A stretch of 46,561 bases of DNA. Source: a virus. The notes below the pieces were generated by a model that saw nothing but the letters and a program-made list of their open reading frames with translations, had not been told where the DNA came from and did no database searches. Every line of letters begins with the position of its first letter. Positions within the stretch are counted from its first letter, which is position 1. Of the stretch, positions 1 through 46,561 are shown piece by piece. The position numbers were made by a program, and so were the translations under genes. Location: positions 1 to 46,561 of the IMG/VR virus record IMGVR_UViG_3300020450_000034; one strand, 5' to 3'.

Positions 1-233
1 GGTTTAAATTCTTCAAACACCTTGTTATAGGCGTTACATTCATATTCGTATGCATCAAAAAACTCATAATCATCAGCAAAATCATCAGCTAGTTTGCCAC
101 TAGCATAGTCGTCCCAAGTAGTATTCATAAGTTCCATGCCTCGTAAAAGATCACCACTACCCCAATTTTTAATTGTTTTAGTTGCATCCTCAAAGGACAT
201 TTCCATCTTAAAATTTGTTGGGATTCTAAACAT
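1..233 (-). CDS. Partial gene, unknown function (C-terminus off the left edge)
   Basis: An open frame starts at the ATG at 231-233 and runs leftwards off the window after 77 codons without a stop. The start is supported by a CGGAG ribosome binding site a few bases upstream and by a sigma70-type promoter at 267-295. The visible peptide begins MFRIPTNFKMEMSFEDATKT and is rich in Asp, Glu, Tyr and Phe in its second half. I do not recognise a family. It is the next gene downstream of the uvsX-uvsY-glycosyltransferase group but has its own promoter, so early expression is likely. The reading frame is convincing; the function is unknown. Confidence 0.7.
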   Translation of the reverse strand, partial: MFRIPTNFKMEMSFEDATKTIKNWGSGDLLRGMELMNTTWDDYASGKLADDFADDYEFFDAYEYECNAYNKVFEEFK

Positions 234-266
234 TAATTGCTCCGTTGTTTTTTAGCTTATGTATAC

Positions 267-295
267 ACTATAGCACCAAGAGTTCTTACTGTCAA
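267..295 (-). promoter_or_regulatory. sigma70-type early promoter P1
   Basis: On the minus strand TTGACA (290-295) is followed after exactly 17 nt by TATAGT (267-272). It lies in the gap between the glycosyltransferase-like gene and the partial gene at 1-233 and points towards the latter. It is one of four promoters here that begin GGTTGACA. No T4-type late box is present in this gap, which suggests early expression by unmodified host RNA polymerase. Confidence 0.75.
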
Positions 296-315
296 CCTTT
301 TTATGCGTCTTTTTT

Positions 316-957
316 TTAAATTATTTGTATTTTTTCATGTCCAACATGTATTTGTGGATCTACATAAATGTCTATGCCTAGTGCTTTTGCATCCAAACAC
401 CAAGCAACATCTTCACTGCACATTTCATACCCTTGTGGAATTTTTAGTTTTTTTGGTGCAAACCAAGGATAATCCATTTGTTCAAATACACCTTGTTTAA
501 CTAATACCCAGCCAAAACCTATGTAATCTGCTTTGAAAGCAAACTTACGTTCTAGCATCTCGTCTGTTTTTATGAACTGATAATGTCCATTTTTAGCGAA
601 GTATGCATCATCCAGTTTTTCTACAACTGGTGTAAATCCATGAGGTTGACTATACCAACCACTTGCTACATCACATTGCATGCTTAGTAGTTTTTTGAAG
701 TTCTCTACGGTAAATGTTTGATCACTATCTATCCACATCATATAATCATAATGACCACCATTAAATGGTTTTTGCTTAGGACCATGTGTTACATCAGCAC
801 CTGCTACTAAACAACGAGCAAAATTTACCATACTACTGTGTTGTTGACTGAGTACGGGTTGGATATTATTTTGTAAACACCATGTCCATAACCCTGTAAA
901 TGATTTTAAAAAGTCACCACTGTAGCTATTACCTGGCAAACAGAATACTACTATCAT
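316..957 (-). CDS. Glycosyltransferase-like protein (GT-A type, DxD motif)
   Basis: 213 aa. The N-terminus (MIVVFCLPGNSYSG) and the stretch around residues 70-80, ending MMWIDSDQ, resemble the nucleotide-sugar-binding part of GT-A glycosyltransferases, where the D77-S78-D79 motif would bind the metal and sugar nucleotide. A later EDVAWC segment (near residue 184) fits the acidic residue often seen in the acceptor half. There is no signal peptide or membrane segment, so it would act in the cytoplasm, perhaps on virion proteins, DNA or a host glycan; the substrate cannot be told. Its ATG overlaps the uvsY stop as ATGA, so it is translationally coupled to uvsY. It could also be an inactive relative. 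The fold call is moderate and the activity is inferred. Confidence 0.6.
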   Translation of the reverse strand: MIVVFCLPGNSYSGDFLKSFTGLWTWCLQNNIQPVLSQQHSSMVNFARCLVAGADVTHGPKQKPFNGGHYDYMMWIDSDQTFTVENFKKLLSMQCDVASGWYSQPHGFTPVVEKLDDAYFAKNGHYQFIKTDEMLERKFAFKADYIGFGWVLVKQGVFEQMDYPWFAPKKLKIPQGYEMCSEDVAWCLDAKALGIDIYVDPQIHVGHEKIQII

Positions 958-1409
958 AAACTTACATCCTCTAAGCCAGCCGCTCTGAGTTTCACAATAT
1001 TGTTGATTTGAAATTGTTTTGCATCTATAGCTTTTATAAGTCCTATAAACTTATTTCTAATTAGAGCTACTTCATTAACAATATGTTGTTGGTCAATTAC
1101 TTCATCTTCACCTTCAGCATATTTGTCAGCATCTCTACTTGATAATGCTTTATTGTATCCTTCAAGATATTTTTTGTAATGCTTTGTTTTTATCTTACGC
1201 ATCTCAATATTGAGATATTCTAGGATTGCTTCTAGTTCTTGTAACTGATTAAAACGATATTCAACTATACCAGGCATGTCACGTGAATGTTTTTCTACGT
1301 TACCTTTAAGTCCGCAGTCTAATCTTGCTTCGTTTAGTTGAGTTTCAAAATGTTGAATTGCAGGAACTATATTAGCTATATCCTGGCGTACTTTGCTATA
1401 CCAGCTCAT
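954..1409 (-). CDS. uvsY: UvsY-like recombination mediator
   Basis: 151 aa, close to T4 UvsY (137 aa). The protein is almost entirely helical and charged. The C-terminal stretch KQFQINNIVKLRAAGLED resembles the T4 UvsY ending (a KxxxIxxIxxxRA pattern), and a central HYKKYLEGYNKAL segment followed by an acidic region matches the T4 layout. UvsY loads UvsX recombinase onto gp32-covered single-stranded DNA during T4-type recombination-dependent replication. The context supports this strongly: uvsX and gene 32 lie just upstream in the same transcription direction. It starts directly after the stop of the 85-aa gene (TAAATG junction) and overlaps the next gene by ATGA. The assignment is based on pattern and synteny and has not been aligned. 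Confidence 0.75.
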   Translation of the reverse strand: MSWYSKVRQDIANIVPAIQHFETQLNEARLDCGLKGNVEKHSRDMPGIVEYRFNQLQELEAILEYLNIEMRKIKTKHYKKYLEGYNKALSSRDADKYAEGEDEVIDQQHIVNEVALIRNKFIGLIKAIDAKQFQINNIVKLRAAGLEDVSL

Positions 1410-1667
1410 TTACCAATCATCATATTCATCTGAGTCTTCATCCATGTTATCATATACATCTTCATAATAACTGTCTCTGATTACTCTGTCAAGTGTTGAG
1501 TCAAATCCAAACCATTCATCTCCTACTTCGCTTAAATCGCAGATGTTTTCATTAATTACTGATAGAAACTTTTCGCAAGCGATTTCTCTGTCTTTGACGT
1601 TTATATAAGTTTTAATAGATAGCCACATATCAATGTATGCGGCTACCTCTGAATCACTCATTTTCAT
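1410..1667 (-). CDS. Small acidic protein of unknown function
   Basis: 85 aa, with a strongly acidic C-terminus (a run of D, E and Y ending YDDW). It lies between uvsX and uvsY: its start overlaps the last codons of uvsX and its stop abuts the uvsY ATG, so the three are translated as a coupled unit. A GAGGAAG box in the end of uvsX could serve as ribosome binding site for the ATG at 1667; the ATG two codons later is an alternative start. I recognise no domain. An accessory role in recombination, or mimicry of DNA by the acidic tail, would be guesses from position and charge only. Confidence 0.65.
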   Translation of the reverse strand: MKMSDSEVAAYIDMWLSIKTYINVKDREIACEKFLSVINENICDLSEVGDEWFGFDSTLDRVIRDSYYEDVYDNMDEDSDEYDDW

Positions 1668-2757
1668 GTACTAATTCTTCCTCAAGTAAGACTTCTTGTT
1701 CCTGGATATTTAGCTCAGGTAAGTCTTTTTTACCCCATTCGGTCATTATGAGATCCAAACATCCTTCTGTATTAGATTCCCATGCTTTTCGGAATTGTGT
1801 TAGTACTTCACCAGTAACTGGACTTGTATACTCCAAACGGTTACCAGTTTTCTTTAGAAGTTCAAGTTTTTCACATAAATCAACAAATCCACTGTAAGGA
1901 TTCATTCCTGTTTCATATGGAATTTTGATCTGTACACTTTCAAAAGGTTTAGCAAAACGTGTTTTCATTACTTTACACGCCGCTCTAATACCACGAACAT
2001 CAGTAACTTTGTTGCCATCTTCATCTTCTTTGAGTTTCAATTTACGCATTGCAACAACAATACTTGATGCATAGATAAAGCCTTGTCCACCTGAGATCTT
2101 ATCATCTGGATCAAACATATCCTGCGATGCATATGTATGGTTAGTTGCAACTAATCCTACATTATAATCACCAAACATGTTTACACAGTTTCTTACAAGT
2201 GCAGTAAGTGCTTTAGGTTTACGACCTAAGTCACCCTTCATATCACCTTTAGTAAATTGATCTACGTCTGTAGGAGTAAGCATCATGCCTAAACTGTCAA
2301 TTACAAACAATACTTTAGGTCGATCTTCATCTTCCTTGTCAGCATAACTTGCTTTGTAGTCTTTCATAAACTCACTGATAACTTTAGCAACTTCATCAAT
2401 CATTGCTACATTAAGTTTCATTAATGTATCTTCGCTAGTATCTACATCTAGTGCTTGTAACCATTTTTCATCTAGTGCATTTTCACTATCAATAAGCACA
2501 CAAAAGATACCTTGCTTTTGTGCTTCTCTAATTAAGTTACCTGCACAAATAAAACTTTTACCTGCACCCGATTCACCTGCAAATACTGTAACTTTGCCAA
2601 GGGGTACACCCTTGCTAAAATCACCACTAATTAATTTGTTCAGTGTATAATTACCTGTTGAGATCCATGTGTCAGGATCTCTAAATCCGCTACTGAGTCC
2701 AGGTACACTCTTTGTAATACTTTTGCGGAATTTACTTACGTCAAAAGGTTTTGCCAT
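1654..2757 (-). CDS. uvsX: UvsX, RecA-like recombinase
   Basis: 367 aa from the ATG at 2755-2757. A longer reading from 2769 is possible, but the sequence before 2757 contains GGAGAAATTA, a good ribosome binding site that only fits the shorter start. The Walker A motif GESGAGKS lies near residues 61-68 and Walker B (VLFVIDSL) near 150-156; a glutamine-rich loop region follows at ISGGQGFIYAS. UvsX polymerises on single-stranded DNA and catalyses homologous pairing and strand exchange, driving T4-type recombination-dependent replication with UvsY and gp32. T4 UvsX is 391 aa, so length and domain order agree. It lies 60 nt downstream of gene 32, with a hairpin in between, and overlaps the following small gene. 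Confidence 0.95.
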   Translation of the reverse strand: MAKPFDVSKFRKSITKSVPGLSSGFRDPDTWISTGNYTLNKLISGDFSKGVPLGKVTVFAGESGAGKSFICAGNLIREAQKQGIFCVLIDSENALDEKWLQALDVDTSEDTLMKLNVAMIDEVAKVISEFMKDYKASYADKEDEDRPKVLFVIDSLGMMLTPTDVDQFTKGDMKGDLGRKPKALTALVRNCVNMFGDYNVGLVATNHTYASQDMFDPDDKISGGQGFIYASSIVVAMRKLKLKEDEDGNKVTDVRGIRAACKVMKTRFAKPFESVQIKIPYETGMNPYSGFVDLCEKLELLKKTGNRLEYTSPVTGEVLTQFRKAWESNTEGCLDLIMTEWGKKDLPELNIQEQEVLLEEELVHENE

Positions 2758-2778
2758 TAATTTCTCCATAAAGCCACA

Positions 2779-2801
2779 GTAGGCGACTATATGCCGCCTA
2801 C
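2779..2801 (-). promoter_or_regulatory. Stem-loop between gene 32 and uvsX
   Basis: In the mRNA sense GTAGGCG pairs perfectly with CGCCTAC around a 9-nt loop. No U-run follows, so it is not a standard rho-independent terminator. It sits about 20 nt upstream of the uvsX start, in the 60-nt spacer after gene 32. It could be a processing or stabilising element that uncouples the amounts of gp32 and UvsX. The structure is seen; the role is inferred. Confidence 0.5.
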
Positions 2802-2817
2802 GAATAGTTTTTAATGA

Positions 2818-3828
2818 TTAGTTGTTGCGATTTCTAATTGCCGCCAAAATGTCTTGGGCACTTGGCTTTTCACCTTCAGCACTAGCTGGCGCAGTTGCCG
2901 CCACTGCTTCTGCTACTTTTTCCTGTTGTGCAGGTGGAGTAACTGGAGCAGGAGTTTCTGCTACTGGAGCAGGTGCCGCTTGTGGTGCTGGTGCACTAGG
3001 TGCTGGCGCACTCGAAGCAGAACTTTGTGGAAGTTGCACTCCGGCTGGTCTATAATAATTGCTCCATAAATCTGGATCATACATTTGACCATCTACACTG
3101 GCTTCGAACATTTTACCAATTACACCAAGTTCTTCTTCACTTGGTTGCTTTGGAAGATAATCATTGAGATTAAACAAGCCATGCGAATCAATTGCCGCTC
3201 TCTCATTGCTATCTAAGCTACGTTCACGCCTAGCCCAACTACTAGTTGAATAGTCTGCATATTGACCTTTAGTTGTCTTAGTAAGACGAAAGTCAGTACC
3301 TTGCTCAATATCCGTTGGAAGTTCAGTAAAGTCACTATCCATTAGTGCACCTTTAATAATATTAAAAATGCTTGGATTAATAACGAATCTACGGATAGGA
3401 TTTTCGGGTGTAGTATCTTCTTGTAAACTGCTTTCAGTTACAAAGCCTTGGAAAACATACGAACGTTTTTTCCAATATTTACGACCCATATCTTCAAGTT
3501 TAGGATCTTTAAACCAAGGGCGTACTTCTGATAGTACTGGACAACTGCCCACTGGTCCCCACATTTCATTACATGGAACGTTTACAGTAACCTTACGGCT
3601 ATCTGCTTGTCCTTTAATGCCAGCAAATTCTAAACGAATCATTTGACGCTCACGCCAAAAGTAAGTATTGCTTGTATCACCATCTGGTAAAAAGCGAAGT
3701 ACTGTTGTTGAATTTTCTGGGATATTCCAAAATGGAAAGATAGCGTTATCGCCACCTGTTTGCGAACCTCGTCCGCCGCTTGATTCTTGCTCTTGCAATT
3801 TTGCACGAATTTCTGCCAATGTTGCCAT
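2818..3828 (-). CDS. 32: gp32, single-stranded DNA-binding protein
   Basis: 336 aa (T4 gp32 is 301). The N-terminus MATLAEIRAKLQ corresponds to the basic cooperativity region. The core contains the gp32-type stretch NAIFPFWNIP, a VLRFLPDGD segment and the WFKDPKLED region, followed by an Ala/Pro-rich linker (about residues 265-310) and a short C-terminal tail. It coats single-stranded DNA in replication, repair and recombination and partners UvsX and UvsY encoded next to it. Oddity: only two cysteines (C86 and C96) lie in the region of the T4 zinc site and no nearby His is seen, so the zinc ligand set appears incomplete. A good AGGAG site lies 7 nt before the ATG at 3828. The upstream leader carries a promoter, a predicted pseudoknot and repeats. 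Confidence 0.92.
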   Translation of the reverse strand: MATLAEIRAKLQEQESSGGRGSQTGGDNAIFPFWNIPENSTTVLRFLPDGDTSNTYFWRERQMIRLEFAGIKGQADSRKVTVNVPCNEMWGPVGSCPVLSEVRPWFKDPKLEDMGRKYWKKRSYVFQGFVTESSLQEDTTPENPIRRFVINPSIFNIIKGALMDSDFTELPTDIEQGTDFRLTKTTKGQYADYSTSSWARRERSLDSNERAAIDSHGLFNLNDYLPKQPSEEELGVIGKMFEASVDGQMYDPDLWSNYYRPAGVQLPQSSASSAPAPSAPAPQAAPAPVAETPAPVTPPAQQEKVAEAVAATAPASAEGEKPSAQDILAAIRNRNN

Positions 3829-3835
3829 AGTTTTT

Positions 3836-3895
3836 CTCCTATATTTTGCCTATGTTATGCCTAAGTATGCCTCGTGACTACTTACGTATAGTCAC
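3836..3895 (-). promoter_or_regulatory. Gene 32 leader: predicted pseudoknot plus AGGCA repeats (candidate autoregulatory operator)
   Basis: In the mRNA sense a perfect 7-bp stem GTGACTA/TAGTCAC (3889-3895 with 3874-3880) encloses the 8-nt loop TACGTAAG. The loop bases UAAG can pair with CUUA 8 nt after the stem (3862-3865), giving an H-type pseudoknot. Three units, AGGCATACTT, AGGCATAACAT and AGGCAAAATAT (3872 down to 3841), then follow with 10-11 nt spacing up to the AGGAG ribosome binding site. T4-type gp32 represses its own translation by nucleating on a leader pseudoknot and spreading over an unstructured repeat tract. The layout here matches that logic; binding itself is inferred. Confidence 0.6.
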
Positions 3896-3896
3896 T

Positions 3897-3925
3897 AGTA
3901 TATGTGTAATTAGTGTTGTTGTCAA
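3897..3925 (-). promoter_or_regulatory. sigma70-type early promoter P2 for gene 32
   Basis: On the minus strand TTGACA (3920-3925) and TATACT (3897-3902) are spaced by 17 nt. The TGA inside TTGACA is also the stop codon of the upstream gene at 3922. The predicted start lies inside the 5' arm of the leader stem, so transcripts from this promoter would lose part of the pseudoknot while read-through transcripts keep it whole. Confidence 0.75.
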
Positions 3926-5283
3926 CCAAAAAGTTTATTAAATTCGTATTTGTTAAATATACCTTCGAATGTTTGTTTGTAGTATTCATCACTAGCTACA
4001 CCTGTAGATTCACTTGCTGTTGCAGTTAACTTGGGCATTAATGTTTTAATAGCACCGATTGCTTTCTTAAGCATAGCACCATCTTTAACATTGTCAACCA
4101 CATCATCAAATCTTGCAAGTAAAATTGAAAGTTGATCCTGATCCTTACCACCATCGATAACAGTACTCAAATAACTTGCTACTGCACCTAACTGTGTGTT
4201 AATTGGCATGTTTGCAAGTTTTTTACTTACCAACGGATTCTCTGGATCACTTTTTACATTAGTGCCCTTACGTAGTCTAACTGTATCCATTTTGTCTATT
4301 GTACTAATAAGGTCATTTAATGTTTGTGTTGCAAATTCATCAGCTTCTCGAATAGCTTTCATTTCTTTGACTAATGCATTTACATACGGTAGTGCTTCAT
4401 CTAAACTTTCATCAAATGAACGCACTGTAAACTGACTGCGTAGTTTGTTGCGATCTGTTTCATTAATTTTTACTTCTTTTGCTTCAAATGCATCTTTTGC
4501 TTCATTATATGCTTTGACGCCTTTAATCCTATTAATTGTTTCTCTGATACTAGCAATGCGGTTAGAGACTGCTTCCACAATATCTGCTGTATCTTCGTTT
4601 ACCAAGTTGTTGCGTTTACTGTAGTTTGCAAACTCTTTAAGTTTTTTTAGTTCTACAGTTTGTTCTTGAATATGTTTTCCAAATTCATCATGTGGTATGC
4701 CACCTTCTTTTACATGTCTAAGCATGGCTCTTCCACCTGCTAGATTGTTTGTTGGCATTTTGTAACGTTCACCATCTGCATTTTCAATATAGATTGCATT
4801 GATGTTCCTACTTCTACTTCCACGTGATTCTTCGTTCACTGGTTTTGTGTGTTTAATAATAAGTTTAGCACTTTCTAACTTTTGATAACTGCTTTTGCTA
4901 GTACCATAAGCAGGGCTAATACCTTCTTCTATTTTCATGTCTCTCACCTTTTGTGCTTGGTAATCTTGGTCTTTCGGAGTTATTCGTTTTGTAAAACCTT
5001 TAAGTGTATACTCTATTATACTCCTGTTTGCTAATTTTTTTAATTGATCTAATGTATCTTTTAATTCACTAAGTTCTGTATTACGATTAATACTTACTCT
5101 TAATTCACGTTTACTATCTGTTTCATCAAGGTTTACCATACTACCCAAGTTAGGCATATAAAATCTTCTAGCTTTAGCTTGATCGATTGTATTTTCTCCT
5201 TCGTCAGTAAAAAGTTTTACAACTTGTCCACTGCCTTTTAAAATTTTAAAAATATCAGTTGCAATAGTATCACTATTAATCAT
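3922..5283 (-). CDS. Putative virion structural protein, unknown
   Basis: 453 aa, mostly charged and helical with coiled-coil-like stretches (about residues 65-95 and 195-250), no signal peptide and no membrane segment. It lies just after the large terminase gene, has its own T4-type late promoter (CATAAATA at 5300-5307) that overlaps the gp17 stop, and has an AAAGGA ribosome binding site before the ATG. Late expression and position in the packaging/head block suggest a structural or head-associated protein. I recognise no catalytic motif. The gene is certain; the role is inferred from context only. Confidence 0.6.
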   Translation of the reverse strand: MINSDTIATDIFKILKGSGQVVKLFTDEGENTIDQAKARRFYMPNLGSMVNLDETDSKRELRVSINRNTELSELKDTLDQLKKLANRSIIEYTLKGFTKRITPKDQDYQAQKVRDMKIEEGISPAYGTSKSSYQKLESAKLIIKHTKPVNEESRGSRSRNINAIYIENADGERYKMPTNNLAGGRAMLRHVKEGGIPHDEFGKHIQEQTVELKKLKEFANYSKRNNLVNEDTADIVEAVSNRIASIRETINRIKGVKAYNEAKDAFEAKEVKINETDRNKLRSQFTVRSFDESLDEALPYVNALVKEMKAIREADEFATQTLNDLISTIDKMDTVRLRKGTNVKSDPENPLVSKKLANMPINTQLGAVASYLSTVIDGGKDQDQLSILLARFDDVVDNVKDGAMLKKAIGAIKTLMPKLTATASESTGVASDEYYKQTFEGIFNKYEFNKLFG

Positions 5284-5299
5284 AACATATCCTTTAATG

Positions 5300-5307
5300 T
5301 ATTTATG
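5300..5307 (-). promoter_or_regulatory. T4-type late promoter box
   Basis: CATAAATA on the minus strand, about 17 nt before the ATG of the 453-aa gene at 5283. It overlaps the stop codon of gp17. The predicted leader contains AAAGGA as ribosome binding site. Confidence 0.7.
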
Positions 5308-6853
5308 TTAGAAACACAAATGGCATAGGTTCAACAGCTTCCTCATCACTGAAGGTATCTCGAAGTTCATCATATGCATTTTCGTCATATTGTGCAATTT
5401 GCTGTGCAATTCTAACTACCAATAACACAGCCATTACTAAATCATCTTTTTCACCATCTTTAGCACTGTAACTACTTCCTCTTGCTATAAATGTTTTTAT
5501 TTCTTGTAAAAGCACATGACTGTAAATTGTCATCTTATCAGTTTCAATCCAATTTTTGAATTTACTACAAGCCGCTAATTTACTTTTGTTTGTAGTTGTA
5601 AAACCTTTTCTATATGCTCTGTTTGCCGCTCTAGGTTGACTGATAAAAGTTCCTGGTATATTATCTTCGCCCATTTCAGCAATTACTACAAGAGCGGCTT
5701 CTCCAAGTGTATTGTTTTCAACACTCCAATAAATTTCACTATCTGGTGATTCTTCTTGTATGCTTTGTGCTATACTTTTAAGTATTCTAATTTGATCAGT
5801 GACTGGCGTTTTATTGTGCATCCATTCTGCTACTTGTTTCATACCTGGCATCTCAAATACTTGTATAGCACTATTATCTCCGCCAGTACCTAAACTAGGA
5901 TCCAATCCGATAACGTATGTACGTCCTTTTACAATAGGTTTGTACCATCTTACTTGCCCTGTGCGTTTATGTGGATCAATACTTTCCATTGATACTAGTT
6001 TTAATTGGTTAATTAATGTTTCATCAGCAGTAATAAATTCACAACCATGCTCACGTCTAAAACGTTCTTCACCTATTTTGGCGGCTTCTTCTTTAGCCCA
6101 TTCCTCATCTCTATCTGGATGTTCTTGCCAATCTACTTTAATACTTTTAAAACCGTTAATTCCTAGTTCTTGTTCATTACCATATTCATCCATTGTTTTT
6201 GTTGCTTGTTTCCATATCTGTGCAAATTGATCATTGTCTTGGTTTGGTGTACTTGTAATCATACACTTACCACCTGTTGATAGTGTAGGTGACAAAGATG
6301 TCCAAAACTCTTGTGCTATTCTTGGTGGGACAAATGCAAACTCGTCTAAGTATACTAAGGTAAGTGATAGACCACGTCCTGTGTTTTCAGTTGTTGCTTG
6401 TGCTACAATACGACTTCCGTTATCAAATTCCATACTTCCTTTGTTGTATGCTGTTACACCTGCACGTACAAAATTAGGCAGTGTTTCGTATGCAAATCTA
6501 ATACGTTGCATAATCTCCTGTGCACCGCTGTACTTGTGTGCCGCAATAAGAATTGTGCTGTCTGGTTTAAACATTGCATACCATAACAAATATCCTGCCG
6601 CACAAGTAGATTTACCTGTCTGTCTTGGCAACATAGCAATACTAAATCTATGGTTATGATAAACATCAACTAACCGTTCTTGGTAATCATATAGGTTGAA
6701 TTTCATTCTTCCTTTAGTAGGGTGTTGTATATAACAATGTTCCAACAGAAAGTGTGTAGGATCTTGTGTACACTTCACAAGTTCTTCTAGTTCTTTATTT
6801 GTGAACTTTTCTCTTTGGTAGGGTTTTTTGATTAAATTGGTATCTACACTCAT
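5303..6853 (-). CDS. 17: gp17, large terminase subunit (packaging ATPase and nuclease)
   Basis: 516 aa from the ATG at 6851-6853. An upstream TTG at 6871 is in frame, but it lies directly after the U-run of a terminator and has no ribosome binding site, so the ATG is preferred. Numbered from this ATG, the ATPase domain has Walker A PRQTGKST (about 76-83) and Walker B VYLDE (about 167-171). The RNase H-like nuclease domain has GLDPSLGTGGD (first catalytic Asp near 318) and a later conserved acidic stretch GEKDDLVMA. gp17 docks on the portal, pumps DNA into the prohead and cuts the concatemer. T4 gp17 is 610 aa, and marine relatives are shorter. The late box GATAAGTA sits exactly 5 nt before the ATG. 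Confidence 0.95.
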   Translation of the reverse strand: MSVDTNLIKKPYQREKFTNKELEELVKCTQDPTHFLLEHCYIQHPTKGRMKFNLYDYQERLVDVYHNHRFSIAMLPRQTGKSTCAAGYLLWYAMFKPDSTILIAAHKYSGAQEIMQRIRFAYETLPNFVRAGVTAYNKGSMEFDNGSRIVAQATTENTGRGLSLTLVYLDEFAFVPPRIAQEFWTSLSPTLSTGGKCMITSTPNQDNDQFAQIWKQATKTMDEYGNEQELGINGFKSIKVDWQEHPDRDEEWAKEEAAKIGEERFRREHGCEFITADETLINQLKLVSMESIDPHKRTGQVRWYKPIVKGRTYVIGLDPSLGTGGDNSAIQVFEMPGMKQVAEWMHNKTPVTDQIRILKSIAQSIQEESPDSEIYWSVENNTLGEAALVVIAEMGEDNIPGTFISQPRAANRAYRKGFTTTNKSKLAACSKFKNWIETDKMTIYSHVLLQEIKTFIARGSSYSAKDGEKDDLVMAVLLVVRIAQQIAQYDENAYDELRDTFSDEEAVEPMPFVFLT

Positions 6854-6858
6854 AGTAG

Positions 6859-6866
6859 TACTTATC
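6859..6866 (-). promoter_or_regulatory. T4-type late promoter box, leaderless spacing (gp17)
   Basis: GATAAGTA on the minus strand (one change from GATAAATA), then CTACT, then the ATG of gp17. If transcription starts 6 nt past the box, as in T4, the first base of the mRNA is the A of the ATG. No purine-rich ribosome binding site is present. Confidence 0.6.
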
Positions 6867-6869
6867 TGC

Positions 6870-6901
6870 AAAAAAAGGAGGCTATGTTTCCATAGCCCCT
6901 A
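6870..6901 (-). terminator. Rho-independent terminator upstream of gp17
   Basis: In the mRNA sense GGGGCTATG pairs with CATAGCCTCC around the loop GAAA (one G-U pair), followed directly by seven U. It lies between the stop of the 206-aa gene and the gp17 promoter. It should stop transcription from the gp16 side, so that gp17 depends on its own late promoter. Confidence 0.85.
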
Positions 6902-6904
6902 GTG

Positions 6905-7525
6905 TTAAATGCCTGCTAATTTTTTTAGGTATTCTAAATCTTTTGAATCTGTTTCATAAACAACATGATAACCGTCTTTTTCAAATTGTTTTTTTGCTTT
7001 GGCGGCATGCTCTTTTGCATCCGGGCCATCAAATTTTCTGTTAATTCCTGTGGTAGGTAGTTTAAGATCTTCTTTATCTTTTACAGCTCTTATTCTAATT
7101 ACTTCTTCGTTAACTGATTCTCCGACTTCTGATAAGAAGCCTCTTAGATTGGGTTCTGGTACACTCATAAGCAATTCTTCTATTGCTGTTACGTCACCAA
7201 ATTCTATATCTCTTCTAATTTCATCAACTACTTGATCAATTAATGCTTGGTCAACTGCTTCTTTTACTTCTTCTGTGCTTTCCATTGGTACAATTTTTGA
7301 ACTTCTATCTAGCACTGCATACAATCCACTTATTAGTTTGCCCATTGTTGTAAGTTGGTCTGTTAAATCACCAACGCCACTAGCAGTCTCTTCTCTATCC
7401 ATTTGTTCTAATTCATCGTATTCGTCATTTAGTCTTTCAAGTGCTAGGAACATATCATTTATTTTATCATGCTTCATTGAATCTACACTGTCTTCGTTTG
7501 TCATATATTCTTTTAAACTTTTCAT
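6905..7525 (-). CDS. Acidic head-associated protein, N-terminal MKSLK and C-terminal LAGI motifs
   Basis: 206 aa, strongly acidic and helical in its first two thirds. It starts MKSLKEYMTNE, which resembles the short N-terminal capsid-targeting peptides of T4 internal head proteins, and ends YLKKLAGI, a motif shared with the two genes upstream. The last 60 residues form a separate, less acidic unit, with a KDGYHVVYE strand and possible alpha/beta fold. A CAGGAATAAG site precedes the ATG, which overlaps the stop of the 304-aa gene. The terminator at 6870-6901 ends the transcription unit after this gene. I infer a prohead-core or head-associated role from the position between gp16 and gp17 and the shared motifs; no named family is recognised. 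Confidence 0.6.
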   Translation of the reverse strand: MKSLKEYMTNEDSVDSMKHDKINDMFLALERLNDEYDELEQMDREETASGVGDLTDQLTTMGKLISGLYAVLDRSSKIVPMESTEEVKEAVDQALIDQVVDEIRRDIEFGDVTAIEELLMSVPEPNLRGFLSEVGESVNEEVIRIRAVKDKEDLKLPTTGINRKFDGPDAKEHAAKAKKQFEKDGYHVVYETDSKDLEYLKKLAGI

Positions 7526-8439
7526 TATCTTATTCCTGCACGTTTTAGTAATAGTTGGAGCTCATCGTCTGCTGACATTTTTTGTTTTTTGTCTGCACAT
7601 GCATCACAACCACAACCACCTTCATGTAGTGTTTCTGCAACCATATCTGGTAATTCTTTTATATCATCATTGTCAGCTAATATACTTTTTGCCTCTGACA
7701 TATCAGCTTGGTCAACATATAATTTACCACCACTAAAATATGCATCAATGCCTTCTTTTTTTAGAATGCCTAATACTTTACCTTCATATCCTTCGGTAAC
7801 ACTTACAGACTCCATAGCATCGCCCATTGTGCCTTCCATACTAGCCATACCATCTTCTTGCATGCCTTGTTCTGTAAAACTAACTTCAAAACCAACCATT
7901 TTACTAATTGCCGCTTCAAAACCACTGTCTGTGTATATACTCCATGGGCCATCATGTTCCACATCTACTTTTCTGTAGCCATCATCTTCGTCATCACTCA
8001 TATATGGATCTGATCCACTATATGGGTCTAGAATAGATACTTTTGATACTTTTACTGATTTTGGATTTGAGCCGTCTCTGTCCCATATACTATCACCTGC
8101 AAGTTCTACAACTTTAGAGGGAATAGCTTGTATTTCTTCATCATCTTCTTTGACATCATCACCAGTTTGTAATTCTGCTACTGGCTCTTTATTCATACCA
8201 AGTTCTTGTTTTTTATTTTCTACATCAATGTGTGCCATTGCATCATAGTGTGCATCTTCTAGTGCGCCGTATAAATTGTCAAATGCTTCCTGTATAGCGC
8301 CAAAGTCTTGATTACCGCCAATGTCAACTACTGCTTTAGCCATCATTCCTTCATCACGGAATACTTTTTGTAAGTTGTTGATTTGATCCATTGCTTTATC
8401 AAATGTGCGTTGGACTCTCATTTCTTGCGGTGTTGGCAT
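7525..8439 (-). CDS. Acidic head-associated protein with C-terminal Cys cluster and LAGI-like motif
   Basis: 304 aa, very acidic (for example an SDDEDDGY run near residue 150). Near residues 275-285 it carries HEGGCGCDACADKK, a compact CxCxxC cluster that could bind a metal, and it ends LQLLLKRAGIR, a variant of the LAGI/LAGV ending of its neighbours. The ribosome binding site GGAGT lies within the stop region of the upstream gene. No catalytic domain is seen. Together with the neighbouring 206-aa and 335-aa proteins it probably forms a head or prohead-core set; this is an inference from motif sharing and gene order. Confidence 0.6.
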   Translation of the reverse strand: MPTPQEMRVQRTFDKAMDQINNLQKVFRDEGMMAKAVVDIGGNQDFGAIQEAFDNLYGALEDAHYDAMAHIDVENKKQELGMNKEPVAELQTGDDVKEDDEEIQAIPSKVVELAGDSIWDRDGSNPKSVKVSKVSILDPYSGSDPYMSDDEDDGYRKVDVEHDGPWSIYTDSGFEAAISKMVGFEVSFTEQGMQEDGMASMEGTMGDAMESVSVTEGYEGKVLGILKKEGIDAYFSGGKLYVDQADMSEAKSILADNDDIKELPDMVAETLHEGGCGCDACADKKQKMSADDELQLLLKRAGIR

Positions 8440-8441
8440 AA

Positions 8442-9449
8442 TTATACTCCTGCTAGCGTCTTAAGCATGTTGATGTTTTCATCTTCTACTACTTCAGCTT
8501 CTTGTTCAGCAACTTTACTTTCCAACATATCCATGTCATCTAGTTTATTCATAATCCATTCTACTGGATCACCGTCTCTGGCTTTCATTGTACCGTATGG
8601 CATTTCGTCTGAATAATAATCCATCAAATCCATCATTAAATCAGAACCGCTATCTAAATCACCAGTTGCCTTCATTTTGGCAACGTCTTGTGGATGTTTA
8701 GCCATAATTTTTGCAACAGCACCCGACTCAACTTTACTTGAACCATCTAGATTCATATACTTTGGATCCATATAATCATATTCACCTGGATAACTAGGAC
8801 CTGCTTCATTTGGTTCTTCTTGGACTTGTTGTGCACCAGCAAGTTGTCTTAGTCTTACTAAATCTTCACTGTCAGTTACTTTGTATTTCTTTCCGTCTAC
8901 TGTGAAGCTGTCATCGCCATCCTCTTCAGCATCAATTTTTGCTTTGATAAATTTGTTTGCCTCGTTTGGCTCTTCTGCTACTTTTGTTTCTTCAACAGAT
9001 TCATCAGCTTTTGCTTTTTTATCTTTGGCGGCTTTTTTCATTGACTCTTCTTTGTCACCGTCGCCATCTATATCTATGTAATCTGGTTTTGAACCTTTGC
9101 CTTCTTTAAAATCTTTCCAAGCTTCAGAAATTTCTTCAACTTTATGATCAGGATAAACGTTTTCCATTTTTACAACATCACCGTTTGCACCTAAATATCT
9201 ACGTAAACTAAGATCCGCAGGACTTCCTAGTCTTCCTTCGTATTCTTGAGGATTTGGTTCAGTGGTTGCTTCACCAGGCATTTCTTCTGCCATAGGAGCA
9301 TCACCTTGTAATTGATTTAATTGCTCTGGAGTAACCAATGCAATTAATGTTCTCATACCATCAGTTTCGTCAACTGGTTGTTCTTGCACTGGTGTGTCTG
9401 CTTGTGACTTTGCAACTCCTGCTAATTTGATTAAGTCATCTAAATTCAT
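8442..9449 (-). CDS. Acidic head-associated protein with three LAGV-type motifs and an EF-hand-like loop
   Basis: 335 aa. It starts MNLDDLIKLAGV, has an internal LVRLRQLAGA near residue 205 and ends NINMLKTLAGV, so the short motif occurs three times. Between residues 130 and 145 it has DIDGDGDKEE followed by a Lys/Ala-rich helix, the pattern of a calcium-binding EF-hand-type loop seen in many phage head proteins. The rest is acidic and low in complexity. A ribosome binding site AAGGTG precedes the ATG. It may act as a scaffold or adaptor with repeated docking peptides. The frame is certain, the motifs are seen and the role is inferred. Confidence 0.6.
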   Translation of the reverse strand: MNLDDLIKLAGVAKSQADTPVQEQPVDETDGMRTLIALVTPEQLNQLQGDAPMAEEMPGEATTEPNPQEYEGRLGSPADLSLRRYLGANGDVVKMENVYPDHKVEEISEAWKDFKEGKGSKPDYIDIDGDGDKEESMKKAAKDKKAKADESVEETKVAEEPNEANKFIKAKIDAEEDGDDSFTVDGKKYKVTDSEDLVRLRQLAGAQQVQEEPNEAGPSYPGEYDYMDPKYMNLDGSSKVESGAVAKIMAKHPQDVAKMKATGDLDSGSDLMMDLMDYYSDEMPYGTMKARDGDPVEWIMNKLDDMDMLESKVAEQEAEVVEDENINMLKTLAGV

Positions 9450-9452
9450 TTT

Positions 9453-9953
9453 TCACACCTTGTATTCTGTTTGTAGCTCTTTCCTAGGAGCATTCTTTAT
9501 CATTTTTTCATTGTAAGCATCACCGTAATGATCTTCTACTTTGATTTTTTCTGCATCTTTATATTCGCCGTCTGCTAATACACTGTTAGCTTCTTCATCT
9601 GCATCTTTATCTTCATCGCCTTCCCAAAGTTCTTCAGATTCATTCATATTGTTTACTATCATTTCACCTATGCTATGTCCACAGATACTTGCAATTTCTT
9701 CTTGTAAACTATTTGGAGTAACAGGTAATTTTGTTTTGATATCATACATATAAACTTCTCTAGCACCAACGTCTGCAAAACCACGTGGTCTATGCATTAC
9801 TGTTTTTTTAGGCGCTCCCATGCTTTCCATGTTGTATTTTTTCATATGTGATTCAATACGATCCATATTTTCATCTGAGATTTCATGTAGACTACGAAGT
9901 CTAAATTCGTAAGTCTTTTCAGATTCTACTAGATATTGTTTTAAACTTTTCAT
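9453..9953 (-). CDS. Conserved marine T4-like head protein with capsid-targeting-like N-terminus
   Basis: 166 aa from the ATG at 9951-9953. An ATG 15 nt upstream is in frame, but the AAGGAAG box fits only the shorter start. It begins MKSLKQYLVESEKTYEFRL: the first ten residues resemble the T4 capsid-targeting sequence of internal proteins, ending in a possible L-x-E site for a gp21-type protease. The following region (FRLRSLHEI, PKKTVMHRPRGF, EVYMYDIKTKLPVT, LQEEI) is a pattern I recall from marine T4-like phages for a protein of unknown function, sometimes labelled prohead core. The C-terminus is acidic. A late box (GATAAATA at 9975-9982) lies upstream. The family call is from memory. Confidence 0.6.
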   Translation of the reverse strand: MKSLKQYLVESEKTYEFRLRSLHEISDENMDRIESHMKKYNMESMGAPKKTVMHRPRGFADVGAREVYMYDIKTKLPVTPNSLQEEIASICGHSIGEMIVNNMNESEELWEGDEDKDADEEANSVLADGEYKDAEKIKVEDHYGDAYNEKMIKNAPRKELQTEYKV

Positions 9954-9973
9954 AGCGACTTCCTTCATTGTAA

Positions 9974-10477
9974 TTATTTATCAGAGTTATCCATTTTTTG
10001 AATTACAGCATTTATCAAAGCATTTCGATCTTCAAACTCCTCTGCTTCACCTTGTACAGGTTCTAAACTTGCCTTATTTCCTTGTTGGTCTAGTCTTGCT
10101 TTTTGTATTTGCAATTGAACCATTTTTAATTTTTTGTCCATTTTAGCTGTTTTTGCTGTAATAGCATTGGTCATCATTTTACTTGCAACATCAAATACAC
10201 CAGCCGCATGCCTATCTTCTACATTTTGTCCTAGATCCATAAGATCTTTAAATGCATTCATTGCCTGACCTGCATAATTATCCATATCACTATCCAATGA
10301 TTCAAGATCTCTTACCATTGGAAGTGCTGAATCTATTTTATCTGCTATATCTAATTGTTGTTGCATTTTGGTTAGATCCAAACCCATGTCTTCTTCTTCT
10401 TTGTCTGTTGGATATTGTGAATTAACATCAGTTTCAACGGGCGGTAAGTCAAAAACATCTTCAATTTTTTTATTCAT
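9974..10477 (-). CDS. 16: gp16, small terminase subunit
   Basis: 167 aa, close to T4 gp16 (164 aa). The layout matches gp16: a short acidic N-terminus containing DLPPVET, a central helical core (about residues 35-130) with a long amphipathic coiled coil around KTAKMDKKLKMVQLQIQKA, and an acidic C-terminal tail ending in NSDK. gp16 forms rings that recognise the DNA and stimulate the gp17 ATPase. The gene overlaps the upstream gp4 gene by ATGA. In T4, genes 16 and 17 are adjacent; here four genes (about 3 kb) separate them. The call relies on length, architecture and neighbourhood because small terminases diverge quickly. Confidence 0.75.
   Translation of the reverse strand: MNKKIEDVFDLPPVETDVNSQYPTDKEEEDMGLDLTKMQQQLDIADKIDSALPMVRDLESLDSDMDNYAGQAMNAFKDLMDLGQNVEDRHAAGVFDVASKMMTNAITAKTAKMDKKLKMVQLQIQKARLDQQGNKASLEPVQGEAEEFEDRNALINAVIQKMDNSDK
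9975..9982 (-). promoter_or_regulatory. T4-type late promoter box
   Basis: GATAAATA on the minus strand, overlapping the end of gp16. The predicted leader of about 15 nt contains AAGGAAG, the ribosome binding site for the ATG at 9953. Confidence 0.7.
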
Positions 10478-10917
10478 GCTGTCTTCCTTTTCTTAGGATT
10501 GTTAAACAATTCATTTTCAGTAAGCACTCTAAATCCTACACCCTGTCTTATGCAAAATTGTTTTGCCGCCTGCCACTTCGCTTCATTTATTATTGCTTGT
10601 GCTTTTTGCACTGTGCCTTTAGCATATGCAAGTGTTTGTCCAGCTGGCTTGATTTCAATCATTTCTGCTTTACGATTTTTATTTTTGTCTTCGTATATGA
10701 TAAAAAAGTCTGGTACGTAATGTGTGTTTTTGCCTGTAGCTGGATTCCTATAAGGTATACGATGACTTTCGCTTGCCCACGCTAGTATATTAGGATGAGT
10801 ATCACACACACGCATAAACTTTAATTCCCATCCACTACGATATCGTGGTCTATGTTTTCCAATATATTTGCTTGGATTGCGTACTTCATATATACCTTGT
10901 TGAAATTTATGTGCCAT
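10474..10917 (-). CDS. 4: gp4-like head-completion nuclease
   Basis: 147 aa, close to T4 gp4 (150 aa). It has a PD-(D/E)xK nuclease arrangement: E31 in SGWELKF, D70 in YVPDFF, and E88-x-K90 in MIEIKP. This is the pattern of TnsA/gp4-type nucleases. gp4 acts after DNA packaging, and its loss leaves heads that cannot join tails. The neighbours, gp16 on one side and tail-tube genes on the other, agree with head completion. A late box (GATAAATA at 10926-10933) lies 8 nt before the ATG and would give a leader of only about 3 nt. The nuclease residues are seen; the biological step is from the family. Confidence 0.8.
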   Translation of the reverse strand: MAHKFQQGIYEVRNPSKYIGKHRPRYRSGWELKFMRVCDTHPNILAWASESHRIPYRNPATGKNTHYVPDFFIIYEDKNKNRKAEMIEIKPAGQTLAYAKGTVQKAQAIINEAKWQAAKQFCIRQGVGFRVLTENELFNNPKKRKTA

Positions 10918-10925
10918 TCTAGTAG

Positions 10926-10933
10926 TATTTATC
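10926..10933 (-). promoter_or_regulatory. T4-type late promoter box, near-leaderless (gp4)
   Basis: GATAAATA on the minus strand followed by CTACTAGA and the gp4 ATG. With a T4-type start 6 nt after the box the 5' leader would be only three bases. Confidence 0.65.
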
Positions 10934-10942
10934 TAGAACTTT

Positions 10943-11830
10943 TTAGGTTGGTCCTACATCTAAACTAGGGTCAGCAGGTAGACCTTTTGGAACAATCCTT
11001 GTTTTTCCGTTAATTTCTCGAACCACTTCATTTACACCAGGTACACCATCAAATGCTCTACCAAACGATTCTACTACCTCTGTACCCATTGCTAAACCTT
11101 GTTGCAATATTGGTGTCCTGTTTGCTACATTACCTGCTATAGGATTTATTGCCGCACTTTTTGCAATTGCTTCCTCTCCTGCACTATTGCTAATTGTTCC
11201 CACATTAAAATGTTCAGGTTGAAATTGTACTGAATACTGTATTGGTTGGCTATCAGAATGTGCTAGTGTATCATGATTAATTGCTGTAATCATACAGTTA
11301 TACAATGCAAATGACCTACCACCTTGTGCAGAATCTCTATTGTGTATTCTAATTTCTTCAAAGAAAAATCTACTGCTTGTTGGTACTGCCTGAGCACCAA
11401 ACGGATGTGTTATGCCTGCACCAAATTGCGACTGGATAGTTTGATATTCGTTGAAGTTACTAGTGTCTAAGTCATGTCCATGAAAGTAATGACCAGCATA
11501 TGCTTTCATTAGTGTTTGAAATTGATTGTCTTTTGTGTCATAAAATACTACAGGCACTGCACCTACCTGCATTCTAGTTGGAACATGTCTTATTCTATTG
11601 TATTGATTTACAGGTGTAATTCCATAATCAACGTCAGGTAATCCAACACTTACTACTCTATCAAATATAAACTGTTTACCAAAACTATCATCTTCCATCA
11701 CCACATTTTCATTTAGAATAAATTCTATTTGAAAATTATACTTTAATCGAGGTGTCTGAGTAGGTAAATCGGAATCTATTCCGAATTTTTCAGCGGCGGC
11801 ATTGTATGGACCGGTATTATAAATTGCCAT
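10943..11830 (-). CDS. Tail-tube-fold protein, possible gp54-like tube initiator
   Basis: 295 aa. It starts MAIYNTGPYNAAAEKFGI, then PRLKYNFQIEF, the same opening used by the neighbouring tube protein (PKLQYRFRVTF). Further shared features are a SVGLPDVDY turn and a C-terminal strand pair (NCMITAINHDTL, then PIQYSVQFQPEHF) that in tube proteins closes the barrel. The last 70 residues are an extra Gly/Ala/Pro-rich tail. It sits directly downstream of gp19, with 10 nt between them. In T4 the tube initiator gp54 is a gp19 relative of about 320 aa, which makes this a reasonable candidate; a tail terminator or baseplate tube protein is also possible. Confidence 0.6.
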   Translation of the reverse strand: MAIYNTGPYNAAAEKFGIDSDLPTQTPRLKYNFQIEFILNENVVMEDDSFGKQFIFDRVVSVGLPDVDYGITPVNQYNRIRHVPTRMQVGAVPVVFYDTKDNQFQTLMKAYAGHYFHGHDLDTSNFNEYQTIQSQFGAGITHPFGAQAVPTSSRFFFEEIRIHNRDSAQGGRSFALYNCMITAINHDTLAHSDSQPIQYSVQFQPEHFNVGTISNSAGEEAIAKSAAINPIAGNVANRTPILQQGLAMGTEVVESFGRAFDGVPGVNEVVREINGKTRIVPKGLPADPSLDVGPT

Positions 11831-11840
11831 TCGCTAAACC

Positions 11841-12446
11841 CTATGACTGTGTGCCTGCACCTGTAGCATTACTTAATGTTTGATCTGGTGTTTCTCCAGT
11901 TAATGTTGCATTACCTGCCGCATCAAAAATTTCTGCATTATCGTAACGAACTGATACAGTGATCTGAACTTGTTCACTACTTGCATACGCCATTTCGCCA
12001 TATGTAATATTTTGAATATAGCAACCTGCAAGTTCAAATTTATCAAGTACACCTGGTGTTGGATTTGCACCATCTAGTGTTTCTACAAGCATTTGGAACT
12101 TATAACCAGCTCCACTTCTTGTGCTTGATTGATTTGCATGGTCAACTTGTCTATTAAGTTGATTGTTTAATTCTCTTAGTACAATACTATCTACATCATC
12201 ACGTAATGTTACAGTGACTGGTTCCCAGGTATGTTTACCTGCTAGATAAATTCTACTGTTATATGTGTCTAATAATACTTCGTCGTGTGAAATGTTTGGT
12301 CTACTCACACTGATTACACTCCTTGTAGGAGTTGCGGTGAAGCCGTCGCCTATAAATGTTACCCTAAAACGATATTGTAGTTTGGGCATTATTGTTGTTG
12401 TGTTTCCGCTGTTGTCTGGAACACCTAGTGTTGTAATTACTGCCAT
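11841..12446 (-). CDS. 19: gp19, tail tube protein
   Basis: 201 aa, near T4 gp19 (163 aa) and typical of marine relatives. It opens with PKLQYRFRVTF and has VISVSRPNISHDEVLLD, the loop-and-strand region of tube proteins, then TWEPVTVTLRDDV and a C-terminal barrel strand EQVQITVSVRYDNAEIFD. Subunits stack as hexameric rings that form the DNA channel inside the sheath. It follows the sheath gene gp18, as in T4, but is separated from it by a terminator and its own late promoter, which allows independent dosage. The ribosome binding site GAGGAGAT precedes the ATG at 12446. Confidence 0.88.
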   Translation of the reverse strand: MAVITTLGVPDNSGNTTTIMPKLQYRFRVTFIGDGFTATPTRSVISVSRPNISHDEVLLDTYNSRIYLAGKHTWEPVTVTLRDDVDSIVLRELNNQLNRQVDHANQSSTRSGAGYKFQMLVETLDGANPTPGVLDKFELAGCYIQNITYGEMAYASSEQVQITVSVRYDNAEIFDAAGNATLTGETPDQTLSNATGAGTQS

Positions 12447-12475
12447 TTGAATCTCCTCATAATACCGGCTAACAG

Positions 12476-12483
12476 TATTTATA
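12476..12483 (-). promoter_or_regulatory. T4-type late promoter box (gp19)
   Basis: Perfect TATAAATA on the minus strand in the gp18-gp19 gap, directly after a terminator. The predicted leader of about 24 nt includes GAGGAG as ribosome binding site. Confidence 0.8.
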
Positions 12484-12493
12484 TTTTTTGCTC

Positions 12494-12520
12494 AAAAAAA
12501 TAGGCACCCTAGAGTGCCTA
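12494..12520 (-). terminator. Rho-independent terminator after gp18
   Basis: In the mRNA sense TAGGCAC pairs with GTGCCTA (7 bp, 6-nt loop), followed by a run of seven U. It lies just after the gp18 stop and before the gp19 late promoter. Confidence 0.85.
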
Positions 12521-12542
12521 ATTAAGTATTATGTTAATTATT

Positions 12543-15050
12543 TTAGTTTGTTGCGTTTAATGTGCCCGTATTCACCAATCTAATTGGAATATAAATGAAT
12601 TCTGCCGCTTTTGAAGGTTCAATTGCTACGTCTACGTAAAATTCATTTCTATCTATTCTTGCTGGTGTGTTATTGCTTGTATCACAAACCACTGCAAAGT
12701 CATTTAAGCCTCTTCTACTTAAAATATCTGCTAAGAATCTTTCAAATGCTACTTTTGCTCTACCTCTTGTTTGCTCGTCATTGATTTCAAACAAGAATGG
12801 TCTAGCCAGTACATCAAATCTTTCTCTGAGATATGCTACTAGTCTTGCAACATTCACTCTATCAAGAGCACTTGTAGTACTGTGTAGTGATTTTTGTCCA
12901 AAAATTACAGTTCCTTGTCCAGGGAATGTAGTTATAGGATTCAATTTAACTGTATACATTGCATCACGTTGTCCTTGAGTCAAACTTACAGCCTTGAATT
13001 CATTTTCTGTAGTAATATGTCCAACTGCACTTGCATTTTGCACAACACCTCTAGTTAGACCTGCAGGAGCGAACCACTGAAAGCTAATATTGTCGTTAAA
13101 TGCATATGTGAATAGTGCCATATGACTCGGTGGTACTGTTACAGTTTTTCCATTTAATGGTTCTGTAGTTTGTCCTGCTGGATAGTACACTGCGGAAAAT
13201 GTATTTTTAGTTACTAGTCCATCTTCTCCGTTTTCTGTTGCACTTCCTGCGTTGTTTGTCCAATTTACTACATCAGTAGGTGATTTACGCATTGGTGAAT
13301 CAACAATAATAAATGCTGTTTCGCCTCTATCACTGTTTAAGTTTACCATTTCGTCAACTAGTTCAGGATAACCTGGTGCCGCAATCAAACTAAATGCAAA
13401 TTGCGGATCTCTGAGATCTGAACCTGCGGCTTTAGCTTGAAGACTTTCAGCAACAACACCTCGTTGTGCAAATCTACCAAACTTACCACTACCGTCAGCA
13501 TGATTACCTACACCATTTCTCCATGCGGTACCATTCCATTTACGCACTGTGTTTGCACTTTGCGCCATATTGACAACAAGCATGCCTGCTGGATATACTA
13601 CACTGCTAGGTGCTCCAGTAATTGTAGTTGCTTTACCACCATTACTATTATCACTTGCTGTATCAGTAATGTCTGCAAATAAAACACCATTGGAAGTTGT
13701 TTGATCTGTATTACTGTGTAATACCCATGCACTGTTTCCTGCGTTACGCTTGTACAGTTTTGGATAAGCACGTTCGTTAGCTTGACCTTTACCTGCTAAT
13801 GAAGTATCTACCCAGATATCTCCTGCACTTGGTGAGGTTGGAGCAGTTGTGCTATATGAAGCACTCTTTCGTGCAAAACCACTGTCAACTTCATATATAT
13901 CTAAGTCATTAATTGTAGCATCATGCCAATACTGTCCAGTCGCCGCTGTGGCTGTTGGAGTATTAGCTTGGACTTGGAGGTCAGGTGTTGTTAATGCACC
14001 TACTGCACCGCCAGTTACTACTTCTCTTACTATAATTGTACCACGTGTATTTGCTTGTTGGTCTAACAATAAATTGCCAACTACTGCTGTACTTGCACTT
14101 AATACAGTTGCACTTGAACCATCTTGTGGTACAAAGTCACCAATTGCGCCAGCACCGTCAGTTTGTGTTGTGCTGATACCTTGTACTGTTTTTGCTAAAA
14201 ATGCTGTGCTTGTGCTACTGTATGCAAAGAATTTAAGATCAATTCCGTTACCTGCACTTGTAGTTTTAATCCAAATATCACCAGCGGCTGGTGAGCCTGG
14301 TGCACTGTAATGTTCGTCGTATGTTGCAGTACCTGAGGCTAAACTGTTGTCAATTAATTCCCATGCACCGCCTGTGCCGTGAAAGTATTGTAAACTCATT
14401 TGTCTAGCGGCGGTAGTTGCAATTTCATTGTCAACATGAAGAACAACAAGATATGTGTCGTTAGTTGCGGCACTTGGTGTTGCTAATGAATTTGGGTTAA
14501 ATGTAGCGTCACCATCTATTGGTGCTTGTGCGCCTGTTGCATTAATTACAACTGTTGGAATTTTATTTTCCCATGAATTGTTTGTTGCACTCCATTCGTG
14601 AATACCGTATCTGCTTGCGTCTGTGTCTAACCAAAGACCATTTGCAGTTGAGTATGGACTAGTTGGAGTTGTTGTAGTCGCATCAAGTTGTGCAAGATTC
14701 AAATCTGCACGTACAATAAATGCTTGACTACCTTGTCCTAAGTAACTGTACGCCGCCATTAAGCCATATTCACTGGTTTCACTGCCTTGTACTATTGATG
14801 TTCCACTTGTAGTAAAAATTGGATTACCAAAAAACTGAGTAAGTTCTCTCTGGCTTGTCACTTTCACAACATTACCAGCAACTGCACTCTTTGTTTGTTT
14901 TGCAATACCGTCTGCTTCACTACCAGTAGGATCTGATTTGTCTTGACGTGTTGCTACTAGTAGTAGTGGAACTGTACCAGCACCTGGGGCACCGTATGCA
15001 CTTTCATCTACTACTGAAACATTTACGCCTGGAGATACTAAAGTTGCCAT
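12543..15050 (-). CDS. 18: gp18, contractile tail sheath protein with large insert
   Basis: 835 aa (T4 gp18 is 659). The N-terminus MATLVSPGVNVSVVDES and the C-terminal region FLADILSRRGLNDFAV, then NEFYVDVAIEPSKAAEFI, are sheath hallmarks. Residues about 128-450 are an insertion built of five divergent modules, at about 128-162, 188-234, 250-285, 363-398 and 402-446. Each follows the plan x-x-G-D-x-W/Y-x-D followed 15-30 residues later by an aromatic W/F patch, for example SPSAGDIWVDTS. Such modules also occur in gp14, gp15 and the fibres here. In the sheath they should project outwards and may bind surface glycans. A late box and AGAGGAG site lie upstream; a terminator follows. Confidence 0.95.
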   Translation of the reverse strand: MATLVSPGVNVSVVDESAYGAPGAGTVPLLLVATRQDKSDPTGSEADGIAKQTKSAVAGNVVKVTSQRELTQFFGNPIFTTSGTSIVQGSETSEYGLMAAYSYLGQGSQAFIVRADLNLAQLDATTTTPTSPYSTANGLWLDTDASRYGIHEWSATNNSWENKIPTVVINATGAQAPIDGDATFNPNSLATPSAATNDTYLVVLHVDNEIATTAARQMSLQYFHGTGGAWELIDNSLASGTATYDEHYSAPGSPAAGDIWIKTTSAGNGIDLKFFAYSSTSTAFLAKTVQGISTTQTDGAGAIGDFVPQDGSSATVLSASTAVVGNLLLDQQANTRGTIIVREVVTGGAVGALTTPDLQVQANTPTATAATGQYWHDATINDLDIYEVDSGFARKSASYSTTAPTSPSAGDIWVDTSLAGKGQANERAYPKLYKRNAGNSAWVLHSNTDQTTSNGVLFADITDTASDNSNGGKATTITGAPSSVVYPAGMLVVNMAQSANTVRKWNGTAWRNGVGNHADGSGKFGRFAQRGVVAESLQAKAAGSDLRDPQFAFSLIAAPGYPELVDEMVNLNSDRGETAFIIVDSPMRKSPTDVVNWTNNAGSATENGEDGLVTKNTFSAVYYPAGQTTEPLNGKTVTVPPSHMALFTYAFNDNISFQWFAPAGLTRGVVQNASAVGHITTENEFKAVSLTQGQRDAMYTVKLNPITTFPGQGTVIFGQKSLHSTTSALDRVNVARLVAYLRERFDVLARPFLFEINDEQTRGRAKVAFERFLADILSRRGLNDFAVVCDTSNNTPARIDRNEFYVDVAIEPSKAAEFIYIPIRLVNTGTLNATN

Positions 15051-15084
15051 AATTTTGCTCCTCTGATAAGTTAGTTTCTACAAG

Positions 15085-15092
15085 TATTTACC
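15085..15092 (-). promoter_or_regulatory. T4-type late promoter box (gp18)
   Basis: GGTAAATA on the minus strand (one change from TATAAATA-type boxes), 34 nt before the gp18 ATG. The leader holds AGAGGAG as ribosome binding site. Confidence 0.65.
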
Positions 15093-15129
15093 AAAGTAGC
15101 TATATATCTGGGGGGTTATGGAGGTTAAC

Positions 15130-15726
15130 CTAGTAGTTAATTATTTGTTGTACTGTACTTAATAATTGTTCTAAACTTTCATCATTTTGTATTATTTGGT
15201 TAAAAGCAGTATCTTTATCTATCCATGCCCACTCACTAGCATGTACAGTTAATGGATCAATATCATTATCACGTTTATCAATAAACCAACCAGGTAATTC
15301 TCCTCTGCGTACTTGCCACACTTGACCTTGTACACTTTGAATCATTTTTACTTCATTTGGAAAACGTACATCAGGTATTACCCAATTTGTATCTGGATTT
15401 TCTAATATTTTTTGTTTAACTAAACTTACCCAAATACCATCAAAGAAGCCATTACGCATACAGTCTGTGCCAAACAGTTGTAGCACTAAACGTGGTGTAA
15501 CAGACATACCAGTTTCGGTGGTCCAAAATTCGTCTTCTTTTTCTCGCCAAATACGACTACGATCTGTGTCGCCTTCTAACATATCTCTATCCCAATCAAA
15601 TACACTTGCGACACCGTCTTTAAGTTTGTCAGCAAAACTAAGTTTTTTGAATTGGTGATTTTCGACAAGTATATCTGCAACAGTGCCTTTACCGCTACCG
15701 ATTAGTCCGCATATTCCTATAATCAT
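15130..15726 (-). CDS. 1: gp1-like deoxynucleoside monophosphate kinase
   Basis: 198 aa (T4 gp1 is 241). The P-loop GLIGSGKGT covers residues 7-15. Two further stretches match T4 gp1: LFGTDCMRNGFF (T4 has ALGTDLIVNNF) and WVIPDVRFPNEV (T4 has YIVPDTRQDHEM). gp1 phosphorylates dNMPs to dNDPs for phage DNA synthesis. It sits between the late genes gp13 and gp18 but has its own sigma70-type promoter, as expected for an early metabolic gene. The predicted transcription start coincides with the A of the ATG and no ribosome binding site is present, so the mRNA may be leaderless. Confidence 0.85.
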   Translation of the reverse strand: MIIGICGLIGSGKGTVADILVENHQFKKLSFADKLKDGVASVFDWDRDMLEGDTDRSRIWREKEDEFWTTETGMSVTPRLVLQLFGTDCMRNGFFDGIWVSLVKQKILENPDTNWVIPDVRFPNEVKMIQSVQGQVWQVRRGELPGWFIDKRDNDIDPLTVHASEWAWIDKDTAFNQIIQNDESLEQLLSTVQQIINY

Positions 15727-15732
15727 AAAATA

Positions 15733-15761
15733 ATAATAATGTAGTTAGAGTTTATTGTCAA
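15733..15761 (-). promoter_or_regulatory. sigma70-type early promoter P3 (gene 1), leaderless geometry
   Basis: TTGACA (15756-15761) and TATTAT (15733-15738) on the minus strand are spaced by 17 nt. The seventh base after the -10 box is the A of the gene 1 ATG. The TGA in TTGACA is also the stop codon of gp13. Confidence 0.7.
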
Positions 15762-16498
15762 CCGATAATAACGCCAAGTCCTGCTTGTCCTTCTGCATAG
15801 TACTTGAGATCATCTTCCAGTTTGTCTAATGTTGCTTGTGCATCCATACGCAATGCATCTGCATTAAGGCTAGTCCCACCTTGTGGGCCTGCAATAGTAT
15901 TAAATTTTCCACGTGCTTCTGCCAGTATTAACTTACTGTGTGCAAGTGCATAATCTTTTAACCAAGGAGCACAATACGGATCAGTAAGCAGTTCTTCATC
16001 GCTTCTTTGTTTGTAAGCATGAATGAATACTGTATCATCTGCTTTTACTTTTCTATGTAATAAAAGTTTTTTAGTGACTGTATTAAAAGTAAACGTATAG
16101 TTTTCTCCAAACAGTTTACCTAGTGTTTCTCTGTGTTGACTTAGTGCATCATACACTGCCATACCACCTGCTCTACCACTGTATAATAGATAATTGTTAA
16201 GATATGCAGTTTCGAATGGTTCTATATCACCTTGTCCACCACTGTTTAATGTTCCACTTGTTCTTCTATAAACATCATATACATCTACTACATCATTATC
16301 TAATGTGTATTCACTTATATCTTTAGTAAGCTCTAACAATACAAATGCTTCTTCAAGAGCATTTTCACTGCGTTGTCTATATTTTTCAAAACTTTTTTTA
16401 ATAGCCACATCATAATGTTCAGGGTCAAGTTCTACATCAACCATCTGTCCACCAAGTCGTAGTTCTATTTCTTTTACTAAATCGTCTCTAAGTGCCAT
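15758..16498 (-). CDS. 13: gp13, neck protein
   Basis: 246 aa (T4 gp13 is 309). The N-terminus (LRDDLVKEIELRLGGQMVDV, then ELDPEHYDVAI) matches T4 gp13 (LKDVILRRLGAPIINVELT). The C-terminus also matches: WLKDYALAHSKLILAEARGK (T4 has [20 protein letters not shown]), an AGPQGGTSLNAD turn, and the ending GLGVIIG (T4 ends FGILVG). gp13 closes the portal after packaging together with gp14 and joins head to tail. The late box TATAAATA lies exactly 5 nt before the ATG with no ribosome binding site. Its partner gp14 is on the opposite strand, beyond the 409-aa gene. Confidence 0.9.
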   Translation of the reverse strand: MALRDDLVKEIELRLGGQMVDVELDPEHYDVAIKKSFEKYRQRSENALEEAFVLLELTKDISEYTLDNDVVDVYDVYRRTSGTLNSGGQGDIEPFETAYLNNYLLYSGRAGGMAVYDALSQHRETLGKLFGENYTFTFNTVTKKLLLHRKVKADDTVFIHAYKQRSDEELLTDPYCAPWLKDYALAHSKLILAEARGKFNTIAGPQGGTSLNADALRMDAQATLDKLEDDLKYYAEGQAGLGVIIG

Positions 16499-16503
16499 AC
16501 AAG

Positions 16504-16511
16504 TATTTATA
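16504..16511 (-). promoter_or_regulatory. T4-type late promoter box, leaderless spacing (gp13)
   Basis: Perfect TATAAATA on the minus strand, then CTTGT, then the gp13 ATG. A T4-type start would fall on the A of the ATG. Confidence 0.75.
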
Positions 16512-17741
16512 CTACTTGAATGCTTTTAATATTATAGTGTCAGCATTAAATCTGCCATTCAGTTTTGTTTCAGTTGTTTTAAGATATCCAAATTGTGCTT
16601 TTAGTTTGTGTTTGGTAATCTTTTTCCACTGAGGTAATACTTCGTCTGGTTTACGTACTGTTTTTTGTACACTCTTATTACTATCAAAGAATTGTAATGT
16701 TGTGCCTTTAACTTTGAATGTTGCATGTTCTTCAGCATGATATATGCCAATTTTTCTATTTTTAATATTGAATACAACCAATACTGTGCTATCAATGATA
16801 TCTGCTGGTGGTATACTGCTAAGACCAAAATCTCCGTCGTATGGTTTAAACTTTAATTTTTTAACCAATTCTGCCGCGGACTTTTGTTTTGGCTTACGTA
16901 TAGCTCTTGTTTGTTTTTTCTCTGCTTTGATAATTTCAATACCATCAAAAACTCGCTTGTAAAAATCAAATAGATCTTTAATTTCTTTTTTACTGTAGTG
17001 TTCGTATCCTTCAGCAAGTTGCTTTTGCATTTCATCACGTTTATTAGGTGCAGGAAGATTTAATAGCTCTTGTAATTCTTCATAGCTACCTCTATAATAT
17101 TGATCTACGAAACGTAAATGTCCTAAATTCATTTCGTGTTTTTTGAAATAAGACAAAGGATTCTTTTTAATTAATTGTACTGCCTTACTGTCTCTTAGCC
17201 AATCATCCAACCATTGTTCAAATTCTTCCATTTTATCTTGTGTTGCTTCTTCTACTCTTTCCTGTATAGTAGGTATGTAAATATTTTTCTTTTTCTTATC
17301 GTCAGCTTTTTTTACTTCAGCAATGTGTTTGCCTTTTTCAATAAGTTCAGCAATCTTAGGTTTAATATAATCAGTCATTGGATGTATATCACCACTAGTA
17401 CCTGGACAACTTTGCCAATATTCTTGTTCTTTTTCATTGTAGTCAGGACAACCATCAAGTAACATTTTACAATATATGCCTACTAGCCCTTCGAACTTGG
17501 CGGCTTTCTTTGCATTTGCAATCTCAGATTTACTATAACTATTTTCTTTCATCCAAGTAAAAATATGTTCAATGTTGTCTGTATGTTTAAAGTTCATGTA
17601 ATAGAAGTCACTATTACCTCGTTTCATTCTACTAAACTTTGAACCATCTAATTTTTCCCAGCCGTCATATCCAGGCGCCTGTAGTCCTTTTACACTACGC
17701 CTTGCTAGTTTCTTCTTTGCTTTGCGAACAGATATTGCCAT
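16512..17741 (-). CDS. Conserved phage protein of unknown function with a strong early-type promoter
   Basis: 409 aa, basic and lysine-rich. It starts MAISVRKAKKKLARRS. The middle (about residues 120-280) is helical and charged; the C-terminal third has several beta-like strands (TVLVVFNIKNRKIGIYH, ATFKVKGTTLQFF) and ends in a Lys-rich segment. No catalytic motif, signal peptide or membrane helix is seen. I recall N-termini of this kind in uncharacterised proteins of other marine T4-like phages but cannot name a family. The best sigma70 promoter of the window drives it, with GGAGAG before the ATG, so it is probably made early despite sitting among late tail genes. A nucleic-acid-binding role is possible from its charge but unproven. 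Confidence 0.65.
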   Translation of the reverse strand: MAISVRKAKKKLARRSVKGLQAPGYDGWEKLDGSKFSRMKRGNSDFYYMNFKHTDNIEHIFTWMKENSYSKSEIANAKKAAKFEGLVGIYCKMLLDGCPDYNEKEQEYWQSCPGTSGDIHPMTDYIKPKIAELIEKGKHIAEVKKADDKKKKNIYIPTIQERVEEATQDKMEEFEQWLDDWLRDSKAVQLIKKNPLSYFKKHEMNLGHLRFVDQYYRGSYEELQELLNLPAPNKRDEMQKQLAEGYEHYSKKEIKDLFDFYKRVFDGIEIIKAEKKQTRAIRKPKQKSAAELVKKLKFKPYDGDFGLSSIPPADIIDSTVLVVFNIKNRKIGIYHAEEHATFKVKGTTLQFFDSNKSVQKTVRKPDEVLPQWKKITKHKLKAQFGYLKTTETKLNGRFNADTIILKAFK

Positions 17742-17764
17742 TACTCTCTCCTGATGTTTCTACT

Positions 17765-17792
17765 ATTATAGCATCTTTTACTTATTTGTCAA
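17765..17792 (-). promoter_or_regulatory. sigma70-type early promoter P4 (consensus)
   Basis: Perfect TTGACA (17787-17792) and perfect TATAAT (17765-17770) on the minus strand, spacer 16 nt. It drives the 409-aa gene and shares a 78-nt divergent region with the gp14 late promoter. Confidence 0.85.
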
Positions 17793-17806
17793 CCTGTGTA
17801 AAACCA

Positions 17807-17814
17807 GCTAAATA
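17807..17814 (+). promoter_or_regulatory. T4-type late promoter box, leaderless spacing (gp14)
   Basis: GCTAAATA on the plus strand, then TACGT, then the gp14 ATG: the same 5-nt spacing as for gp13 and gp17. No ribosome binding site lies upstream of the ATG. Confidence 0.7.
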
Positions 17815-17819
17815 TACGT

Positions 17820-18911
17820 ATGCCACGATTAAGCGTTTATAAACCGACAAAAACCAATGATTACTACTTTATGGATAGAAGTATTCGTGAACAATTCAGT
17901 GTAGGTGGTACAGGTGTGCATGTACACAAATATATAGGTCCTGCCGCCATGCCTGATAAAAAAGATCCTTCACAACCTAATTACATGGCAGGTAGTGAAG
18001 TTGATCCGTTAAACGGTGAATTTATTAATGTAGAAGGTTTATTAAATGAAACCAAAGTACAAGATTTACTGTTTATGGAAAACAGAGATAGAAAGTATGA
18101 TAAAGACGTTTATGATTTACGTGGAGTATACAATGTACAAGATACAGATTTTGATTTGACACAATTTGGTTTATTTTTAAGTAATGATCAATTGTATATG
18201 ACTTTCCATATTAACGAAATGGTAGAAGTTGTTGGAAGAAAACTTATGCCAGGTGATGTGCTTGAACTACCTCATCTCAGAGATGCACTATTACTGAGCA
18301 ATGACAGGAAAGCTATTAACAAATATTATGTAGTAAATGATGCAAACAGAGGTGCTGAAGGATTTAGCCAAACATGGTATCCTCATATTTGGAGGGTTAA
18401 ACTATCACCATTAACAGACAGCCAAGAGTACTATGATATTCTAGGAGACAGTAAGGATAGTGAAAGTCTTAAAAATGACGTCAGTACGTATAAGAGTGAA
18501 TTTAATATAAGTGATGCTATTGTTGAAGCCGCGGATCTTCAAGATCCAAACGGAACGAGTTTAACCACACATTTGTTTGGTTATGATCATGCAACAAGTG
18601 GAGGACTTGTAAACCAAGACAATTCATACGACCACGGTGAAACAATTGCAAGTGGTGATCAATTTCCAACTGATCCTAATCAAGGTGATTATTTTATACG
18701 AAATGATTTTAATCCAAATAGACTATTTGTTAGAAGAGGCAGTAGATGGCATAGATTGTATGACAACATTACAGATAAAACTTGGACAGACAAGACATAC
18801 AATGCAAGTGATTACATCAACAACAATCGAACTACAGTAATTGATGATCGAGAATTCAACGAACAAACTCCACTAAGTGAAGTTATTAAACCTAAACCGG
18901 ATAATACATAA
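17820..18911 (+). CDS. 14: gp14, neck protein
   Basis: 363 aa, longer than T4 gp14 (256 aa). The N-terminal two thirds follow the marine gp14 pattern: RLSVYKPTKTNDYYFMDRSI, FSVGGTGVHVHKYIGP, LLFMENRDRKYDKDVYDLRG, FDLTQFGLFLSNDQLY, VVGRKLMPGDVLELPHL, then the FSQTWYPHIWRVK segment. gp14 binds the gp13 ring and joins the head to the tail. The C-terminal part (about residues 240-363) is an extension that includes PTDPNQGDYFIRND and RGSRWHRLYD, one of the surface modules seen in the sheath and fibres. It opens the only plus-strand block of the window, and its stop overlaps the gp15 ATG. Confidence 0.9.
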   Translation: MPRLSVYKPTKTNDYYFMDRSIREQFSVGGTGVHVHKYIGPAAMPDKKDPSQPNYMAGSEVDPLNGEFINVEGLLNETKVQDLLFMENRDRKYDKDVYDLRGVYNVQDTDFDLTQFGLFLSNDQLYMTFHINEMVEVVGRKLMPGDVLELPHLRDALLLSNDRKAINKYYVVNDANRGAEGFSQTWYPHIWRVKLSPLTDSQEYYDILGDSKDSESLKNDVSTYKSEFNISDAIVEAADLQDPNGTSLTTHLFGYDHATSGGLVNQDNSYDHGETIASGDQFPTDPNQGDYFIRNDFNPNRLFVRRGSRWHRLYDNITDKTWTDKTYNASDYINNNRTTVIDDREFNEQTPLSEVIKPKPDNT

Positions 18912-20314
18912 TGGCATACGAAACATCAAAACTAACGGCAGTTCCTTACTTTTATGATAAACAACTTCGCAGATATATTCAACAGTTTATAAGAATATTT
19001 GCAGGCTTTCAAGTAGCAATGCACGTTGACGAAGCTGGCGAACTAGTTTATCAAACTGTTCCTGTACGGTATGGTGATGTAAGTAGAATGGCGGCTCATA
19101 TAGTAAGAGAGAATTCGGAAAACATGTTGCAAACAACTCCTTTTATCAGTTGTCATGTAACGGGTTTAGAAGTTGCTCCACAAATGAGAACATTTTCGCA
19201 GTACGAAGAGACTGTACCTGTATACGAAAAGAAATATAATGAAGCTACCAACAGTTATGAAAATGAAGTAGGCAATGCTTATAGTATTCAAAGACATCAA
19301 CCAGTTCCATACACACTGAACATGCAGGTTGATTTGTGGACATCAAATACAGAACAAAAATTACAAATGCTGGAGCAGATATTGGTGCTATTTAATCCAA
19401 CACTTAACATTCATACAAGTAATAATCCAATGGACTGGAGTACACTGAGCTATGTAGAACTAATTGCTAGCACCTGGAGTATGAGAGCAATTCCTAGCGG
19501 AGTAGATGATATAATAGATATTAGTACAATGACTTTTACAATGCCTGTGCTAATTAATCCTCCTGCTAAAGTAGTTAAAAACAGTGTAATTCATACAATT
19601 ATTGATAACATTGAAGATGTTGATGCCGATGCTCTCAGTTCATTGAGATTAGGAAACGACTACACTCCGTTGTTTACCAGCTTTAAAGTAGTAACGCTTG
19701 ATGCATTAAAAATGAAATTTGAAGTTGATTCTAGTGGTAATGCTACTGCACAACTATTAAGTGAAAATGGTACAAATTTAGATAGTAGTGGAAATATTTT
19801 GAATTGGGCAACTACTCTCAAAGGCTTTGGAGAGATAAGAGATGATGTAAGTCAACTAAGGCTAAAACAAACAACAGATCCCAGCATTACAACAGGTGAT
19901 GTAATTGGCACAATAAAGATAAACTCTGGCAATGTAAATTTATTAGATATTACAATAGATTCTGCAACTAAACCTGCAAATACACAAGGCACAGTAGATG
20001 CAGTAATTAATCCACAATCTAACACTCCAGGTGATGGTACTTTACCTGCGGCGGTAGATGGACAAAGATATTTGATATTAGCTGATATTGCGGGTGGTGC
20101 AGGTTGGTTAGGCAGTACAGCAAAAAAGAACGATATAATACAATACAGTGTTGGAACAAATCAATGGAACACAGTATTCGATAGTAGTGCAGTTGGTACT
20201 ATCCAATATGTAACTAATACAACAACACTAGACAGTTTAAAATGGACCGGTACTGACTGGGTAAACAGTTTTGAAGGAACTTATAACCCAGGATTTTGGC
20301 GTGTATATTTATAG
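18911..20314 (+). CDS. 15: gp15, tail completion / sheath stabiliser protein
   Basis: 467 aa (T4 gp15 is 272). Typical marine gp15 features are YFYDKQLRRYIQQFIRIFAG, QTVPVRYGDVSRMAAHI, RENSENMLQTTPFISC, YSIQRHQPVPYTLNMQVDLW, LVLFNPTLNIHTSNNPMDWS and FTMPVLINPPAKV. gp15 forms the hexameric terminator at the top of the tail that receives the neck. Residues from about 250 onward are an extension; near residues 375-430 it contains DGQRYLILADIAGGAGWLG and QYSVGTNQWNTVFDSS, again the surface-type module. It is coupled to gp14 by a 1-nt stop/start overlap. Confidence 0.92.
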   Translation: MAYETSKLTAVPYFYDKQLRRYIQQFIRIFAGFQVAMHVDEAGELVYQTVPVRYGDVSRMAAHIVRENSENMLQTTPFISCHVTGLEVAPQMRTFSQYEETVPVYEKKYNEATNSYENEVGNAYSIQRHQPVPYTLNMQVDLWTSNTEQKLQMLEQILVLFNPTLNIHTSNNPMDWSTLSYVELIASTWSMRAIPSGVDDIIDISTMTFTMPVLINPPAKVVKNSVIHTIIDNIEDVDADALSSLRLGNDYTPLFTSFKVVTLDALKMKFEVDSSGNATAQLLSENGTNLDSSGNILNWATTLKGFGEIRDDVSQLRLKQTTDPSITTGDVIGTIKINSGNVNLLDITIDSATKPANTQGTVDAVINPQSNTPGDGTLPAAVDGQRYLILADIAGGAGWLGSTAKKNDIIQYSVGTNQWNTVFDSSAVGTIQYVTNTTTLDSLKWTGTDWVNSFEGTYNPGFWRVYL

Positions 20315-20321
20315 TGTATAA

Positions 20322-21032
20322 ATGAATTCAATAATTAAATTTTATAAAAGTTTACCATTCAATAAAGTGTCTGACAAATTATATTGTAAACAAGTAAACA
20401 AATCCAAAACACCGTGGATACAATTAGATAGTTGTATAGAGGATAGCAATGATGTATTAGAATTAGGTTGTGGTACTGGATGGTTAAGTAATCGAATTGC
20501 AAATAATTATAATATTAATGTTACTGGTATAGATATATTAAAAGAAAATATAGATAATGCAAGTAAATACAAAAATAAAAATACAGAGTTTTTTGAAGAA
20601 GATATTTTAACCACTACAAGACGTGCAGATACTATAGTAAGTATTGGCGTATTACATCACATGCCTAATCAGAATATTAAAAACTTAATTAAACATAGTG
20701 TAAGCCTAGCAAACAAATATGCTTTTATTGGTTTATATTACAAACATAGTAGAGATGCCGTATTAGAATATTTTGATACTATACCAAAAGATAAAAGATA
20801 CAAACATTTTAAAAAATTAACACCTTGGATAACTGATGATGTGCAAAGTAAAAGCTGGTTCCGTGATCAATTTGAACATCCTTATGAATGTAGTGTAACA
20901 TTAGAAGATTTTAACATAGGAATTGAACATCAATGTTTTGGACACTATGACAAAAATAGAACTTTAGAACGACTTAACAATGGAGAATTTGTAAGTGGGT
21001 TTATATATGGAGTATTTAATTTAAATGATTAA
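20322..21032 (+). CDS. Class I SAM-dependent methyltransferase
   Basis: 236 aa. Motif I VLELGCGTGW (residues 45-54) binds S-adenosylmethionine. An acidic VTGIDIL segment (motif II) and IVSIGVLHHMPN (motif IV region) complete the Rossmann-type core. The C-terminal 90 residues, with KSWFRDQFEHPYE, are a substrate region I cannot assign. The substrate may be a small molecule, glycan or protein. It follows gp15 by 7 nt without a clear ribosome binding site and overlaps the Nudix gene by 8 nt. Its base composition is more AT-rich than the flanking structural genes, suggesting separate acquisition. Confidence 0.85.
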   Translation: MNSIIKFYKSLPFNKVSDKLYCKQVNKSKTPWIQLDSCIEDSNDVLELGCGTGWLSNRIANNYNINVTGIDILKENIDNASKYKNKNTEFFEEDILTTTRRADTIVSIGVLHHMPNQNIKNLIKHSVSLANKYAFIGLYYKHSRDAVLEYFDTIPKDKRYKHFKKLTPWITDDVQSKSWFRDQFEHPYECSVTLEDFNIGIEHQCFGHYDKNRTLERLNNGEFVSGFIYGVFNLND

Positions 21033-21483
21033 AGCAAGTGGTTGTTGTTTTCTTGCCTTAGACACAGGCAGAATCATGCTACAACAAAGAAGTAAAAAAG
21101 CAAGTCACCCATTAACTTGGAGTTTTTGGGGAGGCAAGAGTCATAAGCGTGAAAGACCTATTGAAACATTATTACGTGAGTGTAAGGAGGAATTAGGTCC
21201 TTTACCAGATATAGAAAAAGTTTATCCTTTGCATGAATTTATCAGTGAAGACCAAAAGTTTACATATAATACTTTTTGTGTTACAGTATTTGAAGAATTT
21301 ATTCCACAGTGCAATCATGAAAGTGCTGGTTATTGCTGGACAAACTTAGATTGCTGGCCCAAGCCCTTACACAGAGGTGCAAAAGTTGTTTTGACTAGAC
21401 CTGCAATGGTAGAAAAAATTAATACAATCTACAAAAGACAAAAAGATAAATTAGATTTGCCAAATTGGCTTGATGATTTTTAA
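21025..21483 (+). CDS. Nudix hydrolase
   Basis: 152 aa. A complete Nudix box G-x5-E-x7-RE-x2-EE-x-G is present: G37, E43, R51, E52, E55, E56, G58 (GGKSHKRERPIETLLRECKE and following). A HPLTWSFWGGK strand leads into it as in the MutT fold. Nudix enzymes hydrolyse nucleoside diphosphates linked to another moiety; T4 itself has NudE acting on ADP-ribose, NADH and diadenosine polyphosphates. This protein may clear such metabolites or nucleotide sugars; the substrate is not shown by the sequence. It is coupled to the methyltransferase and converges with the permease gene, with a 4-nt overlap of the 3' ends. Confidence 0.9.
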   Translation: MIKASGCCFLALDTGRIMLQQRSKKASHPLTWSFWGGKSHKRERPIETLLRECKEELGPLPDIEKVYPLHEFISEDQKFTYNTFCVTVFEEFIPQCNHESAGYCWTNLDCWPKPLHRGAKVVLTRPAMVEKINTIYKRQKDKLDLPNWLDDF

Positions 21484-22517
21484 AGTGTTAGAGCCGCGGC
21501 GGCTATTACTAATCCACCCCACATACCCAGTATTGTAATATAATATCTTAGTTTTGTACCAAAATATAACATACCAATAGTAACGCATTTGTGCATTGGA
21601 CTAATCAAATATCCTACAAAGTCAACTGCAAAAAACCAAGGCAAGTATGCAATACCATATATACTAGTCATTATAATCATAAGAGCTCCAAACCTACTGC
21701 TACTGCCTAGTGCAAAACTACCAGCAAAACTTATTGCAGTGAGGTACAAAAATCCACTCCAAGTATTGATATCCATGCCTGTATCACTTAAGAAAGTTTT
21801 AATAGCATCTGTATTTTGTCTTGCTAGATTGGCGGCAAATATAATTACTGCAACCCAAATAATAATTTTCCAGTCTACATATTTCAAAAGTTTTGGTATG
21901 TCAAATGTTTTTGTTACAACCATATAGTAAACAGTAAGTGATCCGAAAGCCCATAAAAAGTCTATTCCATATATAATCGCGGCTACACCAAATATATAGG
22001 GTAACAAGTATCTGGTAATTCTACTTACTTTTACTTCTTCGCCAATATCTTTAAGTTCGACATCTGTTTCTTTTACACCAAAGATTAAGTATGCTAAAAT
22101 GAAAACTACAGTTACAGCCAATAAAGGCCAAATTATTCCAATCCATTGTGCATAAGTTAATCCAAATGCCGCCATCGGAAGTATTACAGTTTTTTCTAAC
22201 GGTGACCAAAAATAGTAATGATGTGTGCTTACATAATCAATCGGGCCAAACTTTTCTCTGCCACAACAACCTTTGTCTGGTGCAAGTGATTCAAGCAAAC
22301 CAGCACTTACAGTTACTCTGCCTTTGATTGGCAGTAAACCCATAATAGCACTAACCAATGCAACTACTGCTCGTTTGCTTTTTATATTGTGTGCTAAAAA
22401 GTTAAAAGCATCACGGAACAATCCATGTTCTTTTACCATACCCGCAATCATCATTACAAATATTATTAAGAACAAGTATACTTGTCCTTTGAGTGCTAGT
22501 TCAATATATTCTATCAT
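21480..22517 (-). CDS. DUF401-like integral membrane permease
   Basis: 345 aa from the ATG at 22515-22517 (an in-frame TTG 6 nt upstream is less likely, as the ATG overlaps the previous stop as ATGA). About ten hydrophobic segments span the membrane. MGLLPIKGRVTVSAGLLESL near residues 60-80 and VGYLISPMHKCVTIGMLYFG near residue 305 resemble the two hairpin signatures of the DUF401 family, a branch of the ion-transporter (citrate/gluconate symporter) superfamily. WSPLEKTVILP and SFALGSSSRFGALMI fit the paired repeats. It would sit in the host inner membrane; the substrate is unknown. A multi-pass transporter is very unusual in a T4-like phage and suggests host origin. It is the last gene of the minus-strand accessory block. 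Confidence 0.65.
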   Translation of the reverse strand: MIEYIELALKGQVYLFLIIFVMMIAGMVKEHGLFRDAFNFLAHNIKSKRAVVALVSAIMGLLPIKGRVTVSAGLLESLAPDKGCCGREKFGPIDYVSTHHYYFWSPLEKTVILPMAAFGLTYAQWIGIIWPLLAVTVVFILAYLIFGVKETDVELKDIGEEVKVSRITRYLLPYIFGVAAIIYGIDFLWAFGSLTVYYMVVTKTFDIPKLLKYVDWKIIIWVAVIIFAANLARQNTDAIKTFLSDTGMDINTWSGFLYLTAISFAGSFALGSSSRFGALMIIMTSIYGIAYLPWFFAVDFVGYLISPMHKCVTIGMLYFGTKLRYYITILGMWGGLVIAAAALTL

Positions 22518-23215
22518 TTCCAAAATTTCCTGTATAGTTCTTTCATTTTTTGTATGTTATATACAAAGTTACTCTCCCATATGTAATGACGTTTTTCTAA
22601 CCAACGTGTGTCATTTTCATTTTTCTCTCTTACAATTAGTTCGCACGTTTGTTCAGTTATAGGAATCAAATGACACAAAGGTGTGCCTGCCTTAACTTTG
22701 CTAATATCTCCAAATCGATTCCAATACAACTGCACATTTATTTCTGTACTAACACTAGGATCTAGTATGCCTATACAACTTTCAAAATCAACATTATCAC
22801 TGTATGCAACTGGCAACATCAAAAACTTACAAGGAGCAATCAAATGCCAAGGCGTATTACATTTAATAATACTTTTGCAACTACCTAATCTATGTGGTAA
22901 AAATTTTGAAACTGTATCTGCATGTTGAATGCTTATACCTAATTTATTCAGATGTTCAGTTGGTGCTTGTAATTTTAATTGATCTCTAGTTGCTTGTACT
23001 GTAAAGTCATGCCAAGCTCTTACTACGTATCCTTGCTTGTACAGTTCACCAATACCGTTACATCTAAAAATATGTGACGAATGATTATCAGCTGATTTGT
23101 TTGCTATATAATCTTGTTTGGCTGTGCGTACCCAATTTGGTATAGCTTTGCCAATAGGTTCTATTGGCCATGTATCAAGCACTCCTGGATATGTGCAAAA
23201 AAATTGTATTTTCAA
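22514..23215 (-). CDS. Uncharacterised protein of a family common in marine phages
   Basis: 233 aa. The start is a TTG (23213-23215) overlapping the upstream stop as TTGA; no suitable ATG is nearby. It opens MKIQFFCTYPGVLD and contains NTPWHLIAPCKFLMLPVAYS and AGTPLCHLIPIT. The combined pattern (PW-x-I-x-x-P near residue 120, later GTPL-x-x-x-IP) is one I recall from uncharacterised proteins that often sit beside 2OG-Fe(II) oxygenases in marine phages and bacteria; I cannot confirm a family number. Several Cys and His residues are present but no catalytic motif is clear. Here too it directly follows an oxygenase gene, suggesting a joint role. Confidence 0.6.
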   Translation of the reverse strand: MKIQFFCTYPGVLDTWPIEPIGKAIPNWVRTAKQDYIANKSADNHSSHIFRCNGIGELYKQGYVVRAWHDFTVQATRDQLKLQAPTEHLNKLGISIQHADTVSKFLPHRLGSCKSIIKCNTPWHLIAPCKFLMLPVAYSDNVDFESCIGILDPSVSTEINVQLYWNRFGDISKVKAGTPLCHLIPITEQTCELIVREKNENDTRWLEKRHYIWESNFVYNIQKMKELYRKFWK

Positions 23216-23814
23216 CTTATGTGTCTCGGTGTTTGAAATCTTATATTGAATGCCATGTTTATTCTCTGCTGGTTGCTTGTATTTGTATCAGTTTCATGTG
23301 GCATCCAGGCGGGCCATACAATTAAATCTCCATCTTCTGGTTCATATGCAAACTTGTTCATAAACGGTGCATGTGGATGACAACTTTCTGTTACGTTCAT
23401 AGGATTGTGCCACGTAATATCGCCTGTGTCTTTACCTTGCAAGTAATAAACAGCAACATAGTGGTGCAGTCTATGATCATGCATTGCATTTCTACTGCCT
23501 ATGTCATTTATATTAGTCCAATAAGTTATTTCAGGAGGTCCATAATTTCTAACTTTTTGGTCATAACTTGGATCTAATTCTAAATAATAATCTATTGCAT
23601 TGTTGACACTGTCTCGGATATGTTCCATGAGCCAGACTATATCTGGATAATTGAATTCGTGCCTCCAACAGCCATCTTTAGTAAAATCCAAACCTTCACT
23701 AATACATTTAGTCTTTACATCTTGTGCAATATCTATCAGCTCTTTACGCTGAGCATCTGTGCCTATGTTGTTTTTAATAAAGACGTCAGCTTGTAATAGT
23801 TTCAGTACTTTCAT
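23212..23814 (-). CDS. 2-oxoglutarate/Fe(II)-dependent oxygenase
   Basis: 200 aa. The iron-binding region AMHDHRLHHYVAVYYL (H112 and H114), the distal H173 in WPAWMPHET and R184 in NQQRINMAFNIRF fit the double-stranded beta-helix 2OG-Fe(II) oxygenases of the short phage type (the group with the N-x-H-x-H...YYL signature). Such enzymes hydroxylate proteins, nucleic acids or small molecules using O2 and 2-oxoglutarate. It overlaps the U32-like/methyltransferase gene by 29 nt and the next gene by 4 nt. The fold call is good; the substrate is unknown. Confidence 0.8.
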   Translation of the reverse strand: MKVLKLLQADVFIKNNIGTDAQRKELIDIAQDVKTKCISEGLDFTKDGCWRHEFNYPDIVWLMEHIRDSVNNAIDYYLELDPSYDQKVRNYGPPEITYWTNINDIGSRNAMHDHRLHHYVAVYYLQGKDTGDITWHNPMNVTESCHPHAPFMNKFAYEPEDGDLIVWPAWMPHETDTNTSNQQRINMAFNIRFQTPRHIS

Positions 23815-25417
23815 TTTTAGTTACCACTAATAAGTATAATCCATTCCACCACTTGGTAGAATCTTCTACTGAATTAAGGATCATTCTACTAAACTTAACA
23901 TCAAATTCAGTATTTGTCAAGCCTTGAAGTGCACCACTTACTACGCCTTCCCAATTGGCATCATCAAATACAAGTATACTTGTATCAGCAAAATAATTTT
24001 TATAGTGTTTGACTGCATCAATTACACTTTGTTCATCATGAGGTCCATCGTAGAAAAACAAATCATACTTGTCTTCAAGTTGTACTGCAAACAAGTCTTC
24101 ATCATGCACAGTAATATTGTTGTAGTTTTTTACATTGCTTAAAAATATATCTTTATTGTTGTCTGGTAATTCAAATGCTCCTGATTCAGGCTGTATACTG
24201 TCCTGCCAATTATCCACGCAAGTAGTTGGTACACCCGCATCTAATACACTTACTGCACTACTGCCCATTGCTGTACCTATTTCCAAATAGTTTGTACTAA
24301 TACCAGCAAGACTGTTTAGTAATTTTTTGACTCTTGGGCTTGTTAATCCTTGTATACTATTATCATAATCACTGTTTACATGGTCGACTAATATATCTGC
24401 AACTTTGCTGACTGTAGGATTTATTGTAAGATTGCTTTTGCTTTGATATACTTTGTCACAAAAATTACAATCCCAACAATCAAACTTACAAGTTTTTATA
24501 ATTTTTCGCCATGCATCAATTGGTCTATTTTCTAATGTATTGTCTTGTAAATATTGATTAAAAGTATCAAACAATATTTCTTTTCCTTGGGCAAAGTTTT
24601 CTACTATACGCATTGTTTCATAAAATCTTTGTACATTTTCTCTACCATGCATTTTAAAAACATCTACTACATTAAGCAAATCAATCCAATCTTCTCTCCA
24701 AGGTGGAATGTTTGCTTGCTTCAGAGGTGTAGCAGGATCTTGAACGTCCCATTTTGCACAACTTACTCTACTAATAGGATCATTGAAATATTGCGGATTG
24801 TCTTTTCTATTGTTGTTGTATTCAAAATGTTCTTTCATCATACTACAACCACCGTGACATCCTTCGTTTGCTAGTAAAGCAATTTTTAAATTATACTTGT
24901 CAGCGGCTTTGCGTATACGTTCTAATGTCTCTCTATCACGCATTAGGTCTCTGTGTATGTTTACATAATGAAATCCTTCTTTACCTAAATTTGCAACATC
25001 TTTAGCAGTTTCTGGTTGTCGTAAAATTGTGTTTTTAATTAACAGTTCAGGAAATTGTTTTTGTATTTGTCCTGTTGCAACCCAATGTGTATGAGGAATA
25101 GTAACACTCCTAATTCCTGCATCATATAGAACTTGGAAGTTTGTAATAAAAATATCTAAGTTTTGTTGTGTAACAGGAACCAATGTATTATTAAAAGTTG
25201 CACTCATTCTTATGCCTGTAGCATCTTGCAATTTTAATGCTACGTCTATCAAGTCCATTGGATTTTCAAATACATCACCCATTGCATCCTGTTCAAAAGG
25301 AGGCATTCTACAAGTAAAGTAGATATCATATATGTGTTGTTTGTGTTTCAAACAAAACTCATAAAAGTGATTCAACTGAATATTATTGAGCTTTGGATTT
25401 AATGGTATTGAGAACAT
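23786..25417 (-). CDS. Fusion protein: U32-like Fe-S TIM-barrel domain plus SAM methyltransferase
   Basis: 543 aa. Residues about 1-325 resemble U32-family proteins: a barrel with HYVNIHRDL and the signature LLANEGCHGGCSMMKEHFEY (C187, C191), then C220 and a cluster C310, C314, C317, C320. Bacterial U32 proteins (UbiU/UbiV, RlhA, TrhP) hold a 4Fe-4S cluster on four Cys and support O2-independent hydroxylations. Residues about 335-543 are a class I methyltransferase: LEIGTAMGSS (378-387), FFYDGPHDEQSV (454-465), ILVFDDANW (481-489), the methyltransferase-24-type pattern. One polypeptide would thus combine hydroxylation-type and methylation chemistry. It is coupled to the flanking genes by stop/start overlap. 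The U32 call is from motif spacing and is less sure than the methyltransferase. Confidence 0.7.
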   Translation of the reverse strand: MFSIPLNPKLNNIQLNHFYEFCLKHKQHIYDIYFTCRMPPFEQDAMGDVFENPMDLIDVALKLQDATGIRMSATFNNTLVPVTQQNLDIFITNFQVLYDAGIRSVTIPHTHWVATGQIQKQFPELLIKNTILRQPETAKDVANLGKEGFHYVNIHRDLMRDRETLERIRKAADKYNLKIALLANEGCHGGCSMMKEHFEYNNNRKDNPQYFNDPISRVSCAKWDVQDPATPLKQANIPPWREDWIDLLNVVDVFKMHGRENVQRFYETMRIVENFAQGKEILFDTFNQYLQDNTLENRPIDAWRKIIKTCKFDCWDCNFCDKVYQSKSNLTINPTVSKVADILVDHVNSDYDNSIQGLTSPRVKKLLNSLAGISTNYLEIGTAMGSSAVSVLDAGVPTTCVDNWQDSIQPESGAFELPDNNKDIFLSNVKNYNNITVHDEDLFAVQLEDKYDLFFYDGPHDEQSVIDAVKHYKNYFADTSILVFDDANWEGVVSGALQGLTNTEFDVKFSRMILNSVEDSTKWWNGLYLLVVTKNESTETITS

Positions 25418-26142
25418 TAAAGATTGTAAGTTGGGTCAGGCGATTCGCCAAGTTCTTCAAGCATAGGAAATGGTGCATTTATACCAAAACGTTTATGATA
25501 TACTAGATAGCATTTGGTAATTGTATTTGCTTCTTTAATTTCTTTTTCTACAGTTTGTTTTTTTCCTAATAAATCTGCAACCTGAATGTTATGTGCATCT
25601 ATTGCATCTAATACTTTGTCAGCCATTTCACTTAAAGTGATACCTCTTGCTACAGATAGTGTGTTAAGTAACGGACAACTTGCAGAACCATTGGCTTTGA
25701 ATGCTTGTGCTTCGGCTTTTTGTTGAGCCCAACTATCTCCTTCTAGTTTGTTAGGTGGTAAGTTTAGTTTGTCAAATCTGCTGTCATATACCTTATCAAG
25801 TTTTTTACGCATCACTACTTGCATAAATTTTACTGCGTTTACTTTGTCTTCATCTGTAAGTTCATATTTTACTTTTGTATAATCATCTTCAGTACTTGCA
25901 ACTACTTGAAGTATTTCATTTTGTTGAGTTGCTTTTCTAACACTTACTTTTCCATTCCATCCAGATGCTAACATATATGCTTTTGCTACACTTTCTTCTA
26001 ATACAGTTGCTCCTATATGATGCCAATTTATAATATCAGTGTGTGTATCTGGAATAAGTCCTATGCCAAACTCTTGATATCTACCTATAACTTGTATAGG
26101 ACCTAGAGTTCTTTGATCTTTCATTTCAAATAGTATATACAT
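25417..26142 (-). CDS. DUF4376-like protein, possible tail-fibre assembly factor
   Basis: 241 aa. The region about residues 135-200 (SWAQQKAEAQAFKANG, CPLLNTLSVARGI, LSEMADKVLDAI, DLLGKKQTVEKEI) matches the DUF4376 pattern found at the end of many phage tail-fibre assembly chaperones. The N-terminal 130 residues are not recognised. It lies at the downstream end of the fibre operon, and its stop overlaps the start of the U32-like fusion gene. An AAAGGAC ribosome binding site precedes the ATG. A chaperone role for the fibre or adhesin genes upstream is likely but inferred. Confidence 0.6.
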   Translation of the reverse strand: MYILFEMKDQRTLGPIQVIGRYQEFGIGLIPDTHTDIINWHHIGATVLEESVAKAYMLASGWNGKVSVRKATQQNEILQVVASTEDDYTKVKYELTDEDKVNAVKFMQVVMRKKLDKVYDSRFDKLNLPPNKLEGDSWAQQKAEAQAFKANGSASCPLLNTLSVARGITLSEMADKVLDAIDAHNIQVADLLGKKQTVEKEIKEANTITKCYLVYHKRFGINAPFPMLEELGESPDPTYNL

Positions 26143-26143
26143 T

Positions 26144-26917
26144 TTAGTCCTTTGTCAACCCTAATTGTTTAATCATTTCATGTTGATCAATACCATTTTC
26201 AAGTCTTTTTACACTTTCATCTCTAATATAATTCATTCTGCTTTCATTTGTAATAGCAATATCCGCGGCATGTTGAAGTGCATTGCGTTGATCTTCTTTG
26301 TTTAACATTACAATACTATCCATGTTACCCACACCTACTCTACCGTAAGCAATCATATCCATTGCGGCTTGCTTGCCTAATCTTTGCACCCAATATTCAC
26401 GTTCTAATTCTTCGCTGATTTCAGGATCGTATACAGCATCTATTAGTCTCATTCCATTTGGTAGTTTTCCGTATTCACTTTGATCTATAGCTTCAATCAG
26501 TTGTGCATACATCAAACGTTCTTCTCTAGCATTTGTTAATTGACGTTTGTAATTTTTTCTATTGCGTACTTTGTGTTTGTGTTCTATTTTAATGCGTCTA
26601 AGATCAAATGGATCTTGTTCAGTTTCCATTTTTGCTTCTAGTTCATCAATTTCAACATCGTTCATTTCAATGTCATACTCTTGTTTGATAATAAGTTCTT
26701 CTCTACTGTTAAGTTCTAAAAAGTATTGTTTCACAGCACCATATGGTGAAATATTAGCATGTCCAACAAAATGTTTTGCTTTGAATGCTGGCATACGCCA
26801 ACTTTTGTTCATACCAATTGCTACAAGTTTTCTTTGATTTTCTGACAGTTCGTCATGTACACTGTCTAGATTTTCATGTGTAATAATTGTTACTGCTTTA
26901 GTTTCTTTGAAATCCAT
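26144..26917 (-). CDS. Charged helical protein of unknown function
   Basis: 257 aa from the ATG at 26915-26917, which overlaps the stop of the adhesin-like gene as TAATG and has GGAGAGGAAACTA before it. A TTG 15 nt upstream is in frame but less likely. Residues about 75-160 are a long charged helix with coiled-coil character (EIDELEAKMETEQD, then KHKVRNRKNYKRQL). No known motif is recognised. The phrase KAKHFVGHANISPYGAVKQY near residue 50 is the most distinctive stretch. The context, between a putative adhesin and a DUF4376-like factor, suggests a fibre-related or structural role. Confidence 0.6.
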   Translation of the reverse strand: MDFKETKAVTIITHENLDSVHDELSENQRKLVAIGMNKSWRMPAFKAKHFVGHANISPYGAVKQYFLELNSREELIIKQEYDIEMNDVEIDELEAKMETEQDPFDLRRIKIEHKHKVRNRKNYKRQLTNAREERLMYAQLIEAIDQSEYGKLPNGMRLIDAVYDPEISEELEREYWVQRLGKQAAMDMIAYGRVGVGNMDSIVMLNKEDQRNALQHAADIAITNESRMNYIRDESVKRLENGIDQHEMIKQLGLTKD

Positions 26918-27981
26918 TAGTTTCCTCTCCAATGCATATGTCCGCTACTACTCCCAGGTACTGCGGTTCTTACACTACCTGCTCCTAATTCATAGCCACT
27001 ATTTGTGGCATAATAAAATTTGTGTCCTCTGTTGTTTTGTGCGCCATCATATGTACCAGCCGCATACTGCCAATCCTGCCCCATGTCGAAGTTTTCTTCA
27101 CCGGTGTTAGGCATTGGCTTTGTGCAGTTGCCAGTCACTGTATCTGTTGTATAACTATATATCCTAAAATTATAACCGTTGTTATAGCTTCCTTCGTTAC
27201 CACCATAGCCTTTATCATGCTTACTGCTAATTCCTTTTTGCTGACTGTTTATTCCTGGTTGTCCTGTTGGTACACTAAATGAACCAGCAGTACTGCTTGT
27301 GCTAGTTGGAAAAGAAAGTTTTTGTCTATTGTTTGTTGCATACCACCAAAGACCAGAATTTTCACTGCTATGACTTGCACCACCTTCTTGCATACTATCA
27401 CCACCACTTGCTGAACTTACACTTTGAGAGGATGTATACATACTGTCAGTTGCTAAATTCAATACATCAACATCTGTTGTACCAGTATTTCCTGCAATAA
27501 TCCAAGCCATGTAATGTTCTCTGAATATAGTAGCACTGTCATTTCTACTGTGTCGCATAGTAGGACCAGCGGCGCCTGTTAACTGCCATAAATTATATTT
27601 TACTGTAGATGTAGTATCACCAGGCCATGTTCCGTCTACACCAAACACATATCCTTGTGTCAAACTGCATGCCCCACTTACATAAGCACCTGCGGCTGTA
27701 AGTACATTTCCTCTGTTTACCATAATATCTGTGGCATGACTCATTTCTTCAACGTTTTGCCATGGCACACTGTCTTTATATCCACCAGCAACAAAACCTG
27801 TTGTAATAACATGTCTCAGCAAAAAATCTGTATCTCTGTTTACAACATTCCAACGATTGGCGTCCCACAGTTTCATTTCTTTTGTAGTGGTATCCCAATA
27901 AACTTGACCTGCTACTGGACTACTTGGAGCACTACTAAGTTGCTGTATTTTTATTCCTGCGCCACCTATCTCAGTTGCCAT
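26917..27981 (-). CDS. Putative receptor-binding adhesin / fibre tip protein
   Basis: 354 aa. Residues about 12-48 are the short surface module (LSSAPSSPVAGQVYWDTTT, then MKLWDANRWNVV). The remainder is rich in Gly, Ser, Thr, Asn, Trp and Tyr, with repeated short strands (SLTQGYVFGVDGTWPGDTTS, SENSGLWWYATNNRQ, NSGYELGAGSV), compatible with a beta-propeller or beta-helix surface domain. It starts inside the end of the large S74 fibre gene (11-nt overlap), and the AAGGAG site lies within that gene's last codons. Position at the end of the fibre operon fits a distal adhesin. No fold is certain. Confidence 0.6.
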   Translation of the reverse strand: MATEIGGAGIKIQQLSSAPSSPVAGQVYWDTTTKEMKLWDANRWNVVNRDTDFLLRHVITTGFVAGGYKDSVPWQNVEEMSHATDIMVNRGNVLTAAGAYVSGACSLTQGYVFGVDGTWPGDTTSTVKYNLWQLTGAAGPTMRHSRNDSATIFREHYMAWIIAGNTGTTDVDVLNLATDSMYTSSQSVSSASGGDSMQEGGASHSSENSGLWWYATNNRQKLSFPTSTSSTAGSFSVPTGQPGINSQQKGISSKHDKGYGGNEGSYNNGYNFRIYSYTTDTVTGNCTKPMPNTGEENFDMGQDWQYAAGTYDGAQNNRGHKFYYATNSGYELGAGSVRTAVPGSSSGHMHWRGN

Positions 27982-30900
27982 TTAATTTCTCCTTAAGTTC
28001 ATCAATTTGTTTTTGTTGGTCTTTGATTGCTTCTGTCAACAGTGCTACCATGCTTGCATAGTTAATGCTTTTTATTTTTTCTTCACTGTCATCTGTATGA
28101 ACTACACTGGGTAATACTTCTTCTACTTCCTGTGCAATAAAGCCAACTTGATCATCTACTTGTTCTTTGGTATACAACTTGCCTTGTAGATTACATACAA
28201 TGTCAAGTGCATTTTCTATAGGTCTAATGTTGCTTTTTAATCTTATATCAGAGTTTGCAGTTACAACACCTGTTACATTTAAGTTACCACTGCTATTTAA
28301 CAACATGTGACTGTCAGTTGCTCCACTGATTGCTCCAGCTTTCCAACGAATATTTTGATTAGTAAATGATCCAGATACTTGGAAGCCTAATCCATTAGTA
28401 TCTGCTACTATTCTTGACTCAGCACCACTAAGTCCCATATCAATTAGAGAACCAGCTGATCCTTCCATTGCCATTATTCTATAATTGGAAACACTATTAG
28501 TGCTAGTTTTGCCTATAGCTATATCACCTAAAGCAGTAACAAATAATCCATTATTGCCAGCGCCTAATAGTTGTGTAGTACCATTTTGATTCATTACTAC
28601 GTGATAATAACTTTGTGTTCCTAATCTATATGATGCATCACTATCTAAAACCAAACCTGATCCCATAGTAGTAGTGGTATTAGGTCTATCAATAAAAAAT
28701 CCTGATCTATTTGAATCTGACCTCATCTGTACATTAGCATCAGATCCTCCCCAAACATGTAGTTTGCGACTTGGAACTTTAGTTCCAATACCTACACTTC
28801 CTGGACTACCTCCACCATCTAAGAGTGTAAGTCCAATGCTGTTATTAGTAAAAAGATGTACATCTGAATTATAAGCAGTGCCCAATACACCATCAACATT
28901 GGTTGTGCCTGTAACTATCTCGTTATTACCTTTTGCGTATCCAACAATAACACCAATCATGTCATCTGTATCTGTAAATACTATTGAAGCATTTTCAGTA
29001 GCAGTTTCTTTGATAGTCATTTTATGACCAGCTCTTATACTGGTGTTTGTAGTGGTTGCACCAATTCCAACTCTACCATCAGACAGTACTGTAACTTCAT
29101 CATTACCAGCACCATTATAGTTTAGCCTAAAAGTATTATCAGTATAGGTATACATCATCCAACCATTGGTACTATTACTAGCTTGAGTTTCTATAACGCC
29201 TTTTACTTGTAGTGGCTGGTCCGGTGCAGTTGTGCCAATACCCACATTACCATCGCCTGTTATTGTCATTCTGGTTGTAGATGATCCACTGCTATTTCTT
29301 ACTTGAAAACCCATCTTGTGTTCGTTGTTTGAACCTACTCGTTGTGCATATATAGTAGCACCTGGATTAGCATTAGAACCCAATGATATAGCAGATCCTG
29401 TGTTAACATTTGCGTTAGTATTGAAAAAATGGTGATATACACCTATGTCAGATTCTGGATCAGTATTTGTGCTACTACTATGGACAGCCAACATAGCTTG
29501 AGGATTGTCTGTGCCAATACCAACACGACCTTTGTTGGTACTACCTTTGATACGCATAAGCTCGTCCCAGCCATTATTACCAGATCTATAAGTCCAAAAG
29601 ATATGATCTGCACTATTTGATCCACTACCTGCTCCTGCTTCATCTACAGTGTAATGTATGCCTCCGTCCCAATGAGAATTTCCAGCATCTTGTCCCCAAA
29701 GTGTTATATTAACTCCTGTTGTGGCATTGTTGGCATTATTGGATATTACTAAATTTTGTTGATCACTGTTGGTCTGAATATTAACATAGTCACCTTGAGC
29801 ATATGCACTTGCTGTTGATGCATTTCTAAGTTGAATAGATTTGTATGCAACAATATTTCTCAAATGTAAATCTGCATAATCAAATCCAGTTGCATTTGTG
29901 TTTACAGTGGTACCCGGAACAGTTTGTGTGTCTTTGAATAGTCTATACGCATTATCTGAACTAACATCACTAAACAGTCCTGAATATTTTGTAGTAGCAC
30001 TTTCTACATACTTGCCATAAAATCCAAAGTCTGTTGCATTTCCTGTGTTGGCATTTGTAAGTCCAGTAAAATTACTGTCTGAGATTATGTTACCTGTTTG
30101 TGTTGTGCTTCCTGAAACAATCAAGTCTCCACTAACAGTTAAGTCGTTGCTTACTGTAACATCATTGGGTAAGCCAATTGTAAGTGTGTCAGTTGCACTA
30201 ACAGCAACTTCAATTTCATTTCCTGTTCCAGCTACAGTAAGAGTATCACCTCCACTTATTGTTTGTGTATTAGATCCATCACTTAATGTAAATGCTGTAT
30301 TAATACTTGCTGTACTAGCGGCTGTGATTCTACCTTGTGCGTCAACAGTAATTACTGGTATTGCAGTGCTGGATCCATAACTACCTGCACTCACTGCGGT
30401 ATCGTCTAATTTAAGTGTACCACCAACATTTGTTATTCCTGTTCCACCAGTAATTGCGGCTTGTGCTCTTGCATCAGTATAGTATAAATTTGTGCCTTCA
30501 CTTAGGTCACTTGTAGTAGCCGCGGCTATACGTGCATCTGCCCTAGCATTAGTAAAGTAAAGATTACTTCCTTCTGCTAGATTAGCTGTGGTCTTTGTTG
30601 CTAGTCTAGTGTCAAAACGTGCATCAGTATAATATAAATTACTCGAACCTTCTGATACGCCATCTGTATCGCCTGTAAACACACTTGCGGTGCCTATGTT
30701 AATGTACGTGCTACCGTCATTTGTAAATTGCCACTTGTCTGAGGTTTCATTCCATCTTAAACTAACATTAGTTGATGTTCCACGCTCTACTTCTAAGCCA
30801 GCGTTTTGGCTAGGCGAACCTGTTTCATCACTGTTTAATATAAGTATGTTATCACCAATGTTGACTTCATTACTGTTGATGGTAGTTGTTGTTCCGTTTA

Positions 30901-32707
30901 CTGTTAGGTTTCCAGCAATTACAACTGTACCTGTGTTATCGCCTACCACTGCTGGATCAATAGTAAGTGTTGCTGGACCTTTAATACTTCCTGTTGTGGT
31001 AATATCTCCGTATGTTCTGTTACCACCAATATAAGCGCCTACTCTAGTATCTGTGTAGTACAAGTTTGTAGCTTCGGGTAATGTTGCTGTGGTTCTATGT
31101 CTAGATATCTCCCAAGCACTGCCGTCCCAGACGTAAAATGCATTTATGTCAGTAGCAAAAGCCATGTCACCTGTTTCATTGCCTACCAATGGCAGATATG
31201 TACTGTCGCTGTAAATATTAACTCTAGGTACAATAGCTTGTCCACTTGCATCTACTAGTGTTGCTGTACCTGCAACTTCTCTAATTTTATTTTCAAAGCT
31301 AGGTGTGTTTTCCACATATGTTGCCAAGTCTTGTGGCACAAATTTTGTTGTTGACGCATCATAAACCAAACACATCTGATTTACAAGACTAGGAATAGGT
31401 CTTAGCTCTACTGGTGTCTTGTGTCCTTCTTGTGTATGTTGTGCGTAAATTACATAGTTTCCATTGTTATTTGTTTCAACAGCCAACGACTTAATTGTTA
31501 TAGCACCAATCATTGTGGAATGGTATCCACATTGATAATAAAGTGTATCTGGTGCATTTGCTGGAACTACAAAAGTAAGTGTGCCATTATCAGTCCTACT
31601 ATTGGTTACGCCACTAGTATATTCACCATAGTAACCGCCTGAACTGAAATTTGTACCATTGTCTGTTGTAAGATAAAATGGATGCCCAACAGCATTAACA
31701 TTAAAAGTATATGTTGATCCTCTATACAATGGACCGATGTTAATATTTTCACCTGATGCGGCTCCTGCCCAGCCATATTTTCCAGCACCTGGATTTGTAA
31801 CATTATAACTAACGCCACTTGGTTGTGTAAGTGTAGGTAATGTAATACTGCTAGGCACACTGATGCTTAATCTCTGCACATTCATAGTGTTACCACCATT
31901 TATATCGGGGTGACTCATTGATACTGAGCCTTGATTGGTAACCCAACTTACAAGATTATCTGTACCGGCACCATCAATCCATTTAAAATAAAGTGTATGT
32001 GTTTGAGTCATACTTCCGTATGTTTGAATGCCTGCAAAGTTGTTTACAGTATAAGTACCTTGCAAATACAAAGGCACATTTAATTCATTACTGTTTACAA
32101 TAGTTCTACGTGCATAAGGTAGTGTGCTTTGATTCCATGTCCATAACCAATTTGTATCTTGTCCTGCGGCTGGTGCCGCAACTTGGATTGCTAGTGTTTC
32201 TGGAGCAATTGAAAGATTAACATCAGGAATGTTATCGCTTGTAATTTCTCTTGCACCAAGTTTTATACTTGATCCACTAAGATATAAATCTCTAAATCTT
32301 TTTGTACTACTACCTAAGTCATAGGTAATATCAGTTGTAGGTAATATATGTTGAGCAACTGCACCTAGTTTACTAGTAATTCTTGCATCAGCTCTAGCAT
32401 TAGTGAAGTATAAATTTGTACCTTCTGCTAGGTCACTTGTTGTGTTATTACTTAAATCATCTTCTGTATCTGTGGACGCAATTGTAAGTGTGTTGCTTGC
32501 ATCATCATATGTAAGTGTGATATTTGATCCAGCTTGCAATAGTGCATTAACTCTATCATCAACTCTTTCGTTTGTATAATATTGATTTGAACTACCTTCA
32601 CTGACTACATCAGTATCAATATTAATACTTGTAACTGCGCCTGTTGCTTGATTTATATCTAGTCCGCTAGCAAACGTGCCTAGTTCATGATTTTTACTTA
32701 AAGCCAT
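27971..32707 (-). CDS. Large tail fibre with C-terminal S74 intramolecular chaperone
   Basis: 1578 aa. The N-terminal half holds several LSEGTNLYYTDARA-type repeats and a short surface module (ETGDMAFATD, FYVWDGSAWEI). The second half holds NVGIGTTxP-type repeats, about 15-40 residues apart, that form a trimeric beta-structure. The last 93 residues from S1486 (SDIRLKSNIRPIENALD) are an S74/endosialidase-type chaperone that folds the trimer and cuts itself off before Ser-Asp. It ends in a coiled-coil-like helix. It has its own late promoter and hairpin leader, and the following adhesin gene starts within its last codons. It is the longest gene in the window. Confidence 0.9.
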   Translation of the reverse strand: MALSKNHELGTFASGLDINQATGAVTSINIDTDVVSEGSSNQYYTNERVDDRVNALLQAGSNITLTYDDASNTLTIASTDTEDDLSNNTTSDLAEGTNLYFTNARADARITSKLGAVAQHILPTTDITYDLGSSTKRFRDLYLSGSSIKLGAREITSDNIPDVNLSIAPETLAIQVAAPAAGQDTNWLWTWNQSTLPYARRTIVNSNELNVPLYLQGTYTVNNFAGIQTYGSMTQTHTLYFKWIDGAGTDNLVSWVTNQGSVSMSHPDINGGNTMNVQRLSISVPSSITLPTLTQPSGVSYNVTNPGAGKYGWAGAASGENINIGPLYRGSTYTFNVNAVGHPFYLTTDNGTNFSSGGYYGEYTSGVTNSRTDNGTLTFVVPANAPDTLYYQCGYHSTMIGAITIKSLAVETNNNGNYVIYAQHTQEGHKTPVELRPIPSLVNQMCLVYDASTTKFVPQDLATYVENTPSFENKIREVAGTATLVDASGQAIVPRVNIYSDSTYLPLVGNETGDMAFATDINAFYVWDGSAWEISRHRTTATLPEATNLYYTDTRVGAYIGGNRTYGDITTTGSIKGPATLTIDPAVVGDNTGTVVIAGNLTVNGTTTTINSNEVNIGDNILILNSDETGSPSQNAGLEVERGTSTNVSLRWNETSDKWQFTNDGSTYINIGTASVFTGDTDGVSEGSSNLYYTDARFDTRLATKTTANLAEGSNLYFTNARADARIAAATTSDLSEGTNLYYTDARAQAAITGGTGITNVGGTLKLDDTAVSAGSYGSSTAIPVITVDAQGRITAASTASINTAFTLSDGSNTQTISGGDTLTVAGTGNEIEVAVSATDTLTIGLPNDVTVSNDLTVSGDLIVSGSTTQTGNIISDSNFTGLTNANTGNATDFGFYGKYVESATTKYSGLFSDVSSDNAYRLFKDTQTVPGTTVNTNATGFDYADLHLRNIVAYKSIQLRNASTASAYAQGDYVNIQTNSDQQNLVISNNANNATTGVNITLWGQDAGNSHWDGGIHYTVDEAGAGSGSNSADHIFWTYRSGNNGWDELMRIKGSTNKGRVGIGTDNPQAMLAVHSSSTNTDPESDIGVYHHFFNTNANVNTGSAISLGSNANPGATIYAQRVGSNNEHKMGFQVRNSSGSSTTRMTITGDGNVGIGTTAPDQPLQVKGVIETQASNSTNGWMMYTYTDNTFRLNYNGAGNDEVTVLSDGRVGIGATTTNTSIRAGHKMTIKETATENASIVFTDTDDMIGVIVGYAKGNNEIVTGTTNVDGVLGTAYNSDVHLFTNNSIGLTLLDGGGSPGSVGIGTKVPSRKLHVWGGSDANVQMRSDSNRSGFFIDRPNTTTTMGSGLVLDSDASYRLGTQSYYHVVMNQNGTTQLLGAGNNGLFVTALGDIAIGKTSTNSVSNYRIMAMEGSAGSLIDMGLSGAESRIVADTNGLGFQVSGSFTNQNIRWKAGAISGATDSHMLLNSSGNLNVTGVVTANSDIRLKSNIRPIENALDIVCNLQGKLYTKEQVDDQVGFIAQEVEEVLPSVVHTDDSEEKIKSINYASMVALLTEAIKDQQKQIDELKEKLNGN

Positions 32708-32737
32708 ATGTATACCTTATCTGCTATACATATTTAT
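32705..32737 (-). repeat. Late leader repeat, copy 1 (hairpin over the start codon)
   Basis: A 33-nt unit identical to those at 38444-38476 and 43482-43514. In the mRNA sense ATATGTATA pairs perfectly (9 bp) with TATACATAT around GCAGATAAGG; the loop holds the ribosome binding site AAGG, and the 3' arm holds the first two bases of the ATG. The late box overlaps the 5' arm. Confidence 0.85.
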
Positions 32738-32738
32738 G
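32731..32738 (-). promoter_or_regulatory. T4-type late promoter box (1578-aa fibre)
   Basis: CATAAATA on the minus strand, within the repeated late leader. A start 6 nt past the box removes nearly all of the 5' hairpin arm from the mRNA. Confidence 0.75.
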
Positions 32739-34592
32739 TTAAGATTCTAATGCTTTAATTCTAGTTTCTAGTGCATCAATTTTAGTTACTGCTTCTTGTA
32801 ATGCTTTTACAAGTGTTGGTACAATACTTTCAGGATTAAGTGTGTGAAAATCATCATACTTGGTTTCACCTACGGTGTCTTCATCAATATCTACATCCTT
32901 GGGAAATACAGTTTTATACTCTTGTGCAATCCAACCAATTTGTCCTTTTTGTTTTTCTTGGTCGATACCATGATCAGTAGTGTTGTAGTGTTCAGCTTCT
33001 GTTTCTCCAGGTGCATTTGTAATTTTGTGCCAATTTCTATGTTCAGCCCAATCATCTGTATAATCAAAAGTAACTGGTCTTAGTGCTTTGATTTTGTCAA
33101 TAGCACCATCTTCTAGTGTTTTGATATTGGTTTTTATTCTTTCATCAGAAGTTGTATTCCAGTTGCTACTATTTGACGCATTGAAGCAATTATTACCACC
33201 GGCAGAACCTCTAAATATATATCTCTTAGTTCCCTCAAAATCAAATCTGATTCCTTCGTTGTTATGAGCACCCAAATCAGTATAGTATCCTTGCATTCTT
33301 AAGAATTTGGCTAAGTCACTGTTGTCAGAAGTTTTTAGATATATACCGCCCATGTTTCCGCTACCACCATTTTCAATTCTAAGGTACTGAGTTGCAGAAC
33401 CACCATGAATATGTAACTGATTTAATGGATTATTAGTACCAATACCTACGTTTCCATCTTTATCTACTCTAAACTTTTCTGTTGTTGAATCTGTCGCACT
33501 ACCACTGCTATTAGTTTCTACAACAAATTCACCACCATAATTTGGTTCATCTATAAAACCTATTCTACCTATTGTATTTGAATTAGCTGACATTGTGCCA
33601 AAACGTATTTTAGGTGCAGTACCTCCACCACTTGTACTGCTTTGTATATCTAATACGTCTTCCGCAGAACCTCCAAATGATGACATTAAAGTTAATTTTT
33701 TATAAGGACTAGGTGCACCAACACCAACATTACCATTATATAGAACAGAAAATCTAGTGTTTTGGTATGTAGTACCATCACTAGCAAGATTTTGTCCAAC
33801 TTCAAATACAGCTCCAGTAGCTGAAGCGTCACTTGGACCTGCTACTCTTACACCATAATTTGCAGTTATTCCAAGTGTAGTTCTCGATATACCGTTTTGT
33901 CTTAGTGCTATAACTTGATCATTGGGAGATGTAACTCCCATGTCTAATTTTACTAGTGGATTAGTTGTACCAATTCCAACTTTACCGTCACTGGCGATTC
34001 TCATTTTTTCAGTTAAATTTCCACCATTTGCTCTTGTGGTAAAACGTAATGCAGTAGCATAATTTCCATCTGTAGCATTTTCTTTTATACCTTGTACCGT
34101 CCCAAAATTTGTTGTGCTACCTCCACTATTAAATATTCCTCTAAAAGTAACACCACCACCAGGATTTGTGCCATTGTAAGCAGTTCCGGTATCATATATT
34201 CCTAGTGTAGCTTGACCACCACCAGATGTTACATTAGATCCTGACACTTGTAAAGGATATATAGGATTAGTTGTACCAATTCCAACTTTACCTGTGCTAT
34301 CTATCCTCATGCGTTCATTAGCATTAGTTCCTAGATTCAAATTATTGCCACTGTGATCGTATATTACATAACCTATATATTCCCCTGCACCAGAAGTAGA
34401 GTCTGAAAAATAAACTGCTCCTTGATTACTTGTTCCAGTACGTATGGTAATACCACCATGAGCAGAATCTGCTATTGTAAGATTATCAGCATAATTAGCA
34501 CTACCTTCAGTAGTTGTGCCGATCATTACTTTGCCACTTGAATCAACATCAATAGCCAATGGTAAGTCACGCATTTCCTTTGCTCTAGTCAT
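32739..34592 (-). CDS. Tail fibre with C-terminal S74 chaperone, second type
   Basis: 617 aa. It opens MTRAKEMRDLPLAIDVDSSG with no LSEGTNLYYT region, then carries repeated KVGIGTTNP/NVGIGTNNP units (first near residue 100) ending at an S74 domain from S482 (SDERIKTNIKTLEDGAIDKI, later GQIGWIAQEYKTVFP) and a terminal heptad helix. The chaperone is longer (136 aa) than that of the neighbouring 1578-aa fibre and belongs to a different subtype. Its ATG overlaps the stop of the preceding small adhesin as ATGA, within the conserved GGAGATNGCACAATGA box. Confidence 0.88.
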   Translation of the reverse strand: MTRAKEMRDLPLAIDVDSSGKVMIGTTTEGSANYADNLTIADSAHGGITIRTGTSNQGAVYFSDSTSGAGEYIGYVIYDHSGNNLNLGTNANERMRIDSTGKVGIGTTNPIYPLQVSGSNVTSGGGQATLGIYDTGTAYNGTNPGGGVTFRGIFNSGGSTTNFGTVQGIKENATDGNYATALRFTTRANGGNLTEKMRIASDGKVGIGTTNPLVKLDMGVTSPNDQVIALRQNGISRTTLGITANYGVRVAGPSDASATGAVFEVGQNLASDGTTYQNTRFSVLYNGNVGVGAPSPYKKLTLMSSFGGSAEDVLDIQSSTSGGGTAPKIRFGTMSANSNTIGRIGFIDEPNYGGEFVVETNSSGSATDSTTEKFRVDKDGNVGIGTNNPLNQLHIHGGSATQYLRIENGGSGNMGGIYLKTSDNSDLAKFLRMQGYYTDLGAHNNEGIRFDFEGTKRYIFRGSAGGNNCFNASNSSNWNTTSDERIKTNIKTLEDGAIDKIKALRPVTFDYTDDWAEHRNWHKITNAPGETEAEHYNTTDHGIDQEKQKGQIGWIAQEYKTVFPKDVDIDEDTVGETKYDDFHTLNPESIVPTLVKALQEAVTKIDALETRIKALES

Positions 34593-34604
34593 TGTGCTAT
34601 CTCC
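34589..34604 (-). promoter_or_regulatory. Coupled stop/RBS/start box, copy 1
   Basis: GGAGATAGCACAATGA encodes the end E-I-A-Q-stop of the 160-aa gene while providing the ribosome binding site GGAG and the ATG of the 617-aa fibre. Identical, apart from one base, at 35068, 44471 and 44986. Confidence 0.8.
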
Positions 34605-35071
34605 TGTATCAACAGTTTTACAGTGTTACTATGCCTTGCTATAACTGCGTTATTGTCTGGTGATACGACCAGAGAAGCGTAATGTGTGCCAGTTGAAGAA
34701 CAAGTAAACGTACCATAATCATGTCCATTTATCCCTCTGGTATCACTTGCTCCTGTGCCTTCCATTCTTTCAGTAACATAAATTATTTCAGTATTTGAAT
34801 TTGGTGACGAGTTTGTTCCTATATTACATTTTAAGACTATTTTACCACCAGATGATGCAGTACAATTTGGAACATGAGCCCATACAGCAAATTTACTTCC
34901 ACTAAATTTTGGATTAAAAGTTGAGTTAATTAATGTATGACCACTTCCTCCGCCACTGATATTTTGTTCGTTAGCTGTGAATTGAATTGTTTGAATCACA
35001 TGCCCTGCAATGTGTACACCAGCTGTGCCATCACTTTTGGTAATACTGTCAACTTTCATTACACTGCTCAT
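34589..35071 (-). CDS. Small adhesin-like module protein (EIAQ family, copy 1)
   Basis: 160 aa. It starts MSSVMKVDSITKSDGTAGV, then HIAGHVIQ, and ends LLIQEIAQ. The conserved start (M-S/A-x-x-x-V-D-x-I, then GHVIQ near residue 25) and end are shared with the genes at 35068, 44471 and 44986, while the middle differs completely. The body is beta-rich with Gly/Ser/Thr and two cysteines. A small trimeric jelly-roll-type decoration or fibre tip with a conserved docking end is likely but inferred. Confidence 0.6.
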   Translation of the reverse strand: MSSVMKVDSITKSDGTAGVHIAGHVIQTIQFTANEQNISGGGSGHTLINSTFNPKFSGSKFAVWAHVPNCTASSGGKIVLKCNIGTNSSPNSNTEIIYVTERMEGTGASDTRGINGHDYGTFTCSSTGTHYASLVVSPDNNAVIARHSNTVKLLIQEIAQ

Positions 35072-35083
35072 TGTGCGATCTCC
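35068..35083 (-). promoter_or_regulatory. Coupled stop/RBS/start box, copy 2
   Basis: GGAGATCGCACAATGA joins the 161-aa gene to the 160-aa gene, encoding E-I-A-Q-stop and the next start. Confidence 0.8.
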
Positions 35084-35553
35084 GTTACTACAAGATGTAC
35101 CAAGTATTCATTATTCCCACCTGGACTGTTAGTAAAATATCCTGTTCCTGACCCAATATCAAAATAGACTTGATATGTTCTTGAACTCGTAGACCCAGCA
35201 GTTTCAAAATGACAAGCTGAATAACCTCCATGATGGTGGTCTGTTACAGAATATTGACTTTCCCAACGACCAGCACCAACTGAATCTACATTTGAACCAT
35301 CTTTGTAAAGACTAATATCTAATTGTTGCCCAGCCTGAACATAACTTCTTCCACCTAAACATTGCACCATTATCAGACTAGTAGAAACTTTAGGTGTGAT
35401 AGCACACGTTAGTCCAGTAGCAACAGGACTAGAAGACGTTGTTGTTATATTGCCTCCTATACTAGCTCTTTGTATCTGTATAATATGTCCTGGAATCTTT
35501 ACACCAGCACCACTAGTTTTTTCAGTAATATTATCAACACGCATAGTACTCAT
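35068..35553 (-). CDS. Small adhesin-like module protein (EIAQ family, copy 2)
   Basis: 161 aa. It starts MSTMRVDNITEKTSGAGVKI, followed by PGHIIQ, and ends LVVTEIAQ. The middle is beta-rich and unlike copy 1, with SYVQAGQQLDISLYKDGSNV and a DHHHGGYSACHF patch that could bind metal. It begins at the TAATG junction with the 219-aa gene. The conserved ends and variable centre are what one expects of an exchangeable receptor-binding module. Confidence 0.6.
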   Translation of the reverse strand: MSTMRVDNITEKTSGAGVKIPGHIIQIQRASIGGNITTTSSSPVATGLTCAITPKVSTSLIMVQCLGGRSYVQAGQQLDISLYKDGSNVDSVGAGRWESQYSVTDHHHGGYSACHFETAGSTSSRTYQVYFDIGSGTGYFTNSPGGNNEYLVHLVVTEIAQ

Positions 35554-36212
35554 TATTCTTCCACCTCAATCCATTGAATATGAGCATACTTGGGATAAGA
35601 AGCATCATAATCAATCCAGTAACTAGTATCATTGCTATTCCAGTTTTTAACTTCCCAATAAAATCTGGCTTCACCTACATAGCTTTTCCATGCACTTCTA
35701 TAATTGCTATTGTTTCTTGTGGTCCAAGTAAATGAATTAGTGCTAGCTTGACCAAAATCTAAATCACCATATCCAGCGGCTCCCCAGGCGTGTGCATAAC
35801 CATTTGGAAGTAAATCAACCAAATGTGCATTACCACTGTTTATACTACTATCAGAACTATATCCTTGGCATCTAATACCAACACCGCTGTCACCAGTTCC
35901 ATAAATATATAAAGGCCACCACATTGTAATTTCCAAGTGACTGCTAGCACTCATTTTGGGTATTCCTATTACATCATCATAAGGTTTAGTTGTATTGGTT
36001 GCAATTTGTCCAGTACCATTGATATTCAGTGTGATAAAACTTGTGCTGGTATTGGTGTTTCTTGCTCCTGCTCCGTATCCAGTAGTATAACTTCCAAATT
36101 GAATAATGTTATTTTTTTGAATGAGATTATGTCCGCTTGACACAATAACTTTATTTGCATTTGATCCTGTTGTAGGTCCTTGTATGTTTTGTACTGTAAT
36201 TGTTCCTGACAT
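35553..36212 (-). CDS. Small adhesin-like module protein, diverged
   Basis: 219 aa. It starts MSGTITVQNIQGPTTGSN with a GHNLIQKNN segment at about residue 28 that resembles the GHVIQ site of the EIAQ family, but ends HIQWIEVEE rather than EIAQ. The centre is beta-rich with many Trp, Tyr and Asn (for example MWWPLYIYG and FYWEVKNWNSND), typical of carbohydrate-binding surfaces. It is coupled by TAATG both to the 744-aa fibre upstream and to the 161-aa gene downstream. Function inferred. Confidence 0.55.
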   Translation of the reverse strand: MSGTITVQNIQGPTTGSNANKVIVSSGHNLIQKNNIIQFGSYTTGYGAGARNTNTSTSFITLNINGTGQIATNTTKPYDDVIGIPKMSASSHLEITMWWPLYIYGTGDSGVGIRCQGYSSDSSINSGNAHLVDLLPNGYAHAWGAAGYGDLDFGQASTNSFTWTTRNNSNYRSAWKSYVGEARFYWEVKNWNSNDTSYWIDYDASYPKYAHIQWIEVEE

Positions 36213-38446
36213 TATACCACCGTAAAGTTTCCGTTTATTGTTAGCGTTACACCTGTTGCAACATTAATAGGTCCGCCTGCTATTGCATTTTGAGTTGTAG
36301 CAATTGTTGTGTTAGTACTTATCGTGTTGCTGTGCTTTCTAATTGGCGAGGTTAAGATCTCTGCATCACTAGACCCTTGCAAAACTCCATCTCTGTCAAT
36401 CCTATTTCTTATTAATAAGTTGCCACCACTGGTACGACTATAAAAAAGCATTTCGCCATCATCTTTATTTGTAGTATCAACACCAGCGGCAAATTCAATT
36501 CTTGCAACTTCTGTTCCGTTCCAAAAACTACTAAATTTTCCTAGTCCTTGTCCTGCACTAGTTCTATTTGAATTGTAAATTATCTGAGGGAAATAACCAT
36601 CACCGTGATCTGAAAGTGTTATTCCTGTATTACTTGCGGCAATATCAATTGTCAATTTGTTTGAAGGTGAAATCGTCCCAATACCAACGTTGCCATCTCC
36701 CGTGACACGCATTTTTTCAGTAATATTTGTTTCGCTACCACCGTTGTTTGTCCAAAAACTTAAAGAACCATGCCAATTTGCGCCGTCTCTAATACCTGAT
36801 ATTTGCCCTGTTTTCCAAGTCGGATACAGTGAATGATACTGCCCAAAAGATAAAGCAGGTCCTGCTTCTTCTGAATTACTACCCGAATAAGACCCATTTG
36901 TAGTTAACTTTAGTGCTTCAGCAACTGCACTATTTGAATGTGGTACAACTGTGGTTAATTTTGCAGTTGGATTAGTTGTGCCAATACCAACATTCTCACT
37001 ACTGTCTATTGTAAAAGGAGTAGTACCACCTGCGCCTAGATTTAATTTACCAGCATTGTGATCATATTCTACTCGACCTTGATAAGATCCTGTGCCACTA
37101 GTAGCATCAGCAAATCTTATTTGACCTTCACCGCCTGAACCTGAGAATATAGTTAAGACTTCAGTACCTGATCCGCCGCCAACTACTGCTCTAGTAAATG
37201 GCGTTGCTGTACCTATACCTACTCTATTGGTTGTGCCATTCACAACAAGAGTAGTTGTGTCTACTGTAAGACTAGCAAAATTACTTGAGTTTGTCAAGAG
37301 CTCAAATACATTTACTTCAACTTCGTCGTTGACAGCTAGGTTGCTTACAAAGTTTACACTAGTACCTGATGTTGCTACATAGTCATTTGCACTGCCTTGA
37401 ATCTGTTTAATACCATTTACATATACTTCTACATTTTCAGTACCATCAGTAACGTAATTAAGTTTGTGACTGGCTGTACCAGTTCCACTGCCTGCACCTG
37501 TTGCTGTAAATTGTGTGCCTACGTTGTTGTTTGCTGAACCAATTGCTGTAAAGTCTGTGTTTCCTGCACTTACAATAATGTATACAAATCCAGTTACAAA
37601 ACTGCCTGCTGTTACTATTACATCATCTTTGCCACTTACAGCATTTCCTACACTGCCGATTGTATACAAATATTTTCTAAATGTTGTGTTAGCGTCTGTG
37701 GAACCACCTCCACCTCCACCTCCTCCGGCTGGTACAGCATCTAAGAAAGCACTACCATCATATACTTTTAGTTTAGCATTCAAACTATCAAAAAAGAAAC
37801 TACCTTGTGCAGGAGTGCCTGAATAACTGCTTCCGTATTGTACAGTTGCATTATTAACACTGCCACGCAAACTACCTCCTGTGAGTGTAGTTGCTCTTAC
37901 TCTAGCATCTGTATAATATAAATTTGTGTTTTCTGTAATTGCACTTGTATTAAGAGTAATATTTTGACTACCATCAAACGCTACCCCCGAAATTGTTCTT
38001 GCATTTGCAAGTGTAGTTGCAGTATCAGCGTTGATTGTTAAATTATTGATAAATGTATTGGTTACTCTGGCATCTATAGCACTGTTTGCTCTTGCAGTTG
38101 TGTAATACAAGTTGCTGGAACCTTCACTGAGTCCATCTGTATCTGTAGGTCCTCCAGCATCATCAGCCACAACCCAAGCACTACCGTTGTATTTTAATAT
38201 TTTTCCATTTGCCGCACCTGAAGTGTTCACATCAGTCAAATCATTCAACTGAGAAGCCGCATGGGCTGTGACACTAGAGGCGGGTAATGTAACTGTTTTT
38301 GAACTGAGATTAAGTGTGGTGTGTAATTTACCAGCAGTAATTTCACCATCAGGAATATCTGCTACAGTAATACCACCTGTGGCAATTTGATCTGCGCCAA
38401 TAGCTCCTGTTGCGATTGCTGTTCCTGGAAGTTTATCGATTGCCAT
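36212..38446 (-). CDS. Tail fibre with VGIGT repeats and a WTIV-like C-terminus
   Basis: 744 aa. The N-terminus (MAIDKLPGTAIATGAIGADQ, then ITAGKL) is an attachment-type repeat region. LSEGSSNLYYTTARA and NTNLYYTDARV repeats follow, then a short module (GTPAQGSFFFDS, LKVYDGSAFLDAV), a GGGGGGGGS linker near residue 245, a sandwich domain (VEVYVNGIKQIQGSANDYVA) and NVGIGTTNP repeats. It ends GGPINVATGVTLTINGNFTV, like the partial fibre at 45467, and has no S74 domain. Both fibres with this ending are followed by small adhesin modules. It has its own late promoter with the repeated hairpin leader. Confidence 0.88.
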   Translation of the reverse strand: MAIDKLPGTAIATGAIGADQIATGGITVADIPDGEITAGKLHTTLNLSSKTVTLPASSVTAHAASQLNDLTDVNTSGAANGKILKYNGSAWVVADDAGGPTDTDGLSEGSSNLYYTTARANSAIDARVTNTFINNLTINADTATTLANARTISGVAFDGSQNITLNTSAITENTNLYYTDARVRATTLTGGSLRGSVNNATVQYGSSYSGTPAQGSFFFDSLNAKLKVYDGSAFLDAVPAGGGGGGGGSTDANTTFRKYLYTIGSVGNAVSGKDDVIVTAGSFVTGFVYIIVSAGNTDFTAIGSANNNVGTQFTATGAGSGTGTASHKLNYVTDGTENVEVYVNGIKQIQGSANDYVATSGTSVNFVSNLAVNDEVEVNVFELLTNSSNFASLTVDTTTLVVNGTTNRVGIGTATPFTRAVVGGGSGTEVLTIFSGSGGEGQIRFADATSGTGSYQGRVEYDHNAGKLNLGAGGTTPFTIDSSENVGIGTTNPTAKLTTVVPHSNSAVAEALKLTTNGSYSGSNSEEAGPALSFGQYHSLYPTWKTGQISGIRDGANWHGSLSFWTNNGGSETNITEKMRVTGDGNVGIGTISPSNKLTIDIAASNTGITLSDHGDGYFPQIIYNSNRTSAGQGLGKFSSFWNGTEVARIEFAAGVDTTNKDDGEMLFYSRTSGGNLLIRNRIDRDGVLQGSSDAEILTSPIRKHSNTISTNTTIATTQNAIAGGPINVATGVTLTINGNFTVV

Positions 38447-38476
38447 ATGTATACCTTATCTGCTATACATATTTAT
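38444..38476 (-). repeat. Late leader repeat, copy 2 (hairpin over the start codon)
   Basis: Identical 33-nt unit upstream of the 744-aa fibre, with the same 9-bp arms, AAGG in the loop and the ATG at the end of the 3' arm. Confidence 0.85.
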
Positions 38477-38477
38477 G
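38470..38477 (-). promoter_or_regulatory. T4-type late promoter box (744-aa fibre)
   Basis: CATAAATA on the minus strand, overlapping the 5' arm of leader copy 2. Confidence 0.75.
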
Positions 38478-38478
38478 T

Positions 38479-38712
38479 TTAACTTGGCTTGGTGGGCCAA
38501 ACCACAGTAGCGATATTATCGTAATCCTTTGTAATATCTCTTAATGCTTGTCTGTATGCTTTTTGTTCATCAGTCATAGGGGGCATGTCTGCATATGCCC
38601 AATGATCTGTTTCACGTAATCTACGATCTCGTTCATCTCTAAGCATGTATGTCACTGTAAGCATACGTGGATCAGGTTCTCCGTTTTCTACTATCTCTTC
38701 ATATGTTGTCAT
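38479..38712 (-). CDS. Small tail-fibre assembly chaperone (Phage_tail_APC-like)
   Basis: 77 aa. It ends YRQALRDITKDYDNIATVVW, then PTKPS, preceded by RDERDRRLRETDHWAYAD. This R-x-x-R-x-x-x-L-x-E-T-D ... YR-x-ALRD ... WPxKP pattern is typical of short phage tail assembly chaperones. It is a shortened relative of the 136-aa protein at 43520, lacking its N-terminal half. It follows the 619-aa fibre by 9 nt and probably helps fold one of the adjacent fibres. Confidence 0.75.
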   Translation of the reverse strand: MTTYEEIVENGEPDPRMLTVTYMLRDERDRRLRETDHWAYADMPPMTDEQKAYRQALRDITKDYDNIATVVWPTKPS

Positions 38713-38721
38713 TGTTTTTCC

Positions 38722-40581
38722 TTATGGTTGTGAAGTTACATATACAGTATTATCAAATTGCCAGTTATTGATATAACCTAGTATATAAAAGTATTGTGTG
38801 CCGCCGTATATACTGGCAGATACTTGTAAATACACATGCTTATCTGAGCCAATATGCAGACTGCCGTATCCACCTTCGCCTGTATCTCCAGTAGTGTTAC
38901 TCGGACCGTATACGTTATTAGAATATCCACCTATAGACAGTTTATATTCTCTATAGGAACCTGTTTGGTTAAATCCGCCAAAACGGTTAGCACTCATAAA
39001 AATTCTACCTGATATCATTGCAGTGCTTGCATAGTTTACTATCTTATACCATCTAGTTTCAGAACTGTTAATGCTGGTATATCCTTCTCTAAACCGTTGT
39101 TCGCCAATTTTTATACCGCCGGTTGCAAGTACTCTGGCTTTTTCGTAACCTCCTGGAAAAAATACAAGATCGTTTCCAGTATTACCTATTTCAGCTGTGC
39201 CTGTATTATCTGCAAATTCTACTGATGCAGTCTGATCTGTGCTTTCAAATCTTACACCAGTATTAGTTGAACCGGAGTTTACATGTAATAGTCTGGATGG
39301 ATTTGTTTCATTAATACCAACGTTGCCGTTGCCAAGGATGGTCATAGCAGTATCGTCGTTAGTAGCAATAATTATTGGTTGGTTTTCACGTTGTGTAATC
39401 CTTGCCGCACTTGAGTCATTTCCTATAACAAACCCACCTAATACTTGTGTTGTATGTGTGCTATTATTGAAAGCTAGATAAGTCTGTGTTCCACCGTATA
39501 AACGTAAATTATAGCCAGAAGTTAAATAATCAGCCGGAGTTATACCAATGCCAACATTACCAGAAGTATCTACAGTAACTCGTGGTGAATTGCCAGTTAT
39601 AATCCTAAAAGGATGAGCAGATTGAGAACCTGCAAACGTTAAAGCACCACCCCAAGTTGAATAATGAGCAGAACCAAATGTGCCTTGTATTGTTCCATTT
39701 ACTGCTTGAGCAGATAAACTTGCAAAGTTAGATGTAGTACCTGTGTTAGTGTTTTTAATTGTTTGACCGCCTACACCGCCATCATTGTTGGAAAATTCTA
39801 TATGAAGTGGAGCACCTGGACTTGTTGTTCCAATACCAAGCCTACCATTAGCATCGAGGTGCATTCTCACTGCCGCGTTTGTACCATCATAAAACTGTAA
39901 TGCTCCGTTGTGTGTAATACCATCTGCTATTGCCCATTCTTGATTGGTCGAACCAGTTTTTAATATTCCAAAACCAACTGTACTGTTTGAATTTACTTGT
40001 GCTTTGTATACAGTTGTGCCTGAGCTATTATAGATATGCATTTTATCAGCAGGAGCATTTGTACCAATACCAATTTTACCACCTTCAGACACATCAATAC
40101 GCATAGCTTCAATACCTGATCCGTTATCATTTCCGTAAAAAACAATATCTTTATCTTGAGTTAAACTTTGTATATAGAAATCACCACTTTGTGCATAAAA
40201 GGTACCATAATTAGTTCCACCATCTTTTAAAATTATTTGTGTATCTGCATCAAGATTAAGAATACCACCTACATCAAATGTTAAATTTCCTGCATGAGCA
40301 AGATCACCAGTAAGTGTTCCGCCAGCTAGTGGTAGTTTAGTTGCAATTGAATTGGTAACTGTAGTGCTAAAACTTGCATCATCGCCAAGGGCGGCGGCTA
40401 ATTCATTTAATGTATCTAATGTTCCTGGTGCACTGTCAACCAGTGCATCAATTTTCAGTTGAGCTCTTGCATCAGCTCTTGTATTTGTGAAAAATAAGTT
40501 TGAACCTTCTGTAATATCTGCAGTGGTTATTCCATCAGCAAATACTGCACTATTGTCTACTATGTCTCTTACTCTGCTCAT
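38722..40581 (-). CDS. Tail fibre with VGIGT-type repeats and a distinct beta C-terminus
   Basis: 619 aa. It starts MSRVRDIVDNSAVFADGITT with an EGSNLFFTNTRADAR repeat, then a long region with KIGIGTNAP, RLGIGTTSP, NVGIGITP and NVGINETNP units. The last 130 residues (from about 490) are a separate Gly/Tyr/Ser-rich domain (RWYKIVNYASTAMISG, YREYKLSIGGYSNNVYG, YFYILGYINNW) resembling receptor-binding tips. No S74 domain is present. Its start overlaps the end of the 968-aa fibre gene by 4 nt. The short chaperone that follows may serve it. Confidence 0.85.
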   Translation of the reverse strand: MSRVRDIVDNSAVFADGITTADITEGSNLFFTNTRADARAQLKIDALVDSAPGTLDTLNELAAALGDDASFSTTVTNSIATKLPLAGGTLTGDLAHAGNLTFDVGGILNLDADTQIILKDGGTNYGTFYAQSGDFYIQSLTQDKDIVFYGNDNGSGIEAMRIDVSEGGKIGIGTNAPADKMHIYNSSGTTVYKAQVNSNSTVGFGILKTGSTNQEWAIADGITHNGALQFYDGTNAAVRMHLDANGRLGIGTTSPGAPLHIEFSNNDGGVGGQTIKNTNTGTTSNFASLSAQAVNGTIQGTFGSAHYSTWGGALTFAGSQSAHPFRIITGNSPRVTVDTSGNVGIGITPADYLTSGYNLRLYGGTQTYLAFNNSTHTTQVLGGFVIGNDSSAARITQRENQPIIIATNDDTAMTILGNGNVGINETNPSRLLHVNSGSTNTGVRFESTDQTASVEFADNTGTAEIGNTGNDLVFFPGGYEKARVLATGGIKIGEQRFREGYTSINSSETRWYKIVNYASTAMISGRIFMSANRFGGFNQTGSYREYKLSIGGYSNNVYGPSNTTGDTGEGGYGSLHIGSDKHVYLQVSASIYGGTQYFYILGYINNWQFDNTVYVTSQP

Positions 40582-43484
40582 ACCGGCATGTACCTTATGT
40601 CTATACTTTGATTAAGCAGTGGAGCACTTCCAAAAGTCAATGTTGTTCCGCTTACACTATAATCACTTGGAGGTAGTATTAGTCCATCCAATACAACCAA
40701 TATACTATTCGCTGTGTGTCCAGCTGGAATTGTATATGCTGTGGTGCTGTTGTTTCCTGTATACTGATTGCTAGTATAGGTTAAATTTAATTTAGCATTT
40801 GTTACACTATCATCTGCTGGTACACTTGCATTTGCATACGGCAATCCAAGAAAGCGAACATATATTCTGGCATTCAGTGCTGGAGCACTTGTAAATGTCA
40901 GTGTTGTTCCACTAGTTGTGTAGTTTTCAGTAGGTTCTTGTACAACATTATCTACCATTACCAATAGTGCTTGTGCTACACCAGGATCTGTGCTTAATGT
41001 AAATGCTGTGGTTGTGTTGTCACCTGTAAATGTCTGCTTAGTATATGCTCCTGCCGCAATTTTGTCAAGAGTAATTGTACCATCTTGTAGTTTTGCACCA
41101 GTGATACTTGAATCTGCTACAGTACCAACGGCAAGTGCAACTCCATAGTAACGTACATAAACTTCAACGCCAGTTGTTGGCGCCGACGAAAGTGTTAGTG
41201 TTGTTCCACTCACTGTATAATTTGTAACTGGTTTTTGCCAAACATTTGCAACGTAAACTGTTATAGCGTATGGTGATCCTGGATCAGTTGTCAATGTGTA
41301 AGCAGTTTGATTTGATCCTGCTGTAAATGTATCAGCATTATAGTAATCACTTGCTTGTATTTTGTTTAGACCAATTGTACCGTTTTGTAATTTAGCACCT
41401 GTAATGCTGTTATCTGCTACTGTTCCAACTGGTAGTCCTACTCCATATCCTCTTACTTCAACTATTTGTCCATTAGTAGGTGTACCAGCTAGTGTAAGTG
41501 TTGTACCTACAACAGTCAATCCGCTGGTTTTTTGTGGTACTCCATCTACAAAAACTTGTATAGCATTTTTACTTCCTGGATCACTGCTCAATGTAAATGT
41601 ACCTGTAGATCCATTTGCTGTAAATTGGTCCACAAAAACATTTGTAGGATCTAACATTGAATTTGTAATTAAGCTAGGTTGAAACTCACTGCTGGCACTT
41701 ACGTATTTTAGTATTTGATTGTTTGTAACACCGCTTGCATCTACATCACTTAAATCACTAATAGCAGATACACTGCTACTAATTGTAATTGTTTTTGTTG
41801 CACCTGTGCCAGTTGCAGTAACACCTGCACCAACAAAATTAAGTGTGGTTGCACTAGTTGATAGTGCAGAACCTTCATCTTGTACTGTAATTTGTCCGCC
41901 AACTGTACCTGGCTTCCAATAATTATTGGCGTTATCCCAAACAAGTGCTTGTCCGTTAGTAGGTGAAGCATTATTAACATTGTTTAGAGATGCAAGGTTT
42001 GCCGCCGCAATGCGTAAGTCAGCTCTTGCATCAGCTCTTGTGTTTGTAAAGTAAAGATTGGAAGTACCTTCTGATAGGTCATCTGTATCTTTTGCCGCAA
42101 AATCTGTATTAAAATTACTTGTTGCATATCCTGCCGCGCCATCTATAGTAAGTGTTCCTGCGGCATCATCATAAGTTGCTGTAATGTTGCTACCACCAAC
42201 AATCAGTGCGGCAACTCTGTCGTCTACACGTTCATTTGTAAAATATAAATTGGACCCTTCTGTCAAATCTGCTGTTGTACTACTAGTTTCATCTATAAGT
42301 TTTATCCAATTACCACCATGAGCAAAATATCCTTTGTTAGTTGCATGTACATGAGCAAACATACCATGATAGGTGCTAGCACTAGGTAAGTCACTTTCTT
42401 GTGCATAATGATTAGAATATGTAATTTTGTTTGAACCAAAATCAGTTGTTCCTGTTGCAGTTAAGCCGTTTAATACAGGAGGTGTATACGTAATTGATTT
42501 AGCACTGGAGTTCCAAGCTATAGCACCATTACCTGCAGGTGTACCTTCTGTGCCTATTGTAATATCTGCTTGTGTTAGCAGTGCATTTGTATTGTAGAAT
42601 GGTGCTTTATTAAATACCCACTTGTCACCTGTGCTAGCATATGTTAAAGTTGCACTAGCACCATCAACTGTGATGCCTGCTCCGTTTGCCGCGGCGGCAT
42701 TACCAGCACCACTAGCTATAGTGATATTAAGGTCATCTATGTCTAATTGGGTACTATTTATAGTGGTTGTTGTTCCATTTACGGTAAGTGTACCGGTTAC
42801 TGTAAGGTTGTTGCCAATTGTTACATCATTGGGCAATCCTATTTGTACTTGATTGTTTGTAACTGCTGTTTCAATTTCGTTGCTAGTTCCAGCAAAGGTT
42901 AACGTATCGGTGCCAAGTGTGATTGTATCCGTACCACTGTCACCTGCAATATCGGTTGTTGTTACAATGTTTACGCTTTGAGTACTAGCACTGGTAATGC
43001 GTCCTTTTGAATCAACCGTAATTACTGGTATAGCTGATCCACTACCAAAACTTCCAGCACTTACTCCGCTGTTTGCCAATGTTAGGTTAAGTGCTACATT
43101 AGCTGTACCATCAAAACTCACTGCTGATGCAGTTGCATCACCTGTTGCACTAAAATCTCTAGCATTTTGTAAAGCTGTAGCTGTGCCAGCATTACCAGAA
43201 ATAGTTGTAGGCGTTGTTGCATCAATTGTTAAACTGTTTGCAACATCATTATAATTAACACTGATATTAGTTCCAGCAGTAATTAAATTACTTACAAAAT
43301 CATCTGTGCGTTCTTGTGTACTGTATAAATTACTTGTACCTTCACCAATGTCATCACTATCAAAAGCTGTACTAACATTAATCAAGGCTTCCCATGCGCC
43401 TGAAGTACTGTTGTACTTCCAGCCACGTCCTAGTCTGACATATGTATCACCGTTACTTGGACTTGAAGGAAAATTTAAACTCAT
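40578..43484 (-). CDS. Large tail fibre with four tandem beta-sandwich repeats
   Basis: 968 aa. Residues about 3-36 are the short surface module (FPSSPSNGDTYVRLGRGWKY, then GAWEAL), followed by EGTSNLYSTQERTDD-type repeats and IPVITVDSKGRI. Residues about 616-968 are four tandem units of 66-100 residues (TFTGDNTTTAFTLSTDPG, then VDNVVQEPTENYTTSGTTL), with GAKLQDGTITLDKI linkers between the first ones. It ends IDIRYMPV. There is no S74 domain and few VGIGT repeats. Its repeats probably form a stacked beta-sandwich shaft. The late promoter with hairpin leader lies upstream; the 619-aa fibre overlaps its end. Confidence 0.87.
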   Translation of the reverse strand: MSLNFPSSPSNGDTYVRLGRGWKYNSTSGAWEALINVSTAFDSDDIGEGTSNLYSTQERTDDFVSNLITAGTNISVNYNDVANSLTIDATTPTTISGNAGTATALQNARDFSATGDATASAVSFDGTANVALNLTLANSGVSAGSFGSGSAIPVITVDSKGRITSASTQSVNIVTTTDIAGDSGTDTITLGTDTLTFAGTSNEIETAVTNNQVQIGLPNDVTIGNNLTVTGTLTVNGTTTTINSTQLDIDDLNITIASGAGNAAAANGAGITVDGASATLTYASTGDKWVFNKAPFYNTNALLTQADITIGTEGTPAGNGAIAWNSSAKSITYTPPVLNGLTATGTTDFGSNKITYSNHYAQESDLPSASTYHGMFAHVHATNKGYFAHGGNWIKLIDETSSTTADLTEGSNLYFTNERVDDRVAALIVGGSNITATYDDAAGTLTIDGAAGYATSNFNTDFAAKDTDDLSEGTSNLYFTNTRADARADLRIAAANLASLNNVNNASPTNGQALVWDNANNYWKPGTVGGQITVQDEGSALSTSATTLNFVGAGVTATGTGATKTITISSSVSAISDLSDVDASGVTNNQILKYVSASSEFQPSLITNSMLDPTNVFVDQFTANGSTGTFTLSSDPGSKNAIQVFVDGVPQKTSGLTVVGTTLTLAGTPTNGQIVEVRGYGVGLPVGTVADNSITGAKLQNGTIGLNKIQASDYYNADTFTAGSNQTAYTLTTDPGSPYAITVYVANVWQKPVTNYTVSGTTLTLSSAPTTGVEVYVRYYGVALAVGTVADSSITGAKLQDGTITLDKIAAGAYTKQTFTGDNTTTAFTLSTDPGVAQALLVMVDNVVQEPTENYTTSGTTLTFTSAPALNARIYVRFLGLPYANASVPADDSVTNAKLNLTYTSNQYTGNNSTTAYTIPAGHTANSILVVLDGLILPPSDYSVSGTTLTFGSAPLLNQSIDIRYMPV
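40581..41639 (-). repeat. Four tandem protein-level repeats inside the 968-aa fibre
   Basis: The units begin at about residues 616, 714, 814 and 903. Each has F-T-x-x-x-x-T-x-x-[FY]-T-[LI], then [VY]-[VL]-x-[DN]-x-[VL] and SGTTLT[FL]xSAP. The DNA identity between units is modest, so duplication is old or conversion is limited. Confidence 0.7.
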
Positions 43485-43514
43485 ATGTATACCTTATCTG
43501 CTATACATATTTAT
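43482..43514 (-). repeat. Late leader repeat, copy 3 (hairpin over the start codon)
   Basis: Third identical 33-nt unit, upstream of the 968-aa fibre. The sequence beyond the unit diverges immediately, so identity is confined to the regulatory element. Confidence 0.85.
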
Positions 43515-43515
43515 A
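43508..43515 (-). promoter_or_regulatory. T4-type late promoter box (968-aa fibre)
   Basis: Perfect TATAAATA on the minus strand, overlapping the 5' arm of leader copy 3. Confidence 0.78.
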
Positions 43516-43519
43516 CTAA

Positions 43520-43930
43520 TTATGAAGGCTTAGTGGGCCAAGTGACTGAGCTTTCGTCTAACAGTCCGTCTTTGATTTTTGGATCAGCTGAAGCTGGTAA
43601 ATCTCTTAGTGCTTTACGATAGTTTTTCCAAGCTGTACTCATTGTTACATCACTGTTGCCCATCCAGTCAGTTTCTGCTAGTCTAATATTACGTTCTGCC
43701 CTCAATAGCTTCATAGGTTCTTCGGCTATTAGTGCATCTCGTTTGGCTACAACTGCTTCCCAAGTAGTTCCCCAGTCTGATTCATTTTGGCTTTCGATAG
43801 CTGAACCACTTGCATCTGCACCTGTAACTTTTGAATACATGGTTGCAAATTCATCTTTACTAGTAGGTTCACCTCTGAGTACCCATTCTTGAATTCCTAA
43901 TTCTGTTAGTGCTTTTGCAATATCTGTCAT
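43520..43930 (-). CDS. Tail-fibre assembly chaperone (Phage_tail_APC-like)
   Basis: 136 aa. The C-terminal half has LLRAERNIRLAETDWMGNSD, WKNYRKALRDLPAS and the ending VTWPTKPS, the tail assembly chaperone pattern. The N-terminal half (LGIQEWVLRGEPTSKDEF) is extra compared with the 77-aa relative at 38479. It has its own late promoter (GATAAATA at 43953-43960) and an AAAGGAA site. Its position between fibre groups suggests it helps assemble fibres of the adjacent cassette. Confidence 0.8.
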   Translation of the reverse strand: MTDIAKALTELGIQEWVLRGEPTSKDEFATMYSKVTGADASGSAIESQNESDWGTTWEAVVAKRDALIAEEPMKLLRAERNIRLAETDWMGNSDVTMSTAWKNYRKALRDLPASADPKIKDGLLDESSVTWPTKPS

Positions 43931-43952
43931 TTGTTTATTCCTTTATTATCAA

Positions 43953-43960
43953 TATTTATC
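43953..43960 (-). promoter_or_regulatory. T4-type late promoter box (136-aa chaperone)
   Basis: GATAAATA on the minus strand, overlapping the stop of the upstream 172-aa gene. The leader contains AAAGGAA. Confidence 0.72.
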
Positions 43961-44474
43961 CTATCAAGTAACCCGTGCAAGAGTTCCAAGTTGGTCCTGC
44001 AGAATATGTTGCAGTTGTTTGTGTATTAGCAATAAATTCTACATAATCATTTGCAGTTAATTTGAATGAAAATGATGATTGAAAAGATTGATCGCCGGTT
44101 GATTGAGAATCTAGGTATGTAAAAATAAAATCTTGATTAGTGCCACCACCATTGATATATACTCTTTGTCTAACCCAATTACCGCCACCAATACCATATA
44201 AATTAAGTAACCAATTAAATTGATATACACCTGTTATAGGTGCAGTAAATCTAGGATTTGTAGCATCAAGAGTAAAATGATTGCCCACATTGTGGAATGC
44301 GGCTGTGAACGGTACTCTATCGAATGTAGTTCCCGTACCTGGATTACCTCCGCTACTATCTATATACACATGAAAGAAACAGTTATTGGGTCTACTAATT
44401 CTACCAGCTGTGTCGATTGTCATTGCACTGGTTGCGTTGGTATGCTGTAGCTCTTGAACTTTTAATACGCTCAT
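43956..44474 (-). CDS. Small adhesin-like module protein, C1q/TNF-like centre
   Basis: 172 aa. It starts MSVLKVQELQHTNATSAMTI, related to the EIAQ family start. The rest resembles the trimeric C1q/TNF jelly-roll seen in some phage proteins: FHVYIDSSGGNPG, VPFTAAFHNVGNHFTLDATN, RFTAPITGVYQFNWLLNLYG, FSFKLTANDYVEFIANTQT, ending GYLIG. C1q-like modules form trimers suited to receptor binding. It lacks the EIAQ end and is the last small gene of its group. Fold call moderate. Confidence 0.65.
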   Translation of the reverse strand: MSVLKVQELQHTNATSAMTIDTAGRISRPNNCFFHVYIDSSGGNPGTGTTFDRVPFTAAFHNVGNHFTLDATNPRFTAPITGVYQFNWLLNLYGIGGGNWVRQRVYINGGGTNQDFIFTYLDSQSTGDQSFQSSFSFKLTANDYVEFIANTQTTATYSAGPTWNSCTGYLIG

Positions 44475-44486
44475 TGTGCAATCTCC
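44471..44486 (-). promoter_or_regulatory. Coupled stop/RBS/start box, copy 3
   Basis: GGAGATTGCACAATGA encodes E-I-A-Q-stop of the upstream 172-aa gene and supplies the ribosome binding site and start of the C1q-like gene. Confidence 0.8.
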
Positions 44487-44989
44487 TGTACTGTCAAAGT
44501 AGATGTTCCAGTAGCATTAACATTATTGTCACAACGATTTATATATTGAATATAACTACTATTAAAAATGTAAGTTCTTAATCTATAATTGACAGCAGAT
44601 GTAGTTGAAGGCGAATCCAAAATCTGATAACTCATAACTTCTCTATCCCAACCTGCATTACTACTGCCAGTATATTGCATACTTGTTCCTTGATTGTATG
44701 CTACTGGATTAATAACAGTGTCTGACGAACTAACTTGTCTTACTAATTGAAGAGTATGTTGAGTTTGAACATTATGTCCGACAGCTACATGATATGAAAC
44801 AAGCATTTTACTTGTGGAAAATATAGGGGTTAAGGTTACGGATAATCCTGTTATGTCAGTAAAAGAAGTTGATGATGTTGTAAAAATATCTGTCTTAAGT
44901 GCTTGAGCAGTCTGCACTACATGTCCTGGAATATGTACACCATGACCAGAACTTTTTTCTACTAGATTATCAACATACAAAGTACTCAT
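44471..44989 (-). CDS. Small adhesin-like module protein (EIAQ family, copy 3)
   Basis: 172 aa. It starts MSTLYVDNLVEKSSGHGVHI, followed by PGHVVQ, and ends LTVQEIAQ. The centre is beta-rich (LSVTLTPIFSTSKMLVSYHV, AVNYRLRTYIFNSSYIQ) and is closest in layout to the 161-aa gene at 35068, where TPKVSTSLIMVQ occupies the same place. It is coupled on both sides through the GGAGATTGCACAATGA box. A fibre-tip or decoration role is inferred. Confidence 0.6.
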   Translation of the reverse strand: MSTLYVDNLVEKSSGHGVHIPGHVVQTAQALKTDIFTTSSTSFTDITGLSVTLTPIFSTSKMLVSYHVAVGHNVQTQHTLQLVRQVSSSDTVINPVAYNQGTSMQYTGSSNAGWDREVMSYQILDSPSTTSAVNYRLRTYIFNSSYIQYINRCDNNVNATGTSTLTVQEIAQ

Positions 44990-45001
44990 TGTGCAATCTC
45001 C
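44986..45001 (-). promoter_or_regulatory. Coupled stop/RBS/start box, copy 4
   Basis: GGAGATTGCACAATGA joins the 159-aa gene to the following 172-aa gene; same sequence as copy 3 although the genes themselves differ. Confidence 0.8.
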
Positions 45002-45465
45002 ATTATAGTCATATATGACGGGTCACCATAATTGTTTACTCTTGCAGTACCACTTGGATTACTAGGTCTGAACACAACTGAATAACTTCTTGCACTGGTA
45101 CTACCAGCACTTCCGTACCATTGCATTGTGTGTTGACTAATATTTTGTGAATTGTCGCTACTAAGATAATCAGTGTATTGACTATCATAAAGAACTGTTG
45201 AATCCTGTTTAACATTGTATCTTATACCCAAATCACTGTAACCATAATGCTCACCTGCTATAGTTATCATTAGCCATATTAGACTATTTGCAAAATGAGG
45301 AGTGAAACCTTTACTCATACCAAATGATTGAAAAGCGCCTCCGCTGTATGTTACCACTGTTGCACTACTATGAAATACAGTTTGAATTACATGACCAGCT
45401 GGCATTGCTACCACATTTGCCGAAGTTGCACCTTGAATTGTATCTACTTTTAATATACTTGCCAT
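44986..45465 (-). CDS. Small adhesin-like module protein (EIAQ family, copy 4)
   Basis: 159 aa. It starts MASILKVDTIQGATSANVVA, followed by MPAGHVIQTV, and ends MTIMEIAQ. The centre has GFTPHFANSLIWLMITIAGE and ARSYSVVFRPSNPSG, beta-rich and again different from the other copies except for a TPxFxxSxxxxxV-type strand shared by several. It follows the partial fibre at 45467 almost without a gap. Function inferred as for the other copies. Confidence 0.6.
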   Translation of the reverse strand: MASILKVDTIQGATSANVVAMPAGHVIQTVFHSSATVVTYSGGAFQSFGMSKGFTPHFANSLIWLMITIAGEHYGYSDLGIRYNVKQDSTVLYDSQYTDYLSSDNSQNISQHTMQWYGSAGSTSARSYSVVFRPSNPSGTARVNNYGDPSYMTIMEIAQ

Positions 45466-45466
45466 T

Positions 45467-46561
45467 TTATACTATTGTCCATGAGCTTCCGCTAGGTATT
45501 GTTAGCGTTGCATTAAGTGTTATTGGTCCAGCCATCATACTGTTACTGCTTGCTGGAATTGTCATATTACTACTTATTGTGTTTGGATTTGTTATTGCAT
45601 CTTTTATATGTAAACTAGTGCCTGGACTAGTTTGACCAATACCCACGTTGCCTGTAGAACGATCAATAAATACAGAAACACCAATAAAACTTCCATTATC
45701 TGCATATCGAGCAATACTAAAATTAGACCCTGCATTAGAACCAGATTCTGAATTAGAGTTTGTGTAGACGTTCCATCGTGTAGTGCCAGCAGTTGCAAAT
45801 TCCAAATTACGATTTATACCAGCAGGGCCATCTGCTTTAATGTGATCTAAGGTAGTTGAACTAAAAACATGAAGTGTATCACTTGGTGAAGCGGTTCCTA
45901 CACCAACTCTATTATTTGAGCTATCAACCTTTAGTGTGCTTGTATCTACTGTCAGTCCATCACTGACTAATACTCCAGTAACTGTTGCACCAGTAGTAGT
46001 TGTTTTTATTTTTTCTGAACCATAATGATATAATTTTACTTCACCAGTTGATCCATCTGCCCTGATATAATTTGTTATACCACCACTACCATCATCTGTG
46101 CTGATTACTACATCTTGGTCATCAGCATAGGTTCTTATATTAATTTCGCCTGTGGTTTCGTTTATGTTAAGATTAGTGCCTGTGTGTTTGATATTTGCAT
46201 CATTGTCACTACCTAATACAATCTGATCACTGTCAGCTAATTTAATATTGTTACCATTAGATTCCAAGTTGCCACCAAGCTGTGGAGTAGTATCACCTAC
46301 TAGATCACTTTCACCTAAGTCAATATAACTACTACCATCGTTTGTAAACTGCCATTTGTCTGTGGCTTCATTCCATCTAAATGCAACATTTGTTGCACTA
46401 CCACGTTCAACTTCTATACCTGCATTTTGGCTAGGTGTACCAGTCTCGTCACTGTTAAGTTTGAGAATATTATCACCAATGTTTACTTCATTGGAATTGA
46501 CAGAAGTGGTTGTGCCATTTACAGTCAAGTTCCCAGACATGGTTACATCACCAATAAATGT
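45467..46561 (-). CDS. Partial tail fibre (N-terminus beyond the right edge)
   Basis: The frame is open to the right edge: seven codons precede the first in-window ATG at 46540 without a stop, so that ATG is internal. The visible 364 codons contain NLTVNGTTTSVNSNEVNIGD, NIKLADSDQIVLGSDNDANI, NNRVGVGTASP and NVGIGQTSP repeats, and end AGPITLNATLTIPSGSSWTI, then V. The first 100 residues are nearly the same as a segment of the 1578-aa fibre (NEVNIGDNIL ... KWQFTNDGSTYINIG), showing module exchange. It ends like the 744-aa fibre and, like it, is followed by small adhesin modules. Confidence 0.88.
   Translation of the reverse strand, partial: TFIGDVTMSGNLTVNGTTTSVNSNEVNIGDNILKLNSDETGTPSQNAGIEVERGSATNVAFRWNEATDKWQFTNDGSSYIDLGESDLVGDTTPQLGGNLESNGNNIKLADSDQIVLGSDNDANIKHTGTNLNINETTGEINIRTYADDQDVVISTDDGSGGITNYIRADGSTGEVKLYHYGSEKIKTTTTGATVTGVLVSDGLTVDTSTLKVDSSNNRVGVGTASPSDTLHVFSSTTLDHIKADGPAGINRNLEFATAGTTRWNVYTNSNSESGSNAGSNFSIARYADNGSFIGVSVFIDRSTGNVGIGQTSPGTSLHIKDAITNPNTISSNMTIPASSNSMMAGPITLNATLTIPSGSSWTIV

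Follow-up and report, generated by a model that had tools for sequence, protein, structure and literature searches.

The DNA analyzed here is a virus record of IMG/VR with a length of 46,561 bases (37% G+C; the full length of this stretch is referred to as the window), and it encodes structural genes of a T4-like myovirus. One of its genes (P0001) starts with an ATG and encodes a protein of 543 aa, and the plus strand opposite this gene is closed by many stops. Results of profile and fold comparisons indicated that the protein combines an N-terminal U32-like domain with a C-terminal class I methyltransferase, and we consider the identities of both domains to be very probable. The features of the gene and of its neighborhood are given in Table 1.

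Table 1. Positions of the fusion gene, its domains, its motifs and its neighbors in the window.
Feature	Position	Strand	Evidence or remark
U32-like / methyltransferase fusion gene (P0001)	23786..25417	(-)	AlphaFold2 mean pLDDT 87, pTM 0.79
N-terminal U32-like TIM-barrel domain and Cys-rich tail, residues 1-327	24437..25417	(-)	Foldseek, profile chain
Class I methyltransferase domain, C-terminal, residues about 355-536	23810..24355	(-)	PF13578, YrrM/TrmR 5zw3 profile match, Foldseek
C187-x3-C191 (NEGCxGGC)	24845..24859	(-)	aligned with TrhP C170/C177 and UbiU C169/C176
C220, invariant	24758..24760	(-)	candidate third cluster ligand
K255-M-H-G-R259	24641..24655	(-)	aligned with KIEGR of canonical U32 proteins
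C310-x3-C314-x2-C317-x2-C320 cluster	24458..24490	(-)	after the barrel
AdoMet-binding loop E379-I-G-T-A-M-G385	24263..24283	(-)
D457 ... D485-D486, invariant	23960..24049	(-)	where the metal site of catechol-OMT-type enzymes lies
P0005, 241 aa (phrog_1604), conserved upstream partner	25417..26142	(-)	stop codon overlaps the fusion-gene ATG by one base
P0006, 262 aa (phrog_1409), conserved partner	26144..26932	(-)
P0007, 354 aa (phrog_1417), fibre-like repeat protein	26917..27981	(-)	candidate substrate
Tail fibre protein, 1578 aa	27971..32707	(-)	upstream in the same gene series
2OG-Fe(II) oxygenase	23212..23814	(-)	next gene downstream, 29-base overlap with the fusion gene

A tblastn search recovered homologues of the fusion protein in 123 annotated phage records, 121 of them with at least 80% coverage, and identity was 42-44% among the matches listed. 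All 123 records are named as Synechococcus or Prochlorococcus phages or cyanophages. In every record examined the gene is annotated as hypothetical, and in the Syn33 and P-SSM4 records it carries the cyanophage name 'T4-GC 354'. Residues 46-534 matched PHROG 1458 (function unknown), and relatives are encoded in 443 IMG/VR stretches, while none was found on the plasmids searched. The fusion gene is a common uncharacterised cyanophage gene and not the rarity of one phage. Across 83 aligned phage homologues, the N-terminal half was better conserved than the methyltransferase. Two further matches (L165 and L166), on contigs of archaeal and Dehalococcoidia metagenome bins, were excluded, since both contigs are probably of phage origin and were binned into these genomes; L166 is probably a misbinned phage because tail-like genes crowd around its fusion gene. 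Another match (L173) was due to chance, being an open frame within an unrelated 991-aa protein.

The genes upstream of the fusion gene were conserved as well. The direct upstream neighbor was P0005 or P0006 in 148 of the 156 loci with a neighbor in view, and the second was one of these two genes in 141 of 149 loci, with their order swapped between phage groups. When 164 phage loci were examined, a fibre-like protein of the P0007 family stood at position -3 in 102 of them, and a 2OG oxygenase followed the fusion gene immediately in 55. The cyanophage homologue of P0006 was found in 123 phage records, as was the fusion gene, and the organisms break down identically; the two sets of 123 were equated from their tallies and not record by record. 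P0005 homologues occurred in 117, versus at least 439 cyanophage records for the neck-protein gene. By these counts, the fusion gene, P0005 and P0006 travel together, as one unit, in some of the cyanophages. Pfam searches with P0005, P0006, P0007 and their relatives revealed no function. A region of P0006 (W181xxR184xxK187Q188) is highly conserved, as is the C terminus of the P0007 family (E295, G301, Q315-N317 and S345-S346), which is a candidate target region.

The C-terminal half had been described in a sequence-only reading as a complete class I methyltransferase, and our results agree with this description. Pfam Methyltransf_24 (PF13578) matched residues 378-486 (E=1.6e-10), so that the protein has both the ExGxxxG loop and the domain profile of class I AdoMet methyltransferases, and E379, G381, G385, D402, D457, D485 and D486 were invariant in a set of 48 sequences. 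D457, D485 and D486 align with the D...DN of YrrM and are candidates for a role in metal binding. A family profile compared with all PDB sequences gave two matches only, YrrM (5zw3/5zw4, E 2.2e-4) and then the O-methyltransferase 2hnk. YrrM is TrmR, which the sequence-only reading had named as a functional partner of U32 proteins, and it is thus the closest solved sequence relative of the domain, though a weak one. The two share the class I fold and the Asp residues at the metal-site positions, but the phage domain has D-D-A-N in place of the D-N of TrmR and, unlike TrmR, a C-terminal E...WWN motif that shows no variation across the phage family. Given the weakness of the TrmR match, the domain may belong to the wider catechol-OMT-type group.

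A similar arrangement of Asp residues is known from sugar enzymes such as NovP and TylF. A conceivable function for the fusion protein is O-methylation of a glycan or small molecule, in which the methyltransferase would act on a sugar (macrocin-OMT type) and the U32-like domain would oxidise or otherwise alter this sugar, for tail or surface glycans. The D...DD site and the Methyltransf_24 match are consistent with such a function, as are viral fold matches, among them a macrocin O-methyltransferase and proteins of the glycosyltransferase-methyltransferase kind. However, no gene of the conserved cassette was recognised as a sugar-nucleotide or glycosyltransferase gene, and the best PDB sequence match was to TrmR and not to a sugar enzyme. 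We consider sugar modification of this kind unlikely.

The N-terminal half was assigned to no named family by Pfam, NCBIfam or PHROGs. The fusion protein gave no direct Pfam match to PF01136 (Peptidase_U32) over the gathering score, nor did anything else in the window, and the sole match of the phage profile for this half among PDB sequences was Cas5, a chance match (E 1.2). When the phage profile alone was aligned with canonical U32 proteins (hhalign), the result was not significant (7-36%). Intermediates were therefore sought. A profile built from ten phage N-terminal domains was searched against 201 genomes of the Chloroflexota, the phylum of a Dehalococcoidia genome bin (G001), and it matched cellular proteins of this phylum with E values between 1e-26 and 1e-28, and one, L172, at 3e-11. 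L172 in turn matched Peptidase_U32 at 1.2e-15 and the solved U32 protein 5d88 at 1.2e-12.

Profile-profile comparisons gave 99.8% and 98.8% for the phage family versus two cellular groups and 99.2% for the second of these groups versus canonical U32 proteins, while ten column-shuffled controls of this last step reached at most 0.22%. The joint family aligned with canonical U32 proteins, including E. coli TrhP, UbiU and RlhA, at 98.6% (hhalign, E 1.5e-15). Homology to the U32 superfamily (PF01136) was thus found through intermediates, and the chain from the phage family by way of uncharacterised Chloroflexota and archaeal proteins of 380-440 aa to canonical U32 proteins provides good support for the N-terminal domain being a divergent U32 relative. 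Since the phage profile alone did not align significantly with canonical members, this kinship is distant and depends on the intermediates.

AlphaFold2 models were built, from phage sequences only, for the whole protein (Table 1) and for the N-terminal domain alone (pLDDT 83, pTM 0.83; the alignment for the domain model took in one row from L166, the probably misbinned phage contig). The top PDB match of the domain model in Foldseek was 5d88, the U32 protein Mk0906 (E 2.4e-6, TM 0.68 by target length), followed by the next-best TIM barrel at E 3.9e-5, and 5d88 was also recovered with the full-length model. The predicted fold is therefore U32-like, as the sequence-only reading had supposed, and not unrelated to this superfamily. 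A 269-aa 'Peptidase' of Escherichia phage OLB35 (BFVD A0A3G3MCS7) also matched the model in fold (TM 0.73 by target length), hinting at further phage U32 proteins.

The cysteines of this half (C187, C191, C220, C310, C314, C317 and C320) lie exactly where they had first been read, with the spacing C187x3C191x28C220x89C310x3Cx2Cx2C. All seven are identical in the 83 aligned phage homologues and in the set of 48 sequences, which includes more distant ones. Because they are invariant in phage homologues and kept in nearly all of the cellular relatives examined, their presence is not due to chance. UbiU and UbiV each bind one [4Fe-4S] cluster via four cysteines, and CX6CX15CX3/4C is the recurrent motif of U32 oxidases (PMC6747719; PMC11574389). 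Like TrhP, RlhA and UbiU, the phage domain has a TIM-barrel fold, and it aligns with them at the first two cluster cysteines and at the KxxGR motif (Table 1), with C169/C176 of RlhA likewise falling exactly on C187/C191. In contrast to these proteins, it has seven cysteines versus four, is fused to a methyltransferase and is encoded by a phage. The four-Cys motif itself is absent from the fusion protein, only its first two cysteines being aligned, and the alignment placed no counterpart of the remaining canonical cysteines.

Also absent is the Glu that is essential for hydroxylation in TrhP (E162) and RlhA (E161) (PMC6599085), the aligned residue being A180. With seven invariant cysteines instead of four and the essential Glu missing, the fusion protein is, by its sequence, not a canonical U32 oxidase. 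The homology and the fold of the proposed U32-like half were thus borne out, while the four-Cys motif and the essential Glu of U32 oxidases were not found in it. The conserved cysteines and the U32 kinship suggest that the N-terminal domain probably binds Fe-S, and the seven cysteines could ligate a first cluster and another one, or a pair of clusters of which one has an open iron. Radical SAM chemistry was considered for the CX3CX2C segment and rejected, as C310-C317 come after the barrel and not at its start, and no Pfam match was obtained.

A wider search covered 400 genomes of the phylum of G001, of which 15 had matches, and 293 genomes of the phylum of an archaeal genome bin (G002), of which 14 did; each number includes one probably misbinned phage contig, and closer cellular relatives may lie outside these phyla. 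The seven-Cys U32-like proteins of these two phyla have mostly 355-440 aa. The pattern Cx3C...C...Cx3-4Cx2Cx2C was kept with few exceptions in the cellular relatives examined, one protein (L212) being without one of the seven. These proteins are the nearest cellular relatives of the N-terminal domain that we found and share its seven cysteines, but those examined differ from the fusion protein in having no methyltransferase domain and in their gene neighborhoods. The first Chloroflexota group comprises six loci, and in three of these the U32-like gene has a methyltransferase gene beside it (two are Methyltransf_2 by profile, the third a methyltransferase by sequence likeness), which is an independent pairing. 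As read from the sequences, this group (L205-L210) lies near genes for Tat-exported reductive-dehalogenase-like proteins, and the second seven-Cys group (L211-L215) lies beside FabF/FabG/acyl-carrier-protein-like or AMP-ligase-like genes. No function was found for the seven-Cys U32 clade.

The seven-Cys clade might perform a chemistry of its own, such as reductive or radical Fe-S catalysis, with the methyltransferase acting separately; C310-C320 might then, for instance, hold a second cluster, and C187/C191/C220 one with an open iron. The absence of the four-Cys motif and of the catalytic Glu, the retention of seven cysteines across phages, Chloroflexota and archaea, and the location of the cellular relatives beside apparently unrelated pathways agree with a separate chemistry. 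On the other hand, characterised U32 oxidases hydroxylate (PMC11574389), and the pairing of U32 proteins with O-methyltransferases recurs, so that we regard a chemistry other than hydroxylation as rather unlikely.

We hypothesize that the N-terminal domain, as a divergent Fe-S-binding U32 domain, oxidises and most likely hydroxylates a substrate, and that the fused methyltransferase, of catechol-OMT/TrmR type, subsequently transfers a methyl group from AdoMet to the oxygen so introduced. Because the four-Cys motif and the essential Glu are absent, we infer hydroxylation from kinship, and oxidation or hydroxylation by this domain seems to us evenly balanced. Sequential O-methylation would follow if hydroxylation occurs. 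The substrate would most likely be a virion component encoded in the same cassette, either the fibre-like protein P0007 or a glycan attached to it, and P0005 and P0006 would act as partners or chaperones. Synteny is no proof of a substrate, and given the cassette we see roughly even chances that the substrate is a virion or tail component. As a joint claim with positively linked parts, a bifunctional enzyme that hydroxylates and then O-methylates a virion or tail component during assembly is our preferred but tentative proposal, to which we give less than even chances. The narrower proposal of a single-chain methoxylase, whose seven-Cys U32 domain would hydroxylate and whose methyltransferase would O-methylate a residue or a glycan on the tail fibre of the phage itself, is rather unlikely. 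Since the hosts are oxygenic, an O2-independent hydroxylase is not obviously needed.

Hydroxylation followed by O-methylation has precedents in cells. In B. subtilis, TrmR (YrrM), a tRNA ho5U34 O-methyltransferase, methylates the 5-hydroxyuridine produced by the U32 proteins TrhP1 and TrhP2, which are encoded in the same operon (PMC6599085). U32 proteins and a COMT-type methyltransferase thus act in sequence, but there they are products of separate genes and the U32 members belong to studied subfamilies. Fusions of trmR to yceA/trhO, the gene of the other tRNA hydroxylase, occur in two oomycetes and a diatom (PMC6599085). These Phytophthora and Phaeodactylum fusions resemble the phage protein in joining a hydroxylase and the following O-methyltransferase in one polypeptide and differ from it in that their hydroxylase is TrhO (YceA) and not a U32 protein.

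With this operon and these fusions as models, the phage protein might make 5-methoxypyrimidine in host or phage tRNA or rRNA, replacing TrhP plus TrmR. Such RNA modification would suit the kinship of its domains to TrhP/RlhA and to YrrM/TrmR, but the gene lies within a tail-fibre series, the window has no tRNA gene, the Glu essential in TrhP/RlhA is missing, and no RNA-binding domain was recognised in scans of the family; we judge it distinctly improbable. The sequence-only reading had proposed a joint hydroxylated and methylated product on RNA or a small molecule. Both domains and the likeness to TrmR were borne out, and the hydroxylation step would follow from kinship; the tail-fibre neighborhood favors a virion or tail substrate over RNA or a free small molecule.

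Our searches of the open-access literature yielded no paper linking U32 proteins to cyanophages or to phage auxiliary genes, in line with the initial impression that no phage enzyme of this kind had been described. The parts are of known kinds; we found no earlier description of their combination, of the seven-Cys clade or of the phage cassette. Our analysis provides a concrete hypothesis for a common marine-cyanophage gene that is hypothetical in the records examined, and it delimits a seven-Cys U32 branch in bacteria, archaea and phages that lies outside the four-Cys description of U32 oxidases. If the substrate is indeed a tail component, these phages would use an Fe-S enzyme to modify their receptor-binding parts chemically, which would bear on host recognition in the ocean. 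If the protein is such a tail-fibre methoxylase, this would be the first known U32 chemistry on a virion protein and the first role assigned to the seven-Cys U32 clade.

Other genes and sites of the window were noted. In the tail-gene series, positions 21480-22523 encode a membrane protein distantly like TIGR00529 and citrate-transporter-type permeases, and relatives are present at 57 of the phage loci studied. On the plus strand, a second class I methyltransferase gene, followed by that of a NUDIX hydrolase, occupies positions 20322-21483. The T4-late-promoter-like sequence TATAAATA occurs at five sites, all on the minus strand (including 43508-43515), a number not above chance; one of these sites precedes, by about 24 bases, a 968-aa ORF, the first of the fibre series.
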